Shown in pieces: positions 1-64,000 of a stretch of DNA of 64,000 nt. The DNA lies in the NCBI GenBank assembly GCA_030770425.1, contig JASJFT010000060.1, positions 1 to 64,000 of the forward strand. Reading direction: 5' to 3'. The position numbers and the translations under genes were made by a program. Below the pieces are notes generated by a model. The model saw only the letters and a program-made list of their open reading frames with translations, did not search any database and was not told the origin of the DNA. The stretch comes from Darksidea phi (lineage: Eukaryota > Ascomycota > Dothideomycetes > Pleosporales > Lentitheciaceae). Every line of letters starts with the position of its first letter. Position 1 is the stretch's first letter.

Positions 1-3000
1 CCGCTTAAACGCCTTTATCGTCTTATCCCTATTAGATTCGAATAATAGAGAGTATAGCTAATTATATAGTTTAAAGTCGATATAGTTATTAATAAATATC
101 TTCTTAAAACCCTTAATTAACGGTATAATATATATACCTCTCTATATTATTAGTATAGAAAAGGCTTATCTACTCTCTAGAGTTATCTTAGAAGTTAGCG
201 CCGTTATATTATTCTTAGTTAGTTCGATTATACTATAGATCGGATACGGTCGCCTTTTATCTATTATCTATAGTCTATTTACTACGGCTCTAGTATATAT
301 TATTCGTTTATATATATTATTCTTATTACCCGTATCCTATATTATAAAGATTAGGTTAATCTAACTAATAACCTTTCTATATAGCCTCTATCTTAGATCT
401 ATAGGGTATAGATCTATCCGAGTATTATAGCTAAACTTATTTATAATAATATAGTCCTTCTACTAATTACCTTTATATCCCTATAGCTAATAGTATACTA
501 ACTAACGTAATATAACCTCTATATCTATTAGGTACTTTCTAGCTTTATACTAGTACTATATTAAAGGGTATATTTATATTACTATTTAATAAATCTAGAT
601 TAGATATTCTTTATATATAGATTCGTCTAATAGGTCGATAGTAGTCGTTAGTATTTAAGAGTTAGTAAGGCGCCTCCTCTCGTAACGAATAAAAACCGTA
701 AGGATATTGGCCAAGTCGGTAATCCTAGATAGTACTATTACTTATTAAACTATAATCTATTTACTATATAGTTGGTCTAATTTTTATACCTTAGAATCTA
801 TCTACTATCCGATATTATATAATAGTAGTACCTTTAATAGAGTAGTAACGTATATATCGTAGATTTACTTCGCTATACTAGACGTAATAGTACTACTACC
901 TAATATAAATTATACTTCTATAGAGAGTACTACTATTAGGTAGCTATTTAGCCGCCCGAGTTATAGTAGTAGGTCTTATTTATTAGTTAACTTATATACT
1001 TCCTTAAGAAGAAAACTATATAGTATCTCTCTATTTAGTCTAGTATCGTAGCTATCTAGACTTCCTCTTAATTAGATAAAATATCTCTAATAGGTAAGAC
1101 TATATAACTTTAGGAGGTTAAAATAGCTAGTTAGAGTTATATCTTTCGTACGGGGTCGAAAGGCTTCGAATATATACTTTAAGGTATTGATATACCTAAG
1201 TATATCGTCTAAGTATAATAATATATTATTATTATATATCTAGTATTATACTATAGTAATAAAGTTATATACTACTTTAATAAAATAGATAGTATATAGT
1301 TCTTTATTATATAATATTAGTATTATTACTACTACTAGCTATCGTATAATTACTCTCTATTTATCTCCTATCTACTAGGATATCTTACTAAAGTTAATAC
1401 GGACGAATTGTCGTAGACTAGAATACTCTAGTACTATCTTAAATTAGTAGTCTAGCTATACTTTCCCTCTAATACTATCTACTAGCCTTCTAGTACCCTT
1501 ATAAGCTCGTTTCGTCGGTATTATATTTCCTACTAGCTATTATAACTATTTAACTATATATATAATAAGACCCTTTAGTAGTTAATATAATACGTCTACT
1601 AGTATACCCTTATATATATTAAAGTATAGGTATTTCTATATAAAATATATTATATCGTAGATCTACTCGTTATTCGTTTACTCGATCTTATTTCTACGTT
1701 ACTTCTAAATTTAAGTCTATATACTACTATACGTTCGTATTTCCTATAGTCTAGAGAGAAGATTATCTTTCTTCTCTAGTAGTACCTTATATATTATATA
1801 GTATCTATTATTTTTTATACCCGTAATAAGTATTTACTCCTAGTAGTCCGCGATTATCTCGTATAATATAGAATAGTATTTTTAGACTTATCTATCGGCG
1901 TAGCGTATTAGTTTACCGTCTATAGTAAGTTTCTTAAGAGCTAGTATTAATTAGTATAGAATAAACGTACTATCGTATATAGTACCGTTTCGATTCGATT
2001 AGCTTATACTCTAGTAAATATACTATTATCTTATAATATACTTTAAACTTAATATCTTTATCTTTATAATTAATAATTAGAATAAACCCTATTAGGATAA
2101 TTTCGTATCGATTATACGCTCTTCGGATATCTCTATTAATATTTCTAATTATTAAATAGACCGGCTAGTATACGGTATCGCTATATAATATTATTATTAA
2201 TATCTTATCTACTAATATTAGTACTAGGAGAATAGTTAAACTAGGTAGTAGTTTTCCCTATATATCCTACTACTAATTTCCTATATTTAGCTTATTATAT
2301 ATACGTATATTATAAGATTCGTTCTAAAATAGACGAATAGGAGTATACTATATATACTCTACGAATAGCCGGTATCTAATTAGGAATTATATAACCTTAG
2401 TTATATCGTAGTATACTAGGTTATATATAGCTAGTAGTATATATTTAATATCTAATATAACCTCGAGCTTACCGGTTATAAAACTATCGTTATTAATACT
2501 AGAGGGTAGTCTTTCTAGTAGCTCGGACTACTACTTACTAGTCTTAAATAATAATTTATTATATAGTTCTAATAGTCGGCCGTCTTCTAATAGTCTATTT
2601 ATGTTGTCTTTAGTATATTAGACCTTATATAACTAGAAGGTAAAGGTATAATTAAACTATAACTAGAATCTATATACCGCGAAGTCGTTTAGATCGACCC
2701 TATTTAGTTATTAGCTAGGGATAGCGGTTTACGTTAGTCTATATATCCTTTATAACTATCTATAATTCTAAAGCTTATACCTACTTCTATTATATTAGTA
2801 TATTTATATACTATTTTATATAGTAATTATATAGAGGTTACTAATAATAGTTTATCTCCTCTATCTACTCTTTATATATCGTTTATATTTACTACCTAAG
2901 AGGCGCTTAAGAGTTAGTCGTCTAGGTATAGATTAGTTTAGAATCTATTATCTAACCCTATCTTAGTAGGCTCGTTGTTATCGTACGTACTATCGTCTAA

Positions 3001-3950
3001 GAGTTAGAATTACTAGGATATTTTAGTTCTACTATAGGATATAAACTTATCGTCTCTATCCTTAGCTAATATTACTAGAGTATTCGATAACTACTCTTTA
3101 ATTATACTTTATTATATTAGATATCTAACTATATTATTCTACTCTAGTATATATATTATAAGAATTACCGTTATAAGACTAGTCTAGGTTAGTCTTACCC
3201 TACGTCTATAAGTAAAAAGGTTACTAGGTATTAACTATTTAATATTATTAACTAGGTACTTTCTATATATACGGAGGTATTACCTTATCCTACTATACGA
3301 GATAATCCTCTATATATAGTACTAGTAGGTAAGGTTTATTATAGTAGTTAACGCTATATAATAGATTCTATATATAATATAGAGAGCGTATATAATTATA
3401 AAGATTACGACGGTATTAGTATAAGATATACTATACGGTATAGTATAGAATACGCGACTAGGCTATTCTTAGGACCTCTTAGTATCTTACTACCTTTAGT
3501 TTAATACTATAAGCGTAATAACGTAGGAAGCGGTTTTATTAAATATAGTTTATAGATACTCGACGTTACGCCTCTTAAGCTTCTTCTTTATAAGATATTA
3601 TCTATATTAGTCCTTATATAATATATATATCTTGTAGCCTAGTATTATCCTTAAGTCGTAGTTAATAAAGCTATTCGTATCGCTATATATACGACGGCTC
3701 TAACTAATATATATCTACCTTTATTACCTTTACTTAATACTATACTTAATAGTATAATTTTATATATATAATTTTTATACTTTAAAAGTTATATTTATAA
3801 TAGTTTATTATTATATTAATATCTATTAGGCTTTTACTACGAGCGTAATATAAGAACTTATACCTACTATATTATACGAGCGCTTTATTATATCCTTATA
3901 GTAACGACGCGAAAAATTCTTTATACTTCTTCTCTCTACCCTCTACTATC
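1..3950. repeat. RIP-degraded repeat DNA, family not resolved
   Basis: The segment has the same CA/TG depletion as its surroundings and no intact gene. A coherent minus-strand reading frame, interrupted only by stops explicable as RIP, is visible at about 1-300, so it probably holds the 3' part of a minus-strand element. I could not place it in a known transposon family. Confidence 0.6.
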
Positions 3951-5035
3951 TATACTATCTCTATAACCGCTCGTACTAATAACGTCGCTTCTTTTTAATA
4001 TAGAGTTTTACTAATTACTATTATAATTATATTTTTAAGTACTTTTACCGAACCGTTATATAATTCCTTTAGCTACCTTACTACTTACTTTTCTATTACC
4101 TATCTATCTTACCTACCCCCTATAGTAAGGAAAGTTATTATATTACTATACCTACGGATACCTAAAGAATAGGGAAAGGTTTTAAAAGGTTTTACTAAAT
4201 TCGATTATATAACTAAACTTAGTATATAGATACTATTTTAAATTATAAAGGAATACTTAGAGGAATTAATTAGTCTTATAGTAGCTAAGATTAAGAAAAC
4301 TCCTAGAATACTATATCTTATTACCGAGAATTACGGTAAGTTAGTAAAGGAGTATAAGACGTATAAATACCTTAAGTAACTAATAAAAAAAATTAAAAAT
4401 TAGCTAATTAACTAACCCGACTATACCGATGTCTTTGGTAAGAACTTCTAGACTAGAGGTTACTCTACGCCGGATACTAAAGAACTTCTAAAGTAAGAGG
4501 TAGTACGCGGTATCGTATTTATAACTAAAGAAAAAGTCTAGAAGGAAATTAAGAAAGAAAATACTAAAGAGAGTAAAAAGGTTATTTAGTTTAAGTCTAG
4601 TTCGTTAATAGCTATAGTTAAGTAAGAATTAGTTCTATATAATAACTACCGTCTTCTTACTTAACTAATTAAGTCCCTTATAACCTTTAACGTCTAGTTT
4701 ATTAACTCGCGTACTAATAGTACTATTATAAGGGTACCTTTTATTTAGTTTTCTAACCTAAATTATATACCTCTAGGCCTAGATATATATATAGACGGTG
4801 GCGATTTCTCTACTAAGGTATTAACTAAGGTACTTCTAGAATACTTAAAGGTAGACGATAAATCTACTTAGATCTAGAACCGCGAAGTTCTAACTATTAC
4901 TTATAATAGTATTAAAATTAAAGACGATATAACCTTTACGACTAAAATTAATAACTTTATTAATAGACTACGCGACTACTATAATCTACGTATTATAGTC
5001 TTACTAGACGAAGCTACTAGTATAAAAAAGGGTAA

Positions 5036-5400
5036 GGAGTTCTATCTAATAACTCTATTTTATACTTTAGCTAATAGTATAGTATATAGGTTCTAGTAGC
5101 GCTTAGAGTAGCGGATCTAAAATAGACCTTAATAGTAGTAAGAAGTCCTATCTAATAACTCTATTCTATACTTTAGCTAATAGTATAGTATCGTAGACGG
5201 TACTTAAAATAGCGAAAATAAAATAGATATTGATAGTAGTAAGGAGTTCTATTTAATAACTCTATTCTATACTTTAGCTAATAGTATAGTATTATAGACG
5301 GCGCTTAGAATAATAAAGAGGAATTTATTAATCGTAGTAAGGAGTTATATCTAATAAGTTTATTTTATACTCTAGCTAATAGTATATTATATATAGTCCT
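5036..5400 (+). repeat. Irregular tandem repeat, about 97-106 bp, 4 copies
   Basis: The motif ctaataactctatt followed by a shared tail recurs at 5,046, 5,152, 5,254 and 5,351. The spacing is irregular (106, 102, 97). The same unit recurs in element B at 12,504-12,712, which links the two elements. Confidence 0.8.
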
Positions 5401-6051
5401 TAGAAATACCCTAACTAAAGAAGAAGAGAATAAGTTACTATTACCCGGGACGTTAGTAAAGTATAGTTTAACGGTAGAGACGCCCGCGACGCTTATAAAG
5501 AAACCGAGGCTATAGTAGATACTTAAGATTAGAAATTCTCGTCCTTCCCGAATAGTAATACGGTAGAGCGAATAGAAATCCCGTATAGTAGCTAAGGCGC
5601 TTAATAAGCTTAAAGAAAAAAAGACCGGCGTAATATTAATAAAAGACGGCGGAAATTATAAGTATAAGTCTGAGGAATTAGATTTCTCCTTCTATAATAA
5701 TAGTCTCTATAGGTAGGATTACTCGTTTATAGAGAGAGATATTAGGAAGTAAAGGGTAGAATAAATAGTAAGAAGACTAGGTTAGAGAAGAGAGGTAGTA
5801 TATATATATTATATAATATAAGAAACCTAATAAGGTATAATAACTTAGGTATTATTTTAAGTTTATACGATAGGTAGATAGTAAGTATTATACTATAATC
5901 TAGTATAGGGTAAAGTCGTATATAATACTATATAAATAATCTAACTAATATATATTATATCTAATTCTATTATAATTTATACTATTCTATAGAGTATATT
6001 CTTTATTAAGATTAGAGCTAGTAGTAGAAGCGATATAAGATAGTTTTATAT

Positions 6052-6209
6052 TATAGTAAGGAATTAGGGTAAATTACTATAAGGGAAAGAAGTAAAAACT
6101 ATAGTTAATTATAATAGCTCTATATAAGAGTAGCTTATATAGAATAGAATACGGTATAGTAGCTAGGAGTAGTTATATAAGCTAATCTAGTATATAAGCT
6201 AGTCTAATA
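6052..6209. repeat. LTR family 1, copy 1 (probably a solo LTR)
   Basis: About 158 bp nearly identical to 31,268-31,425 and 37,081-37,238, which flank a copia relic. No copia coding remains sit beside this copy, so it is probably a solo LTR left by recombination, inserted in element A. Confidence 0.75.
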
Positions 6210-7801
6210 CTAAGTATCTAGCTATTATATAGAGAGAGTCCCTAGTATAGACTACCTAGGGACTAGACTTAATTAAACGTTTCCCTATTTTCTTAGTATT
6301 ACTACGTTAACTATAGCTTTTAGAGAATCTCCTTATTAAATAGAGTCCTAAAGTATTCTATTATATAGATAGCCGTAATATTTTTAGTTATCTATAAGGG
6401 TAAGTAAAGTTATCTTACTAATTAAATAGTCTATAAAGGATTTTAGCTAATTAGATTATATAACGTCTTATTTAGCTAGCTTATATAAGCCGTCTAATTT
6501 CTTTTACTAAGTATCTAATCTAAAAGAGGAGAGTAAAGGGGAAGAAGTAAGCGTCTAGTTATATAATAGCGCGCTAGCCCGTAACTTATCTACTTAGTAG
6601 GGTTACTTAAAATATAAACTCTTACCTAAACCCTCTTTATATCCCTTCTCTCTAGTCTAAAGTACTACGACGGCGTAAGTAATTATCCTAGACTATCTAT
6701 TTATCTACGCCTATATCTAGCGCTCTAGTTATCTTAACTATATACTAACTATACTACGTCTCTATCTATAGTTTATAAAATAGTACCCCCTAGCTATATA
6801 TAATACGACCTATATACGTATAGCTTACGGCCTAGTAGTAATAACGAATATCTAGTATTATATATAGGGAGAGGTAGGATAGTAGAAACCTATTCTATAT
6901 ATAAAAAGAATATTTATATAGTCTTTTAGATTAAGTCGAAGGAAATCGATACTATTATTTCGAATATAGTCTACGAGATAGTAAAGGACCTTAGTGAAGT
7001 AAGCGCCGTATAAGAAAATAGTTAGTTAAGCTAATAGAAGAAAGTATATACTTATATAGTACGTTAGCTATAGATAGACTCTTTATAGGTAGTTACCTCT
7101 TACTTTAGGACTAGTAATACTACTATACCCTCTCTATATATTAACGAGGCGATACTTAAGATAATAAACTTAGCGTATTAGGAACTTATATTTAACTATA
7201 TAGTATATAATATTAACCCTCCTATAAAGCTTAAACTAAAGGACGGCTCGACTTCTATTAAGCGTCTACCGACGACTTCGCTAGCTCGATTAGTAGTAAG
7301 TATAGTAGTAAGTAAAATAGTATACGTAACTCTTCTAGATAACCCCCTATCTATTATAAATCTTAGGACTATTAATATTCGTATTATAATCGGTAATACT
7401 ATAGATACCTTCTACTTTTCTATCTATCTAGTCTACGATAATAAGGTCTAGTCTACTAATCGGACCGAGCCTATTACTACTAGTAATATTAACTTCGACT
7501 ACTTTAATAAGATAATATTTAGGATTATAAAGAATTCTAGAAGGAAGATTATAAACGTAGTTATAATAGCTATAGGTAACTATATATAAAACTAGTATAA
7601 GCTTAAAGTAGTACTAAACGATTTTATAAATAGTATTAGAAGAGGTTCTAATTTTAAGATACGTCTACTAGATACTAAGAACGGAGACGGACGGTACTAT
7701 ATAGAGTCTTAATCCCTAAGTCTAGTACTAAAACGACCGAAACGGTCTATAAGAGGTCGAAAACGGATAGTAAGTAAGAGCGAGAGTAAGAGTAAGGACT
7801 A

Positions 7802-8330
7802 ACTACTTAGTATATATTATATCGAATTATACTATTACGTATAGTATAATTCTAACCTAGACCTTATAGATCCCTCTTACCTATATCTACCTATAAAAGT
7901 TAGTAATAAGGAACTACTTAGTAAGTATTATATCGAAGTATACTATTATATATAGTATAATTCTAATCTTATTCTTATAGACTCCTCTTACCTATATCTA
8001 CCTATAAAAGCTAGTAATACGGGACTACTTAATAAGTATTATATCGAAGTATACTATTATATATAGTATAATTCTAATCTTATTCTTATAAACCCCTCTT
8101 ACCTATACCTATCTATAAAAGCCGGTAATATAGGACTACTTAGTAAGTATTATATTAAAGTATACTATTACGTATAGTATAATTCTAACCTTATTCTTAT
8201 AGACCCCTCTTACCTATATCCGCCTATAAAAGCCGGTAATAAGAGACTACTTAGTAAGTATTATATCGAAGTATACTATTATATATAGTATAATTCTAAT
8301 CTTAACCCTATAGATACTTTACCTCTATTT
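7802..8330 (+). repeat. 111-bp tandem repeat array (37-codon unit), about 4.7 copies
   Basis: Units begin actactta at 7,802, 7,913, 8,024, 8,135 and 8,246, an exact 111-bp period. The period is a multiple of three and the array lies in one open-reading relic, so it encoded a 37-residue repeat. A homologous array with the same period is at 14,359-14,850. Confidence 0.9.
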
Positions 8331-8869
8331 CTATCTACGAATACTACTAGCGTAACCTCTTTTCTAAAATTAACGAAAGCTATTAAGAGTATAGACCCTC
8401 TATCTATCTAAGTCCTATAAAAGAAGCCTATAACTAGATAGCCGAATATAGATACTAGTATATTAGCTACTACTATCCTACTAGATACCGGTAGCTATAG
8501 CTTAAAGTTACCTACCTAAGGAGATAATAATAGTTTACTATTATACTAACTTACTACGTAGAGCTTAGGATATAAGAAAGAGAACTATAATAGCTAGCGT
8601 AGTAGTAAAGTCTTATTATTAGAAGAATTATTAAGTAAAGAAGAGGAGATTCTAATTAAGTATAATACTCTAGAGGTAGAAGCTCTTAAAGAAGAGGAGG
8701 ACGTATTTATAGAGGAAGAGGATAACGTTAATAGAGTAATACTACGATTATAAGTTAACGATACTATTAAGTATAGTACGGATTAATTGAATAATAACTA
8801 ATAGTAGTAGTATATTAGCTAAACTTAATAATTTAGAAGTAGGCGTTAAGATAATATATACTAATTATC

Positions 8870-11430
8870 TTAAGTAGAAGTTAGCCGTAAATACGTTTAG
8901 CGTTCTATTAAAGCGACTAAGGAAGTAATCTAAGTTAGTAAATCGCTATATTAAGGTACCGCCTAAGCTAGGGTAGAACCTAGACTTCGGGTTAATAGTC
9001 TACTAGATAGTTAGTATTAATATTTAGTATAGAATAGTATTTAGGCCTAAAAGGGTAAATATATAAGCTAATATAATAGGACTAGGTAAGACTATATAAG
9101 TCCTAAGTACTTATATAATTAACCTTATACTATATATAGAACTAGTAGGGTATAAACTTTAGCTAAACTAACGACCTAGTCTCGACCTAATAGGTATATT
9201 TAAGGGACGCTTACTACGAATCGGAGTATTATTTATCTTAGTATTACTATAAGGCCTTAATATATAGGTATAAGACTAAGAAAAGATAATATAGAATAGT
9301 CTATTACTTAGGAATACGAACGTTAAATAGCGTCCCCGCCTTATTATACTCTACGAGCTAAGAGGTACTAAAATCGCGAAGGCTTATAGCGGGTATATAA
9401 ATAGAATCTACTATTCTCTATCTAAGAAAGACTAGGTAGAAATACTTCCTACGTCTAACTAGAATAGAAATACTCGTTTAGTATATACTTATACTAATAA
9501 AGTTATCTTAAAGGATATTATATAGACTAATAGGGGTAACTAGATAGTATATAGTAGTATAACTACCTTAAAGCTAAGTCTAATAAGTATATAATTTATT
9601 ATTATAATAATAAATATATCTTAGTACTTATAAGTCTATCGAGTTATTTTAGAAAACGTATCCCTTTAATCTAAGCTTCGGGCTTACTATACTAAATATA
9701 CGAGAGATAATCCTAGATAAATAAATATAATCGCTAAGTATAGAGCGAACTACTAGAAGTATTTTAATAGTTAACTAATTAGCGCTCCTAAACTAAAGCT
9801 TAGGGTAAATAACGCTCCGCCTAAAATAATAGAGAAGGAAGAGAAGGTATACCTATTAGTAAAGGGGTAAGATAGTAAGTAACCTAACTAGGTAACGCGA
9901 ATAGCTTAATTTACGGATAGAAAAGGGAAGACGTACCCGATACTTATAGTTATTAATTAGTACTATATAAGCTAGGTCGTAATCGACGAGTTATACTTAT
10001 AGGGGTTAGAAGATATTCTTACGTATACGTAAATTATTAATCTACTTAAGTATTAACCTAATCTAAGTCTAATACTATCTTTTACTAGTATTACGGGCTT
10101 AGTACTATTAAATAGTATTAATACTATTATAGTCTTCGCTACGAAATATATTCTAGGACGTAGAGAGGCCTATACCTAGGATCCTATTATTAAGAAACTT
10201 AATAATATTAATAAGAAGGGCTTTACTAAGAAATAGTCTAAGTTCGAAACTAGTATAAGAGGGGTAAACTAGGACGTATCTATTAAATAGCTACTTAGAA
10301 ATAATAAGGGTATAAAGGAACTACTTAATATCTTTACTATTATCCTTAGAGAGTTTTTTATCGTAAGAGATTATACGTTAGTAGATTACTAGGGTAAAGT
10401 TCTAAACCTTCTAGACGGGAAGCTTAAGAAGAAACTACTTATTATTAAGTATTATAACGAATATAAATCTAGTCTACGCTAGATCGAATAGGTTATAGAG
10501 ATGAGTTATAGATAAGTCTACCGAGCTCGAATATTTAAATAGAAAGCTAATAGTTAAAAGGACCCGAAGTCTAAGATATTAACTATAGAAATAGTTAATA
10601 GGCTAAATTACTAGTAATATAAACTTCTATCGATCTTCTCTAATATTTATAATACTATCTATATTTAATAGAAGAAGAACCTAGATAAGCTAGAAATTAT
10701 AGGACCTATATTATACTAGCGTAAGAGCTTAGGTATAGATAACGACGTACTAGAGTAGGCTATTAGTAATCTACTTTTAATTCGGGAATCGTTTATCTAG
10801 TAGTACGTAGATAATATCTACGTAGGGTCTAAGAAGATATATTATTATATAGCTAAAGCTAGACTTATATATATAACTTAATTAATAATAAAGTATCCGA
10901 CTATAAGAGATATATAGCTCTACTATCCGAGTAAGTATATCTAGGCCTTAAACTTATATATAGTTAAGGCTATCGTATATACTATAAGTAAAAATACTAT
11001 ATAGGATTAATACTATTATCTATAGTACTAATAAGGATATAGACTTTTATAAGGGAGTTCGGATCTATAGTAGTTACTTTTATATTTAACTTATTAACCC
11101 GTAATACTAAGGTCGCTTAGTAGAATTAAGTATAGAATAAGGAGAAGAATAGGTACGCTGACTACTATTAGCTTATAGTAGCTAGTCTAAAGATTATTTA
11201 CTAATCGCTTAACTTAGTTAAAGGGTACGTCTTAGAGGTAATAGAATTATATTCTATTAATACCGAGATTATATAGAGCGTATACCGCTAGTACTATATT
11301 AGATAAGAAGTATTAGTAGTAGAGGTAAATTTACTAGTACGCGGCTTATCTTTTATAGAAGAGACGATCGTATATAAGAACGAGATAAAGAATATCTTCG
11401 CCTTATAACTAAAGATAGTATAGACTAGTA
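8870..11430 (+). pseudogene. RIP-degraded Snf2/DEAD-like helicase
   Basis: One plus-strand frame of about 850 codons stays coherent if TAA/TAG are read as Gln or Trp. It contains a Walker A relic at 9,067-9,093 reading GLGKTI, as in the MGLGKT of Snf2 ATPases. A DE-containing motif II relic follows near 9,980 and an LSFTSITG stretch near 10,080 resembling the SATP/motif III region. The order and spacing fit superfamily 2 helicases. No ATG and many stops remain, so nothing can be made from it. It follows the 111-bp repeat ORF of element A. Confidence 0.6.
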
Positions 11431-12399
11431 AGCTAATTAAGAAGAATAAAAAGCTTACTAATAAAGTAATAGATAAGGAGGAGATCTAAGTAGGTAGAAT
11501 AAGTAATAAGATAGTAAGCGATATATATAGTAGTAGATCGTAAATATATTAGTTAATCCGATTATTTTAATCTAAAATCGTAAGAAAGCTCTATTTAGAT
11601 AGTATTTTATAAGGGCTAAGAGTATTAAGATAGTATACTAAGAACTTTAGTTATACTTCTACCCTACTTTATTATTTACCCTTTACTACTACTTAGATTA
11701 ATAGTATTACCTCTTTTTAGTATACGGTTTTATTAATTACTATTATACTTATATCTTTAGAATTCTTACTATATAACTATATATACTCTATTTCTATATC
11801 TACCTTACTACCGTCGTATCTATACCGTATTTATTACTTAGTTTCCTTCCGTCCGCCCCGCCTACCCGTTATAATAAAGAAAGTAGTCTTAAAAGCTAGC
11901 TTCGTACTTATCCCGACTACGTTAGTATCTTTAGTAATAACTTTAGCGCCTGTAGTTATCCTTCGTTAAGCTTAGAGTATTAATAACTAGAAGTAAAGGC
12001 CCGTATAGAGTATAGGGGTTAATAAGACTATATAGAAAGAAAATATATAGGAAGAAAAGGCTAAAGAGGTAGAAGAAGCTATAGTTATTTAGCTTAGGGC
12101 TAATATGTTAAAGGCTATAATCGGGTAAGAATCTATAATAATACGACGTACTTCTATAGGTATTAGCTTTATATAGTAATTACTATCTATTTACTTAATA
12201 GATTATATCCCTTATATTCTTTAATATCCGGCTAATTAACTCGTATATTAACTATACTATACTAAGGGTATCTATTTGTAGGCTCCTCGATAAAGCTATT
12301 ATATATCTAGACTAAGATATATATATAGGTAGTAGTAATATATTCTTAATATACTCTTCTACTCTATCTATTAGAATAGAAACGTAGATATAGCGAATA

Positions 12400-12870
12400 T
12401 TATTAGAATTCTATACTTTAGCTAATAGTATAATACTATAGGTTCTAGTAGTACTCTACGTAAGTATAGTCGTATTTTAAATAATTATAGTAAGGAGTCC
12501 TATCTAATAACTTTATTTCGTATTATAGCTAATAGTATATTCTCTATAGAGGTATCCTAGTAGATTATTACTAGTAATAATAATTATAGTAAGGAGCTCT
12601 ATTTAATAACTTTATTTTATACTATAGCTAATAGTATATTCTCTATAGAGGTATCCTAGTAGATTATTACTAGTAATAATAATTACGGTAAGAAGTCTTA
12701 TCTAAAAACTTTATTCTATACTATAGCTAATAGTACGTAGTATAGAGATAATAGTATACTTATAAATAAGATACCCTTACTAATAATTACGGGTAACTAC
12801 GATTATAGTAAAGGAGTTATACCTAATAGTCGTAATATATACTCTAGCTAATAGTATATTATAGACGACG
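12400..12870 (+). repeat. Irregular tandem repeat, about 100-108 bp, 4-5 copies
   Basis: Units share the motif of the array at 5,036-5,400; starts at 12,504, 12,604 and 12,712 give spacings of 100 and 108. Degenerate units extend on both sides. Confidence 0.75.
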
Positions 12871-13189
12871 ATATATTAATCTATTACTAGTACTTTTATA
12901 ATCTAGTTATTACTCTTAGAGATTAATTAGAGCTATTTAACGTCCCTACTACCCCCTAGTAGTAACGAATTAGGAGTAATTAGGCTAAAAAGGAGTATAT
13001 ATATTAAACGGGGTCCGGGCCCGATAGGTTATTTGGCCTCGTTTAGGGTTTATACTTAAGATAGGAAAGGAGGAATTAGAACAAGTAGATAATAGTTCAA
13101 TTACGTTAATAGGTAAGGATTAATCTAGATTCGAAATTAACTATAAGAGAAAACTATCTAGGAGATTCGTAGTTATTATATATTAATTT

Positions 13190-13310
13190 AGTTTCCTTAG
13201 ATCTATAGGATCTATAGCTCTACGTTCCCGTAGATCTACTAATCTATAGATCTATAGCTCTATAGATCTATATTTACCAAGCCCTATAGATCTACTAATC
13301 TATTACGTAA
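13190..13310. repeat. Cluster of palindromic TAGATCTA/CTATAG motifs
   Basis: The hexamer AGATCT and the word CTATAG recur several times in about 120 bp, with potential for short hairpins. The surrounding 13,020-13,340 is slightly less RIP-mutated than its neighbours, with some CA and TG left. Function unknown. Confidence 0.5.
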
Positions 13311-14358
13311 CTTCCTAGTAAAGCTATCCGTACCAATTATCGTTTATACTATAGTCGTGGTCGTCGTATTCCGTATTAGAGCTAGTAATAGGTTTAATCT
13401 CTAGTAGCTCCTCTTACTACTATCCCGTAGTATATATTTGGTTCGTAATAATATAGGGGTATAAAAAGAAGAGAGTAGAGGTACTCTAAGGGAGAATTAA
13501 TTCTATAAGTAAAAAAAAAGATATTTATTAACTTAGATTCGTTTTTCGGCCTAGCGCTATACTATCGTTATATTAACTAGGTTATTTTAGCGGCCCTATA
13601 AGTCCGCTATCGAGAGTTTTTAATAATAAGCTCTAGGCTAGAGTACTTATAGGTATACCTACTATAGTACTTATCTATAGTACTATACGGTATATTTTAG
13701 ATAGAAGTTTTATAGAGTAAGAAAATAGATATATTCTATTAGTAAGTATACTCTATCCGTAAGCGCGTAAGTATAGGGTAATAAAATAAGGTATTAGAAT
13801 ATTAGTATAAATAGAATAGTAAGGACTTACTATACTAGCGACCTATATAAATCTACCTCTACTAGTACTACTCTATATTATATTAATATATATCTCCTTT
13901 AGAACCGAGAGTCGAATAAGAGATAAGAGTATATAGTCTTACTAAGGTATTACGTAGGTTATTAAAAGAGATAACTATTCGTAGTAGTAAACTATAATAC
14001 TATTAAGCGGTACTATTATTACTATACCTAGGTCGTATACTAACGAAGCGCGAAATTCTCTTATTTATTATTATAAGGACTATAGTCTTAACCCTCCTAT
14101 AAAGCCTAAGCCCGATAATTACTTAACTCTTAATAAGCGTCTACCGATAAGTTTATTAACTCGATTAGAGGTAACTTAGTAGCTAGTAAAATAGCGCGCG
14201 TAATACTACTAGGCGATTCTACTACTATTACTAACTATAGGACTGTTATTATTTACGTTATAATTAGTAATACTATATAGACTATCCGCTCTTCTATTTA
14301 GAAGGTCTACCTTAGTAAGGTATAGTTGACTAATTAGAGTAAGATTATTACGGCTAGT

Positions 14359-14850
14359 AATAGTTAGTATGTATTATATTAAAGTATACTATTACGTATA
14401 GTATAATTCTAACCTAGACTTTATAGACCTATTACTTCTATTCTTATCTCTAAGTACCGGCGATAGCGGACTACTTAGTATATATTATATCGAAGTATAC
14501 TATCGCGTATAGTATAATTCTAACCTAGACTTTATAGATCTATTACTTCTATTCTCGTCTCTAAGCGCCGGCGATAGCGGACTACTTAGTATATATTATA
14601 TTAAAGTATACTATTATATATAGTATAATTCTAACCTAGACTTTATAGACCTATTACTTCTATTCTTACCTCTAAGTACCGGCGATAGCGGACTACTTAG
14701 TATATATTATATCGAAGTATACTATTATATATAGTATAATTCTAACCTAGATTTTATAGACCTATTACTTCTATTCTTACCTCTAAGCGCTAGTAATAGT
14801 AGACTACTTAGTATATATTATATTAAAGTATACTATCGTATATAGTAGAA
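14359..14850 (+). repeat. 111-bp tandem repeat array in element B
   Basis: Units beginning actactta start at 14,470, 14,581, 14,692 and 14,803, an exact 111-bp period, and a partial unit precedes them. The sequence is clearly homologous to 7,802-8,330. Confidence 0.9.
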
Positions 14851-14885
14851 TTCTAAAGGACCGGCTAATATAAACTAAGCCTATA

Positions 14886-15160
14886 CCCTCCCCGACTCTT
14901 ATTAATAGGATATCTAAGTAAACCTAAGTTAATAAACTAAGCCTAAAGCCTATAGAAGGACTAAAGATTCGCTCTTTAAGGTAGCGCTCTATTATCTTCT
15001 ACCCTACGAGAGGTATAGCGCCCTCTCCGATCCTTATTAATAGAATACCTAAGCGAACCTAAGTTAATAAACCGAGCCTAAAGTCTATAGAAGGTCTAAA
15101 GGATACGCTCTTTAAGGTAGTACTCTATTATCTTCTACCCTACGAGGGGTATATTAGACT
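14886..15160 (+). repeat. 135-bp direct duplication (2 copies)
   Basis: ccctccccga at 14,886 and ccctctccga at 15,021 begin two similar units 135 bp apart, a multiple of three, so probably a 45-residue protein duplication in element B. Confidence 0.8.
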
Positions 15161-15550
15161 ATACTATCTTAAACTAAAAGAAAAGTATACTATATTCCTT
15201 CTAGCTATATCTCTTCTCTATAACTAGAATCTAGATCCGAAATAGGGGGTCTATTATTTTTTCGGGTACCTAGCCTACTAGTCTAAAGACGAGAGGTAAT
15301 CGCTAGAGGGTATATACAAAGTATTATTAAAAGACTATAGTAAGAAAATAAGGATATTCTTTAAGATAGACTATATTTATATCGATCTATAAGCTCTATA
15401 GAGAGTATTAAGTAATAATAAGCTTATAGAGCTTATAGATTAATATAAATATAGCCTATTTTACTAAGTAGTACTAGACCTTAAGAGGTTTCTATAGACC
15501 CCTCTAGTAGACTATAAAATAGTTTAATAGTTAGCGTAGTTTATCTAAGT

Positions 15551-15905
15551 AGAAAATAATACTAACCCTCTACCTACTCTCTAGGTAGACTACGTATTCG
15601 ATATATATAAGACCTAGGAGTAGGTTATTCTACTTAAGAATATCTATACTAGTATACTTAAAAGACTATATCCTCTCTAGCTATATAAGGCTTATACGAA
15701 TAGTAAGCTCCTTACTACTACTATATATAAAATAATACTAACCTCCTACCTACTCTCTAGATAGACTACGCGTTCGATATATATAAGACCTAGGAGTAGA
15801 TTATTCTACTTAAGAATATCTATACTAGTATACTTAAAAGGCTATATCCTCTCTAGCTATATAAGACTTATATAAATAGTAAGCTTCTTACTACTACTAT
15901 ATATA
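15551..15905. repeat. 176-bp direct duplication (2 copies)
   Basis: The two halves share nearly all positions; the landmark gacctaggag is at 15,611 and 15,787. The period is not a multiple of three. Confidence 0.85.
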
Positions 15906-16395
15906 TTTACCCTACCTTAGAGCTAGGCTATTACTAGTTCCTATAGTCTAGAATATCTTACTCCTAGAACTAGGTATATTAATACCTTATAAGGTATAAC
16001 CCTTAATAGTAGTCTCTTCTATAATAAGGGTATAGGATTTATATCTACGAGTTTAATAATATAATAACTACTACTTATTCGAATATTATATTATACTTTT
16101 ATATTATAAGATCCTATAGTACGACCCTCTATACTCTAACTACCGACGTCTAGTAGAATAGTAGCTAATATACTAGTACTTATATTTAACTATCTAGTTA
16201 TAGACTCCTTTTACGGGACTTAGGTATATAGAGGACTTATAGTCTTAATAGCTTTTATTAGTTATACTATATATAATAGTATACTTCGATATAATATATA
16301 CTGAGTAGTCTGTTATTACTAGTATTTAGAGGTAAGGATAGGAGTCGAGGTCTATTATTATAGATTTTAACGAAAATATAATATAGCGAATTAAT

Positions 16396-16640
16396 AATAT
16401 ACCCTAATACTTATCTAATAAATAGAATATAATATATTAAATAGTTTACTAGTACTTATATAAGGTATATATACGGCGTAGAGGCCGTTATATAAGTATA
16501 TAATATATACGAGTAAATATAGAATATTCTAATATTTATCTAATAAATAGAATATAATATATTAAATAGTTTACTAGTACTCGTATAAGGTATATACGTA
16601 GTATAGAGGCCGTTATATAAGTATATAATACGTATTATAA
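16396..16640. repeat. 125-bp direct duplication (2 copies)
   Basis: ctaataaatag occurs at 16,415 and 16,540 within two near-identical units. Confidence 0.8.
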
Positions 16641-19600
16641 GTAAACGTAGAACGATATTAGGGGTATACTACGGGTACGGGCTAATATTTAATAATATTA
16701 GAGGTATAGAATAAATATACTACGGGTATAGACTAATATAAAATACTTATATAATTTATACTATACCGTATAGTACTATACTACGTTTCTTATAATTTTT
16801 TTAGAACGAACTTTTTACTAATATTATAAGATCTATTTTAAAATATTTATAAAGTCTAGTATTCTTAGGGTAATAGACTATAACGACGTTATTAATATAT
16901 ACGAATAGAATTAGCTAGTTATTAATATATATATAAGAAAATCTTTCTACTTCTTATATATTAAGCTAATTTAGTATCTTCTTTAGTTTATTATACTATA
17001 ATAATAGTATCTCTTTAAGTCTATAGAGGGCGCGTAGTATCTCTAGAATCTTACCGTCGTACTTAAAGCTATCTAGTATCCTTATATAGGTATATTTCTT
17101 AAACTTCGTATTAAAAAAGACTATTAGAACGTCGTATTACTTTAACTCTAGGCTAAACTAATTAGTAATTACGAGTAGAGTACGAAATAAGCGAGTAGCT
17201 AGTATAGCTATATAGGTATTACTATATAGTTATTATAGGTCGTCTTAAATTATAATCTAGATCTTAAATTTTAAGAGATAGCTATCTATATCGATTTTAT
17301 AGGTAAATATCTATATTAGTAGTAGTATCTCTATATTAATATTAGTAGCTCGAAGTAAAATCTTTATAAAGTATTCTTTTACCTATACTAAGTAATATTC
17401 TATATTAATAGTAGCTTAAAACTAATTACTATATAGGTAACTATTTAGCTACTAAAAGTTCTTTAGAGGCTTAGGTAACTATAACTAATAAATCTTATAT
17501 TCTAGGTTCTACCTTATTATTATAATAAAGCTATATAGGTAGTTATATATAGTATTATTAGTATTTATATAGAATAGTAGATATACTTAATAATATAGAT
17601 TATATAAGTAAGCTAATCGTACTAAGTATCCTTCTAAAATAATATTAGACTTATTAAGATTAAGATTTCGTCTTCTTAGAGTATTATTTCTTATTCGATT
17701 AGGACTATACCTAGGTATTTCTATTATACTAAGTTCTTATAATAAGTTTATTAGTTAATTTTATTACGTTAAAGTATTATTTAAAGGCGTTATAATATTA
17801 TCTAAAGAGTTTTTAGAGTTCTCTTTCTAATTAAGACTAGCGCGGGCCGAATTAGGATTAGCGCGAGCTAAAGGTACTAGTAAAAGTAGTCCTCTATAGA
17901 ACTTAGTATTCTTCTTAATAACCTTATTTTACTACGTCTAGCTATCTTACTATCTCTTACCCCCTACCTACGTATTAGTCGAAGAAGTAGATATAGTCGT
18001 TTTACTCGTTATTAGTTAACGTAGTATTAGTAGATTATTAATACTAATTTTCTTAGGATACTAAATATTAGGTATATTAAATAGCTTAACGATTTTCTTA
18101 ATAACTAACTCTCTAATATAGTCTTTTAGGTCCTTAAAGAAGCTACTTAAGTTAAATATAATATTATAAGTTTAAATTATCTAGTTCTTTATCGGTAGCT
18201 AGATACGATAGATATTTATCGAATTATAACCGATAAGATAATCTATTAATATCCTACTCTTAAGCTTATTAGCTTTCTTAAGCTATTTATTTAGTACGTA
18301 GGCTTTATAGCTAATAGAATATATATAAGTAACTTAAGACTTCCTACCCTAGATAAGCTTATATAGTATTTTCTAGTTTAGCTTCTCTAACGGCGTCCTA
18401 TTAAGGATATACGCCGCTATTAGAAATAGTTCGTTTAATAGTAATTTAGATAGATTAGTCTAAAGTTATAATACTCTCGTATATATAACTAATATTACTC
18501 TAATATATTTAATACCCCTATTCTATTTATTTATATAGGGCGCTCGCTTCTTATATATAATACCTAGGTCGTCGTAGATCTATTTAAATAGATTAGATAA
18601 GATACTAAATTCTTACTTACTATTAGTTCGAACTTTAATAACGTTATATTCGAATTAATATTATATCTTACGTAGGGTCTATATAACTTAGCGATTAATA
18701 ATAGATTTTAAATAACTAGGAAATATTTCTACCTTATACTACTTAGTATATTAATTAATACTATAGCCTCTATATTTATCTCTATTAATATACTCTTCTT
18801 CTATTAGTAGGAGCTAAACGATATCTATCGATATACGTTTAAACGGGCGCGTTATATAGTCTTTCTATTAATAATATAAGATTTACTTTATAAGCTTTAT
18901 TTTAATATATATCTTATATAGCTTTTAATTATTAATTTTATTAACGATAATCTTATAGACGGCGTTCGTTAGATAAGCTATTATTCTCTAGCTAGGGTAT
19001 CCCTATATTAGATAAGCGACTTAATTACTAATCTATTATATAAGCTTTAGGGTATATAATTTCTAATAGCTAGTTATAAACGATAATAATAGCTTAATAT
19101 ACGGCCTTCGTATAGCGTCGACGTCGACTAGCTAGTAGCTATTCGAATACTCGAGTAAAGCGAGTACGTTACTCTAGTTCTTATAATATAATATATTATA
19201 TTCTAAGTTAAAATAAATATTAATAGTACGATACCTTCCTAGTCCTATTATACTAGTAATAAAGCTAGGAACTAAGATAACGTACGTTAATTAGATCTCT
19301 ATTATATTATTATAAGAAGTATAGATTTTAAGTATTATTAAGCCTTAAGCTTTAACTTTAATAGCTTTAGTACTAGTATTAATATATTTGTAAGCCGTAG
19401 TGTTATACTCTTATTTCTACCTAATCTATAGGTCTAAGTTAACGATATATATATTCGAACCTAGATCTAATATCTAGCGATTATAGAAACGCTTATTTTA
19501 TATAGTATCTTAATCTCTAGTAAGTACTACTAGGTTATCTATTAGTATAGCTATATCGTCGATCGTATAGACTATATAAGTCGAGGGTTCTAATAGACGA

Positions 19601-21000
19601 GCCCTATTATTAAAGCTAAATAATATTATAGGAGTAGACTAAGCTATCTTTCGTTTAATATAGTCTATCGAATATTTAATAGCCTTATTAATACGAGCTT
19701 TAAGTATTAGATTAACCTCTAGGGCTTTATCAACTTAGTATCTAATCTTAATACTTATAGTATAGTTCTTAGAATATTTCTTTACTAAAGGATTAAGTAT
19801 AAAGTAGTTAACCTACTAGTATACTCGTCTATAGAGATATATCTTTAGGGTCCTATTATTTCTCTTTTTCTAGTTCTCGTTATTATTATTATTAGAGCTA
19901 TTATTATTATCTATATTAGTAATAGTAAGTTAAGTAGTAGCTATAGTATTATATCTAGTCGTTATAGCTAGTTTAACTACCTTTAGAAACGACTCGAACT
20001 TAATAACGTAGTATTATAATAAGCGTACTTCTACTTTATTATATTAAGCCTTTAGGATATCTTAAAGAGCTAAGGTACTATACTTAATATTAAACGCGTA
20101 GTATACTTTCGCGAAGTCCTTCTATATATAAGGCGTTTTAACGTTAGGAAGACTAATAATCTTATACTTATTAGTAATCTTAATCTAGCTATATAGCTAG
20201 TTAGCTAGCTTTTTACTATATAAGAGCGTTTATAGTTATCTATATTTAGTTCTAAGTTTCTAACGTTATAAGGTATCTATAGGTATAATATACCTCTTTA
20301 GTACCTTAAGTCGATTTTATAGGCCTTTCTCGTTTTATATTAAATATAGGTTTATTACTATAATTATTTTACTAATCTCTAAGTTAATTATTCTTAGACC
20401 TTTCTCTAGTTATTTATAATTCTTCTTTTCTTTTTAATATTAGGTAAGCTCGACTCTATATAATATTTGATTATCGGACGATAGCTAAGCTATACTAATA
20501 GTATTAGCTTTATATACTATAAGGGAGGGTTTCGTTAGCTCCTTATTTTCTAATACTATTTTAAGGTTAGGGTCGTAGTATTTCTAAACTTTATATTATT
20601 TAGCCTTATTCTTAAGAATAAATAGCTATTTATACTAGTTGCTCTAAGTCTTAAGAATAATAGTAACGTATATTACTACGAGATCTTCTTTAGTATTTAT
20701 TATTAATAACGATAGCTCTCTAAGCGTCGAGGAGTTTCTAGCGACGACGAGGGTAATAGTAAGAGTATTAGCTCTCTATATATTAATTAATATTAACGAC
20801 AAGGGTAATAAGTTATTATTATTTAAGAGTAATTAGTTATAATCCGGGCTTATAACTATTATAGTAATTTTAGTATAAATTACTATAGTATATAGTCTTT
20901 AAAAGTAAAAGCTCTAATTTCTATAAGTTAAAAAAGACGGTATTTTATATATAAAAACGACCCCTAACTATACCTTAATACTAATACTACTAGATTATAT
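16640..21000 (-). mobile_element. Ty1/copia relic 2
   Basis: The minus strand at about 16,860-17,060 reads VYINNVVIVYYPKNTRLYKY, the RIP-altered form of the copia VYVDDVVI reverse-transcriptase motif, followed by a typical downstream stretch. The probable 5' LTR on the minus strand starts near 20,860. It is preceded by a primer-binding-site-like sequence at 20,844-20,860, identical to the one inside the LTR of copia relic 3 at 37,066-37,080. The 3' LTR was not identified. Confidence 0.65.
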
Positions 21001-21339
21001 TAGATACTATTAGATTATAAGATTCGGTAAATAGCCGCTAGTACTAAGCTAATTCTTATGTCTAGCGAAATCTCTAATCGTACTTAGTCCCTAAGCCGTC
21101 TACTCTATAATACCTTCTTAATATAAATAGTAAGAATAAGATTATTAATATATATAATAATAATACCTCGAGTATTCTTATTAATAAAAATATATAGATT
21201 AAAGGCTAAAGGTATATATTTAAGATTTAGAAGTAAGATTTTAAGATTAAGATATTATAATAAGGTAGATTCTTTAAGTTCGTAAATCCTATATAGTAGT
21301 TAAATAGTAATACTACTATCTATAATACTTAAAAGGAGT

Positions 21340-23762
21340 TATAAAAGAATAATATACTTATTATCTAAATAAGTATTAAGATAAATAATAATAATATTAA
21401 TTTATTTATACTCTAGGTCCTAGAGAATAATAAGTATAAAGAGGATATATAGAATTATTATATATATAATATATAAGTAAATAAATTAGAAATATTCTAA
21501 TTATATCTAAAAATTACTATAAATAATAAGATATACTTTATATTTAAGAAGTTTATTATTAATATTACCCTTATACTTATATATCTACTAGTTAGATATT
21601 ACTTTATACTAGTTTAGTTTTATAGATATTATAGAATACTAGATATTATTTTATTTAAGGGAATTAAACTTCTTATTTATAATAAGCTAAAATTAATCCT
21701 TATAAAAGTATAACTTAAATTTATAATAGTTCTTTAGTTTAGATAGAAGATTTAATAGTAATATACCTATAGATATCTTTATAATAGTAGAGATAAAAAT
21801 CTATTTAAATATTAAAAATATAAAATAGAGACGACGATATTTATTTTAATCTATTAGTATATAGTTTAATCTATCTTTATATAGATTTAGAAGGCTATTA
21901 AAGACTTATTCTAATAATATATTAGATATAATAGTATTCTTATCTTAGTCCTCCTCTTATATAATAGTATTAATAGAATTACCCTTTAGATCGGGTTATA
22001 ATCCTACTACTTCTTAAAGTTATTCCTATTAATTATTATCTATAGGCTTAATAGTATTAGTAACTATATTAGAGAGTTAGATAGAAAGTAAAGGCTTATT
22101 AAAATTAAAGGTCGTAATTTTAATATTATAATTATAGAAATTCTAGTAGACTATAGCTAAATAAATAATATCTTCTATCTTAGAAATATATATCTTATAT
22201 ATATTCTTAGTAATTATATTAACTAGGTAGTTCTTCTAGCTATAAGATACTAGTTTCTTATTATATATATACTTTATCTTAGATATATAAATATAACTAG
22301 TATAACTAAAGATATAAATAAGAATAAGATTTAATACTAGATTAGAAATATTATTTTCTAATTAATATATCTTATAAGGTATTTTCTTAATAGAAATATT
22401 AGAGGTTAATAGAAAGTTCTAATTTTATACCTAATATTATACTATATATAGCTATAAATTCTAAGAAATACTAGTAGTAATATATATTATATATATACTA
22501 GTAAAGATAATATTATTAGTATATTCTATAATACTATTCCTTAAGATATTATATAGTAGAGAATACTTAAGTTTAGTACCTTTATCTTTAGTATATTATT
22601 TAAGTTAATTACTTATAAATTCTCTAATATTATTAAGATAGATAATACTAATATAGAGATCTATTTCTATCTTTTAGATATTATATTACTTAATTAGTTC
22701 TTTAGTAAATAAGATTCTAGAATCTAAATAAGATATTTAGTAGTATTAAGAAAAATTATTAGTAATAAATATCTAGTAGTACTCTTTATTATATTCTTTA
22801 GATATAATAGATTCTATAATATTAATATAAACCTTATCTAGGATATAAGAGAGACGTTCTTATAGTATATAAGAAAAGATTTATAATAATTTTACTATAC
22901 TATAAGACTTATAGTTAAATAACTTTATATTAAAAATCTCTATATTATTAATCTTTTTAATTAAGTACTTTAGTATTATTAGGTCTAAATAACTTAATAT
23001 TATATATTACTTATATAAGAGGCGTACTATATAAGAGATAGTATAAAAGAAATAGTTACTATAAAGAATAATATATATAATAGTATATATAACCTCTTCT
23101 TTATTATAAATAACTAGAAAATTAGAGATTCTATCTATCTTAAGTAGATAGATAAATTTAAAACTATTAGATTTTATAAGTACGTTAGTATTACTATTAT
23201 AAAAGTAGCCCTTTTATTTAAAAGAAGCTTATAAGATAATATTTATTATAAAGCCTTCTTTAAAGACTATATTATTTAAGATAATAGTTTAAGCTATACT
23301 ATTACTCTTAGTAATATTAAATTATATAGTATCTAGTCCTTAGACTTATAACGTACTATTAATATCTTTAATTATAGACGTAGGTTTATCTAACTAAATA
23401 ATAAACTTAGATTTATTATTATAAATACTCTAATTAGTAGTAATATTATAGTAATAATAGTATTTATAGGTTATATTCTAAGTAGTATACTAAAATATTA
23501 ATAGAAAAATATTTATATAAAAGGAAGTAATACTATATAAAGTATCTAGTACCTTAAAAGAAAATTATTCTTATAGTAATAATAGATAACTATAATAGAC
23601 TAGCCTCGAAGTAGAACTTTAATAAGTATTAATAATATTATTAATATCTATAAAAGGGAGATAAAAGGTTCTTACTTCGTATTTTCTCTTATATAAGTAA
23701 GCCCCTTTTCTAAGCGAGTCTCCTCCTTTTTAAGATAGGTATAGGCTAAGTCTAAGCTATAA
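21340..23762 (-). mobile_element. Ty1/copia relic 1, truncated
   Basis: Reading the minus strand downwards from the LTR at 23,591-23,762 gives a protease/pre-integrase region near 23,400-23,150. The C-terminal integrase region with the usual copia block before the reverse transcriptase follows at about 22,450-22,150, then the start of the reverse transcriptase at about 21,950-21,620. The rest of the reverse transcriptase, RNase H and second LTR are missing. This segment is even more AT-rich than its neighbours, suggesting an older copy. Confidence 0.65.
23591..23762 (-). repeat. LTR family 2, copy 1
   Basis: About 172 bp shared with 37,355-37,526 in the same orientation and 38,140-38,311 in reverse orientation. 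In element orientation this copy lies upstream of copia relic 1 and is its probable 5' LTR. Confidence 0.8.
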
Positions 23763-23829
23763 TATATCCTCTTCCCTACTTCGTATTATCCCCGTATAGT
23801 AGGGTATTATAGGGCGAGTCGGGGGAAGA

Positions 23830-24220
23830 AGAGGTTATTCAAAGTAGTAGTAACTAGTTAGGTTTATTATAGGGGGGTTATTCGAAGTAGTAGTAACTAG
23901 TTAGGTTTACTACTAAAGCTCGTCCGAGGGTTTACTACTAAAGCTCGTCTAAGGGTTTACTACTCTACTCGCCCGTAGAAGTAGTTATAGTAGTAGAGAT
24001 TTATATATTACTCTAGTAGATTTTTATAGTAGTAATATTATATTTATATTATTTATTTTAGTATAAATACTCCTATTTAGTAGGTAGTATAGTAATAAGA
24101 TAGTAAAGTTATACTTACGTCGTTTATTTTAATATAAACATTCCTATTAAGCGGGTAGTATAGTAACCTAGTAGAATTAAAGTAGTATAATAGATTATAC
24201 TTATATTATATATCTTATAT
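23830..24220. repeat. Short imperfect direct repeats between elements
   Basis: agtagtagtaactagttagg occurs twice at about 23,840-23,910, gggtttactact recurs three times at about 23,930-23,965, and a unit of about 90 bp is duplicated at about 24,040-24,210. No coding remains are visible. Confidence 0.6.
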
Positions 24221-24239
24221 AAATACTCTATTATTCTTA

Positions 24240-26700
24240 AAATAACTTCGACTTACTCTTCTTCTCTTTTAATCTCTCTACTCTCTCTCTCTATACTTCT
24301 TACTAGACGTTTTTTATTCTTATTAATATTTTTTCTTTACCCTTCTTAGTATCCTTTAGCCCCCGTCTCTATACCTCTTCTCTCTCCTCTAGAGTTCTCT
24401 TTAACTTTATATTAATATACTTTCTTCTATCTTTTTAGCTCTCTTTAGCTCTATATAAACGTTTCTTTAAGTTTCTAGGATATCTAGTATAATTAGTTAC
24501 GTTTTATCCTTTAGTAGTTCCTTTACTATTATTAGAGGTATCTTAAGTACTAGTAGAAGTAAGTTACTAAAGTATTCTTCTTCTTATTAGTCTTTTACGT
24601 CCTATAATAATCCTATATATATTCTCTTAGTTTATTACTTTAGACTAATTTAGGACTTATAACCTATTTATCTAAGAGGTCGTCGTTAACGTTTAGACTA
24701 GTTCGAGATTTAAGGTAATTTCGAAGATAAGGTAGATATTATTATTATAAACTCTAATTAAGTTTATTAGAAATATATTTCTTATCTAGCTAAATTTAGC
24801 TATATTATATAAGTAGCCCTTCTTCTATATCTTTCTAGTAGTTCTATAAATCGTTATTAATTCTTAATAGATATTAATCTAGCCCCGCTACGTCTTATAA
24901 TAACTATTCGCGTAGTAAGAAAACTTACTACTATAATAATATATTATTTACGTTAAACCTTAATCTTTATATAATCTTCTATTATTAGTATTAGTATTAT
25001 AATACTATATATATATAGGGTAATATCTATATCCTCGTTCCGGGTATATATAGTTAGAATAAGAAGAGACCTATATTAGAGACCTACTATTACTTTAATA
25101 ATAAGTTCTATTAGCTATAGTAAGATTTTAAAGACCTTTAGGTAACGGCTTAAAGCGCTAATATTATTAATTAGCTATTTTAGACTTCGTCCTAGCGCGG
25201 CGAGTTAGCTACTAGTTATAGCTAAGTATTCTTCCCTATAGCTACTCTTACTCTAGCCTTTATATTCTCTAACTTACTAATATATTATAGTACTAATATT
25301 ATAAGCCTTTTTACTACTACTAGAGTTATATTTTAAAGTTTCTATTATAAGTAGGATATCTTTTATAGTCGTATTAAGAGTACCTTTAGATATTTTAAAG
25401 CTACTAATATATATATTACTATAAGTTCCTATATCTCTTTTTTAAATATCTTTACTAATACTTATATAAAGCTCTCTTAATATTCTTATTAGAAATTATA
25501 CTATATTATTATATTATATTATAGGATCTATATACTCTAGCTATTAGTACTATAATTTCTACTTATATTCGTCTCGTCGACGTTATAACTTCTATTTATA
25601 TTTATCTTATTATTATTATAACTTATATTTATATTCGTCTTATTAGTATTATAACTCTCGCTTATATTTATCTTATTAGTATTAGTCCTTTACTCCTTTA
25701 TCTTTAATTCTACTTTATTATTCTTATAACCTTTCTCTTCTTCCTTTATATAATTACCCTAGGTATCTATCTTTTTACTTCTTTTATTATTAGAACCCCT
25801 CGTTATCTTTACTTTATAGATATAGAGGGGTCCTACCTACTTAATCTTTTTACTAGTCGGAGCCTTAGTCTTCTCTACTTTATCTCTATTAAGTATATTC
25901 TATTCCCTTATCTTCTCGTCTAGAGGAGCTTTTCTCTTTCTCTTTTTCTTCTCTTAACTCCCGTCCCGCTATATCGTACTCTAATTAGAGTACTTCTTCT
26001 AAAGATTAGACTTATAATCTAAATACTTCTACTAAAGGTCTAACTTATAACTTAAATACTTCTACTAGAAATCCTACTTATAGTTTAAACGTCCCTATTA
26101 ATAGGACTAGTATCTATTTAAGTACTCTTCTTAATAGTAGTAATTCTAGCTATAGTACTATTCTAAATAGGTTAAGTCGAGCCTATAGCTTATCTATTAC
26201 TAATTTAGTTCTTATTAATAGTAACTATTTTACTAAGTATAATCGTCTATATAGAGTCCGTTTTAATAAGTAGTTACCTTTATTTAACTCTAAGAATTTT
26301 CTAAGTAATATCTAAAGTAATAGTAGTAGACTATATTATAGTTATATTAGAGTTCTTTTAGCTTTACTTTAGCTTTATATTAACTTCTACTTTATTTATA
26401 GTACTATATAAGATAGTTTATTTTTATATATATAGCTACTCTAGTACTTCTACTAGAGGAGGGGCCTTTATAGGTATTTAATAGGAATTATTATACTATA
26501 TATTCTTATTTCTTTCTTACTAGTCTATTATTTTATAATATATTACCCTAGTATTTCTTAAACTTTTAGAGTACTTCTATTTTTATAAAGTCTTTAATAG
26601 AGTACTATATTAGTTATACTTATCTCTTTTATTATACTAAAACTTACTATCTCTTTTTTTCCCTTATATTCTTTATATATAGGATTTCTTCTACCTCCTA
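24240..26700 (-). other. RIP relic with low-complexity repeats, minus strand
   Basis: The minus strand gives a long coherent frame rich in Lys, Arg and Ser codons. It contains repeats of about 45 bp at 25,560-25,690 and about 48 bp at 25,990-26,100. It could be a gag-like ORF or an unrelated duplicated gene; no diagnostic domain was recognised. Confidence 0.4.
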
Positions 26701-29700
26701 CTTATCTAGTACTAAGTCTTCTTCTACTAGGATTAACGCCGGGCCCGGTCTAGTATCTATTAGGGGTTAGCTTAGAAGTAGGTTATCGGCCGTCCTTTTT
26801 AGTAGATCGATATAGATAGTTTTATATAGGTTTTCTAATAGGTTTAATATAGTTATAAGAGAGGTTAGGACTATAAGTACTATATATTTTACTTATAGCT
26901 AATCGAGTTTATAGCTAAGATAGTTTATCTTAATATTCCTTATAGAGAATTAGACCTTATTACTAACTTAAAGCTTCTCTACTAGGCGTCTACTTTAATT
27001 TATTAATTCTTATTACCTTTACTATATAAATATAATCGTAGCTTAGACTAGTTTTATACCTCTTTTAAGGTAGTTAAGGAAGTAAACCGTCCTCCCCTAT
27101 AGTATCTTTATTAATAGTTCTAGTATCTTACGGTATTATAGTAGGTCTATATTATATCTATTAATAAGAAGGTTCGGGCTAACTTCTATAATACTAGAGT
27201 CTCTATTATTTAGTATAAGTTAGTATACTAGTAGATATTTAGGCTAGTCGGTTTATTTAAAGTAGATTATTATATATAGTACTATCTAGACTTTCTAGTT
27301 TACCTATTTTATCCCTTCGTTAATTTAGAGGTAGTATACTATTAATAGAAGTTATTTAATCTTTATAAGTTTATAGAGTATTATCTAAAAGAAGCCTAGC
27401 TAATTTAAATCTTAATTTATAATAATTAATATAGAGAACCTACGGAATCTCTACTATATATTATAGAATACCTTAATATAATATTTAGCTTCTATAAAGA
27501 CTATTACTTCTAATTAAATATACTTAGATAGCTAATCTATAATTACTAGGAGGTAGTATAGAGTTATTTTATTAATAGCTAGTAGCTCTATTATAAAGTC
27601 TATAGAGATTTAGGACTAGAAGTAATCTATAATTAAAAAGAATTAAAGTAGATTTTACTATTTCTTCTAGAATACGTATATATTATAGTAGTAATAGTTT
27701 TAAATATATCTTACTACGTCCGCTAATATTCTATTCTAGTAGTAGTTCTAGTATATTAGTTAGAAAGTAGTATTCTTATCTAGATACCCTACTAGTTCTA
27801 ATTTATAGGATCTCTAAATAACTATCGTAGTTAGGGGTTTCTATATTAGTAACTAAATTATATTATACTATATTAGTATTCTATAGATACTTACTAAGTA
27901 GTCCCTAATCTATTATCTAGTTTTTACCTTTACGGGGAATATTTAGTCGTCTTATTATACTACTAGTAGCTAAATTATATACCTTAGGTCCGTCTAAATA
28001 GCTTTATCCTAGAGCTCTTATATATAGGTATTAGTCTATATATAATATCCCTTAGGTACTATTATATCTATTATTATACTAGTTAGAGTAGCTCGGATCG
28101 ACTTTAGGTATATTAGTATAACTTCTTATAGTTATAAATTCTTTATATTCTATTTCTAATAGCTTAATATATCGGGCCGTATTACTAGCCGTCTTAGGTA
28201 GTATTAGAGGTAGTAGTTAAATCGTAATAGTATTTCCGTCTATTAGTATTATTATTTACTAAGGGGTCGTATTTTTATAAAGTATTTTAGGTTCTTATAG
28301 TCTATAAAGATCTTAAAGGGTTATTTAATACTCTATAATTCTAGTATTTAGACTACTAGATATTAGACTACTACTAGAAGTTCTCTATTATAAATAGTAT
28401 AATTATATTTTACGGGTAATAAGATAGTTAAATAGTAAGTAACTAGGTACTATATCCCTTTCTTTTACTATAAGAGATAGCCTCCTATTACCTCTTCTAA
28501 GTAGTCCGCTTCTACTATTATATCCCGACTAGGGTCTTAGAGAAGTAGTACTAGTCCTATAATAAAAAGACCTTTTATTCTCTTAAATACTTCGTTTTCT
28601 TCCTTACTCTACTAGAACGGTACCTCTTTTTTTATTAACTAGTAAAGTAGACTAGTAAGTTTAAAAAAGTTAGATACTATATTATAGTAAAAGTTTATAA
28701 ATTCTATAAAGCTTTATATATCTTATACTAATATAGGGGCTTTCTATTCCTTTATAACCTAGATCTTTTTAAGATTAAGTTTAATCCTATACTCGGTCTT
28801 AATAATATAGTTTAAGTACTTAATAGTCTTTATTATAAAATAGTATTTCTAAAGATCTAGATTTAAACTAGCGTCGTATAGAAGTATTAATATTCTTTTT
28901 ACCTTTCTTATATAGTTTCTTTTTAAGCCCTCTAAGTAGATAAGAACGTTATTAAGGTATACTATAAAGAAGTTACCTAGAATTTTCTTTAATATTAAAT
29001 TAATATAATATTAGAATATTATTAGTACCCCTATAAGTCTAAATAGGTATACTAGCTACTCGAATAGTCCGAACTAGGTCTAAAATGTAGTTAAGAACTT
29101 ATCTCTACTTATAACTTATAATTTATAGAATATTACTCGGATATTAAGTTTTATAAATTACTTAGTCCTTTTAAGAATATATAGTATTTTCTTAATTAGT
29201 AGTAAGAGGTAGTAGTTCTATTCTATAAGTATATTAAGGCCCTAGTAGTTAACGTAGAGATACTAGCCCCCTCTTAGTTTCTTAGCTATTAGTACTAGTA
29301 TACCTACTAGGGAGGAGTTTACTTAGATCTATCCCTTATTTAGAAGGTTAGTAAGTTATCTATAAAGCTCTATTAGTTAGTCCTATAGTATACTATATAA
29401 CGGGCCCTAAGGTATTTTAGATAGTAAGCTATCTAGTCTTTACTTAAGTTTTACGTAGTAGTCTATTTAGTCCTAGTATAGGGGTAGTCTAGCGACTTTC
29501 TCCTTATTAAATAGGTCCTAAAATAGTTCTAGGTCGACTAGAAGGGTCTTCCTATCCTCTATTAGGCCTATCCCTTTATAGTACCTTAGTAGGATAGTTA
29601 TAGCTAGAACCCGGGTAATATTATATAGGTTTATTATAATAATATTTATATCTTAGCTCTACTTCTTCTTTATAAGTATAAAGAAGAACGTCGTTTTTAA

Positions 29701-31260
29701 GACTCTTATTAGTAAAGTATCTTCTTTTTATTTTACTAATATCTTCTTTATAACGAGATCGTTTATATTTTTTATCTATAGTTCTCTATATTCTAGGTCT
29801 ATTATAATATTATTATAGAATAGCTATAATAGTCTAAGGATAAGATTATAGTCTAGTCCTAATACTATATACCTTATAAGACGGATCCTCTACCCGTCTA
29901 TATTATATTAAAGAATAACTATTTAGATAATAAATAGTTTACTAGTAAGTTCTACTACTTACCTAAGATAGTAGAGTAGAATATTAATAGTCCTAGTATT
30001 TATCTATCTTACTACTTCTTTACTTATAGTACTAAAATACTAGTACCCTAAGTTAACTAGGGCGTCGACGTAGAGAACGTCCTCTAGGAAGATAGAGACT
30101 AGAAATAGAGGCCTATTTATTTATTCTAGGATATCTACTACGTCGTCGTTACGTCCTCCTATTTATTACTTCTCTACTATAGTATCTATACTTAGCCCCT
30201 ATTCCGGACCTAGAGTAGGGGTTACTTTTTTTTTACTCTACTTTTATCCTTAGTTAATAATACGTCGTCCGCTACTAAGGTAGTAGTAGTTTAAATTACT
30301 ACTATATTCGGGTAGCTCTATACTATATATCTTTCCTTTCTATAATATATATATAGCTCTAGCTTATAATATTATTTATATAGTTCCTCTAGAATCTAGT
30401 TAACTTATTTACCTCTTCTAGGTTACCTATTAGAGTCTAAAGCTAGTACTAATATAATTATATCCCTAATAGCGTCTTTTTTAGATACTAGGTTCTAGCT
30501 AGTTATATTATAGAACTTATTCTCTAAGACTATTATTTCGATATCTATAACGATATTATAGTATACTATTATAGCTATAAAATAGTCTATTTATAAAATA
30601 CTATAGTTTAGGGCTATTCTATATAGTTTCTTATTTAGCCCTTAGTATAGTCTAATAAGTTTCTATTCGTCGCTTTAGATATTACTACTACTCTAAACTA
30701 ATAGTATTAAGAACCTAATAAAGAAGTCTAGAAAGAACTCGTCTTTTTCTTATTAGATTAACTTAAGTTTTACTTAGGCCCTTTTCTACGCGTACGTATT
30801 ACTATAGTAGAACTATAGATATTTAAAGAAAATAACTAGGTTCTAGATACTATTTAATCCTTCTACTTAGTAAAATAAGATTACTTCTTTTTATACGTTT
30901 AATTCTAGATTACTTTAGATAAAAATAAATATATTCTTCTAGATCTCTATAAACTTTATATTAGTCTATAGCTTATATTCTATTATTATTTACTATACTA
31001 AGAAGACTTCCTTATCGCCTCCGAAGGGAGGTCCTATTAGGAGCTATTTATATCGGCGCGCCGGTTCGCTAGGTTAGAGTATTAGTTCGATAGGTTAGAA
31101 TAGTTCTAGTAGTAGATTTAGGGTAGCTTAGGAGGCTAGGGTATACTAGACTATACTTAGGTTTCTTAGATTCTTAATTAACCTTATAAGCTCTTTAGTT
31201 TAGACCTATAGTATTACTATCTTAGTCTAGTTATAGTTTTATATCTTATATAGGTCTATA
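26700..31260 (-). mobile_element. Ty3/gypsy retrotransposon relic
   Basis: The minus strand at about 29,290-28,930 reads, with stops restored, as a gypsy reverse transcriptase. It shows the KKLRGGL block, then FGLFE-LV-LFRLIG matching GLFEWLVMPFGLTGAP, then VYLNNVLIYLEGLKR matching VYLDDVLIY. Integrase remains follow at about 27,760-27,450 (ADVVRYI zinc-binding region, then a D-F-I-EL core). The order RT before INT is that of gypsy. Gag and protease should lie at about 29,500-31,200 but are too degraded to assign. LTRs were not found. Confidence 0.75.
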
Positions 31261-31267
31261 AGTATAT

Positions 31268-31425
31268 TATAGTAAGGAATTAGGGTAAATTACTATAAGG
31301 AAAAGAAGTAAGAACTATAGTTAATTATAATAGCTCTATATAAGAGTAGCTTATATAGAATAGAATACGGCGTAGTAGCTAGGAGTAGTTATATAAGCTA
31401 ACCTAGTATAGAAGCTAGCCTAATA
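31268..31425 (-). repeat. LTR family 1, copy 2 (3' LTR of copia relic 3)
   Basis: Near-identical to 37,081-37,238 and 6,052-6,209. By the minus-strand orientation of the coding relic, this is the 3' LTR. Confidence 0.8.
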
Positions 31426-34400
31426 TACCCCTCTACCCTAAAAGGATAGTAAAAGGGTACTAAATATTAAGAAGTAATAAAAGGATAGGTAAAAAGAGTA
31501 TAAGCGATTAGGAGGAGGTACGTTTAACGCTCCTCTACCCCCCTAGTTCTAACGAATTAGGAGTAATAATTAAAAAGAAAGTAAAAAGGTAGTACTCTAT
31601 ATAGGAATTAAACCCGTATAAAAATAAGATCCTCTATTTTAAGTCTCCCCGCTCCTCTATATAAATTCTTTAAGTTATAGTATTTAGAGGGGCCGCCTAT
31701 AAACTAGTTTATTACGATAGTTTAGAGTATATAAAATATCTAAAGGTATTTAATATTAGATAAAAGTATAAAATACCTAAAGGTATTAGTATAAGCTTTA
31801 AGTCTACTATACCGTTCTTATTTTTATAAGGTTTAATAGTTTAAAGAAATAGATATACTACTTTAAAGGAGTAAATAGAAGCGTATAGGCCCCTTAGAAG
31901 GATAAATAGACGAGTAAATAGAATAGGATAGGTATATAAATAGAATAAAATAAGATACTTAAAAGGGGTAGTAGTAAATAGCTACTTAGGATAGAAGCCT
32001 ACCCTAGTACTAGACTAGATTAAAGTAGAGTAGCTAGTTAGGATAGAAGCCTAGTAGTAGACTAGATAGAAGCTATCCTACTTAAGGCTACTTAGGATTA
32101 ATACTAGCTAGTTAATTAGCCTTATATTAGTTAAGATAAAAGCTTAATTACTTAGAGATATCTTCTAGCCTAAGTTAACGAGTAAAAGCTTCGTACTTCT
32201 ATCTTAGGAGTATCTTAGTTAGCCCATTAGCCGGTATTTTAGCTATAGGGATTTATTTAACGATTATTTCTCCCTACTCTACTAATTATCGAAGCTATAG
32301 CTAATAAATATTAATATATTTAAGCTTAGATTAAAGTTTCTTAGTAGCTTTAGTAACTATTCTAACTATTTACGCGTTGTCGTAATAGATAACTAGTTTA
32401 ATATTAGTCTTAAAGCTTAGTTATTCGAATAGGTTATTCTACTAGATTATATTAAACGCCGTTCGTAAAAGTAAGTATAGTTTAGCTTTAGTAGTTAATT
32501 TAGAAACTATTCGTTACTTTATTACCTTCTAGTTAATAGGTATACTAAATAGTTTAAAGAGAAATCTATCTAAGCTTATTCTTATAATAGGATTATTAGC
32601 GAATAATATATCTAATACGTTATAGAATATAGGTTTAATACCTAATTCTTATTCTCTATCTATAGAGAAGGCTTAATAAGTAGACGTATAAGCTAAAGCT
32701 TTTATTACTAAATATTAAGTTCCTATAATAAATCTCTAAGTATAATAGGTAGCGTTAATATACTAAGGGCTAGCCTTTATTAGGTATATAGAGAGGGTTA
32801 AGTAAGTTTTCGAGATATTAGCTCTCGTAATTACTATAATATAGGCTATTAATCTAACTAGCTATTAATACGTTTTAATAACTAATTCTTCTACTAGCCC
32901 GATAAAAGGTTCGAGGTAGGTTTTAGCTATTAGTATTCGAAAGAAGCTATTTAAGTCTTCTTTAAGGTTAAACTTTATAGCGACCTTATCGATAAACGAG
33001 TCTTAAATAAGCTATATATAGTCTTACTTTATATCTCGTAGTACGCGTATACTAAGGAACTAGTTAAGTTAACCTATTAAACGAAGCTTATAGTATTCTA
33101 ATAGTCTTCTCTTAAATTCCTTATAAATAGCCTTATTTCTTAGATAAACTAAGACTATAATATTATCTATATAGAAGAAGACGATAAGGCTTTCGTTATT
33201 ATATAGGTATAGTATATTCGGTATCCTTCTTAGCCCTAGCTAAGTAAGGGTTATAAATAGATCTTAATACTAAAGTAGTAGCGCTTCTTTTAGCCTATAT
33301 AGTACTCGACGTAGTAGTAATAGTAATTTATATTACTTTAAGAATCCTTTAAAAGTATTATAATATAGCCGTCGAGGAATTTTAGTATTTAGGAAAGTAT
33401 TTATAGTATTATATTAATATATAAGTAGTCCGAATCGAGTAGCTAGAGCTATTAAAGCTCTAAAGGTTTTAGCGGCTAATATAGTAGTATACGTATTACC
33501 CTATTAAGTTTATAGATCTTCTTATATAACTAGCCTTACTTTAGTCTTATTAAAGAAGCTATTCTTATTAAACTTATAGGTATATATCTATATAAGAGGT
33601 AGGACCTCCGTATCTACTATATATAGTATTACTTCTATTAGCTTAAAATACCCTTTCTTCTAGTAGCTATCTATTTCCTTCTATATTACTTCTTAAAACT
33701 AGTTACTATATAGGTAATTTTAAAGGTCCTTATAGCGTTTTAGAGGATTAGATATAATACTCTAGTATAGACGTGTTTTTAGTAGAGTAGTAATAAGTTT
33801 ATTTAAGATACTCGGATCTATAGTAATAGTAAAGGCTCTATAGTAGGTAAAGAGAGCTAAATTTACTTCTCCTCTATCTCTTCCTCTTCCTCTTATTCTT
33901 ATAGTATTATACGTCGATAGTATTAAGTACTATCTTCTTCCTAATAAAACGTTTATTATATTAATATTAGGATTACGCGCTTATAGAGCGTTATTATTAT
34001 ATTAATCTAGTAGATAATTAGGGATCTTATATACGTATTAAGCTTAAGATTTAGCTCTTAGAGTAGAATAAGTAATAAGAGCCGTTATAGGTAGTAGGCG
34101 TACTAGACTACCTTAAACTAAGGGTTTAGATATTAGAAGAACGCCTCTAGTATTCTCTTTCTCTCCTTCCTCTTAATTAAGTAAGCTCTCTTCCCTTATA
34201 GATAAAGACCTTATTCCTATAACTTTAAAGAGTACCTATTCTTTAATATATCTATCGAGCTATTCTATAGTATATAGATCCTTAAGCTCCGTAGTAAACT
34301 AAGGCTATTCTAGATCTAGAACCTTAACCTCTTCTTCTAAGATTCTTTCTATATATAATCTATTAAGAATATTATTCTTATAGTTAAACTCCTATTTAAA

Positions 34401-37080
34401 TATTACGTCCCGTATTCTAATAACTCTATCGAGTTTAAGTATCTATATATAGAAGATATTAGATAAATCGTACCTAATAAGGTATCTAATATAAGCCCTC
34501 GGCTCTATTTTATTAGTTAATTTTAGATTATATTAATAGATATAGGCTCGATAGCTAATAGGATTATAGTAAGCTACTAATAGCTTAGTATTAAAGACTA
34601 CCTCGTAAGGTATCTTCTATTATAGCGATTAAATAGGTATAGTATTAAGGAGCTAGGTAGCTATAAGAGCTAGTTTATTCGTATATTCCTTAGGTAGCCC
34701 TAAGACTATTCGTAGTACTTATACTCTTTATATAATCGTACATCCTACTACTTTTTATAGCCCTTTTAGCTTATTAGTATTCTTAGCTATTATTTCGCTC
34801 TTAATTCCTAGTTGACGTAAGGCCTCTAAGAAATCTCTCCTAAAGTCTTTCTTATTATTTAATTGGATTATAATAATAGTATACTTATAGTTTAGCTAAT
34901 ATTAAATCTTCTCTATAAGGTTAAATATAGCTAGAATAAGGGTACTCTAAAGCTTATTAGGTAGATATAAAAGCTTATACTACTTCGAGTATTAATTTAC
35001 TACGTAAAGGCTATACTTATCCCTATTATAGTAAAGCTTCCTATAGGGTATTAAGTATATAAGGTTAATAGTAATTCGTTAAAAAGGACGTATAGTTAGT
35101 ATTTCTAGTATTTATTATAAAATCTATTAATTTATCTTTGTAAGGATATAATCCTTATACTCCTTCTAGATAGGAGGTAAACGTTCTTCTTAAAGTTTAA
35201 AATCTCTTACTAATTCTTCTAAGTATACGATTATATTAGGTAAAGGATATACCTATATATAATAAGCTTAGGTAGCTATAGCCTTAAGGTTAGACTTAGG
35301 ATCCCTTAATAGACGTAATACTTAGTAGAAAGCCGTTATAGTTATTAATATATTAGTATTTAGACGAGCTAATAGATCGGTATTAATAAGCTAGTATTCT
35401 AATTAATATTATAGGATAGTAACTATACTATTTAACGGGTAATAGTATAGGAGATCCTATTCTAAGTTAAAGTATATTAATCTCTCCTTAAGTCTTATAA
35501 GACTAAGAATATTAGTAAAGAAGCTCTTAACTAGAGCGACCTCTATAAGTAGAGCTTCCTTAATACTATAAGTCCTCTTAATAGGTACTCTAACTATTCT
35601 CTACTCTATAATCTAGATAGCTTAAGCTCTAGTATATAGAACCTTATTAGGATTCCTATATTAGGTATAGGTCTACTTCTATAAGTTCTATATATTATAG
35701 ACGTATAGATTTAATTCTAGGTCTATTATCTAGTAGTCGATATATAATAGGGTTATTATTATACTAAAGGTACTATAAGTAATAGCGTTACTATAATATT
35801 AGCTACTATTAGATCTACCTCCTATACTATTATTAAAAGGTATACTAGGATAGGTATTATAGATCGTAATCGACTAAGTTACTAACTCTATATAGGCTAA
35901 TTTACCCTTAGCTCGAGTAATTACTCTATCTATCTAACTCGCCGTAGTTAGGTTACCCCTTACTTTAGCGAACTTTACCTTAATATTAGGCTTAGGTTTC
36001 TATAAAGCTAGGTATAAGAACGGTATAATATAGTAGTACTCTATATACTAGTATTATTTACCGTATAGGTACTTAACTAGATACTTCTAATTAGAACTAG
36101 AACTAGTTTTCTTTAATTTCTTCTCTTAGTTTTCCTAGTTTTCTATTAACTATACTACTTATACTATATCTATTATTTTAGCTATTCCTAGTATTACGGC
36201 GAAGGTCCCTAAAGACACGTCTTTCGCGTTAATAACTTAGAGAAATTACCTTAGGCTTACTATATATTCTATAATTATTTTTAGTTTTAAATCTTCTATA
36301 CTATGATTAACCGTCTTAAGATATATACGAAGTTCTATAGTAGCCTAGGTCTTATAATACCTACTAGCCGCTACTAGAAAATCTTCCTATACCTAACTAT
36401 CGCTTATTTCTAGTATTAATAGAAGGGTTATTATTTCTATAATATATACCTACTTATTAAGCTAGGTCTCTAGATTCTAGGTATATTAATTAGGTATCTA
36501 TAGAGCTTTATATTTACAGCGTATTTCCCGTCTTCGGATAAAAGTAGAAGAAGTAATATAATCCTTTAATTTCCTTATATAAGTATACGCCGTTTAATCC
36601 TTCTAAATTAATAGGATCTAGACTAGTAAGGTAGTTAAGGCTACGTTAATATATATCTCTTTTAAGATCTTATCCTTCTATATCTATTTCTTATATTTAT
36701 ATTCCTATATCTTAAACTATATTATATAGTTCTCGTTAGAGTCTAGCTACTCTAGAATTTCTAGTTCTTCTAGTATAGGTTCTAGGGTATTAGTATTTAG
36801 GTCGTAGTATTACTAGACGTTATATACTACTACCTTATCTTTATATTAAAATAGCTAGAGATACTAGTACTCTAGTTTATTAAGAATAATAGTCGTTTTT
36901 AAAGACCTCTAGATGTCTAGTATAACTATTATTATATTATATAGTTAAGACGATAGTAATAACGAGGTTAATAGTTAAATTACGAGGGTTACTAAAAGTA
37001 GTAGCTTTCTAAAATAAATAAACTATAGCGTTATTAAGAATCTATTATAGGGATAACGGGTACTCCGGGCTTATAACTAT

Positions 37081-37238
37081 TATAGTAAGGAATTAGGGTA
37101 AATTACTATAAGGGAAAGAAGTAAGAACTACGGTTAATTATAATAGCTCTATATAAGAGTAGCTTATATAGAATAGAATACGGCGTAGTAGCTAGGAGTA
37201 GTTATATAAGCTAACCTAGTATAGGAGCTAGCCTAATA
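37081..37238 (-). repeat. LTR family 1, copy 3 (5' LTR of copia relic 3)
   Basis: It is the upstream LTR in minus orientation, and a primer-binding-site-like sequence (ttataagcccgga on the minus strand) follows directly. Confidence 0.8.
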
Positions 37239-37354
37239 AAGTATCTATCTAATAGTTCTAAACTCGGACGTCTCTTCTAGGTAGTTATTCTAACTACTAC
37301 TATTTATCTCTTAGTACTTATAAAGGGAGTAGTTATTAGAAGATAGATATTAAT

Positions 37355-37526
37355 TATAATAGACTAGCCTCGAAGTAGAACTTTAATAAGTATTAATAAT
37401 ATTATTAATATTTATAAAAGAGAGATAAAAGGTTCTTACTTCGTATTTTCTCTTATATAAGTAAGCCCCTTTTCTAAGTAAGTCTTTCTCTTTTCGAGAT
37501 AGGTATAGACTAAGTCTAAGCTATAA
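37355..37526 (-). repeat. LTR family 2, copy 2
   Basis: Same orientation and sequence as 23,591-23,762. It lies directly downstream, on the minus strand, of a gag fragment. Confidence 0.8.
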
Positions 37527-37539
37527 TAGTAACTAACTA

Positions 37540-38120
37540 TTATATAGATATTTACTATATTTATTATTATCTTTATAGTATTAGCTTTTATCTTCTTAAC
37601 CTTTCTTTTCTTCTTTATTTCTACTTTCTTCTTAGGGTATAGCTTAAAGTAGTAGTTAAATTCTCTATAATAGGGTTTCTTATAGTAAAAGTATAGATTA
37701 TACTTCTAACTTTTCTATATACTAGTTAATTTAGTAATATCTATTTTATTAGTTATATTTATACTATTAGCTATAATATTAGTAGAAGTATACTTTATAT
37801 AATACTTATTAACGTATTTCTCTTTCTCTTTCTTAGCCCTAATAGTAAAAGTCTTAATAAGATTTATAGACTATAATTTATTATACTTTATTAGAGCTTA
37901 TTTAAGTCTATCGACTATCTATTTCCTACTATAGCGAAGATTATTATATTAGTTCTCTACCTAAGCTAGTACTACGTAACCTAGCTTAATTAGATATATA
38001 ATATTAAAAAGAAGGTTATTTAAATCTTTATTATATATAAGGGTACTATTAGAACGTAGAATATTATAGAATATAATAGTAATACCTACTATACTAAGGT
38101 CTATAGCTATATTTTAAAAG
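37540..38120 (-). pseudogene. Copia gag fragment with CCHC zinc-knuckle relic
   Basis: The minus strand reads a gag-like alpha-helical region ending in YFYYKKPYYREFNY, the RIP form of a CxxCxxxGHxxxxC zinc knuckle (TGT to TAT at Cys codons, CAT to TAT at His), followed by a basic KKK tail. It lies between two LTR family 2 copies in opposite orientation, so it is a rearranged remnant, not an intact element. Confidence 0.6.
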
Positions 38121-38139
38121 ATACTAGTCTATTTATATA

Positions 38140-38311
38140 TTATAGCTTAGGCTTAGCCTATATCTATCTTAAAAAGGGGGAGGCTCGCTTAGAAAAGGGG
38201 CTCGCTTATATAAGAGAAAATACGAAGTAAGAACCTTTTATCTCTCTTTTATAGATATTAATAATATTATTAATACTCGTTAAAGTTCTACTTTAAGGCT
38301 AGTCTATTATA
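38140..38311 (+). repeat. LTR family 2, copy 3, inverted
   Basis: Reverse complement of 37,355-37,526 over about 170 bp. The pair forms an inverted repeat around the gag fragment. Confidence 0.8.
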
Positions 38312-41300
38312 TTATAAATTAATAAATAGTAATTAAATAAGATTCTTTAAAGGGTCTTAATAATCTTATAAATATTATCTAGACTTATATCTTTATTATT
38401 AGAGCTAAGTATACTATATATCTTATATATAGTATCTTTTATTATTATTTTTTAATATATAGGGGTATAAAGCTAAAATCTAAAAATTATATAAATAGAT
38501 ATAGCCCTCTATCTAAGTTATATAAAAGTATTAATTATATTATTTTATATAATTCGCGCGTTTAATAGTATAAATAGATATAATAATTCTTTAGATATAT
38601 AATTATTATATACTACTTAGATCGTCTTAAAGGTCGAATAGTAGAACTACTAAGCCCTAATTAGAACTAGTAGCTATAGAACGTTTCTACGAAATAGCTA
38701 GATATTAAGAGTCTATATATAAGAATACTAAGTACTTCCTCTACTTCTTTCTTAAGTTTATCTTACTCTCTAAATATAAGATAACTTTCTATACTATCTT
38801 CGTAGATTACTACTTCGTTCTACTTTAGTCTATAGGTATACCTATATATAGTACTATTCTTTATAATAATATTATCTAAGTCTATATCTATATCTACGTT
38901 TATATCTAAGAATATCTAAACTATAAACTTAATAATATCGTTAATTATAATTATACCTTCTAGAAGGAAGAATATAGTAAGCTTATAATTATAGAGCTAT
39001 AGTTTATATATATAGAGGATTAGTTTATATACCTACTAAATATACTATAGATAGTATAGGTTTATTAGCTCGATATCTACTTAGTATACGTTAAGGTAGA
39101 TAAGGATAATAAAAAGAACTTTCTTAGATAGTAGCTATTAAGACTAAGCTAGCTTACTAAGAATCTTAGGGTTTAATAGAATAATAAAGTAGTAAATTTT
39201 CTAAAGAGAGATCTTAGATAAAGGAGAGTATAGAGTATATAGTAAAGGTACTTTAAGCTATCTACGGGTTTTAGAATATAAAGAAGATTAAAGAGATAAA
39301 GATAAAAGTAATAAAGTAATAAAGGGCTAAAGCGGAGAAGAAGTTAGTAATATAGAATAAGATTTAATAATAGAGGCTATTCGATTTATATATATAGATT
39401 TAAAAGATAGTAGAGAGAAGAGAAGGAATAGTTATTAATATTTCGTAGTAGTTACTTAGTATTAATATAGTAGAAATTATTATAATATACTAGTTCTTTT
39501 CTATACTTAGTTACTTAGTAAGATTAAATAAGAGTATATAATAGAATATTATATAAAAGAGTTTATATAATAGTTTAAGCTATAGTATCTTTTATATATA
39601 GAGATATATAGTAGTTAATATATATATCCTTAAAAATAATACTTTATAACTTAGTATTCTTTAAATTCTAGTTATAGACTATCTTCTCTAATTTAAATTA
39701 TTATTTAATAACTATTTTATTTTAGAATCTAATATATTTATTATATTATTTAGTACTCTTATAGGTTTATTATATCTATTCCTTATATTAAGTCTTTAAT
39801 ATATTAAAGTAAGCTATAATTTACTTATATATAGAAGTCGAAAATCTAGAAACTATAATTAGTACTATAAATAGTATAGGAATAATAGGTTTATTAAGTT
39901 TTATTTTAATAAAGTTATTTAGGTTATAAGTAAACTAGATAAGCGAGCTATTAAGAATATCCTTTATCTAATATTCTATAATATAGTTATTAAGTTATTT
40001 ATTCTAGTCCTTTTAGTTCTTACTATATACGTAGAGGGTAATATTTAAAGTATATATAGTCTAGTTAATTAAGATAGCTTAACTAGAGTTTATCGTAAAT
40101 ATACTATACTTTATAGTATAAAATTATAGTAAATTAGTATAAATAGTAAAGGTACTATATCTAAGAGTATAGAATCTTAAGTAATAATAATACTAGAACG
40201 GTTATATATAGTTTAATAGATAGTATTAAAAGTTAATCTATCTTTTTATAATAGATCTAATAGTTTAGTATAGAGCTTAATAGTACGTAGATTTATAAAA
40301 AGGTTTATAATCTATAGATTAATAAGAATAAGATTATATAGTTATAAGATTAATATATTATTAAATCTATATTAGGAGTAGACTATATAGTAGATATAAG
40401 ATACTAGTCGTCTTAATATATAATATCTTATTATAAAATATAGTAAATAAACTAATATTAAGAGATTAGATAATACTTAGTAATACGTAATATCTTATAG
40501 TAAAACGTAATAAATAAGACTTAAAACTAGATTAGATAGAAATTCTAAAGAGAACTACTAATAATACTAAATAATACTTCTCGAAAATCTTAGTATTATA
40601 AACTAGAATCTATCTCTCTTTAAAGATAAGATACTAATATTTAGTAAAAGTCTAATAGATACGAAGATCTACTACTATATAATAAGTATTTTTAGTTTTC
40701 TAAATTTTATATTTCTTATTCTATACTTAAATAGTAGTATAATTATTATTAATAATATAATACTAAAGCTTAATACTACTAATTAATCTATCTAATATCT
40801 TTTAGAAATACTCTTAAATAAATTTTATTCTAATCTTCTTTAAATAGTTAAAATAGACCTAAAAATAAATATAACTATTTTTTAATAGATTAAGTTACTT
40901 ATTAAATAAGAATAAATATTAAAGCTATCTTCTCTATTATATTATACGTATATAGGTATTTATAAATACTTAACTAGTAACTTTATCCTTAATATTATTA
41001 AAATAAAGAATAAACTTCTTTTTATAATCTAAGATAAGAGTTAGATCTTTTATAAGCTTTACTCTTATAATAGAGATATATTTTATTAACTAGTAGATTA
41101 TAAAAAAAAGTTATATAAGAAGAATATATAGTTCTATCTATTATCTACTTTTTATATAATTATATTTATAATTAAGAATAATAGTATAGAATACTTAAAA
41201 TAGTACTATAATCTATTAAATAGGCCCGAAGACTTTATAAAAGATATAATAAAATCTAGATTATAAAAGCTAAATCTATAAGTAGATATATCTTCTTATA

Positions 41301-42230
41301 TTTATATTAAAAGAGATAATTTTATATCTAAGTTAATAATACTCTAAATACTTACTAGTAAGAATTTAAAAAGTTATAAAATATAATAATTTATTATCTT
41401 TTAAATAAATACTTATAAAGATATAATATAAATTTCTCTTATTAAAAAAGCTATAAATAAATAAGTAATTTAAGAAAATTATAAATTATAATAAATAATA
41501 GTTAGTAATTACTAAATATTATTAGATTATACTATTATAATAGATATTAAAATTAAATTAAATAAAGTTTAAATTAGTTTTAAAGTCTTTATAAAGATAT
41601 TATAAGTAAAATAATTATAAAAATTATATTTAGTAAATAACCTTTATATAAGAATATTAAGTATTTATTAAATAGAAATTATTAAAAATTACTTATAAGA
41701 AAGATATAAATACTATTATTAATAGTAGACGAATTTATAAGAATATATATAAACTATAAGTTATAGTAATAATAAATAAAAGTTATAAATATATATTAAT
41801 AATAGATTAATAGTTAAGTTATATATACTTTTTAATTAAATTAATTATATATTATAGAGTTATAAAGTTAAAAAGATTATAAAAATCTTTTATTTAAATA
41901 GTAAAATATAACGTAGATATTAAATATTTAAAAAATCTTTTTTATAAAATTAATTTTTTTCTTAGAAATAGAGTTTTTTAGAAGTATAGATACTTAGGTA
42001 GACCTTTTTAAAGCTAGTAAGAGGACCGATAGAATACGTCGTAGTAAATAACTTTCTATAAGAACTAGGACGGTCCTTAGAAAGAGGAAGGCTATATTAC
42101 GCCTACTTCTACCGGAGGACTCCCGGATTATTATCGGGCCGGCCACGGTCACGTGCCGGACGCTATATAGTCCTACGTCCTACCATTACGTCTCCTTAAG
42201 GATTCGTCTCATCTCTATCCGAATACAACC
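38312..42230. repeat. RIP-degraded repeat DNA, family not resolved
   Basis: The segment is extremely AT-rich with no intact ORF. Coherent plus-strand relic frames appear at about 39,150-39,600 and 41,100-41,900. No diagnostic transposase, integrase or recombinase motif was recognised. The last 200 bp before 42,230 are more GC-rich but still CA/TG-poor. Confidence 0.5.
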
Positions 42231-42839
42231 CTTTTGCTGCCCCAGCGTTTCTGTGCCTGCCTGTCTACACGTGCCTCACAGATTCCGTCCCGGCTTCTAC
42301 CTATACGTTTCGTAAATTCGGTAGGTAGTATCTTTATTACGTTTCGTTCGAGATTTCGTATATAACTTAGTTTCGGAGTTCGAGGTATTACGGGGTTGCG
42401 AAGGTGAGCGTGCTGCCGCGGGGTTGGCGGTGCGGGGATTTGGCGCTTGGTACAGCGCAACTACCAATCGATCCTGTCCCTCTCTACTTCTCCCCACCCT
42501 CGGTGGATCCCATCTTAGTCGCCTTGAACCTGCTCGCTTAGCGGGAATTATTCATGTGACTAAGTCGCATCAGCTCTGCCTCAGCTTAGCACCGGCATGG
42601 TTCTCTATTAATTAGCGTTAATGTTAACGTTGGATTGCACGCTCTCTCGTTTTGGACTTGTTATGTCCCGTTTTTCGGCTGTGTTTGGCTAGCCATAGGG
42701 CCCATTTTGGTCCCCGCAGTGGGTCCAATTCCGGGTACCTGGTCGTGCTCAAAACGCCTTAGCGCCCACCGCCCGGTGGCAACGACAATCACTTTCAAAG
42801 ACCTTCATCCACGTCCAAAAATTGAGCGCCTCCTCAGCC

Positions 42840-42870
<31 letters not shown>

Positions 42871-43215
42871 TGTGTGTATTCTATTATGGCCATGCACCCT
42901 GCGGGTATGGGCCGTTACGATGCGCCAGCTATGTACATTCTGTTATCATCCACCTGCTCTAGTTCAGAAGCCAACCATGAGACCTGCTTGTCGCCTGTCT
43001 AACGCCATGCTCAACTGCGCCTCCAGCGCAAACCCTATGGCCGGTGCGGTTCGTCCATCCTCCCTGCTAGCGGTGGCAACTCCAAGTACCATCTCATATC
43101 GCGCCATGATGCGTAAGCGAACTGCTGCACTTTCGCTATGCCTTTTCGGTACCACGCCTGGCCTGCCGCTTTAGAGACAATCTAGCTACTTGCTACTTGC
43201 TATATCTCTGCCTCG
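42231..43215. other. Boundary region without a supported gene
   Basis: Composition becomes normal at about 42,230. A short CA/TG-poor patch remains at 42,300-42,395. A (GT)n microsatellite lies at about 42,839-42,884 and begins a 180-bp dispersed repeat. An open frame at 42,635-43,174 runs through the microsatellite and repeat and has no protein-like character. Confidence 0.6.
42839..43015 (+). repeat. Dispersed repeat with GT microsatellite, copy 1
   Basis: A (GT)n tract is followed by a unique stretch starting ttctattatggcc. The same arrangement recurs at 48,711-48,872 with about 90% identity, flanking the NLR/lipase pair in direct orientation. Confidence 0.85.
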
Positions 43216-46061
43216 TTAGGAGTTGCTCTCCTCGCTAAGATCCATGGCTTCTAGTTGCCATGCTACTAGAGATTCGCGAAACGATAGGATATTAGGATGC
43301 TGGGGCCCGAAGACCACTGACCCTATCTTGAGGCAATCTTCCATAAGAGAAATTGCTCTTCTTATTAAACCCTGAGCCTTCAGCGTAAATGCGAGGTTGT
43401 TCATGCTGGTCAGCGTGTCGGGATGGTCTGCTCCGAGCTTCGTCTTGCGAGTCTCCATCACTTGCACCTCCAACGCTTCGGCATCCTTCCACCGGCCTTG
43501 GTTCCTGTATGTCGACGCCAGGTTGGCCATACTGGTCAGCGTGTCGGGATGGTCTACTCCGAGCTTCGTCTTGCGAGTCTCTATCACTTGCACCTCCAGC
43601 GCTTCGGCATCCTTCCACCGGCCTTGGTCCCAGTATGTCGACGCCAGGTTGGCCATACTGGTCAGCGTATCGGGATGGTCTGCTCCGAGCTTCGTCTTGC
43701 GAGTCTCCATCACTTGTACGTCCAGCGCTTCGGCATCCTTCCACCGGCCTTGGTTCCTATATGTCGACGCCAGGTTGGCCATACTGGTCAGCGTGTCGGG
43801 ATGGTCTGCTCCGAGCTTCGTCTTGCGAGTCTCTATCACTTGCACGTCCAGCGCTTCGGCATCCTTCCACCGGCCTTGGTCCCAGTACGTCGACGCCAGG
43901 TTGGCCATGCTGGTCAGCGTATCGGGATGGTCTGCTCCGAGCTTCGTCTTGCGAGTCTCCAATACTTGTACGTCTAGCGCTTCGGCATCCTTCAACTGGC
44001 CTTGGTTCCAGTACGTCGACGCTAGGTTGGCCATACTGGTCAGCGTGTTGGGATAGTCTGCTCCGAGCTTCGTCTTACTCATCTCTATTACTTGCACCTC
44101 CAACGCTTCGGCATCCTTCCACCGGCCTTGGTTCCTGTATATCGACGCCAGGTTGGCCATACTAGTCAGCGTGTCGGGATGGTCTACTCCGAGCTTCGTC
44201 TTACTCGTCTCCATCACTTGCACAAACAGCGCTTCGGCTTCTGGCCATCGGCCCATTAAACGATACACTTCGCCTACCAATACCATGCTCCAAAGCGTAT
44301 ATTCGTGATCTTGGCCTAGTATCTTCCTCCTCGTCTTTGTAGATTGTAGTGACATCGCTTCTGCTTCAACCCAGTTTCCTGTCCTCAAAGCATACCATGC
44401 CGCCGTATATAGTAGTAAGGCCCAGTCCCTCAGGGTGTCTTCCCTCTCTGGCCGCTGTTCCGCAGCAGACTTGGCGTGCGCGAACAGCCCCTGGCACACC
44501 GCCCAATTTTCGTGATTTCCCGTTGGAAAGGCGGCACAGAGGTTGCTAACGAAACGCTCCTTCCACTGCTCCAGTTCATCGTGAACCTGCAGCCATTTCC
44601 GCATCGCGAGCTGCACCAGTCCGTGCATTTCAAAGCTTGTCTCATCTGTGTTCGCGGATATGAACGAGTAATCGCGCAACGTCTCGACGTCGTCTTCAAA
44701 CTCATCATCGCCCGCGCTAGACTGGGATGCGCTGTCTTGGTCCTCCCAGAGCTGCCGCTCGCTGCCGCGCTCGTCTTGCTCTTGCTGGGCGGGATCCTCT
44801 CCTGGCTGAGCCCGAAGCAGCTCCTCGGGTATTCCTTGCCGGTCGAAGAAGCTCATCAGCGAGAGCAAGCCGGCGGCGGATGGCCGTGTCTCCCGGATGT
44901 AGTCGAAAGAGATCTGCCATGTGATGATGATCGAGTTCTTCGCCTCATAGTCTCGACGATGTTGTCCTGCCTCGCTGTCGAGGAGAGTCGTTCTTTTGCG
45001 GTCGCTCTTTCGGAAGTCTGCGAGGTACTGCTGCACGGAGCAGCGAGGTGCTTTCCGGGCAATGTAAGCCGCCGCCTGCACGATGGCGAGCGGCATGTAC
45101 TCTAGCGCCGCGGTGAGTTCGTCGATGCCAACACAGTCCTTATCTTCTCCAAGCTTCTTCCTAAAGAGCGCACTGGCCTGTACCTCGTTCATAGGCTCTA
45201 CGCTGATCATGCAGCGCTTCTCCACAAGCTTTAGCGCCGCGTCTCGGCTACGTGTCGTGACGAGGACCGAGCCGCGCTCGCTGTATGGAATGTAAAAGCG
45301 CAGCGGCTTGGGGGCGCTCCTCGAGTTGGCTGCCTCGTCTCGCTGGGCAACCGGGACATCTACAAGAAAGCGAGCATCGTCCACGTTGTCGAGCACGAGC
45401 AGCCACCGATCCTTGCTACTGCACAGCCAGTCGTGCACTAGCCTAAAAATGTCTGCTTTGGGATCCTTCCGCCCAAAGATCTTGACGCGGTCGGCTATGT
45501 CGCGATAGCTCTGCTCAAACCTCGCTGCATTGCTGGCGTGCACCCAGAGCACCCACGTCTCCGCCGATCGGTCGCGCGTCTGGTACGCATACTCGATGGC
45601 GAGCTGCGACTTGCTTCACACGCGTCAGGCCGTGTCCACGCTCGAGTGTTCCTACTCACCCTACACCGCCAAGGCCGACGAGCGCGGCCCACGAGCCTGC
45701 CTTGACGCATCGCTGGACCTCATCGAGTATCGTTCCTCGTTCGACGAAGTCGGCGTCGCGGGGAAAGGGTATCGCGGCGGACGGGCGTGGTGGGGTCTCT
45801 GGTCGTTCTGGGTAGGGCTACCGTTAGCGCTGGCTCGGACCCTGCGGCAGATGCTCGGATCCTCCCGCGATGTAGCGTACAAGCTGCGATGGCAGCGACT
45901 TGCCTGGATAGTAGTTGTTCGTCTGGGCCTCTGTCTGGCGTTAGCACCGGAGGGTTAAGTGCGCATGGTGTAAGAGGCGGACCGATAATGATTCTATCAG
46001 CGATGTTACCGATATGGCCATAGTTGTTAATGGGAGGCATCTTAAATTGATTCTCTTGCAT
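43216..46061 (-). CDS. NB-ARC/TPR STAND (NLR-like) protein with N-terminal amyloid-like motif
   Basis: Modelled as four exons: 46061-45983, 45930-45881, 45817-45660 and 45613-43216 (894 aa). The introns are 52, 63 and 46 nt, with CTAAC, CTAAC and CTGAC branch sites. The third splits the P-loop codon. Order: motif INNYGHIGNIAD (residues 11-22) and QTNNY (29-33); a PERPETPP linker near 46; FVERG; P-loop GLGGVGKSQ (about 91-99); kinase-2 LLVLDNVDD (about 167-175); GSVLVTTRS (about 210-218); MPLA (about 269-272). The C-terminal half (about 500-870) holds TPRs of the kinesin-light-chain type, seven nearly identical. Such STAND ATPases oligomerise on ligand binding and trigger cell death or immunity through a partner. 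A divergent lipase gene with a matching motif lies upstream. The first two introns are inferred from frame and splice signals (the first has a weak GTCCGC donor); the ATPase and TPR parts are certain. Confidence 0.85.
43390..44270 (-). repeat. 126-bp tandem repeats encoding TPR units, 7 near-identical copies
   Basis: The landmark atccttcc recurs every 126 bp (for example 43,483 and 43,609). Each unit encodes a 42-residue TPR. Differences are confined to a few codons (Val/Ile/Met, Arg/Trp, Asn/Asp), so the copies are homogenised, as in fungal NLRs whose sensor repeats are reshuffled. Two diverged TPRs flank the array. Confidence 0.95.
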
Positions 46062-46746
46062 GCGCTTGTCGCGGTGAACGTGAAAAGGGATCAGGCTGCT
46101 TTAATGCGGGTGCCTACCCCGAGCAGCTGAGCTGTCCATCAAGGCTGAGCCCTTCTATTAATAGTCCATAGGCTGCGATGGACAGTAACGTGTTTACTAA
46201 GTGAGCGGCCACCCTCAAAATACACCAAAAAATCAAAAACCTATCTCTACAACTACCTATTAATAATCATTTAAATTTTTATAGAAGATAGATAGTATTT
46301 AGATAAAAAGGGTATTAAATTCTTAAAAGCTAAAAATTATTATTCCTTAAGATAACTTAAGATAACGCTATTTTAGCCCCCAAATTTAAGAAATCTTTAA
46401 TAACTTAAGTATTATTAATTTTTAGCTTTTAAGAATTTAATACCCTTTTTATCTAAATACTATCTATCTTCTATAAAAATTTAAATGATTATTAATAGGT
46501 AGTTGTAGAGATAGGTTTTCGATTTTTTGGTGTATTTTGAGGGTGGCCGCTCACTTAGAATGGCCGCTCACTTAGTAAACACGTTATATAACTAGTGCCT
46601 CCCGATTATGCAGGATACATGTCAGCTCAAGCTATATTGACAACCTCGACCTTCCAGTACACCTAGACATGGCGCCGTACGGGTTAACTACGTGGTATGA
46701 TGGTGAGAAAGCAGAAGTGGAGTGAGAGCTGTGACAATATATAGAC
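46062..46746. promoter_or_regulatory. Shared upstream region of the divergent NLR and lipase genes
   Basis: The two start codons are 685 bp apart on opposite strands. Most of the interval is a 397-bp MITE. The remainder is 126 bp on the NLR side and 160 bp on the lipase side. No specific promoter element can be named. Confidence 0.5.
46188..46584. mobile_element. Tc1/mariner-type MITE with long terminal inverted repeats
   Basis: The ends are ACGTGTTTACTAAGTGAGCG and its exact reverse complement. The inverted repeats extend about 150 bp inwards and leave a centre of about 75 bp. It is flanked by TA on both sides (46,186-46,187 and 46,585-46,586), the target duplication of Tc1/mariner elements. 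It encodes nothing. The right end carries a partial duplication of the ggccgctcacttag word. Little RIP is visible: the two arms still match almost perfectly. Confidence 0.9.
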
Positions 46747-47836
46747 ATGCTGTTCTATCCGGCTAACGTCAATAGCATCGTCTTCGTCCACGGTCTTCGC
46801 GGAGGAAGAGAGTCGACGTGGATGAAAGATGGGGTGGTCTGGCCGAAAGAGTTGCTGTCCAAGGATATTCCCAAAAGTCGTATCTTAAGCTTCGGCTACG
46901 ACTCTGGAATTGTGCATTCTGACACGGCAGAAGTCACTCAAGGCAGTCTTACAGACGATGCACGGCAGCTATGCAGCCTCCTCGATGATGCGCGTAAACA
47001 GACAAGCACTGTAAGATGTTCTGCTATATCCTACTAAGATTTTGAACTGTCTTTGCGGTGCTGTCAATGCTAACTGTTCCCTTAGGCTGATCGTCCTATC
47101 ATCGTGATTGGCCACAGCCTCGGCGGCCTCGTCCTCGCACAAGTGGTGTATGGTGGCAATGGGGCTACAGAAGGAGACAGCATCCACTCGATAGCGCAGC
47201 ACATCAAAGGAATGATATTCCTTGGTACACCTTTCTTTGGCTCCAAGATTGCCGGGTGGGGTGAAATCGTGCGGCGTATCTTCAGCCTCGTCCAGAAAAC
47301 GGACCAGAACACTTTGAAGAATCTCAAGTTAGACTCAGAGGAGCTCAAAGATCTTCGACTCGGGTTCCCAGACGTGATCCGTAAGCGGAATCAAGCTTCA
47401 GACAAGGTCGTCGTGGTCTTCTTTTTTGAGAAGAAGATGACTTACAAAGTGGTACGTTAGACGAAAGGCTCTAGCGCCGGATGCTAACGAGAACATAAAG
47501 TGGGTCGTCAAGGAAGAAGATGCGTCCTATCCTGGAGTCGGAGAAATCTTGCCCATGCAGGCAAACCATCTCGACATCTGCAAGTTCGATGATGCAGAAG
47601 ATGATGGATACAAGCAAGTGAGGGCGAAGATAAAGCAAGCTATGGAGGCGACTGATATCACTGAAACAAGCACGGTAAGAACAGCCCCGTTGCATGATTC
47701 AGTGAGCAAATTTATGGTAATGCGAGAACAGGGTAACAAAACCTACATTGTCAATAATGACGGCACGATCACGAATCTCGCTCAGGGCGATATGAGAATC
47801 GAGCAACAGACTAACAATTATGGGCAGACCAAGTAG
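46747..47836 (+). CDS. SesB-like serine lipase/esterase with C-terminal amyloid-like motif
   Basis: Three exons: 46747-47010, 47086-47451 and 47501-47836 (321 aa). Introns of 75 and 49 nt have GTAAGA/GTACGT donors and GCTAAC branch sites; both fall between codons. It is an alpha/beta hydrolase of the DUF676/SesB type: VFVHGLRGG at 12-20, nucleophile elbow GHSLGG at 97-102 with Ser99, then a FLGTPFFG block, and NHLDICKF carrying the probable catalytic His233. After the hydrolase fold comes a polar tail with VNNDGTITNLAQ and QTNNY in the last 29 residues. The same two blocks occur at the N-terminus of the divergent NLR. Lipase effectors of this kind are known partners of fungal NLRs. There is no signal peptide or membrane span, so it should be cytosolic until activated. 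Substrate unknown, presumably a lipid. Confidence 0.85.
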
Positions 47837-49494
47837 AGCTTCGATCGGCATGGGGAACAAAGGGCAGATTGTGAATAATATGAATTGAATGATTGTGAGG
47901 CATGCGTACTATCTAGTGACCATCCCCATCGTGCACTAGACTATCTGGATTATGGTGAAAGAGTGAAAGTAACGGTCTATCATGCTATTAATAGAAGGGC
48001 TCAGTCGCCCCGGAGAGGCGTCCTGAAAAGTCACAAGTTCGCGTACCCAATACCACCATGATATTAACACAGGAGATTTAAGCTCAACAGGGAATCTTTG
48101 TCTTGAAGATCTAAGTACAATATCTTTCGTATATACCTATAGTAGGTACTTAAAAAGCTACTCTAGGAGTACTACCCTTATCTATCGAATCTTAGCCGTA
48201 GCCAGGAGGAGTAGGATTAATTTTATGAGGCGTTGAAGGACTATTAGCGTAGGATCCCTACTTCGTTCGCCGGCTTATTTTGAGTATGCCGCGAAGAATT
48301 CAGGCCTACCAGCGCGCGCGTAGGTATCAGACGAAATATTGAGCTTTAGTTATCCTGGAAAACACGAAAAAGCCATGTATTTACTATATATATTACTATT
48401 GTGGGGGGGTTGTTGATGGGGGCTGATCGGCTGCCGAATTCGGTATCGACCCTCCGTCCACAAACTTTTGGGCTAGTACTGTAGCGTCGATTCTTAGATC
48501 AAAGCAGCAGTCGAGATCTCTTCTCAGCTACTTGAAGGGAAATACAACGAGATAGGAGGGTATAAGATAATATAAAGTGAGGCGGCCTAGTAATCGAAGC
48601 CTGCGCTTCGGCAAGTGGATGCTAGCTATACTTGGCATGGCACTACGCTATCTAGAACAACATACAGTACTCTTCTCTTCAGCCGTATCTTATAAACTAT
48701 CGCCTCCAGCGCGCGCGTGTGTGTGTGTGTGTGCGTTCTATTATGGCCATGCACCCTTTGGGTATGGGCCATTACGATGCGCCAGCTATGTACATTCTGT
48801 TATCACCCTCCTGCTCCAGTTCAGAAGCCAACCATGAGACCTGCTGATCGCATATCTAACACCATGCTCAACATAGGAAAGAAAGAGAAAGTGATACGCT
48901 ACCGTATGCTGTTTATGGTTGAAGTTGATAGTAAGCCCGCTGGTTTTCTGGGGTCGCCCCCAGCGAGCGCGCGCGCGCGCGTGTGTGTGTTCTATTATCC
49001 ACCTACATAGACCCTCTGCCTTGCATCGCCACTTCGATCCATATCTGCATCCTTGCGGGGCACAGCCAGCTAGCAAGTCAATACCCATGTGCACCTTAAG
49101 CCTACTTCAACAGCCAGCCTAAAGACTCCAACCTCGATGGCCATCCTTAGGATTCCGTCCTCTCAGCAGACCGACACGCGCGTCCGTCCTCTCGAGCCAT
49201 ATAGAAAGTTTCGTAACTGCGGTCCGCCCACCCAGTCTTCCGTCGCTTCTATTATATGCTGCGCCCCGCAGACTGTCAATCTGTTTCGCGCTGCCTTGTA
49301 AGATCTCTCCAACAAGGCCGACCGTGTCTCGCAGAAGTTCGCCCACTTGTATCCCCTCTGTACCCGGAACAGCCAAGCAACACAGTGTCCTCCCTCCTAC
49401 TAACCAACAAAAAGATCACTGGGCTGAACCCTTTATTATGCATTCGACGTTTGTATTTGAGGTAGGCTGTTACTAAAAAGATCGAAATAAGGGT
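47837..49494. other. Intergenic region with repeats, no supported gene
   Basis: It contains the second dispersed repeat (48,711-48,872), a further GC/GT microsatellite at about 48,967-48,990, and CA/TG-poor stretches at about 48,110-48,250 that look like short RIP-affected remnants. Open frames here are short and run through the microsatellites. Confidence 0.55.
48711..48872 (+). repeat. Dispersed repeat with GT microsatellite, copy 2
   Basis: Matches 42,839-43,015 from the (GT)n tract to catgctcaac, with scattered substitutions and a shorter microsatellite. Confidence 0.85.
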
Positions 49495-52400
49495 CTATAC
49501 AAGTTCAAGCTCGACTGCCTCTGCTCCCTCCACTCCCAAAGCCTCACCTTTCATGATGCCGTGCACATCTAGGAGGAAGTTAAGCGGATAACAAATAATG
49601 CAATGAGTGGCTAGACTTACAGGCATCCCCCACAATGCAAAACTTTGGCGGGGGCAACTGTTTTCGAAGTATGAACGGCACCTTGGCTCCTTGGAAAATG
49701 CACACAAGATCCCCCGTCTGCATGGTTAGAGGTCCGCGACCAATTCTCCCACGGTACGTGACGAAGAAGCTACTTTCGTAGGATAAGCATTCGCGCCGGC
49801 GAATATCACTTCCCAGTTCCTCATTATCTAGTGCTGCCGTCATTCCGGGGTCGTATATTCCATCACCGTTATCCTCGGTAGTGGGGTCGGAGGGCTCCTC
49901 TTTCACAGCGGCTTTACTGCTAGACCCTTCCGGGCCGTTTTCTTGACTGGGGCCTTTGACAGCGATTTTAAGCCCCATATGCAAACCAATCTCCGCCAAA
50001 GCGATAAGGTCTCTCTCTTCGCTTTTAGAGATCCGTGATTTGCCGGAGGAGAAAAATTGACCGAGGAACGATGTATTCGCAAAATCCAGTTGGAGTTCGC
50101 GCGGCGTGCGGGATTGTTGAATCCAACCGTCGTCCCAGAGCGATTGGTACAACAGCCAGTTATCCCTGGCCGAACTTGGCCACGGAGAGCTGGATACATA
50201 AAAAACAATGTCGACAAGCGTTCCTTTGACTGTGAGGACCGGTCCATCAATGGAAACAACGGGCGCTAACTGGCTGTTGCCTGTTGCATTGTAACCTCGT
50301 CGACCCCATTCCGTGAGTAGCACCGACATTGTATGAGGCCAACCGCCGGAATGCTTTACCGCCCAGTTTGGGAGCCAAGATGGCCATTGCTCCGAGAGTG
50401 CTTTTTCAAAACCCTCGTTACTCTTGTGCTTCCTGCAGAAACTGAGCACGTCGAGGTTTTGACTTTGGTGTAGTATGAGTCGGAACGCATCCTCAAACAC
50501 CGCTTTTGCCGACTTTTTGTAATCTGGCACTATTGAATCCGAGCCATAATTGGTCAAGCCGAGAAATGCATAGATGTAATCGTGTTGCTGCGTTGCCAAG
50601 CGATCTCTACCAAGCAAGATGGCATCAAGAAGCGAGACTTCTTCAGGACCGACGGCGTACTTTTGAGCCAGCTGGGTAGCCAATGGCTTCGTGTCGCCGA
50701 CATATCTTAGGCCAGTGAGACTTCGAATGATTCCATATTGGCCCAAGGTCGCCATAACAGCCTCCCAGCTAACAGACCAGGAGCCACAGCAAAATATGGC
50801 ATTCTGAGCAAGCAACACCTCTTGCACAATCCACACCCGCGTCCAGTACCGGCGACTAAGCAATTTGTCGAAAGCCAAGGCATGAGTTGCGGAAACTGCG
50901 GAGCAAACATGACCCCGGAGCGTCCCATACCATTGCCGAAATTTCGGACTGAAGCGAGATCTGTGCTTCTCAATCAGGTGTGCGTAATCGTAAAGGCATA
51001 GCGGGATGAGAGCGTGCCACGTTTCAGCATCCTCTTCGTCAATCCACATGAGGACTTGTCTTGCATCTCGATAGATAGACTGCATGAAGAGTACCTGGCG
51101 ACTTCTCTCGTCCACATTGCTCTGGTCGATACAGAGCGCATCAACCCACAACAGAGCCGGAAGATTTGGATCGCGTATCCGCCGCAACGCTGCAAAGAGG
51201 TTGGCGGTGACCTCCATCTTTCTTCCGTGCATATATATCCTGGGAGGGCCGGAAACAGTCCAGGGATACGAGTCGCTCGAGTCGTTCCAAACGTACGAAA
51301 GAGCGGTGAATGGAAGTCTCTTCACGGTCATGCTGGCTAAGATTGCGAAATCTGCATGAATCAAGTCGCAATGTATTTCTGAGTCTGGTGTGTTGTTAGG
51401 ATGGAGGAGTAGCATGCGGAATTCTTTTCTTGTCGTGCTTAGCGCCTCGTAGGAGTAACTTTCTCCTCCATTGGGCTTCCCATTATCGTCAGTTGGGTTG
51501 GGTTGGCTTTCGACTTGTTCGCTGGGACGCCCTGTTGGATACCAGTTGAGATCCTGTTTTGCCTTGGGTGAAGATGATATTGCACGCAGAACCTGCAGCC
51601 AGCACTGGAGAGACTCTGAGTCGTCGCACCACTCTCCCGTAGCCATATGCTCTTTCCCTTCTGTCCTCAAATCAAGTGATCTGATAAGACCGTCAAGATC
51701 CTTTCCGTTGGTTGCTTCCTCCAGGATTTGCAACGCCTCGCGCTTCGTCCGGTCGGGATCAGCTGATTGCGGACCGGTTGAACCGTCCGGTTCGTCCTCA
51801 ATGGATTCATTGTAGTTGTTGACCAGCATGGTTACCGCTTCTCTCGACAGTATGAGAGGACTCAGCTTATTGCTGTTCTTGGTAGCCTCCTGAAACTGCC
51901 GTAACAGAGTAGCATCTCTCTTCGGGGATGTGGCATGAACGCGTCCATGGTCTCCGGGTACTTTAAGCATCTCAGCTTGGCACCTCCGGATATGCCGGCC
52001 AGATAGCTTCAGGGACAGCTGATCAAGCAAGATTCCCATATTTGCGGCCACCTCAGCCGTAGCTAAGACTCGGCTCGTGTTGCTTTGTTCCTCGCGCAGA
52101 ATTCTACTCACTTCTCTGCTTAAGAGATCGATGAAGAGAGGGGATTCTTCTTCCTCTAGTGACAAGACATGGATTCCGCGAGGGATCCGTAATAAGAGAT
52201 GTCCACAAGCTTTCGGATACAGGACAGGGTTTTTCACGATCAGGGAGCCCTCCTCACATACCAGTCTAAAGAGCTCGGAGAAGGTTTTCCAATCCGCCGA
52301 AAGATTTCCGCACTGAACAGTGACCTCACAGTCTTGCATTAAATCCAGAAGTACCCATGCATAGTCCCACCATGGCCTTTGCAGTAGTTTCAACACTGCT

Positions 52401-53218
52401 TCCCACGAAGGCTGCAGTGAAGGAACATGGAAGAGCCCCTCACGGAGGCCATCAGCGCGAGGGTGAAAGCTTTCAAGTGCTTCGAGGAATTTGAAAGCCT
52501 GCCCCGAGGTGTTGGTCTCGCTTCCCAACCAGATGACGACTCGTTTGGCGAGAGCATATATTTGCCTCATATTGTCGACGATACGGCGTATCTCTCTGGC
52601 TGGACTGCCGCTTTCAGCGAAGAGAGTCCCAATCCAGAAAATCCTAGGCTCCGTTGAATGCCGTAGATGACGCAGCGCTAACTCGAGGCTTGCGCTAACT
52701 TCGACATTGGCGACTTCTTTATTCTGAACGTGTTTAATTTGCCCTACTTTCGAAGAGCTGTCGGGAGTGTAAGATAACACTTCGAAGCGTTTGTGACACT
52801 TTTCGAGAGACTCTTTGCCAACTGCGCACCATATTGCAGCCGATTTAGACTCTGATGGATACAGAACTAGGAGGCAAACGGTCTCAGATATTTCGCTGCC
52901 ATGGGATAGAATATCTTTTGAAGGTATGGTCCATGACTCGCTGATGCTCCAATGTGGAGGCGGCCAGGATAAATTGGTGGAAATGCTCTGCTGGGTGTGC
53001 CGAGAGAACCTTTCGGCCAAGAACACCAGACAGGCGCTCCATGCACTCTCGAGTCTCTCTAATTCGTCCAGAATATTGTACTGATCTCGTTGGCTTCCAA
53101 GGGTCTCGCCAAGGGTATTGAATACTTTGTCTCGCAGCAATGTCAACAGGAGCAGGGGCTCAAAGCCTTCTTTTGTCAACCCGTCATCTCCCGCACGAGG
53201 AACGTCTCGTCTTTCCAT
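49495..53218 (-). CDS. Large HET-domain protein with two HET-type regions
   Basis: Two exons: 53218-49621 and 49568-49495 (1,223 aa), with a 52-nt intron (GTAAGT donor, CTTAAC branch, CCTAG acceptor) splitting a Tyr codon. The last exon supplies the usual HET C-terminus GDAYVHGIMKGEA. The complete HET domain lies at about 590-820: ALSYVWND, LWVDALCIDQ, ERSRQV-FMQSIYRDA, RRYWTRVWIVQEV. An earlier segment at about 180-330 (FWIGTLFAESG, IYALAKRVVIWLGSE) is a degenerate HET-like copy whose usual DALCINQ is altered. HET proteins mediate heterokaryon incompatibility and cell death; the HET fold is TIR-like. I chose the ATG at 53,218 because the frame further upstream, to 53,404, lacks an ATG. An additional 5' exon cannot be excluded. 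Confidence 0.85.
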
Positions 53219-53981
53219 GTTAAGCTCGATCGAAAATATTCGCTGCCGTTTTTGTATCCGGCGTGATGCAGATCGATTTCGTGGGTATGACGGAGCTGTT
53301 CGTTGATGATTCGCAACACAAGAATTGTACCGTATATCTTCACTGCAGTTTGGCCCCGACAGCCGATGAGGCCAAATCTTCGATTCCCTTCTCTCTTGCT
53401 CCACCCCTACATACGACGCCCGATTTTGCGGGCTGGGCTACCTCCGCACCAGTCTTTACTCCCCGTGCGTATGTGCAAGAGTCGTGTTCATTGTCCATTG
53501 GCCATTTCATGTGATGTTGGCATTATAGAGGCGTCAAAGCTGACTCGGTGAAAAATTTTCACAATTGTGGTGCTGCAGAAAATGGACGAGGATGGCAGTC
53601 GCTTCCGAGTGAGGAGAATATGTGAGTTCTGGTTGGTGTATCATTCAATGTCATCTTTGCGGCGGCAAGGCAGTGCATTTGGTCGCTTAACTCTGTCCTT
53701 TGACCGGTGCGGGGACCGGTGCAGGCACAGGGGCATGGACCCGTAGCATGGGCGCCATTGGGCAATAGTGGGTGAGCCAGCTGTTCTAGTGGCGCATATC
53801 CCCGCCACATATCTTCGCAAGGACAGAACTTGCACATCCAACAGCAAGACGATGCACACTATATCTAGGCCCGTGGTGACATGCTCCCTACCCTTTCGTC
53901 ATTATTGCTTGAGGGATCAAGAGCTCTTAATCGCTCTATTGCTCGCACGTCAACAGGACAGGAGCAAGTCTGCTTCGAATT
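53219..53981. promoter_or_regulatory. Divergent upstream region of HET and AAA+ genes
   Basis: About 760 bp separate the two opposed starts. No gene, RNA or repeat is recognised. Short open frames here have no family resemblance. Confidence 0.4.
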
Positions 53982-56389
53982 ATGGCTACTCCGGGCACTC
54001 CGCAACCGTGGATAGGCCCCGAAAACCAGCAAACCACCAACATACGGCCGCTAAGTTTGGTTCTCGACTCCAGCGCTGATTTTGGTAATCTCCCCTCTCT
54101 AGATGATATACTGGGAGAAATTACTTCTATCAAGGGACAGCCAGACGCGGCGGCGAACGCCGCCCTGGACAGCGATTCGGATGACGACGAGCTCCACCCG
54201 GAGGAGGAAGGTGCTGAATGTGCTATAAAGCATGTCTACGAGGGTCCCAAGCAATGCAGCTGCTGCATCAACTAGGTAGATGAGTATCCAGACGACTTGC
54301 AGCCAGCAGCTGGGTCCTCGGACAAAACGCCGGACAGCAAACGCCACGCGATCCTCGTCAGGAACAAGAAGTCTCACAATGGACCCGAGCCATTGGAAAT
54401 ACATCAGATCGTGGCTCAAAACCGTCATTTGATTTCCATCCTCCAGGACATTCTGAAGGACTACCCCGGAATTACCTTTGAGGCAAAGCAAGTGGTTTTC
54501 TCTCGGCCGTTTGCACCGCTTTTTCACTATTGGAGTGAAGTCAAGAGAGCCGCAAGGCAGAAGGAAAAGGGGGATCGTCACCGCTTGTCCGATTGCTATT
54601 CCAAGTCTTGAGATGCGAGATGAAATCAACCCTGAAAGCCTATACGGACCTTATTTCTCATTCGGTCATCACGTTCGACCTGTTTTGGACCATATTCAAG
54701 CCCGGTGACCTTCTTGTCGAAAGCAATGCTACCACTAAACGCATGTACCGCCTGGTTGAGACAAGTTACAATATGTGCACGATGACTTTCAGGTTGAAGT
54801 GCAAATATGTTGACTGGGATGGCACCATGTTTGGATACTACACTACCGGAAAGACCATAGATTGCTTCAGCGGTCCTGTACCAATTGCGAGCTTGCAAAT
54901 CCTGCCAAGATCCCATGTCGAGAATCTAGATAACCTTCAAGAGGAACTCATTGCTCGGGGGAGACGGTTTCAGTCTCTTGCTGGGTACCACTACAAAGCT
55001 TATGAACGGTTCAGCGACGAAGTGTGATCCCCCTATCATCCGTTGGAAATTTGCCAATGACGAGAGAAGCAGACAAAGGAGCGAGTAATCGTCGACGCCA
55101 AAGCCTATTTCCAATACGGCAGGACCAGCATCCATTTGCATAGAATTGCTAATCGGCAACACCACGAGTCCGCCTATGACGGCCACGATTCCGAGACGGG
55201 CAACAAGATCGATCAAAATAATCAGGGTATGCATTAGGTTATATACACCACCGTAATCGTGTCGTGCTGCTAACTCTACTCGAGCGGTTGTTTTGGAAGA
55301 GGAAGACTTCCTGACCTGCATCGACTCAGTTCGAGGGTATTCGCTCAAGTCGAAGGAATGGGGTAAGCCACATTACACTAGTGCAAATTCCGATATGTCC
55401 TATTGGAGCTGACCAAGACCAGGCCACTTCAGTATTGAGAAGATTGTTGAGATTGTGTGGAATGACGAAGCATTTGTGAACCTCATATTGCCACGGCAAT
55501 ACAAGGATCTGATCCTCTCGTTCGTTGAAACCAAGATCGCACAGAAAACCGAATTCGACGACTTCATCGCGGGCAAAGGCAAGTCCGATCAGTTGCTCAA
55601 CCGTATAACCAGATACTAACAGTTGTGGACACGCACAGGCCAGGGAGTAATCATGCTGCTAAGTGGCGATCCGGGTGTAGGGAAAACCCTCACTGCTGAA
55701 TCAAGTACAGTAGCCCATATTCAATGTGTAAGAGCGTTCCATGTGCTAAAACCTTTGTCCACTTTAGTCGCAGAACAAATTCGTGCGCCGCTCTATTCGG
55801 TCACTGCTGGTGAATTAGGATCTGGAGTCAGCCGTGTGGAGAGCTCCCTTGAAAAGGTTCTCAGCCTCGCAGCGCGATGGAACGCCGTCCTCCTTCTAGA
55901 CGAAGCCGACGTCTTCTTAGAACAGCGCTCCAATAATGAAATAGAACGAAACAAACTAGTCTCAGGTATGTTTTTGGATCCTCTAGATCTTCGCTTAAGT
56001 ATTTCCTTGCCTGCATCTGCTGATACTGCGCCTCAGTCTTTCTCCGAACACTTGAATATTACAAGGGTATTCTATTCATCACGACCAATAGAGCTTCGTC
56101 CATCGACCGGGCATTCCGATCACGCATCGATCTCAGTATCAAATATAAGCCTCTAAGCACGGCAACCCAGCAGGAAGTCTGGAAGAGCTTCATCAACCGC
56201 TCTACGTCCAAGGCCTCGCTCTTCCTAGATGATGATTGGGCCACGTTCACCAAGCGACCGATGAATGGCCGCGAAATCAAGAACGCAGTGAAGTTAGCCC
56301 ATCTCCTGGCCACCAAACGCAGAGAAGAGTTAGCTCCAGGCCATGTTAATGAAGTTCTGGAGATCCTTCACGATGAGGACTCTGAGTAG
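53982..56389 (+). pseudogene. Fungal AAA+ ATPase (DUF7025 type), apparently disabled
   Basis: Exons: 53982-55021 (with lesions), 55067-55226, 55285-55362, 55423-55578, 55639-55704, 55768-55965 and 56037-56389. Introns are 45, 58, 60, 60, 63 and 71 nt; the one at 55,579-55,638 is GC-AG. The N-terminal part has an acidic segment, then KQCSCCIN and the region typical of DUF7025 proteins (VITFDLFWTIFKPG, YVDWDG, GYHYKAY). The C-terminal AAA+ domain keeps Walker A GDPGVGKT, Walker B LLLDEADVFLEQR, a sensor-1-like TTNRA and the arginine-finger region FRSRID. Two lesions interrupt the first exon: TAG at 54,273-54,275 where the family has Trp (CCINW), and a 1-nt deletion near 54,589 (frame resumes as LLFQVL). 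The ATPase half is intact. It is either a recent pseudogene or carries assembly errors. The cellular role of the family is poorly known. Confidence 0.75.
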
Positions 56390-57000
56390 GATTTCGGTTT
56401 AGAATAAGAATCTGTCGAACAGCTGAATTGACCATTTTCTCTGGAATGGAGCCGAATGCCTATATGCTGTGTTTTATAGTTAATTCACCGGTTGATAGAA
56501 TCCATGAAACCTTGTTACCCGTGGAAACTGGGAAACACATGCTTGTGAGAGTCTTGTTGGGGGTTCCTTTAGCCTAGAGTCACGATAACAGATATCTTGG
56601 TAGCAGCATCACTCTGGTGCTATGAGTTCGCCGATCGTTCATTTGGATATTAGAAACCAGATAAATTTGTTGCATTTACATGCCTTTCGTCGCCCGAGAA
56701 GACTTTGTGAAAGACACAACAAGACCTAGGTTGTAGAAGCTGAACCTACTTGGGTTTCTCTCTCCTGAGTTACAAGGATAGTAATTCATTGATACATCCA
56801 CCATAGCTCTGGTGGATTACTACAGGCCCTATCATTGCGAGCGGAATGCGTGCCTCCCGGTCGTTTTAGAGACGAAGTGAGTGTTTTGCTTCTTCCCTAA
56901 TGTTCCGAACGGACACTAAATGATGACTGCAGCGATGTTTCTGAGTTTTCACCCTCCACCCTCCACCACACTTCACATTTTCCCATCAGGGGTATCTCGC
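56390..57000. other. Intergenic region between convergent genes
   Basis: The 3' sides of the AAA+ gene and the short-chain dehydrogenase gene face each other. A CCACCCTCCAC-type pyrimidine-rich stretch lies at 56,950-56,975. No coding or RNA feature is recognised. Confidence 0.4.
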
Positions 57001-57933
57001 CTACAGTTTTGCCGTTAATCCTCCGTCAATCACGACTGTGGCCCCGGTCATGTAGCTAGCGGAAGGACTGCATATGTGAACTATCGTATCGGCGATCTCA
57101 TCCGTGCTAGCTATCCGATGCAACGGTGTTTTATCAACGAGTAACTGCCTAAATCCAGGCAAACGTTGTACGGTCGCATCGAACATGGGTGTTTCGGCGC
57201 CACCGGGGAGTACAACATTCACCCGTATGAGGTCCTTTGCGAGATCCAGCGCAGCCACTTTTGTGGCAGCAAGTATGGCGTGTTTTGCTGTGACGTACGA
57301 CATATTGCCCGCGTTAGCCAATATCGAATTTACCGATCCCAGATTCACTATTGAACCGCGTCCTAGGGGCCTTTCTGGGTGGCGACTTTGGCGTCGTGTC
57401 TCTGGGGCGAATGCAATAGGTTCCTGGGATTGCATCGCCTTTGAAACGGCTTTCATGCAATTAATGGTTCCGTAGAGGTTTATTTTTATGACACGGTCGA
57501 AATGTTCCGTGTTGAGATCTGACACTGGAAAGCTCGACATATTGGGAACCTGCCAGTAGATCAGAGAAGTGCAGAAGGACCGTATAATGCGACTTACGCC
57601 CGCGCAATTCACAAAGAAGTCGATTCGACCCCCGAGTACCCCCAATGCCGTGTCGACCATGTTTTGAACGCTATTTTGGTCGACCACATCCACTTTGATG
57701 CGAAAACTTTGATAAACCGCATTCGAGGCATACTGCTTGCTTTGCCCGGCCGTTTGCTGGGCGCTCTCTTCGTTGATGTCCGCAACGGCTACAGCCTTGC
57801 ATCCAGCTTCGGCAAAGGCGAATACGGTATCTTGACCAATCCCACTCCCTCCCTAAAGATAGTCAGTAGACATAGTTTATTGGACATGGATTTGACCCAC
57901 CCCTACAACAAGCGCTACGCCGCTGAGAGGCAT
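57001..57933 (-). CDS. Short-chain dehydrogenase/reductase (SDR, classical type)
   Basis: Three exons: 57933-57901, 57852-57598 and 57549-57001 (278 aa), with introns of 48 and 48 nt (GTGGGT and GTAAGT donors). The first exon encodes only MPLSGVALVVG; splicing creates the glycine-rich cofactor motif GGGSGIG. Further classical SDR features are NCAG (end of exon 2), the active-site Ser in LGSVNS, catalytic YVTAK (YxxxK), the DLAKDLIRVNVVLPGG block and a C-terminal TGATVVIDGG. The enzyme is an NAD(P)-dependent oxidoreductase with probable cytosolic location; the substrate cannot be deduced. The aspartate in AVADIN at the end of beta-2 suggests a preference for NAD(H). No biosynthetic cluster is evident around it. 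Without the second intron the 16 inserted residues would break the fold after NCAG, which supports splicing. Confidence 0.9.
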
Positions 57934-58643
57934 GGGGATCAATATTGTTTCTTTGAAGATTTTTCGAAGCAAAGAAGGTCGGAGACCGAATCGTTTTAAT
58001 ATATGTATTGTGCAACGATGGCTAAAGTGATGCGGCATGGCGTTGGGCGGCGGCCGAGCCGCGTGGCGCCGTTTAGCTAATATTCCGATGGCACGGAAGC
58101 CAACACGAGGAACGACTTCACATGATTGATTGCCTGAAATTTTATCATGCCACTGGTGCATGTGTTGAAGCGGCACAGCTTTCGCACCAGTCTTACGGCC
58201 AACTGGAGTCTGGCGGGGGAAAAGAGGAGTCTAGCGCGCTTGGTGGCCGGCATCCAAAGTTCGCCCTTCCTTACCCCGCCGCAACCCAAGCTGCCTGCTC
58301 CAGTTGATGTACGCCGTCCTCGCGCTGCACTCTAACGCCGGCTTGCGATGGTGTATACGGTACAAGAAGAATCACAGCTCGAGCCTGCAAGCGTACGGTC
58401 AGAGCGGGCCGACCGCCCTTCCTGCTAGTATGATCGCTGTGCTGTATCTGCCCATTTTCCTATCACTTGCCTGAGAGCGGACGCCAAGCTTTGATGACAT
58501 TCCAGCCACAATGTCGCAATAATGTGAGTTATCGGCTAATTAGGAATGAAACTGAAAAATCGAGACGTCGCTTGACTCTGCTTCTGCAATTTCTCCTAAC
58601 TCCTTGGGATTCTTGATCTTTCCTCCCTTAAATGTATTGAACG
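57934..58643. promoter_or_regulatory. Divergent upstream region of SDR and chromate transporter genes
   Basis: About 700 bp with two short GC-rich stretches and no recognised gene. A pyrimidine-rich run before the transporter start (58,560-58,630) is usual for fungal promoters. Confidence 0.4.
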
Positions 58644-60303
58644 ATGCCCCTCTACTCCACAATCAACTCTTTCCGCGTCTATGCACGCACGCAACGCAGC
58701 CCGTCGGACCAGCCCAATACCGGAAAACTAGGATGGCGACTTGCAGAAGTGACAGCGAGGATGTGGGATCTAGGATTCACGGCGTTTGGCGGACCGCCTG
58801 TGCACTTTCAAATCCTACATCGACGATTCGTAGATGGTAAAGGACATTTTGGAGCGAAGTGGATTGATGAACAGACTGTGGGTGTCCAAAGCGAGATGCA
58901 CGTCAGAGATCACTGAATTACTGACAAGTGTGATACAGTATCAAGAGCTCTTCGCAATTTGTCAGGCACTTCCCGGCCCAGCTTCCACAAAAATGGTGTT
59001 TTGTATTGCGATGATCCACGCCGGCCTTACTGCAGCCGTCTTTGCCCTTTTACTCTGGAGTTTGCCTGGCGCAATTGGGATGTATGCCCTCTCACTCGGT
59101 GTGCAGAAGATGCCTGATAGACTGCCCCCTATTGTTTACGCGTTGCTGAGTGGGATGAATGCGAGCACGGTTGGCATCATTGCATTGGCAGCCGTGCAGT
59201 TGGCCGAAAAGGCAATTAAAGACCGTATCACGAGGGTCCTAGTCATCTTCGGTGCGTGTGCCGGCTTGTGCTACAACGCACTATGGTACTTCCCTGTATT
59301 GATTGTAATTGGCGGAGCGGCCACGGTGATATGGGATGTCTGGCTGCGTCAAAAAGTTGGAAAGATCAGAGCCGGTTATGCAGCCAAAAGGAGAAGGGCT
59401 AGAAATGAAGGCGGTGATGCTGAAGAGACCGCCGTGACGCAGGATGTCCCACCAGCAGAGCAAGTGCAACTCAAACGCCCGGAAGCAGTTAAGCGCCGCC
59501 CTCAAGCTGGGAATTCAACGGACCATATTATGCCAGTGGAAGAAGAGATAGGTCCGAGCAGTTCGGCACAGCATCGTAGCGCAGAGGAGATCGCTGGAGC
59601 GACGCCTGTCACGGATACCCGAACGCACAACATCTCCATCAAGGTCGGCCTCTCGCTCGTCGTGGGCTTCTTACTATCCTTTATTGTTGTCATGGTCATT
59701 CGTGGAACGGTCGACGCCCGTGCCCTCGCATACGATCTCTTCGCCAACATGTATCTCGCCGGCACCATCATTTTTGGTGGTGGTCCAGTTGTTATTCCGC
59801 TTCTCCGATCCTATGTCGTCGACCCGGGGTGGGTTTCGCCACGAGACTTCCTGCTCGGTCTGGCTATTATCCAGGCCTTCCCAGGGCCAAATTTCAACTT
59901 TTCCGTGTATTTGGGCGCACTAACCCTTGCATCAACGAGCATTCCTACCGTCTTTGGTGCATTATTAGCTTTTATAGGGATCTTCTTCCCGGGCATCGTT
60001 CTTGCGGTAGGCGTGCAGTCCATTTGGCAAGCCTTGAGAACGAAGGCATGGGTCTTAAGTTTATTGAGGGGTATTAATGCTGCAGCTGTTGGCTTGGTGT
60101 TCACAGCTGTGTATCGCCTCTGGGAGATCGGATATCTGACGCCAGAGAGTAGCGATGGGAAGAGTCTTGCACAGCAGCCTTGGTGGGTCGTTGTAGCTGC
60201 TGTCACGTACGCGGAGACTGCTTGGTTTGGAATACCACCTGCACAGGCAATCATCCTTGGTGCTGTACTGGGTTTAGGGTGGTATGGTGCTGTTGGATCA
60301 TGA
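58644..60303 (+). CDS. CHR-family chromate ion transporter
   Basis: Two exons: 58644-58877 and 58939-60303 (532 aa), with a 61-nt intron (GTGGGT donor, TTACTGAC branch, ATACAG acceptor) between Thr and Tyr of DEQTYQELF. It has the two-domain layout of long CHR proteins. The N-terminal half contains FGGPPVH and CQALPGPAS; the C-terminal half contains FGGGPVVIP and QAFPGPNFNF. Each half has several hydrophobic segments, and a charged cytosolic linker of about 100 residues joins them (about 240-340). It is a multi-pass membrane protein, and fungal members are linked to chromate or sulfate transport and chromate resistance. The proposed ATG precedes a short hydrophilic leader. The direction of transport is not deducible here. 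Confidence 0.9.
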
Positions 60304-60423
60304 TCGATCTGCGTCGAAGGCATACAAGCCTTTTGAGGTCCGAGTCTATGCGCAGCGCCTCTGACCAATAATAATAGGATCTATTATCGCAAAGCATGGT
60401 GGTCGCAGCAGAGCGTCACAACG

Positions 60424-61144
60424 CTAGCCTCTAATTACCCACGCAGGTCCACAAGCGAGTTTGATGGGCGTCTCGCCACTCCAGCTATTGGAAAGATTCT
60501 TGCGCAGGTCCCAATGAATGCTGAACCGAAGCTGAGGCATGCGGCTGTAACCTTCCGGGCAGGTCCTATTGGCGTAGGCAGTTTCGAGTGTCTCGGTGTC
60601 GACGCATTGCGGGAAGTAGAGTAGCTGTTGCAGGTGCGTGCTGCATGTGCTGCTAGGGAAGCCATTCTTATCAAGCGGAACATCTTCACTCTCACAGCCT
60701 CATGTTGCCTTTGCCGAAGGATCCATCCCATCTGGCGTAGTAGCCGTGGCCACATCCGCAACCATCTTCAAGTTCTGCGGTATCGCGACTTCTGCCTCTG
60801 GCAACCCCAGATTATAATAGGCCGAGAACCGGAACATGTCCATGGGTTCCTATGTACTCCCCCCATCTGTCGTGTACAGCGGTGTCGGAATCCAATATAC
60901 GCTTAGATCATTGATGTTCCGAGCAATCGTGCAACCAGTCTGTAGCTCGGCGTGTGTTGGTGTTAATAGTGACGGCGTCGGAACCGAAAAAAGAGTGCCT
61001 ATGTGATTTATCGTATTGGCCGGGAAAGACGATGGGATCAATGTTTTTACGCATGAAGACGGACATGATGTTGACTTGGGTGTAGGCGTTAGCTGCTTGA
61101 GCCAAGAAGCCGACCGTAGCGGTATTGAAAAGTAGTGAAGGCAT
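60424..61144 (-). pseudogene. DUF1996 secreted-protein pseudogene
   Basis: The frame starts at ATG 61,144 with a probable signal peptide (MPSLLFNTATVGFLAQAANA) followed by the DUF1996 signature DPIVFPGQYDKSH-HSFFGSDAVT. It breaks by a frameshift near 60,950, continues as ELQTGCT and DLSVYWIPT, then meets TAG at 60,850-60,852 and TGA at 60,700-60,702 (a Trp codon, TWGC, in the family). Past these it reads TCSTHLQQLLYFP, CPEGYSRMPQLRFS and IHWDLRK before ending near 60,424 after LACGPAW. Intact relatives are secreted proteins of unknown function, sometimes with WSC domains. With three lesions it is very probably dead. No intron signal explains the breaks. Confidence 0.8.
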
Positions 61145-61409
61145 CCTGTGCGCTAAACGAATGTAACAAAATACCAACCATAACCAAAAAGAAGAGCGAA
61201 ATCGATTGTGGAGAGTTGGGAAGGACGGAACTGCGTCTAAGCCGCCGTCTTTATGCCGCCCATTTAGCGCTACCTCGTCGTTACTCACCTAATCGGCTCA
61301 AACTCACCTATCATGTTGCTAGGCAGCCGTTTCGGGCCACTGGCAGCCTATCCAAATTCAGCACCTGTGCCGTGTGTTCCAACACGAGATGGCGGCGGAA
61401 CAAAGCATG

Positions 61410-61822
61410 AATGCCTCTAAAGTGACTACCACTATGGAACAATTATCTTATCCCTGATAGGGGCAAATAGTATCTTTTTACCTTTATCCTTAATCGGGCT
61501 AGATAGCACTTTTTCAGCCCTATTAAGAATAAGTATAGAATAAAAAAATATAATTTTAATATTTTATAGTTTTTTTTTTATATTTAAATTTTTAAAAATC
61601 ATAGAATCTAAAAATCTAAAAATCTAAATTTTTTATTACACCCTACTGTATTAATAAGAGAGATTTTACATTCTACCGATATCCTATTACTAAATTTAAT
61701 ACTTTAAAGATGGTTTAGGGAGATAATAGATAGTATATAATTTTATTCGAAATATCTACGATTTATAGCTTCCCGATCACTTTAAAAGAGTCTATTCCGC
61801 CATCGATATATTACCCGCTGAC
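61410..61822. other. AT-rich, partly RIP-like intergenic stretch
   Basis: Composition is AT-rich with long A and T runs, the direct repeats atctaaaa at about 61,605-61,625 and reduced CA/TG. It resembles a short, older transposon remnant, but no terminal repeats or coding remains are recognisable. Confidence 0.45.
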
Positions 61823-62029
61823 TTGAATTTCGAAGTCTCCGATCAGCCTAAACCTCAATTTCCAGATCAGGAACTAGCTTCATCACGCTCAGCACTGTCC
61901 CAGCGATTTGAAGATCACAGCTTAGCCGATGAAGGAACGATACTGGACAGCCAGCCAAGCGTCCAGCGAATCACCCCAGATACGACGATCCAGTCTCAGT
62001 CAAGCAACTCAAAGAGGAAAAAGAAGTAA
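61790..62029 (+). pseudogene. 3' remnant of an unidentified ORF
   Basis: An open frame of about 80 codons begins inside AT-rich DNA and ends in a Ser/Gln-rich, Lys-tailed C-terminus (NSKRKKK). It has no ATG of its own. The polar tail looks like the end of a larger protein whose upstream part was lost. I do not recognise the family. Confidence 0.35.
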
Positions 62030-62139
62030 CGGTTTGCATCTCATCGTCAACACAAACGATCGGCTTTTAGCCCTTTGGCCCTTTGCCAGGTGGCGCATCG
62101 CACATACTACTAGTGAGCCTTGTCTCTCATATATTGATT

Positions 62140-62268
62140 GGCTGCTGTCTCAGTCTGAAATTTCTGCGGACACATTTTGCAGGAAATTTTTAGATTCCGA
62201 TGTCCCAATGCGTGCAGATGTTGATAAGCTGCACTCCGTGTGTAAAACTTCTTGGCGCACGTCTTGGG
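62140..62268 (-). pseudogene. Two degenerate, out-of-frame C2H2 finger units
   Basis: Beyond the stop of the upstream gene, another frame on the minus strand encodes TCAKKFYTRSAAYQHLHALGH and CKMCPQKFQTETAANQYM. These are two more fingers of the same array, cut off by a small deletion that also removed the linker and first Cys of the first. Confidence 0.7.
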
Positions 62269-62270
62269 CC

Positions 62271-63829
62271 CTAATGTCTAACGGCTATCATGTGCTCGTT
62301 CGCTGCACTCTGTGTATAAAACTTCTTGGCACACGTCTTACAGGAGATATTAGGGTTTCCATGTCCAGTGGCTGCCATGTGCTCGTTTGCTGCGCTCTGT
62401 GTATAAAACTTCTTAGCGCACGTCTTACAGGAGATATTAGGGTTCCCATGTCCAGTGGCTGCCATGTGCTCGTCTGCTGCGCTCTGTGTATAAAACTTCT
62501 TGGCGCACGTCTTACAGGAGATATTAGGGCTCCCATGTCCAGTGGCTGTCATGCGCTGGTTTGCTGCTTGACCTGATCTGAATTTCTCATCGGAGGTTCG
62601 ACACTTAAACCGTGACCAGTGCTTTTTAACCTCCATGTGTCGATTCGCTGCTTCCTCTAATCGGAATTTTTCGTCACAGGTTTGGCATCCGAATTGTAGT
62701 CCGTTTCTTTTGTACTGGTCTAGACTATTACTCCGTACGTCGAGAGGCGGAGCAGTAGCACGCTCTTCTGAAAGTCCCTTTATCTCTTTCTGAAGTCCTG
62801 CTGCAGCGTCAGCGCCGATGCATCACCAGGTAGAAGACAACTGCTACACTAACCAACTGTCTCTGGGATCGCTTCTTCCACGGTGTGAGTCTCGGCCATC
62901 TCTGCTGCCGGTATGACCGACAGCAGCTCCTTCGCATACGCCGATGCCGTCCCCGCCGCGTATGCTTGCCACTGCTTGTTCTTGTGCGAGTCGGCGTAGT
63001 CGCAGATGCCGCGGATCACAAGACACGGGAAGCTGTTCATCAAACCTGCCGCCTCCATCTCGAAGCAGAGCACGCCGCCAAGCTCCCTTCTCAGCTTGTC
63101 CCGTGTGTGCCCGTCCCTTATAACCTGGTTACCCGACGCGATTGTCCCGTAATGCACTACTACGTTCTCTCCTTTTCCACGCTGCGGTCGCGCTTGCTGT
63201 CTATCGGCGCTGCAGTGCTCGCACGTCTGACCGCCTTCGTGGTCGTAGGCAGCCTCGAATAGAACGTCACGGCCCGTCTTTATGCGCTGGAATTTAGGGA
63301 TACGTTCAAGCTTCGAGACGTACTCCAAGAGCCTACTTCTACCTCGCAACTTGTTTGCGCGTAGTCGTGCTACTGCTGCAAGCAGTATCTGCGGCGGAGA
63401 GTTCAGCAATCCCGTCCGATCAAAGCCGCTCGGTGTTGACTTTCCAGCGTCATACTGTACCACTCCGGCGAAGGTTTGATGCGGCTGGCTGACTACCACG
63501 TCTCCGAGCCGGATGTCGACCTCTGCGCTGGGAACGCCGCCTCCGATACCAACCATTAGTCCGAACCGAATCCCCTTAAATGTCGCCCTCATCTGTGTCG
63601 TTACGGCCGTTGCCGGGTTATTACCAATCCGGCCAGCTGGTAGGCACACAATCGCAACGTTGTGACCGCCAATCGATCCCAGAGCGTACAGGTTCTCGTC
63701 GTTATCGCCGAGGTCGCGCTCAAGGTCGTCGTGTTCTTCATCCAGCATCTCCTGCGCTGCCGCCAACTCGACGGGCAGCGCGCACACCCATCCTACGGTG
63801 TAGTCTTCACGGCGGAGTTGGCGCACCAT
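62271..63829 (-). CDS. Nucleoside-phosphorylase (PNP_UDP) domain fused to C2H2 zinc-finger repeats
   Basis: Two exons: 63829-62854 and 62800-62271 (501 aa). The 53-nt intron (GTTAGT donor, GCTGAC branch, CTGCAG acceptor) removes an in-frame stop. Residues 1-310 are the PNP_UDP_1-like domain of fungal STAND proteins: YTVGWVCALPVE, VGIGGG, LGDVVVS, the YDHEGG-TCEHC insert, GTIASGNQV, FEMEAAG and IRGICDYADSHKN. Next comes a short helical linker (about 325-357), then five C-x2-C-x12-H-x5-H finger units of 29 residues; the second has lost a Cys and a His. In fungal NLRs the PNP domain is usually an N-terminal effector and the repeats sense ligand; here no NB-ARC or NACHT module lies between them. 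The finger ORF has no start of its own and joins in frame, which supports the fusion. If the intron is not used, the protein ends after 326 residues. Confidence 0.75.
62295..62560 (-). repeat. 87-bp tandem repeats encoding C2H2 fingers
   Basis: Three consecutive units encode CKTCAKKFYTQSAA followed by D/N-EHM. The units differ at only a few bases and are 29 codons long, so the array is recently expanded or homogenised. Confidence 0.9.
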
Positions 63830-64000
63830 TCGCAGTATTTACAAAGGGGGCAGGAGGGGAGGGGCGGTGCTGGAGAGATGCTCGTAGAGAGAGAGTGTGT
63901 GTGTGTATGTGAAGTGGTCGTGGGCTGGCAGCTCTGAGAGTCCTGGTAGCGATGTGCTGTTGCCGCTCGGCCTTGTGACCTGCGTTGCAGCTGGCTGACT
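63830..64000. promoter_or_regulatory. Upstream region of the PNP-C2H2 gene
   Basis: It holds a purine-rich run (63,845-63,885) and a short (GT)n tract at about 63,895-63,910. No gene start is visible before the window ends. Confidence 0.35.

What the first reader, a model, noticed from the sequence alone, without database searches (positions are those of the whole stretch)
43216..47836. Divergent NLR and lipase genes share a two-block Asn/Gly-rich motif: candidate amyloid signalling pair
Seen: the NLR N-terminus (residues 11-33) reads INNYGHIGNIAD ... QTNNY; the lipase C-terminus reads VNNDGTITNLAQ ... QTNNY. In the first block 6 of 12 positions are identical and two are conservative; the second block is identical over five residues; the spacing differs by one residue. 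Known: in fungi, NLRs with an N-terminal amyloid motif activate a neighbouring effector with the same motif at its C-terminus (HET-S/NWD2; the sigma motif of the SesA/SesB locus of Nectria, where SesB is a lipase). Inferred: this is a sigma-like or new motif family in a complete two-gene system.
Basis: partly seen in the sequence, partly recalled or inferred. Interest (0 to 1): 0.88.

Follow-up and report, generated by a model that had tools for sequence, protein, structure and literature searches.

The report
Fungal receptor–lipase pair sharing signalling motif
Two neighbouring fungal genes, an immune-type receptor and a lipase, carry the same short motif at the ends where other fungal receptors hand on a death signal by amyloid templating, and the motif matches none of the motif families that could be tested.

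Summary
NLR residues 11-33 and lipase residues 283-306 align at score 52 (0 of 20,000 shuffles reach it; 116 other NLR N-termini reach at most 28). A profile of 13 other fungal lipase tails picks out 5 of 121 NLR N-termini (the window's and four from other Pleosporales; E 2e-11 to 5e-7, next 0.3); a profile of those four puts the window lipase first of 120. The tail is conserved while the linker before it is variable. Motif-bearing NLRs do not form one clade (p-AU 2.5e-6); their nearest relatives mostly carry the PP amyloid motif. In Periconia both genes come from contigs of one length, probably one contig. Pfam's sigma, PP and HET-s models do not match. Two gene-model corrections: NLR intron 2 is a 96-nt GC-AG intron, lipase intron 1 is 54 nt. 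Best reading: a lipase-linked fungal amyloid signalling motif outside the families I could test, possibly identical with the published unassigned motif 'NLR34', whose profile I could not see. Amyloid formation, lipase activity and cell death are inferred, not shown.

The parts
43216..45613 (-). NLR exon 4: NB-ARC, DUF7779 and TPR region up to the stop
   Evidence: ORF; Pfam NB-ARC, DUF7779, TPR
43394..44238 (-). TPR array, 126-nt unit, 6.7 copies, 90% matches
45614..45659 (-). NLR intron 3 (46 nt, GTGAGT...AG), inside the P-loop sequence
45660..45807 (-). NLR exon 3 (from ERPETPPRPSAAIPF to the P-loop)
45808..45903 (-). NLR intron 2, corrected: GC-AG, 96 nt, donor CCAG|GCAAGT; joins NNYYP to ERPETPP as in related NLRs
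45904..45930 (-). NLR exon 2, second half of the motif (EAQTNNYYP)
45931..45982 (-). NLR intron 1 (52 nt, donor GTCCGC, weak), splits the motif
   Evidence: homology on both sides
45983..46061 (-). NLR exon 1 from ATG (MQENQFKMPPINNYGHIGNIADRII); an internal ATG at 46040 is an alternative start
45911..46031 (-). NLR motif, residues 11-33, INNYGHIGNIADRIIIEAQTNNY (interrupted by intron 1)
46186..46586 (.). Foldback MITE-like element between the two genes (158-nt inverted arms 97% complementary; outer 26-nt arms); not part of the system
46669..46721 (+). Lipase exon 1 (MAPYGLTTWYDGEKAEV...)
46722..46775 (+). Lipase intron 1, corrected, 54 nt
   Evidence: consensus of orthologues
46776..47010 (+). 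Lipase exon 2
47086..47451 (+). Lipase exon 3, with the nucleophile elbow GHSLGG
47501..47674 (+). Lipase exon 4, with the conserved His (ANHLDICKF) and the start of the linker
47732..47836 (+). Lipase exon 5: the C-terminal tail is encoded by its own last exon
47750..47821 (+). Lipase motif, residues 283-306, VNNDGTITNLAQGDMRIEQQTNNY

Best explanation
A two-gene receptor/effector system of the fungal amyloid-signalling kind that uses a motif family of its own, consensus [IV]NNxGxIxNxAxxD[IM]xIxxQTxNY. Proposed mechanism: the NB-ARC/TPR receptor oligomerises when its near-identical TPR repeats bind a non-self or damage cue; its clustered N-terminal motifs fold into a short cross-beta (beta-arch) core; this core templates the normally unstructured C-terminal tail of the SesB-like alpha/beta-hydrolase; the polymerised lipase then acts on membrane lipids and kills or arrests the cell. 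Shown here: gene structures (without transcripts), homology of the two motifs, conservation of the tail, its presence on several separate NLR backbones, alpha/beta-hydrolase fold, and a low-confidence motif in both predicted models. Inferred: ligand, oligomerisation, amyloid, templating, lipase activity, cell death.
For: Reciprocal profile test: 13 lipase tails (window left out) hit 5 of 121 NLR N-termini at E 2.2e-11 to 4.6e-7, next 0.3, best reversed control 0.13; four NLR motifs (window left out) put the window lipase first of 120 tails, 2.2e-11, and find 24 of 120 at E<=1e-3 with 0 of 120 reversed. Pairwise score 52 against at most 28 for 116 other NLRs. In 14 lipases the tail is conserved (mean entropy 0.76 bits) after a variable linker (1.55), with alternating fixed and free positions N-x-G-x-I. 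Columns invariant over 7 lipase and 5 NLR copies are N, I and Q. Periconia lipase P0002 and NLR P0124 both list a contig of 27,809 bases. Motif NLRs are not one clade: 3 changes, p-AU 2.5e-6 (51 rows picked after seeing the 119-row tree). Models: hydrolase core confident, tail 273-307 at 10-residue mean pLDDT 44-51; NLR residues 1-29 below 50. The same genome carries a HeLo/PP pair and a SesA/sigma cluster, so the fungus uses this kind of signalling.
Against: No amyloid evidence; no amyloid predictor was run. In Lentithecium and Sporormia the motif NLR and motif lipase come from contigs of different lengths, and no lipase was listed for Pyrenochaeta, so linkage is seen in 2 of the 4 fungi in which both were found (window included). 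Same-species motif pairs do not score above cross-species pairs. The window NLR copy is the weakest of the five and lacks one residue; when the profile is widened to 49 lipase tails it drops to E 0.017. A MITE-like element fills about 400 of the 607 bases between the start codons and could disturb expression. The concatenated-variant search found only P0124, one of its own sources, because a 25-residue motif rarely reaches E 10 in that database. The AU test assumes a group named before the tree was seen; I had seen the tree.
Confidence: 0.72

Rival explanations
1. The motif is an already catalogued but unnamed amyloid-like motif, NLR34 of Wojciechowski et al. 2022 (28 aa, 29 ascomycete NLRs, no effector found). 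The window would then supply the missing effector for a known orphan motif.
For: Table 1 of PMC9815663 (section read): NLR34, length 28, Ascomycota, 0 neighbours, 0 effectors. Length and taxon fit.
Against: Their effector search included Abhydrolase_6, DUF676 and PGAP1, which this lipase matches above cut-off, yet NLR34 has no effector hits. The logo and data files could not be read.
Confidence: 0.2
2. A divergent sigma motif: the pair is a SesB/NLR system of the Nectria sigma type.
For: The lipase is related to proteins named SesB (P0103, 34% identity, E 4.8e-29); a sigma tail of the same genome holds INNYG; a Fusarium lipase relative (P0023) has a tail in which this motif precedes a partial NACHT_sigma match.
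Against: NACHT_sigma finds the SesA tails of this genome but nothing in the window motif up to E 10; motif profiles score the two sigma tails at E 1.2-25 over short stretches; about 24 aa in a single copy, not a threefold repeat of about 40 aa (PMC5485727). The strict sigma patterns GxGxQFN and GGTQNINT are absent too, but they also miss the genome's real sigma tails, so that test says little.
Confidence: 0.06
3. The shared motif is a non-amyloid homotypic or heterotypic docking peptide (for example both bind a third protein or a membrane), so signalling works by recruitment and not by templated polymerisation.
For: No test here separates docking from amyloid. Alternating conservation fits any beta-strand addition.
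Against: Position on both proteins, Asn/Gly/Gln content and occurrence on NLR backbones whose relatives carry PP are those of known amyloid motifs (PMC3321046 and PMC9815663, passages and sections).
Confidence: 0.15
4. Chance or composition: two Asn-rich ends that look alike, in genes that are neighbours by accident.
For: The shuffle maximum (51) lies close to the observed 52.
Against: Profiles built without the window find both ends at E 5e-7 and 2e-11; the two genes appear linked in Periconia too.
Confidence: 0.02

Closest known systems
sesA/sesB/het-eN sigma locus of Nectria haematococca (PMC3321046, passages; PMC516043, search listing only)
   Same: SesB-like lipase near an NLR, common motif at lipase C-terminus and NLR N-terminus
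   Different: Motif not matched by the sigma model, single copy; no SesA-like gene recognised by eye among the ORFs (not searched); NLR is NB-ARC/TPR, Nectria het-eN is NACHT/ankyrin
PP motif systems (PNT1/HELLP/SBP, PMC5485727 abstract and one section; Pfam PF17046 'Ses_B' is the PP motif, misnamed, per PMC12261475 passages)
   Same: A lipase can be the effector; PNT1 is PP-NB-ARC-TPR; closest NLR backbones in the tree mostly carry a PP-type start
   Different: No GxQxG core and no PF17046 match, while both find the PP pair of this genome
HET-S/NWD2 and HRAM motifs (PMC3321046, passages)
   Same: Divergent gene pair, NLR with one motif copy at the extreme N-terminus
   Different: Effector is a lipase, not HeLo; no Pfam HET-s match; HRAM key positions absent by a strict pattern; one copy at the effector, not two
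PUASM (PNP_UDP-associated) and GDQN motif pairs (PMC9815663, PMC12261475)
   Same: Newer fungal families found by the same terminal-pair logic
   Different: Published patterns absent; effectors are PNP_UDP and SesA proteins

Membership tests
Fungal NLR/effector amyloid-signalling pair (general kind) | NLR with a short motif upstream of the NB domain instead of an effector domain | tested here: met
   NLR residues 1-35 precede ERPETPP and NB-ARC, and residues 1-60 match no Pfam family
Fungal NLR/effector amyloid-signalling pair (general kind) | Neighbouring effector with a homologous C-terminal motif | tested here: met
Fungal NLR/effector amyloid-signalling pair (general kind) | Pair linked in other species | tested here: inconclusive
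   Periconia on contigs of the same length; Lentithecium and Sporormia on contigs of different length; no lipase listed for Pyrenochaeta
Fungal NLR/effector amyloid-signalling pair (general kind) | Motif forms amyloid and cross-seeds | not testable with these tools
   needs peptides or an in vivo assay
SesB-like lipase | Alpha/beta-hydrolase related to SesB proteins, Ser and His at the usual catalytic places | tested here: met
   Abhydrolase_6, PGAP1 and DUF676 above cut-off; P0103, P0108, P0109 named SesB; Ser107 of GHSLGG and His241 (P0002 numbering) invariant in 48 relatives; Foldseek carboxylesterases E 3.5e-9, TM about 0.45. Activity not tested
sigma motif | Pfam NACHT_sigma; threefold GxGxQFNxx / GGTQNINT submotifs | tested here: not met
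   NACHT_sigma silent on the window motif, finds SesA tails on C423. Strict submotif patterns absent but fail their positive control
PP motif | NxGxQxGxN core; Pfam PF17046 | tested here: not met
   with positive controls from C54
HET-s / HRAM motif | 21-residue repeat with N1, N18, G17 and hydrophobic 3, 6, 14, 16; Pfam HET-s models | tested here: not met
   Pfam models silent; strict pattern 0 of 19 (no positive control). The HRAM1-5 profiles were not available
PUASM 1 | FxGxGxQxxGxGxF, PNP_UDP effector | tested here: not met
   pattern 0 of 19 (no positive control); effector is a lipase
PUASM 2 and GDQN | PUASM2 profile; GDQN pattern | tested here: inconclusive
   GDQN pattern 0 of 19 (no positive control); PUASM2 profile not available
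NLR34 of PMC9815663 | match to the NLR34 profile | not testable with these tools
   profile and logo are in figures and data files not held

The most novel reading that the evidence does not exclude
A lipase-dedicated amyloid signalling channel: a subfamily of SesB-like lipases across the Pezizomycotina (49 of 120 tails after iteration, including Fusarium, Xylaria, Aspergillus and Penicillium) carries its own beta-arch motif, and in Pleosporales this motif has moved onto NLRs of the PP type on several occasions, re-wiring existing receptors from PP effectors to the lipase and giving one genome at least three separate amyloid channels (PP, sigma and this one).
Probability: 0.5. Interest if true: 0.72.

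Novelty: new variant of a known kind. Interest (0 to 1): 0.6.

Why it matters
Few fungal amyloid signalling families are described (HRAM, sigma, PP, PUASM1-2 and the GDQN pair, per PMC12261475, passages). A motif conserved over a lipase subfamily, and found on NLR backbones whose relatives carry PP, would show how fungi re-wire immune receptors by exchanging a piece of about 25 residues, and gives concrete peptides with which to ask whether such channels are insulated from one another.

Tried and rejected
Chance similarity: rejected. Sigma, PP, HET-s/HRAM, PUASM, GDQN membership: tested, not met, as far as models or patterns were available; of the pattern tests only the PP patterns NxGxQxGxN and GxQxG had a working positive control, the sigma patterns and the full PP pattern failed theirs. 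One search showed only 25 of 27 families for the NLR, so I rescanned its first 60 residues (none). Species-specific co-variation of the two motifs: not found; same-species scores are the row maximum only for the window. Other copies in the same genome: single-sequence searches with each motif found only the two known places; a profile search of the genome was not possible, so weak copies are not excluded. More NLR partners by a concatenated-variant query: only P0124, itself a source of the query, so uninformative. Random-window control: spoiled by family members, not used. My first lipase intron 1 and the short second NLR intron: dropped for homology. A literature search for the string QTNNY gave six papers, all on the bacterial adhesin FimH as far as the listing shows.
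Full report
WHAT IS THERE. Two divergently transcribed genes have 607 bases between their start codons. On the minus strand is an NLR of 883 aa (exons 46061-45983, 45930-45904, 45807-45660, 45613-43216) with NB-ARC, DUF7779 and a TPR array of 6.7 copies of a 126-nt unit, 90% matches. On the plus strand is an alpha/beta-hydrolase of 310 aa (exons 46669-46721, 46776-47010, 47086-47451, 47501-47674, 47732-47836). The genome is held as 51.35 Mb in 477 contigs, unnamed. Close named relatives of both genes are from Periconia and Lentithecium, both Pleosporales, so a pleosporalean fungus is my inference.

GENE MODELS. Four NLR relatives read ...NNYYPERPETPPRPSAVIPF or close variants. The window gives the same join through a GC-AG intron of 96 nt with the donor CCAG|GCAAGT. 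Lipase intron 1 was likewise set by the majority consensus of orthologues, MxxYGLTxWHDGxKAEVDIVFVHGLRGG. NLR intron 1 has a weak donor (GTCCGC) and splits the motif; a Pyrenochaeta NLR (P0121) begins MQENQFKMSPINNYGSIGNIAQGD, close to the window exon, which supports exon 1.

THE MOTIF MATCH. Smith-Waterman score 52 between the lipase tail and the NLR N-terminus; 0 of 20,000 shuffles of both reach it (maximum 51); of the 120 listed NLR relatives (first 60 residues), four score 64-73 and the other 116 at most 28. A profile of 13 lipase tails, window left out, hits 5 of 121 NLR N-termini: P0124 2.2e-11, P0120 4.1e-9, P0190 5.6e-8, P0121 8.6e-8, window 4.6e-7; the next is 0.3 and the best reversed sequence 0.13 (E-values are for 121 sequences). 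The 13 were picked by eye from the top 27 lipase hits; P0011 and P0015, which have similar tails, hits with more diverged tails (P0017, P0019-P0026) and hits without a tail (P0006, P0013, P0016) were left out. A profile of the four NLR motifs puts the window lipase first of 120 tails (2.2e-11) and finds 24 of 120 at E<=1e-3, none reversed. Iterated over lipase tails, the family covers 49 of 120, among them Fusarium, Xylaria, Aspergillus and Penicillium; the best reversed tail lies between E 0.0047 and 0.021 over the four rounds, and in the last round the window NLR has E 0.017 and the other four 4e-6 to 3e-3. Only the best 120 of 341 NLR hits were listed, so the number of motif NLRs is a lower bound.

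CONSTRAINT. In an alignment of 14 lipases (the 13 plus the window; three are partial) the hydrolase core (15-260) has mean column entropy 0.43 bits, the linker (272-280) 1.55 and the motif (281-307) 0.76. Within the motif N285, G287, I289, Q294, I299 and Q302 are invariant while D286, T288 and R298 vary freely. The columns invariant over seven lipase and five NLR copies are N, I and Q. The tail is encoded by the last exon alone.

EVOLUTION. On a tree of the nucleotide-binding region of 51 NLRs (picked from the 119-row tree) the five motif bearers need three changes; holding them together costs 163 log-likelihood units, p-AU 2.5e-6. That p-value supposes the group was named before the tree was seen; I had seen. 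Window, P0120 and P0124 form one clade beside P0122, P0123 and P0131, which start with a PP-type motif; P0190 is sister to three PP-type NLRs; P0121 lies in a third group. The PP labels are a crude regular expression (90 PP, 24 other, 5 motif of 119; two of 121 NLRs dropped), and it misses some starts that look PP-like by eye, such as P0126 and P0174. So the motif sits on several separate backbones, as expected of an exchangeable signalling module. Three changes may also be one gain and two losses.

PAIRING. Periconia lipase P0002 and NLR P0124 both list a contig of 27,809 bases, so very probably one contig. Lentithecium (P0007; P0120) and Sporormia (P0014, P0015; P0190) have both partners, but on contigs of different lengths; for the Pyrenochaeta NLR P0121 no lipase was listed. 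All four named genera are Pleosporales. Same-species motif pairs do not score above cross-species pairs. Conservation of the motif on both sides is thus shown better than gene adjacency.

STRUCTURE. The model of P0002 (48-row alignment) is an alpha/beta-hydrolase, mean pLDDT 79, with the tail (273-307) at 10-residue means of 44-51 and no secondary structure; Foldseek finds carboxylesterases and lipases (best E 3.5e-9, TM about 0.45). The NLR model (P0124) has residues 1-29 below 50. Low confidence fits, but does not show, a tail that folds only on templating.

COMPARISON. Fungal families named in PMC12261475 (passages read): HRAM, sigma, PP, PUASM1-2, plus the GDQN pair reported there. PMC9815663 (abstract, passages, sections 19, 24 and 48 read; supplements not available) lists 16 NLR motifs, including NLR34, unassigned. 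Pfam has no match at all in NLR residues 1-60 up to E 10 and none in the lipase tail, while in the same call it finds PP in the C54 pair and sigma in the C423 SesA proteins (genome-wide searches likewise do not list the window). Published patterns are absent in 19 motif sequences, but the sigma patterns also missed the real sigma tails, so for sigma I rely on the Pfam model and on the motif profiles. PMC3321046 (passages) describes the sigma locus, where the NLR motif was first missed because a 5' intron went unnoticed, a risk here too. PMC5485727 was read in abstract and one section; PMC4986451, PMC12881547, PMC12258605 and PMC8086366 in passages. I found no paper that describes this motif with searches; the library holds open-licence papers only.

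SAME GENOME. A PP pair lies on C54: a HeLo-domain protein (E 1.7e-52) with a C-terminal PP motif beside an NB-ARC/TPR-type NLR with an N-terminal one. A sigma cluster lies on C423: two SesA proteins (E about 2e-31) with sigma tails (one over, one slightly under the cut-off), an NPHP3_N/ankyrin gene and a DUF676-type lipase whose downstream sigma match is weak (E 0.64). The window pair would be a further channel in one fungus.

INTERGENIC ELEMENT. A foldback element fills 46186-46586; 84 matches, many counted twice because it is palindromic, occur in the genome. It is a MITE-like insertion and not part of the system, but it sits in the shared promoter region.

VERDICT. Observation confirmed with two gene-model corrections; interpretation supported for the kind of system, not for sigma membership. 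The step from shared motif to amyloid is inference.

Noticed in passing
window 49580-53437, minus strand: Large HET-domain protein (PF06985, E 4e-43, two matching stretches), an incompatibility-type gene about 1.7 kb beyond the lipase.
   Followed up: partly
window 62849-63838, minus strand: PNP_UDP-domain protein (PF01048, E 2.9e-14), another domain type known from fungal NLR effectors; no NB domain recognised by eye in the neighbouring ORFs, not searched.
   Followed up: partly
window 46186-46586: Foldback MITE-like element with many genomic copies, between the two divergent promoters.
   Followed up: yes
P0023 (Fusarium oxysporum lipase): Tail appears composite: this motif followed by a partial NACHT_sigma match; could mark a switch between motif families.
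   Followed up: no
L035 (G000:C423:302500-312400) and L034 (G000:C54:34500-42500): Sigma cluster with two SesA genes, an ankyrin NTPase gene and a lipase; PP pair of a HeLo protein and an NLR.
   Followed up: partly
P0085, P0088, P0095, P0103, P0108, P0109 (lipases): More distant SesB-like lipases share, by eye, another tail pattern (about NxGxxTGxxxGTxxxAxxL), perhaps a further signalling motif.
   Followed up: no
P0006 (Periconia lipase): Database model lacks the tail, probably because the last intron is read through, as a naive model of the window gene would do; tails may be under-annotated.
   Followed up: no
window 62271-62822, minus strand: Repetitive frame that looks zinc-finger-like by eye (repeats of CKTCAKKFYTQSAANEHMAATGH).
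   Followed up: no
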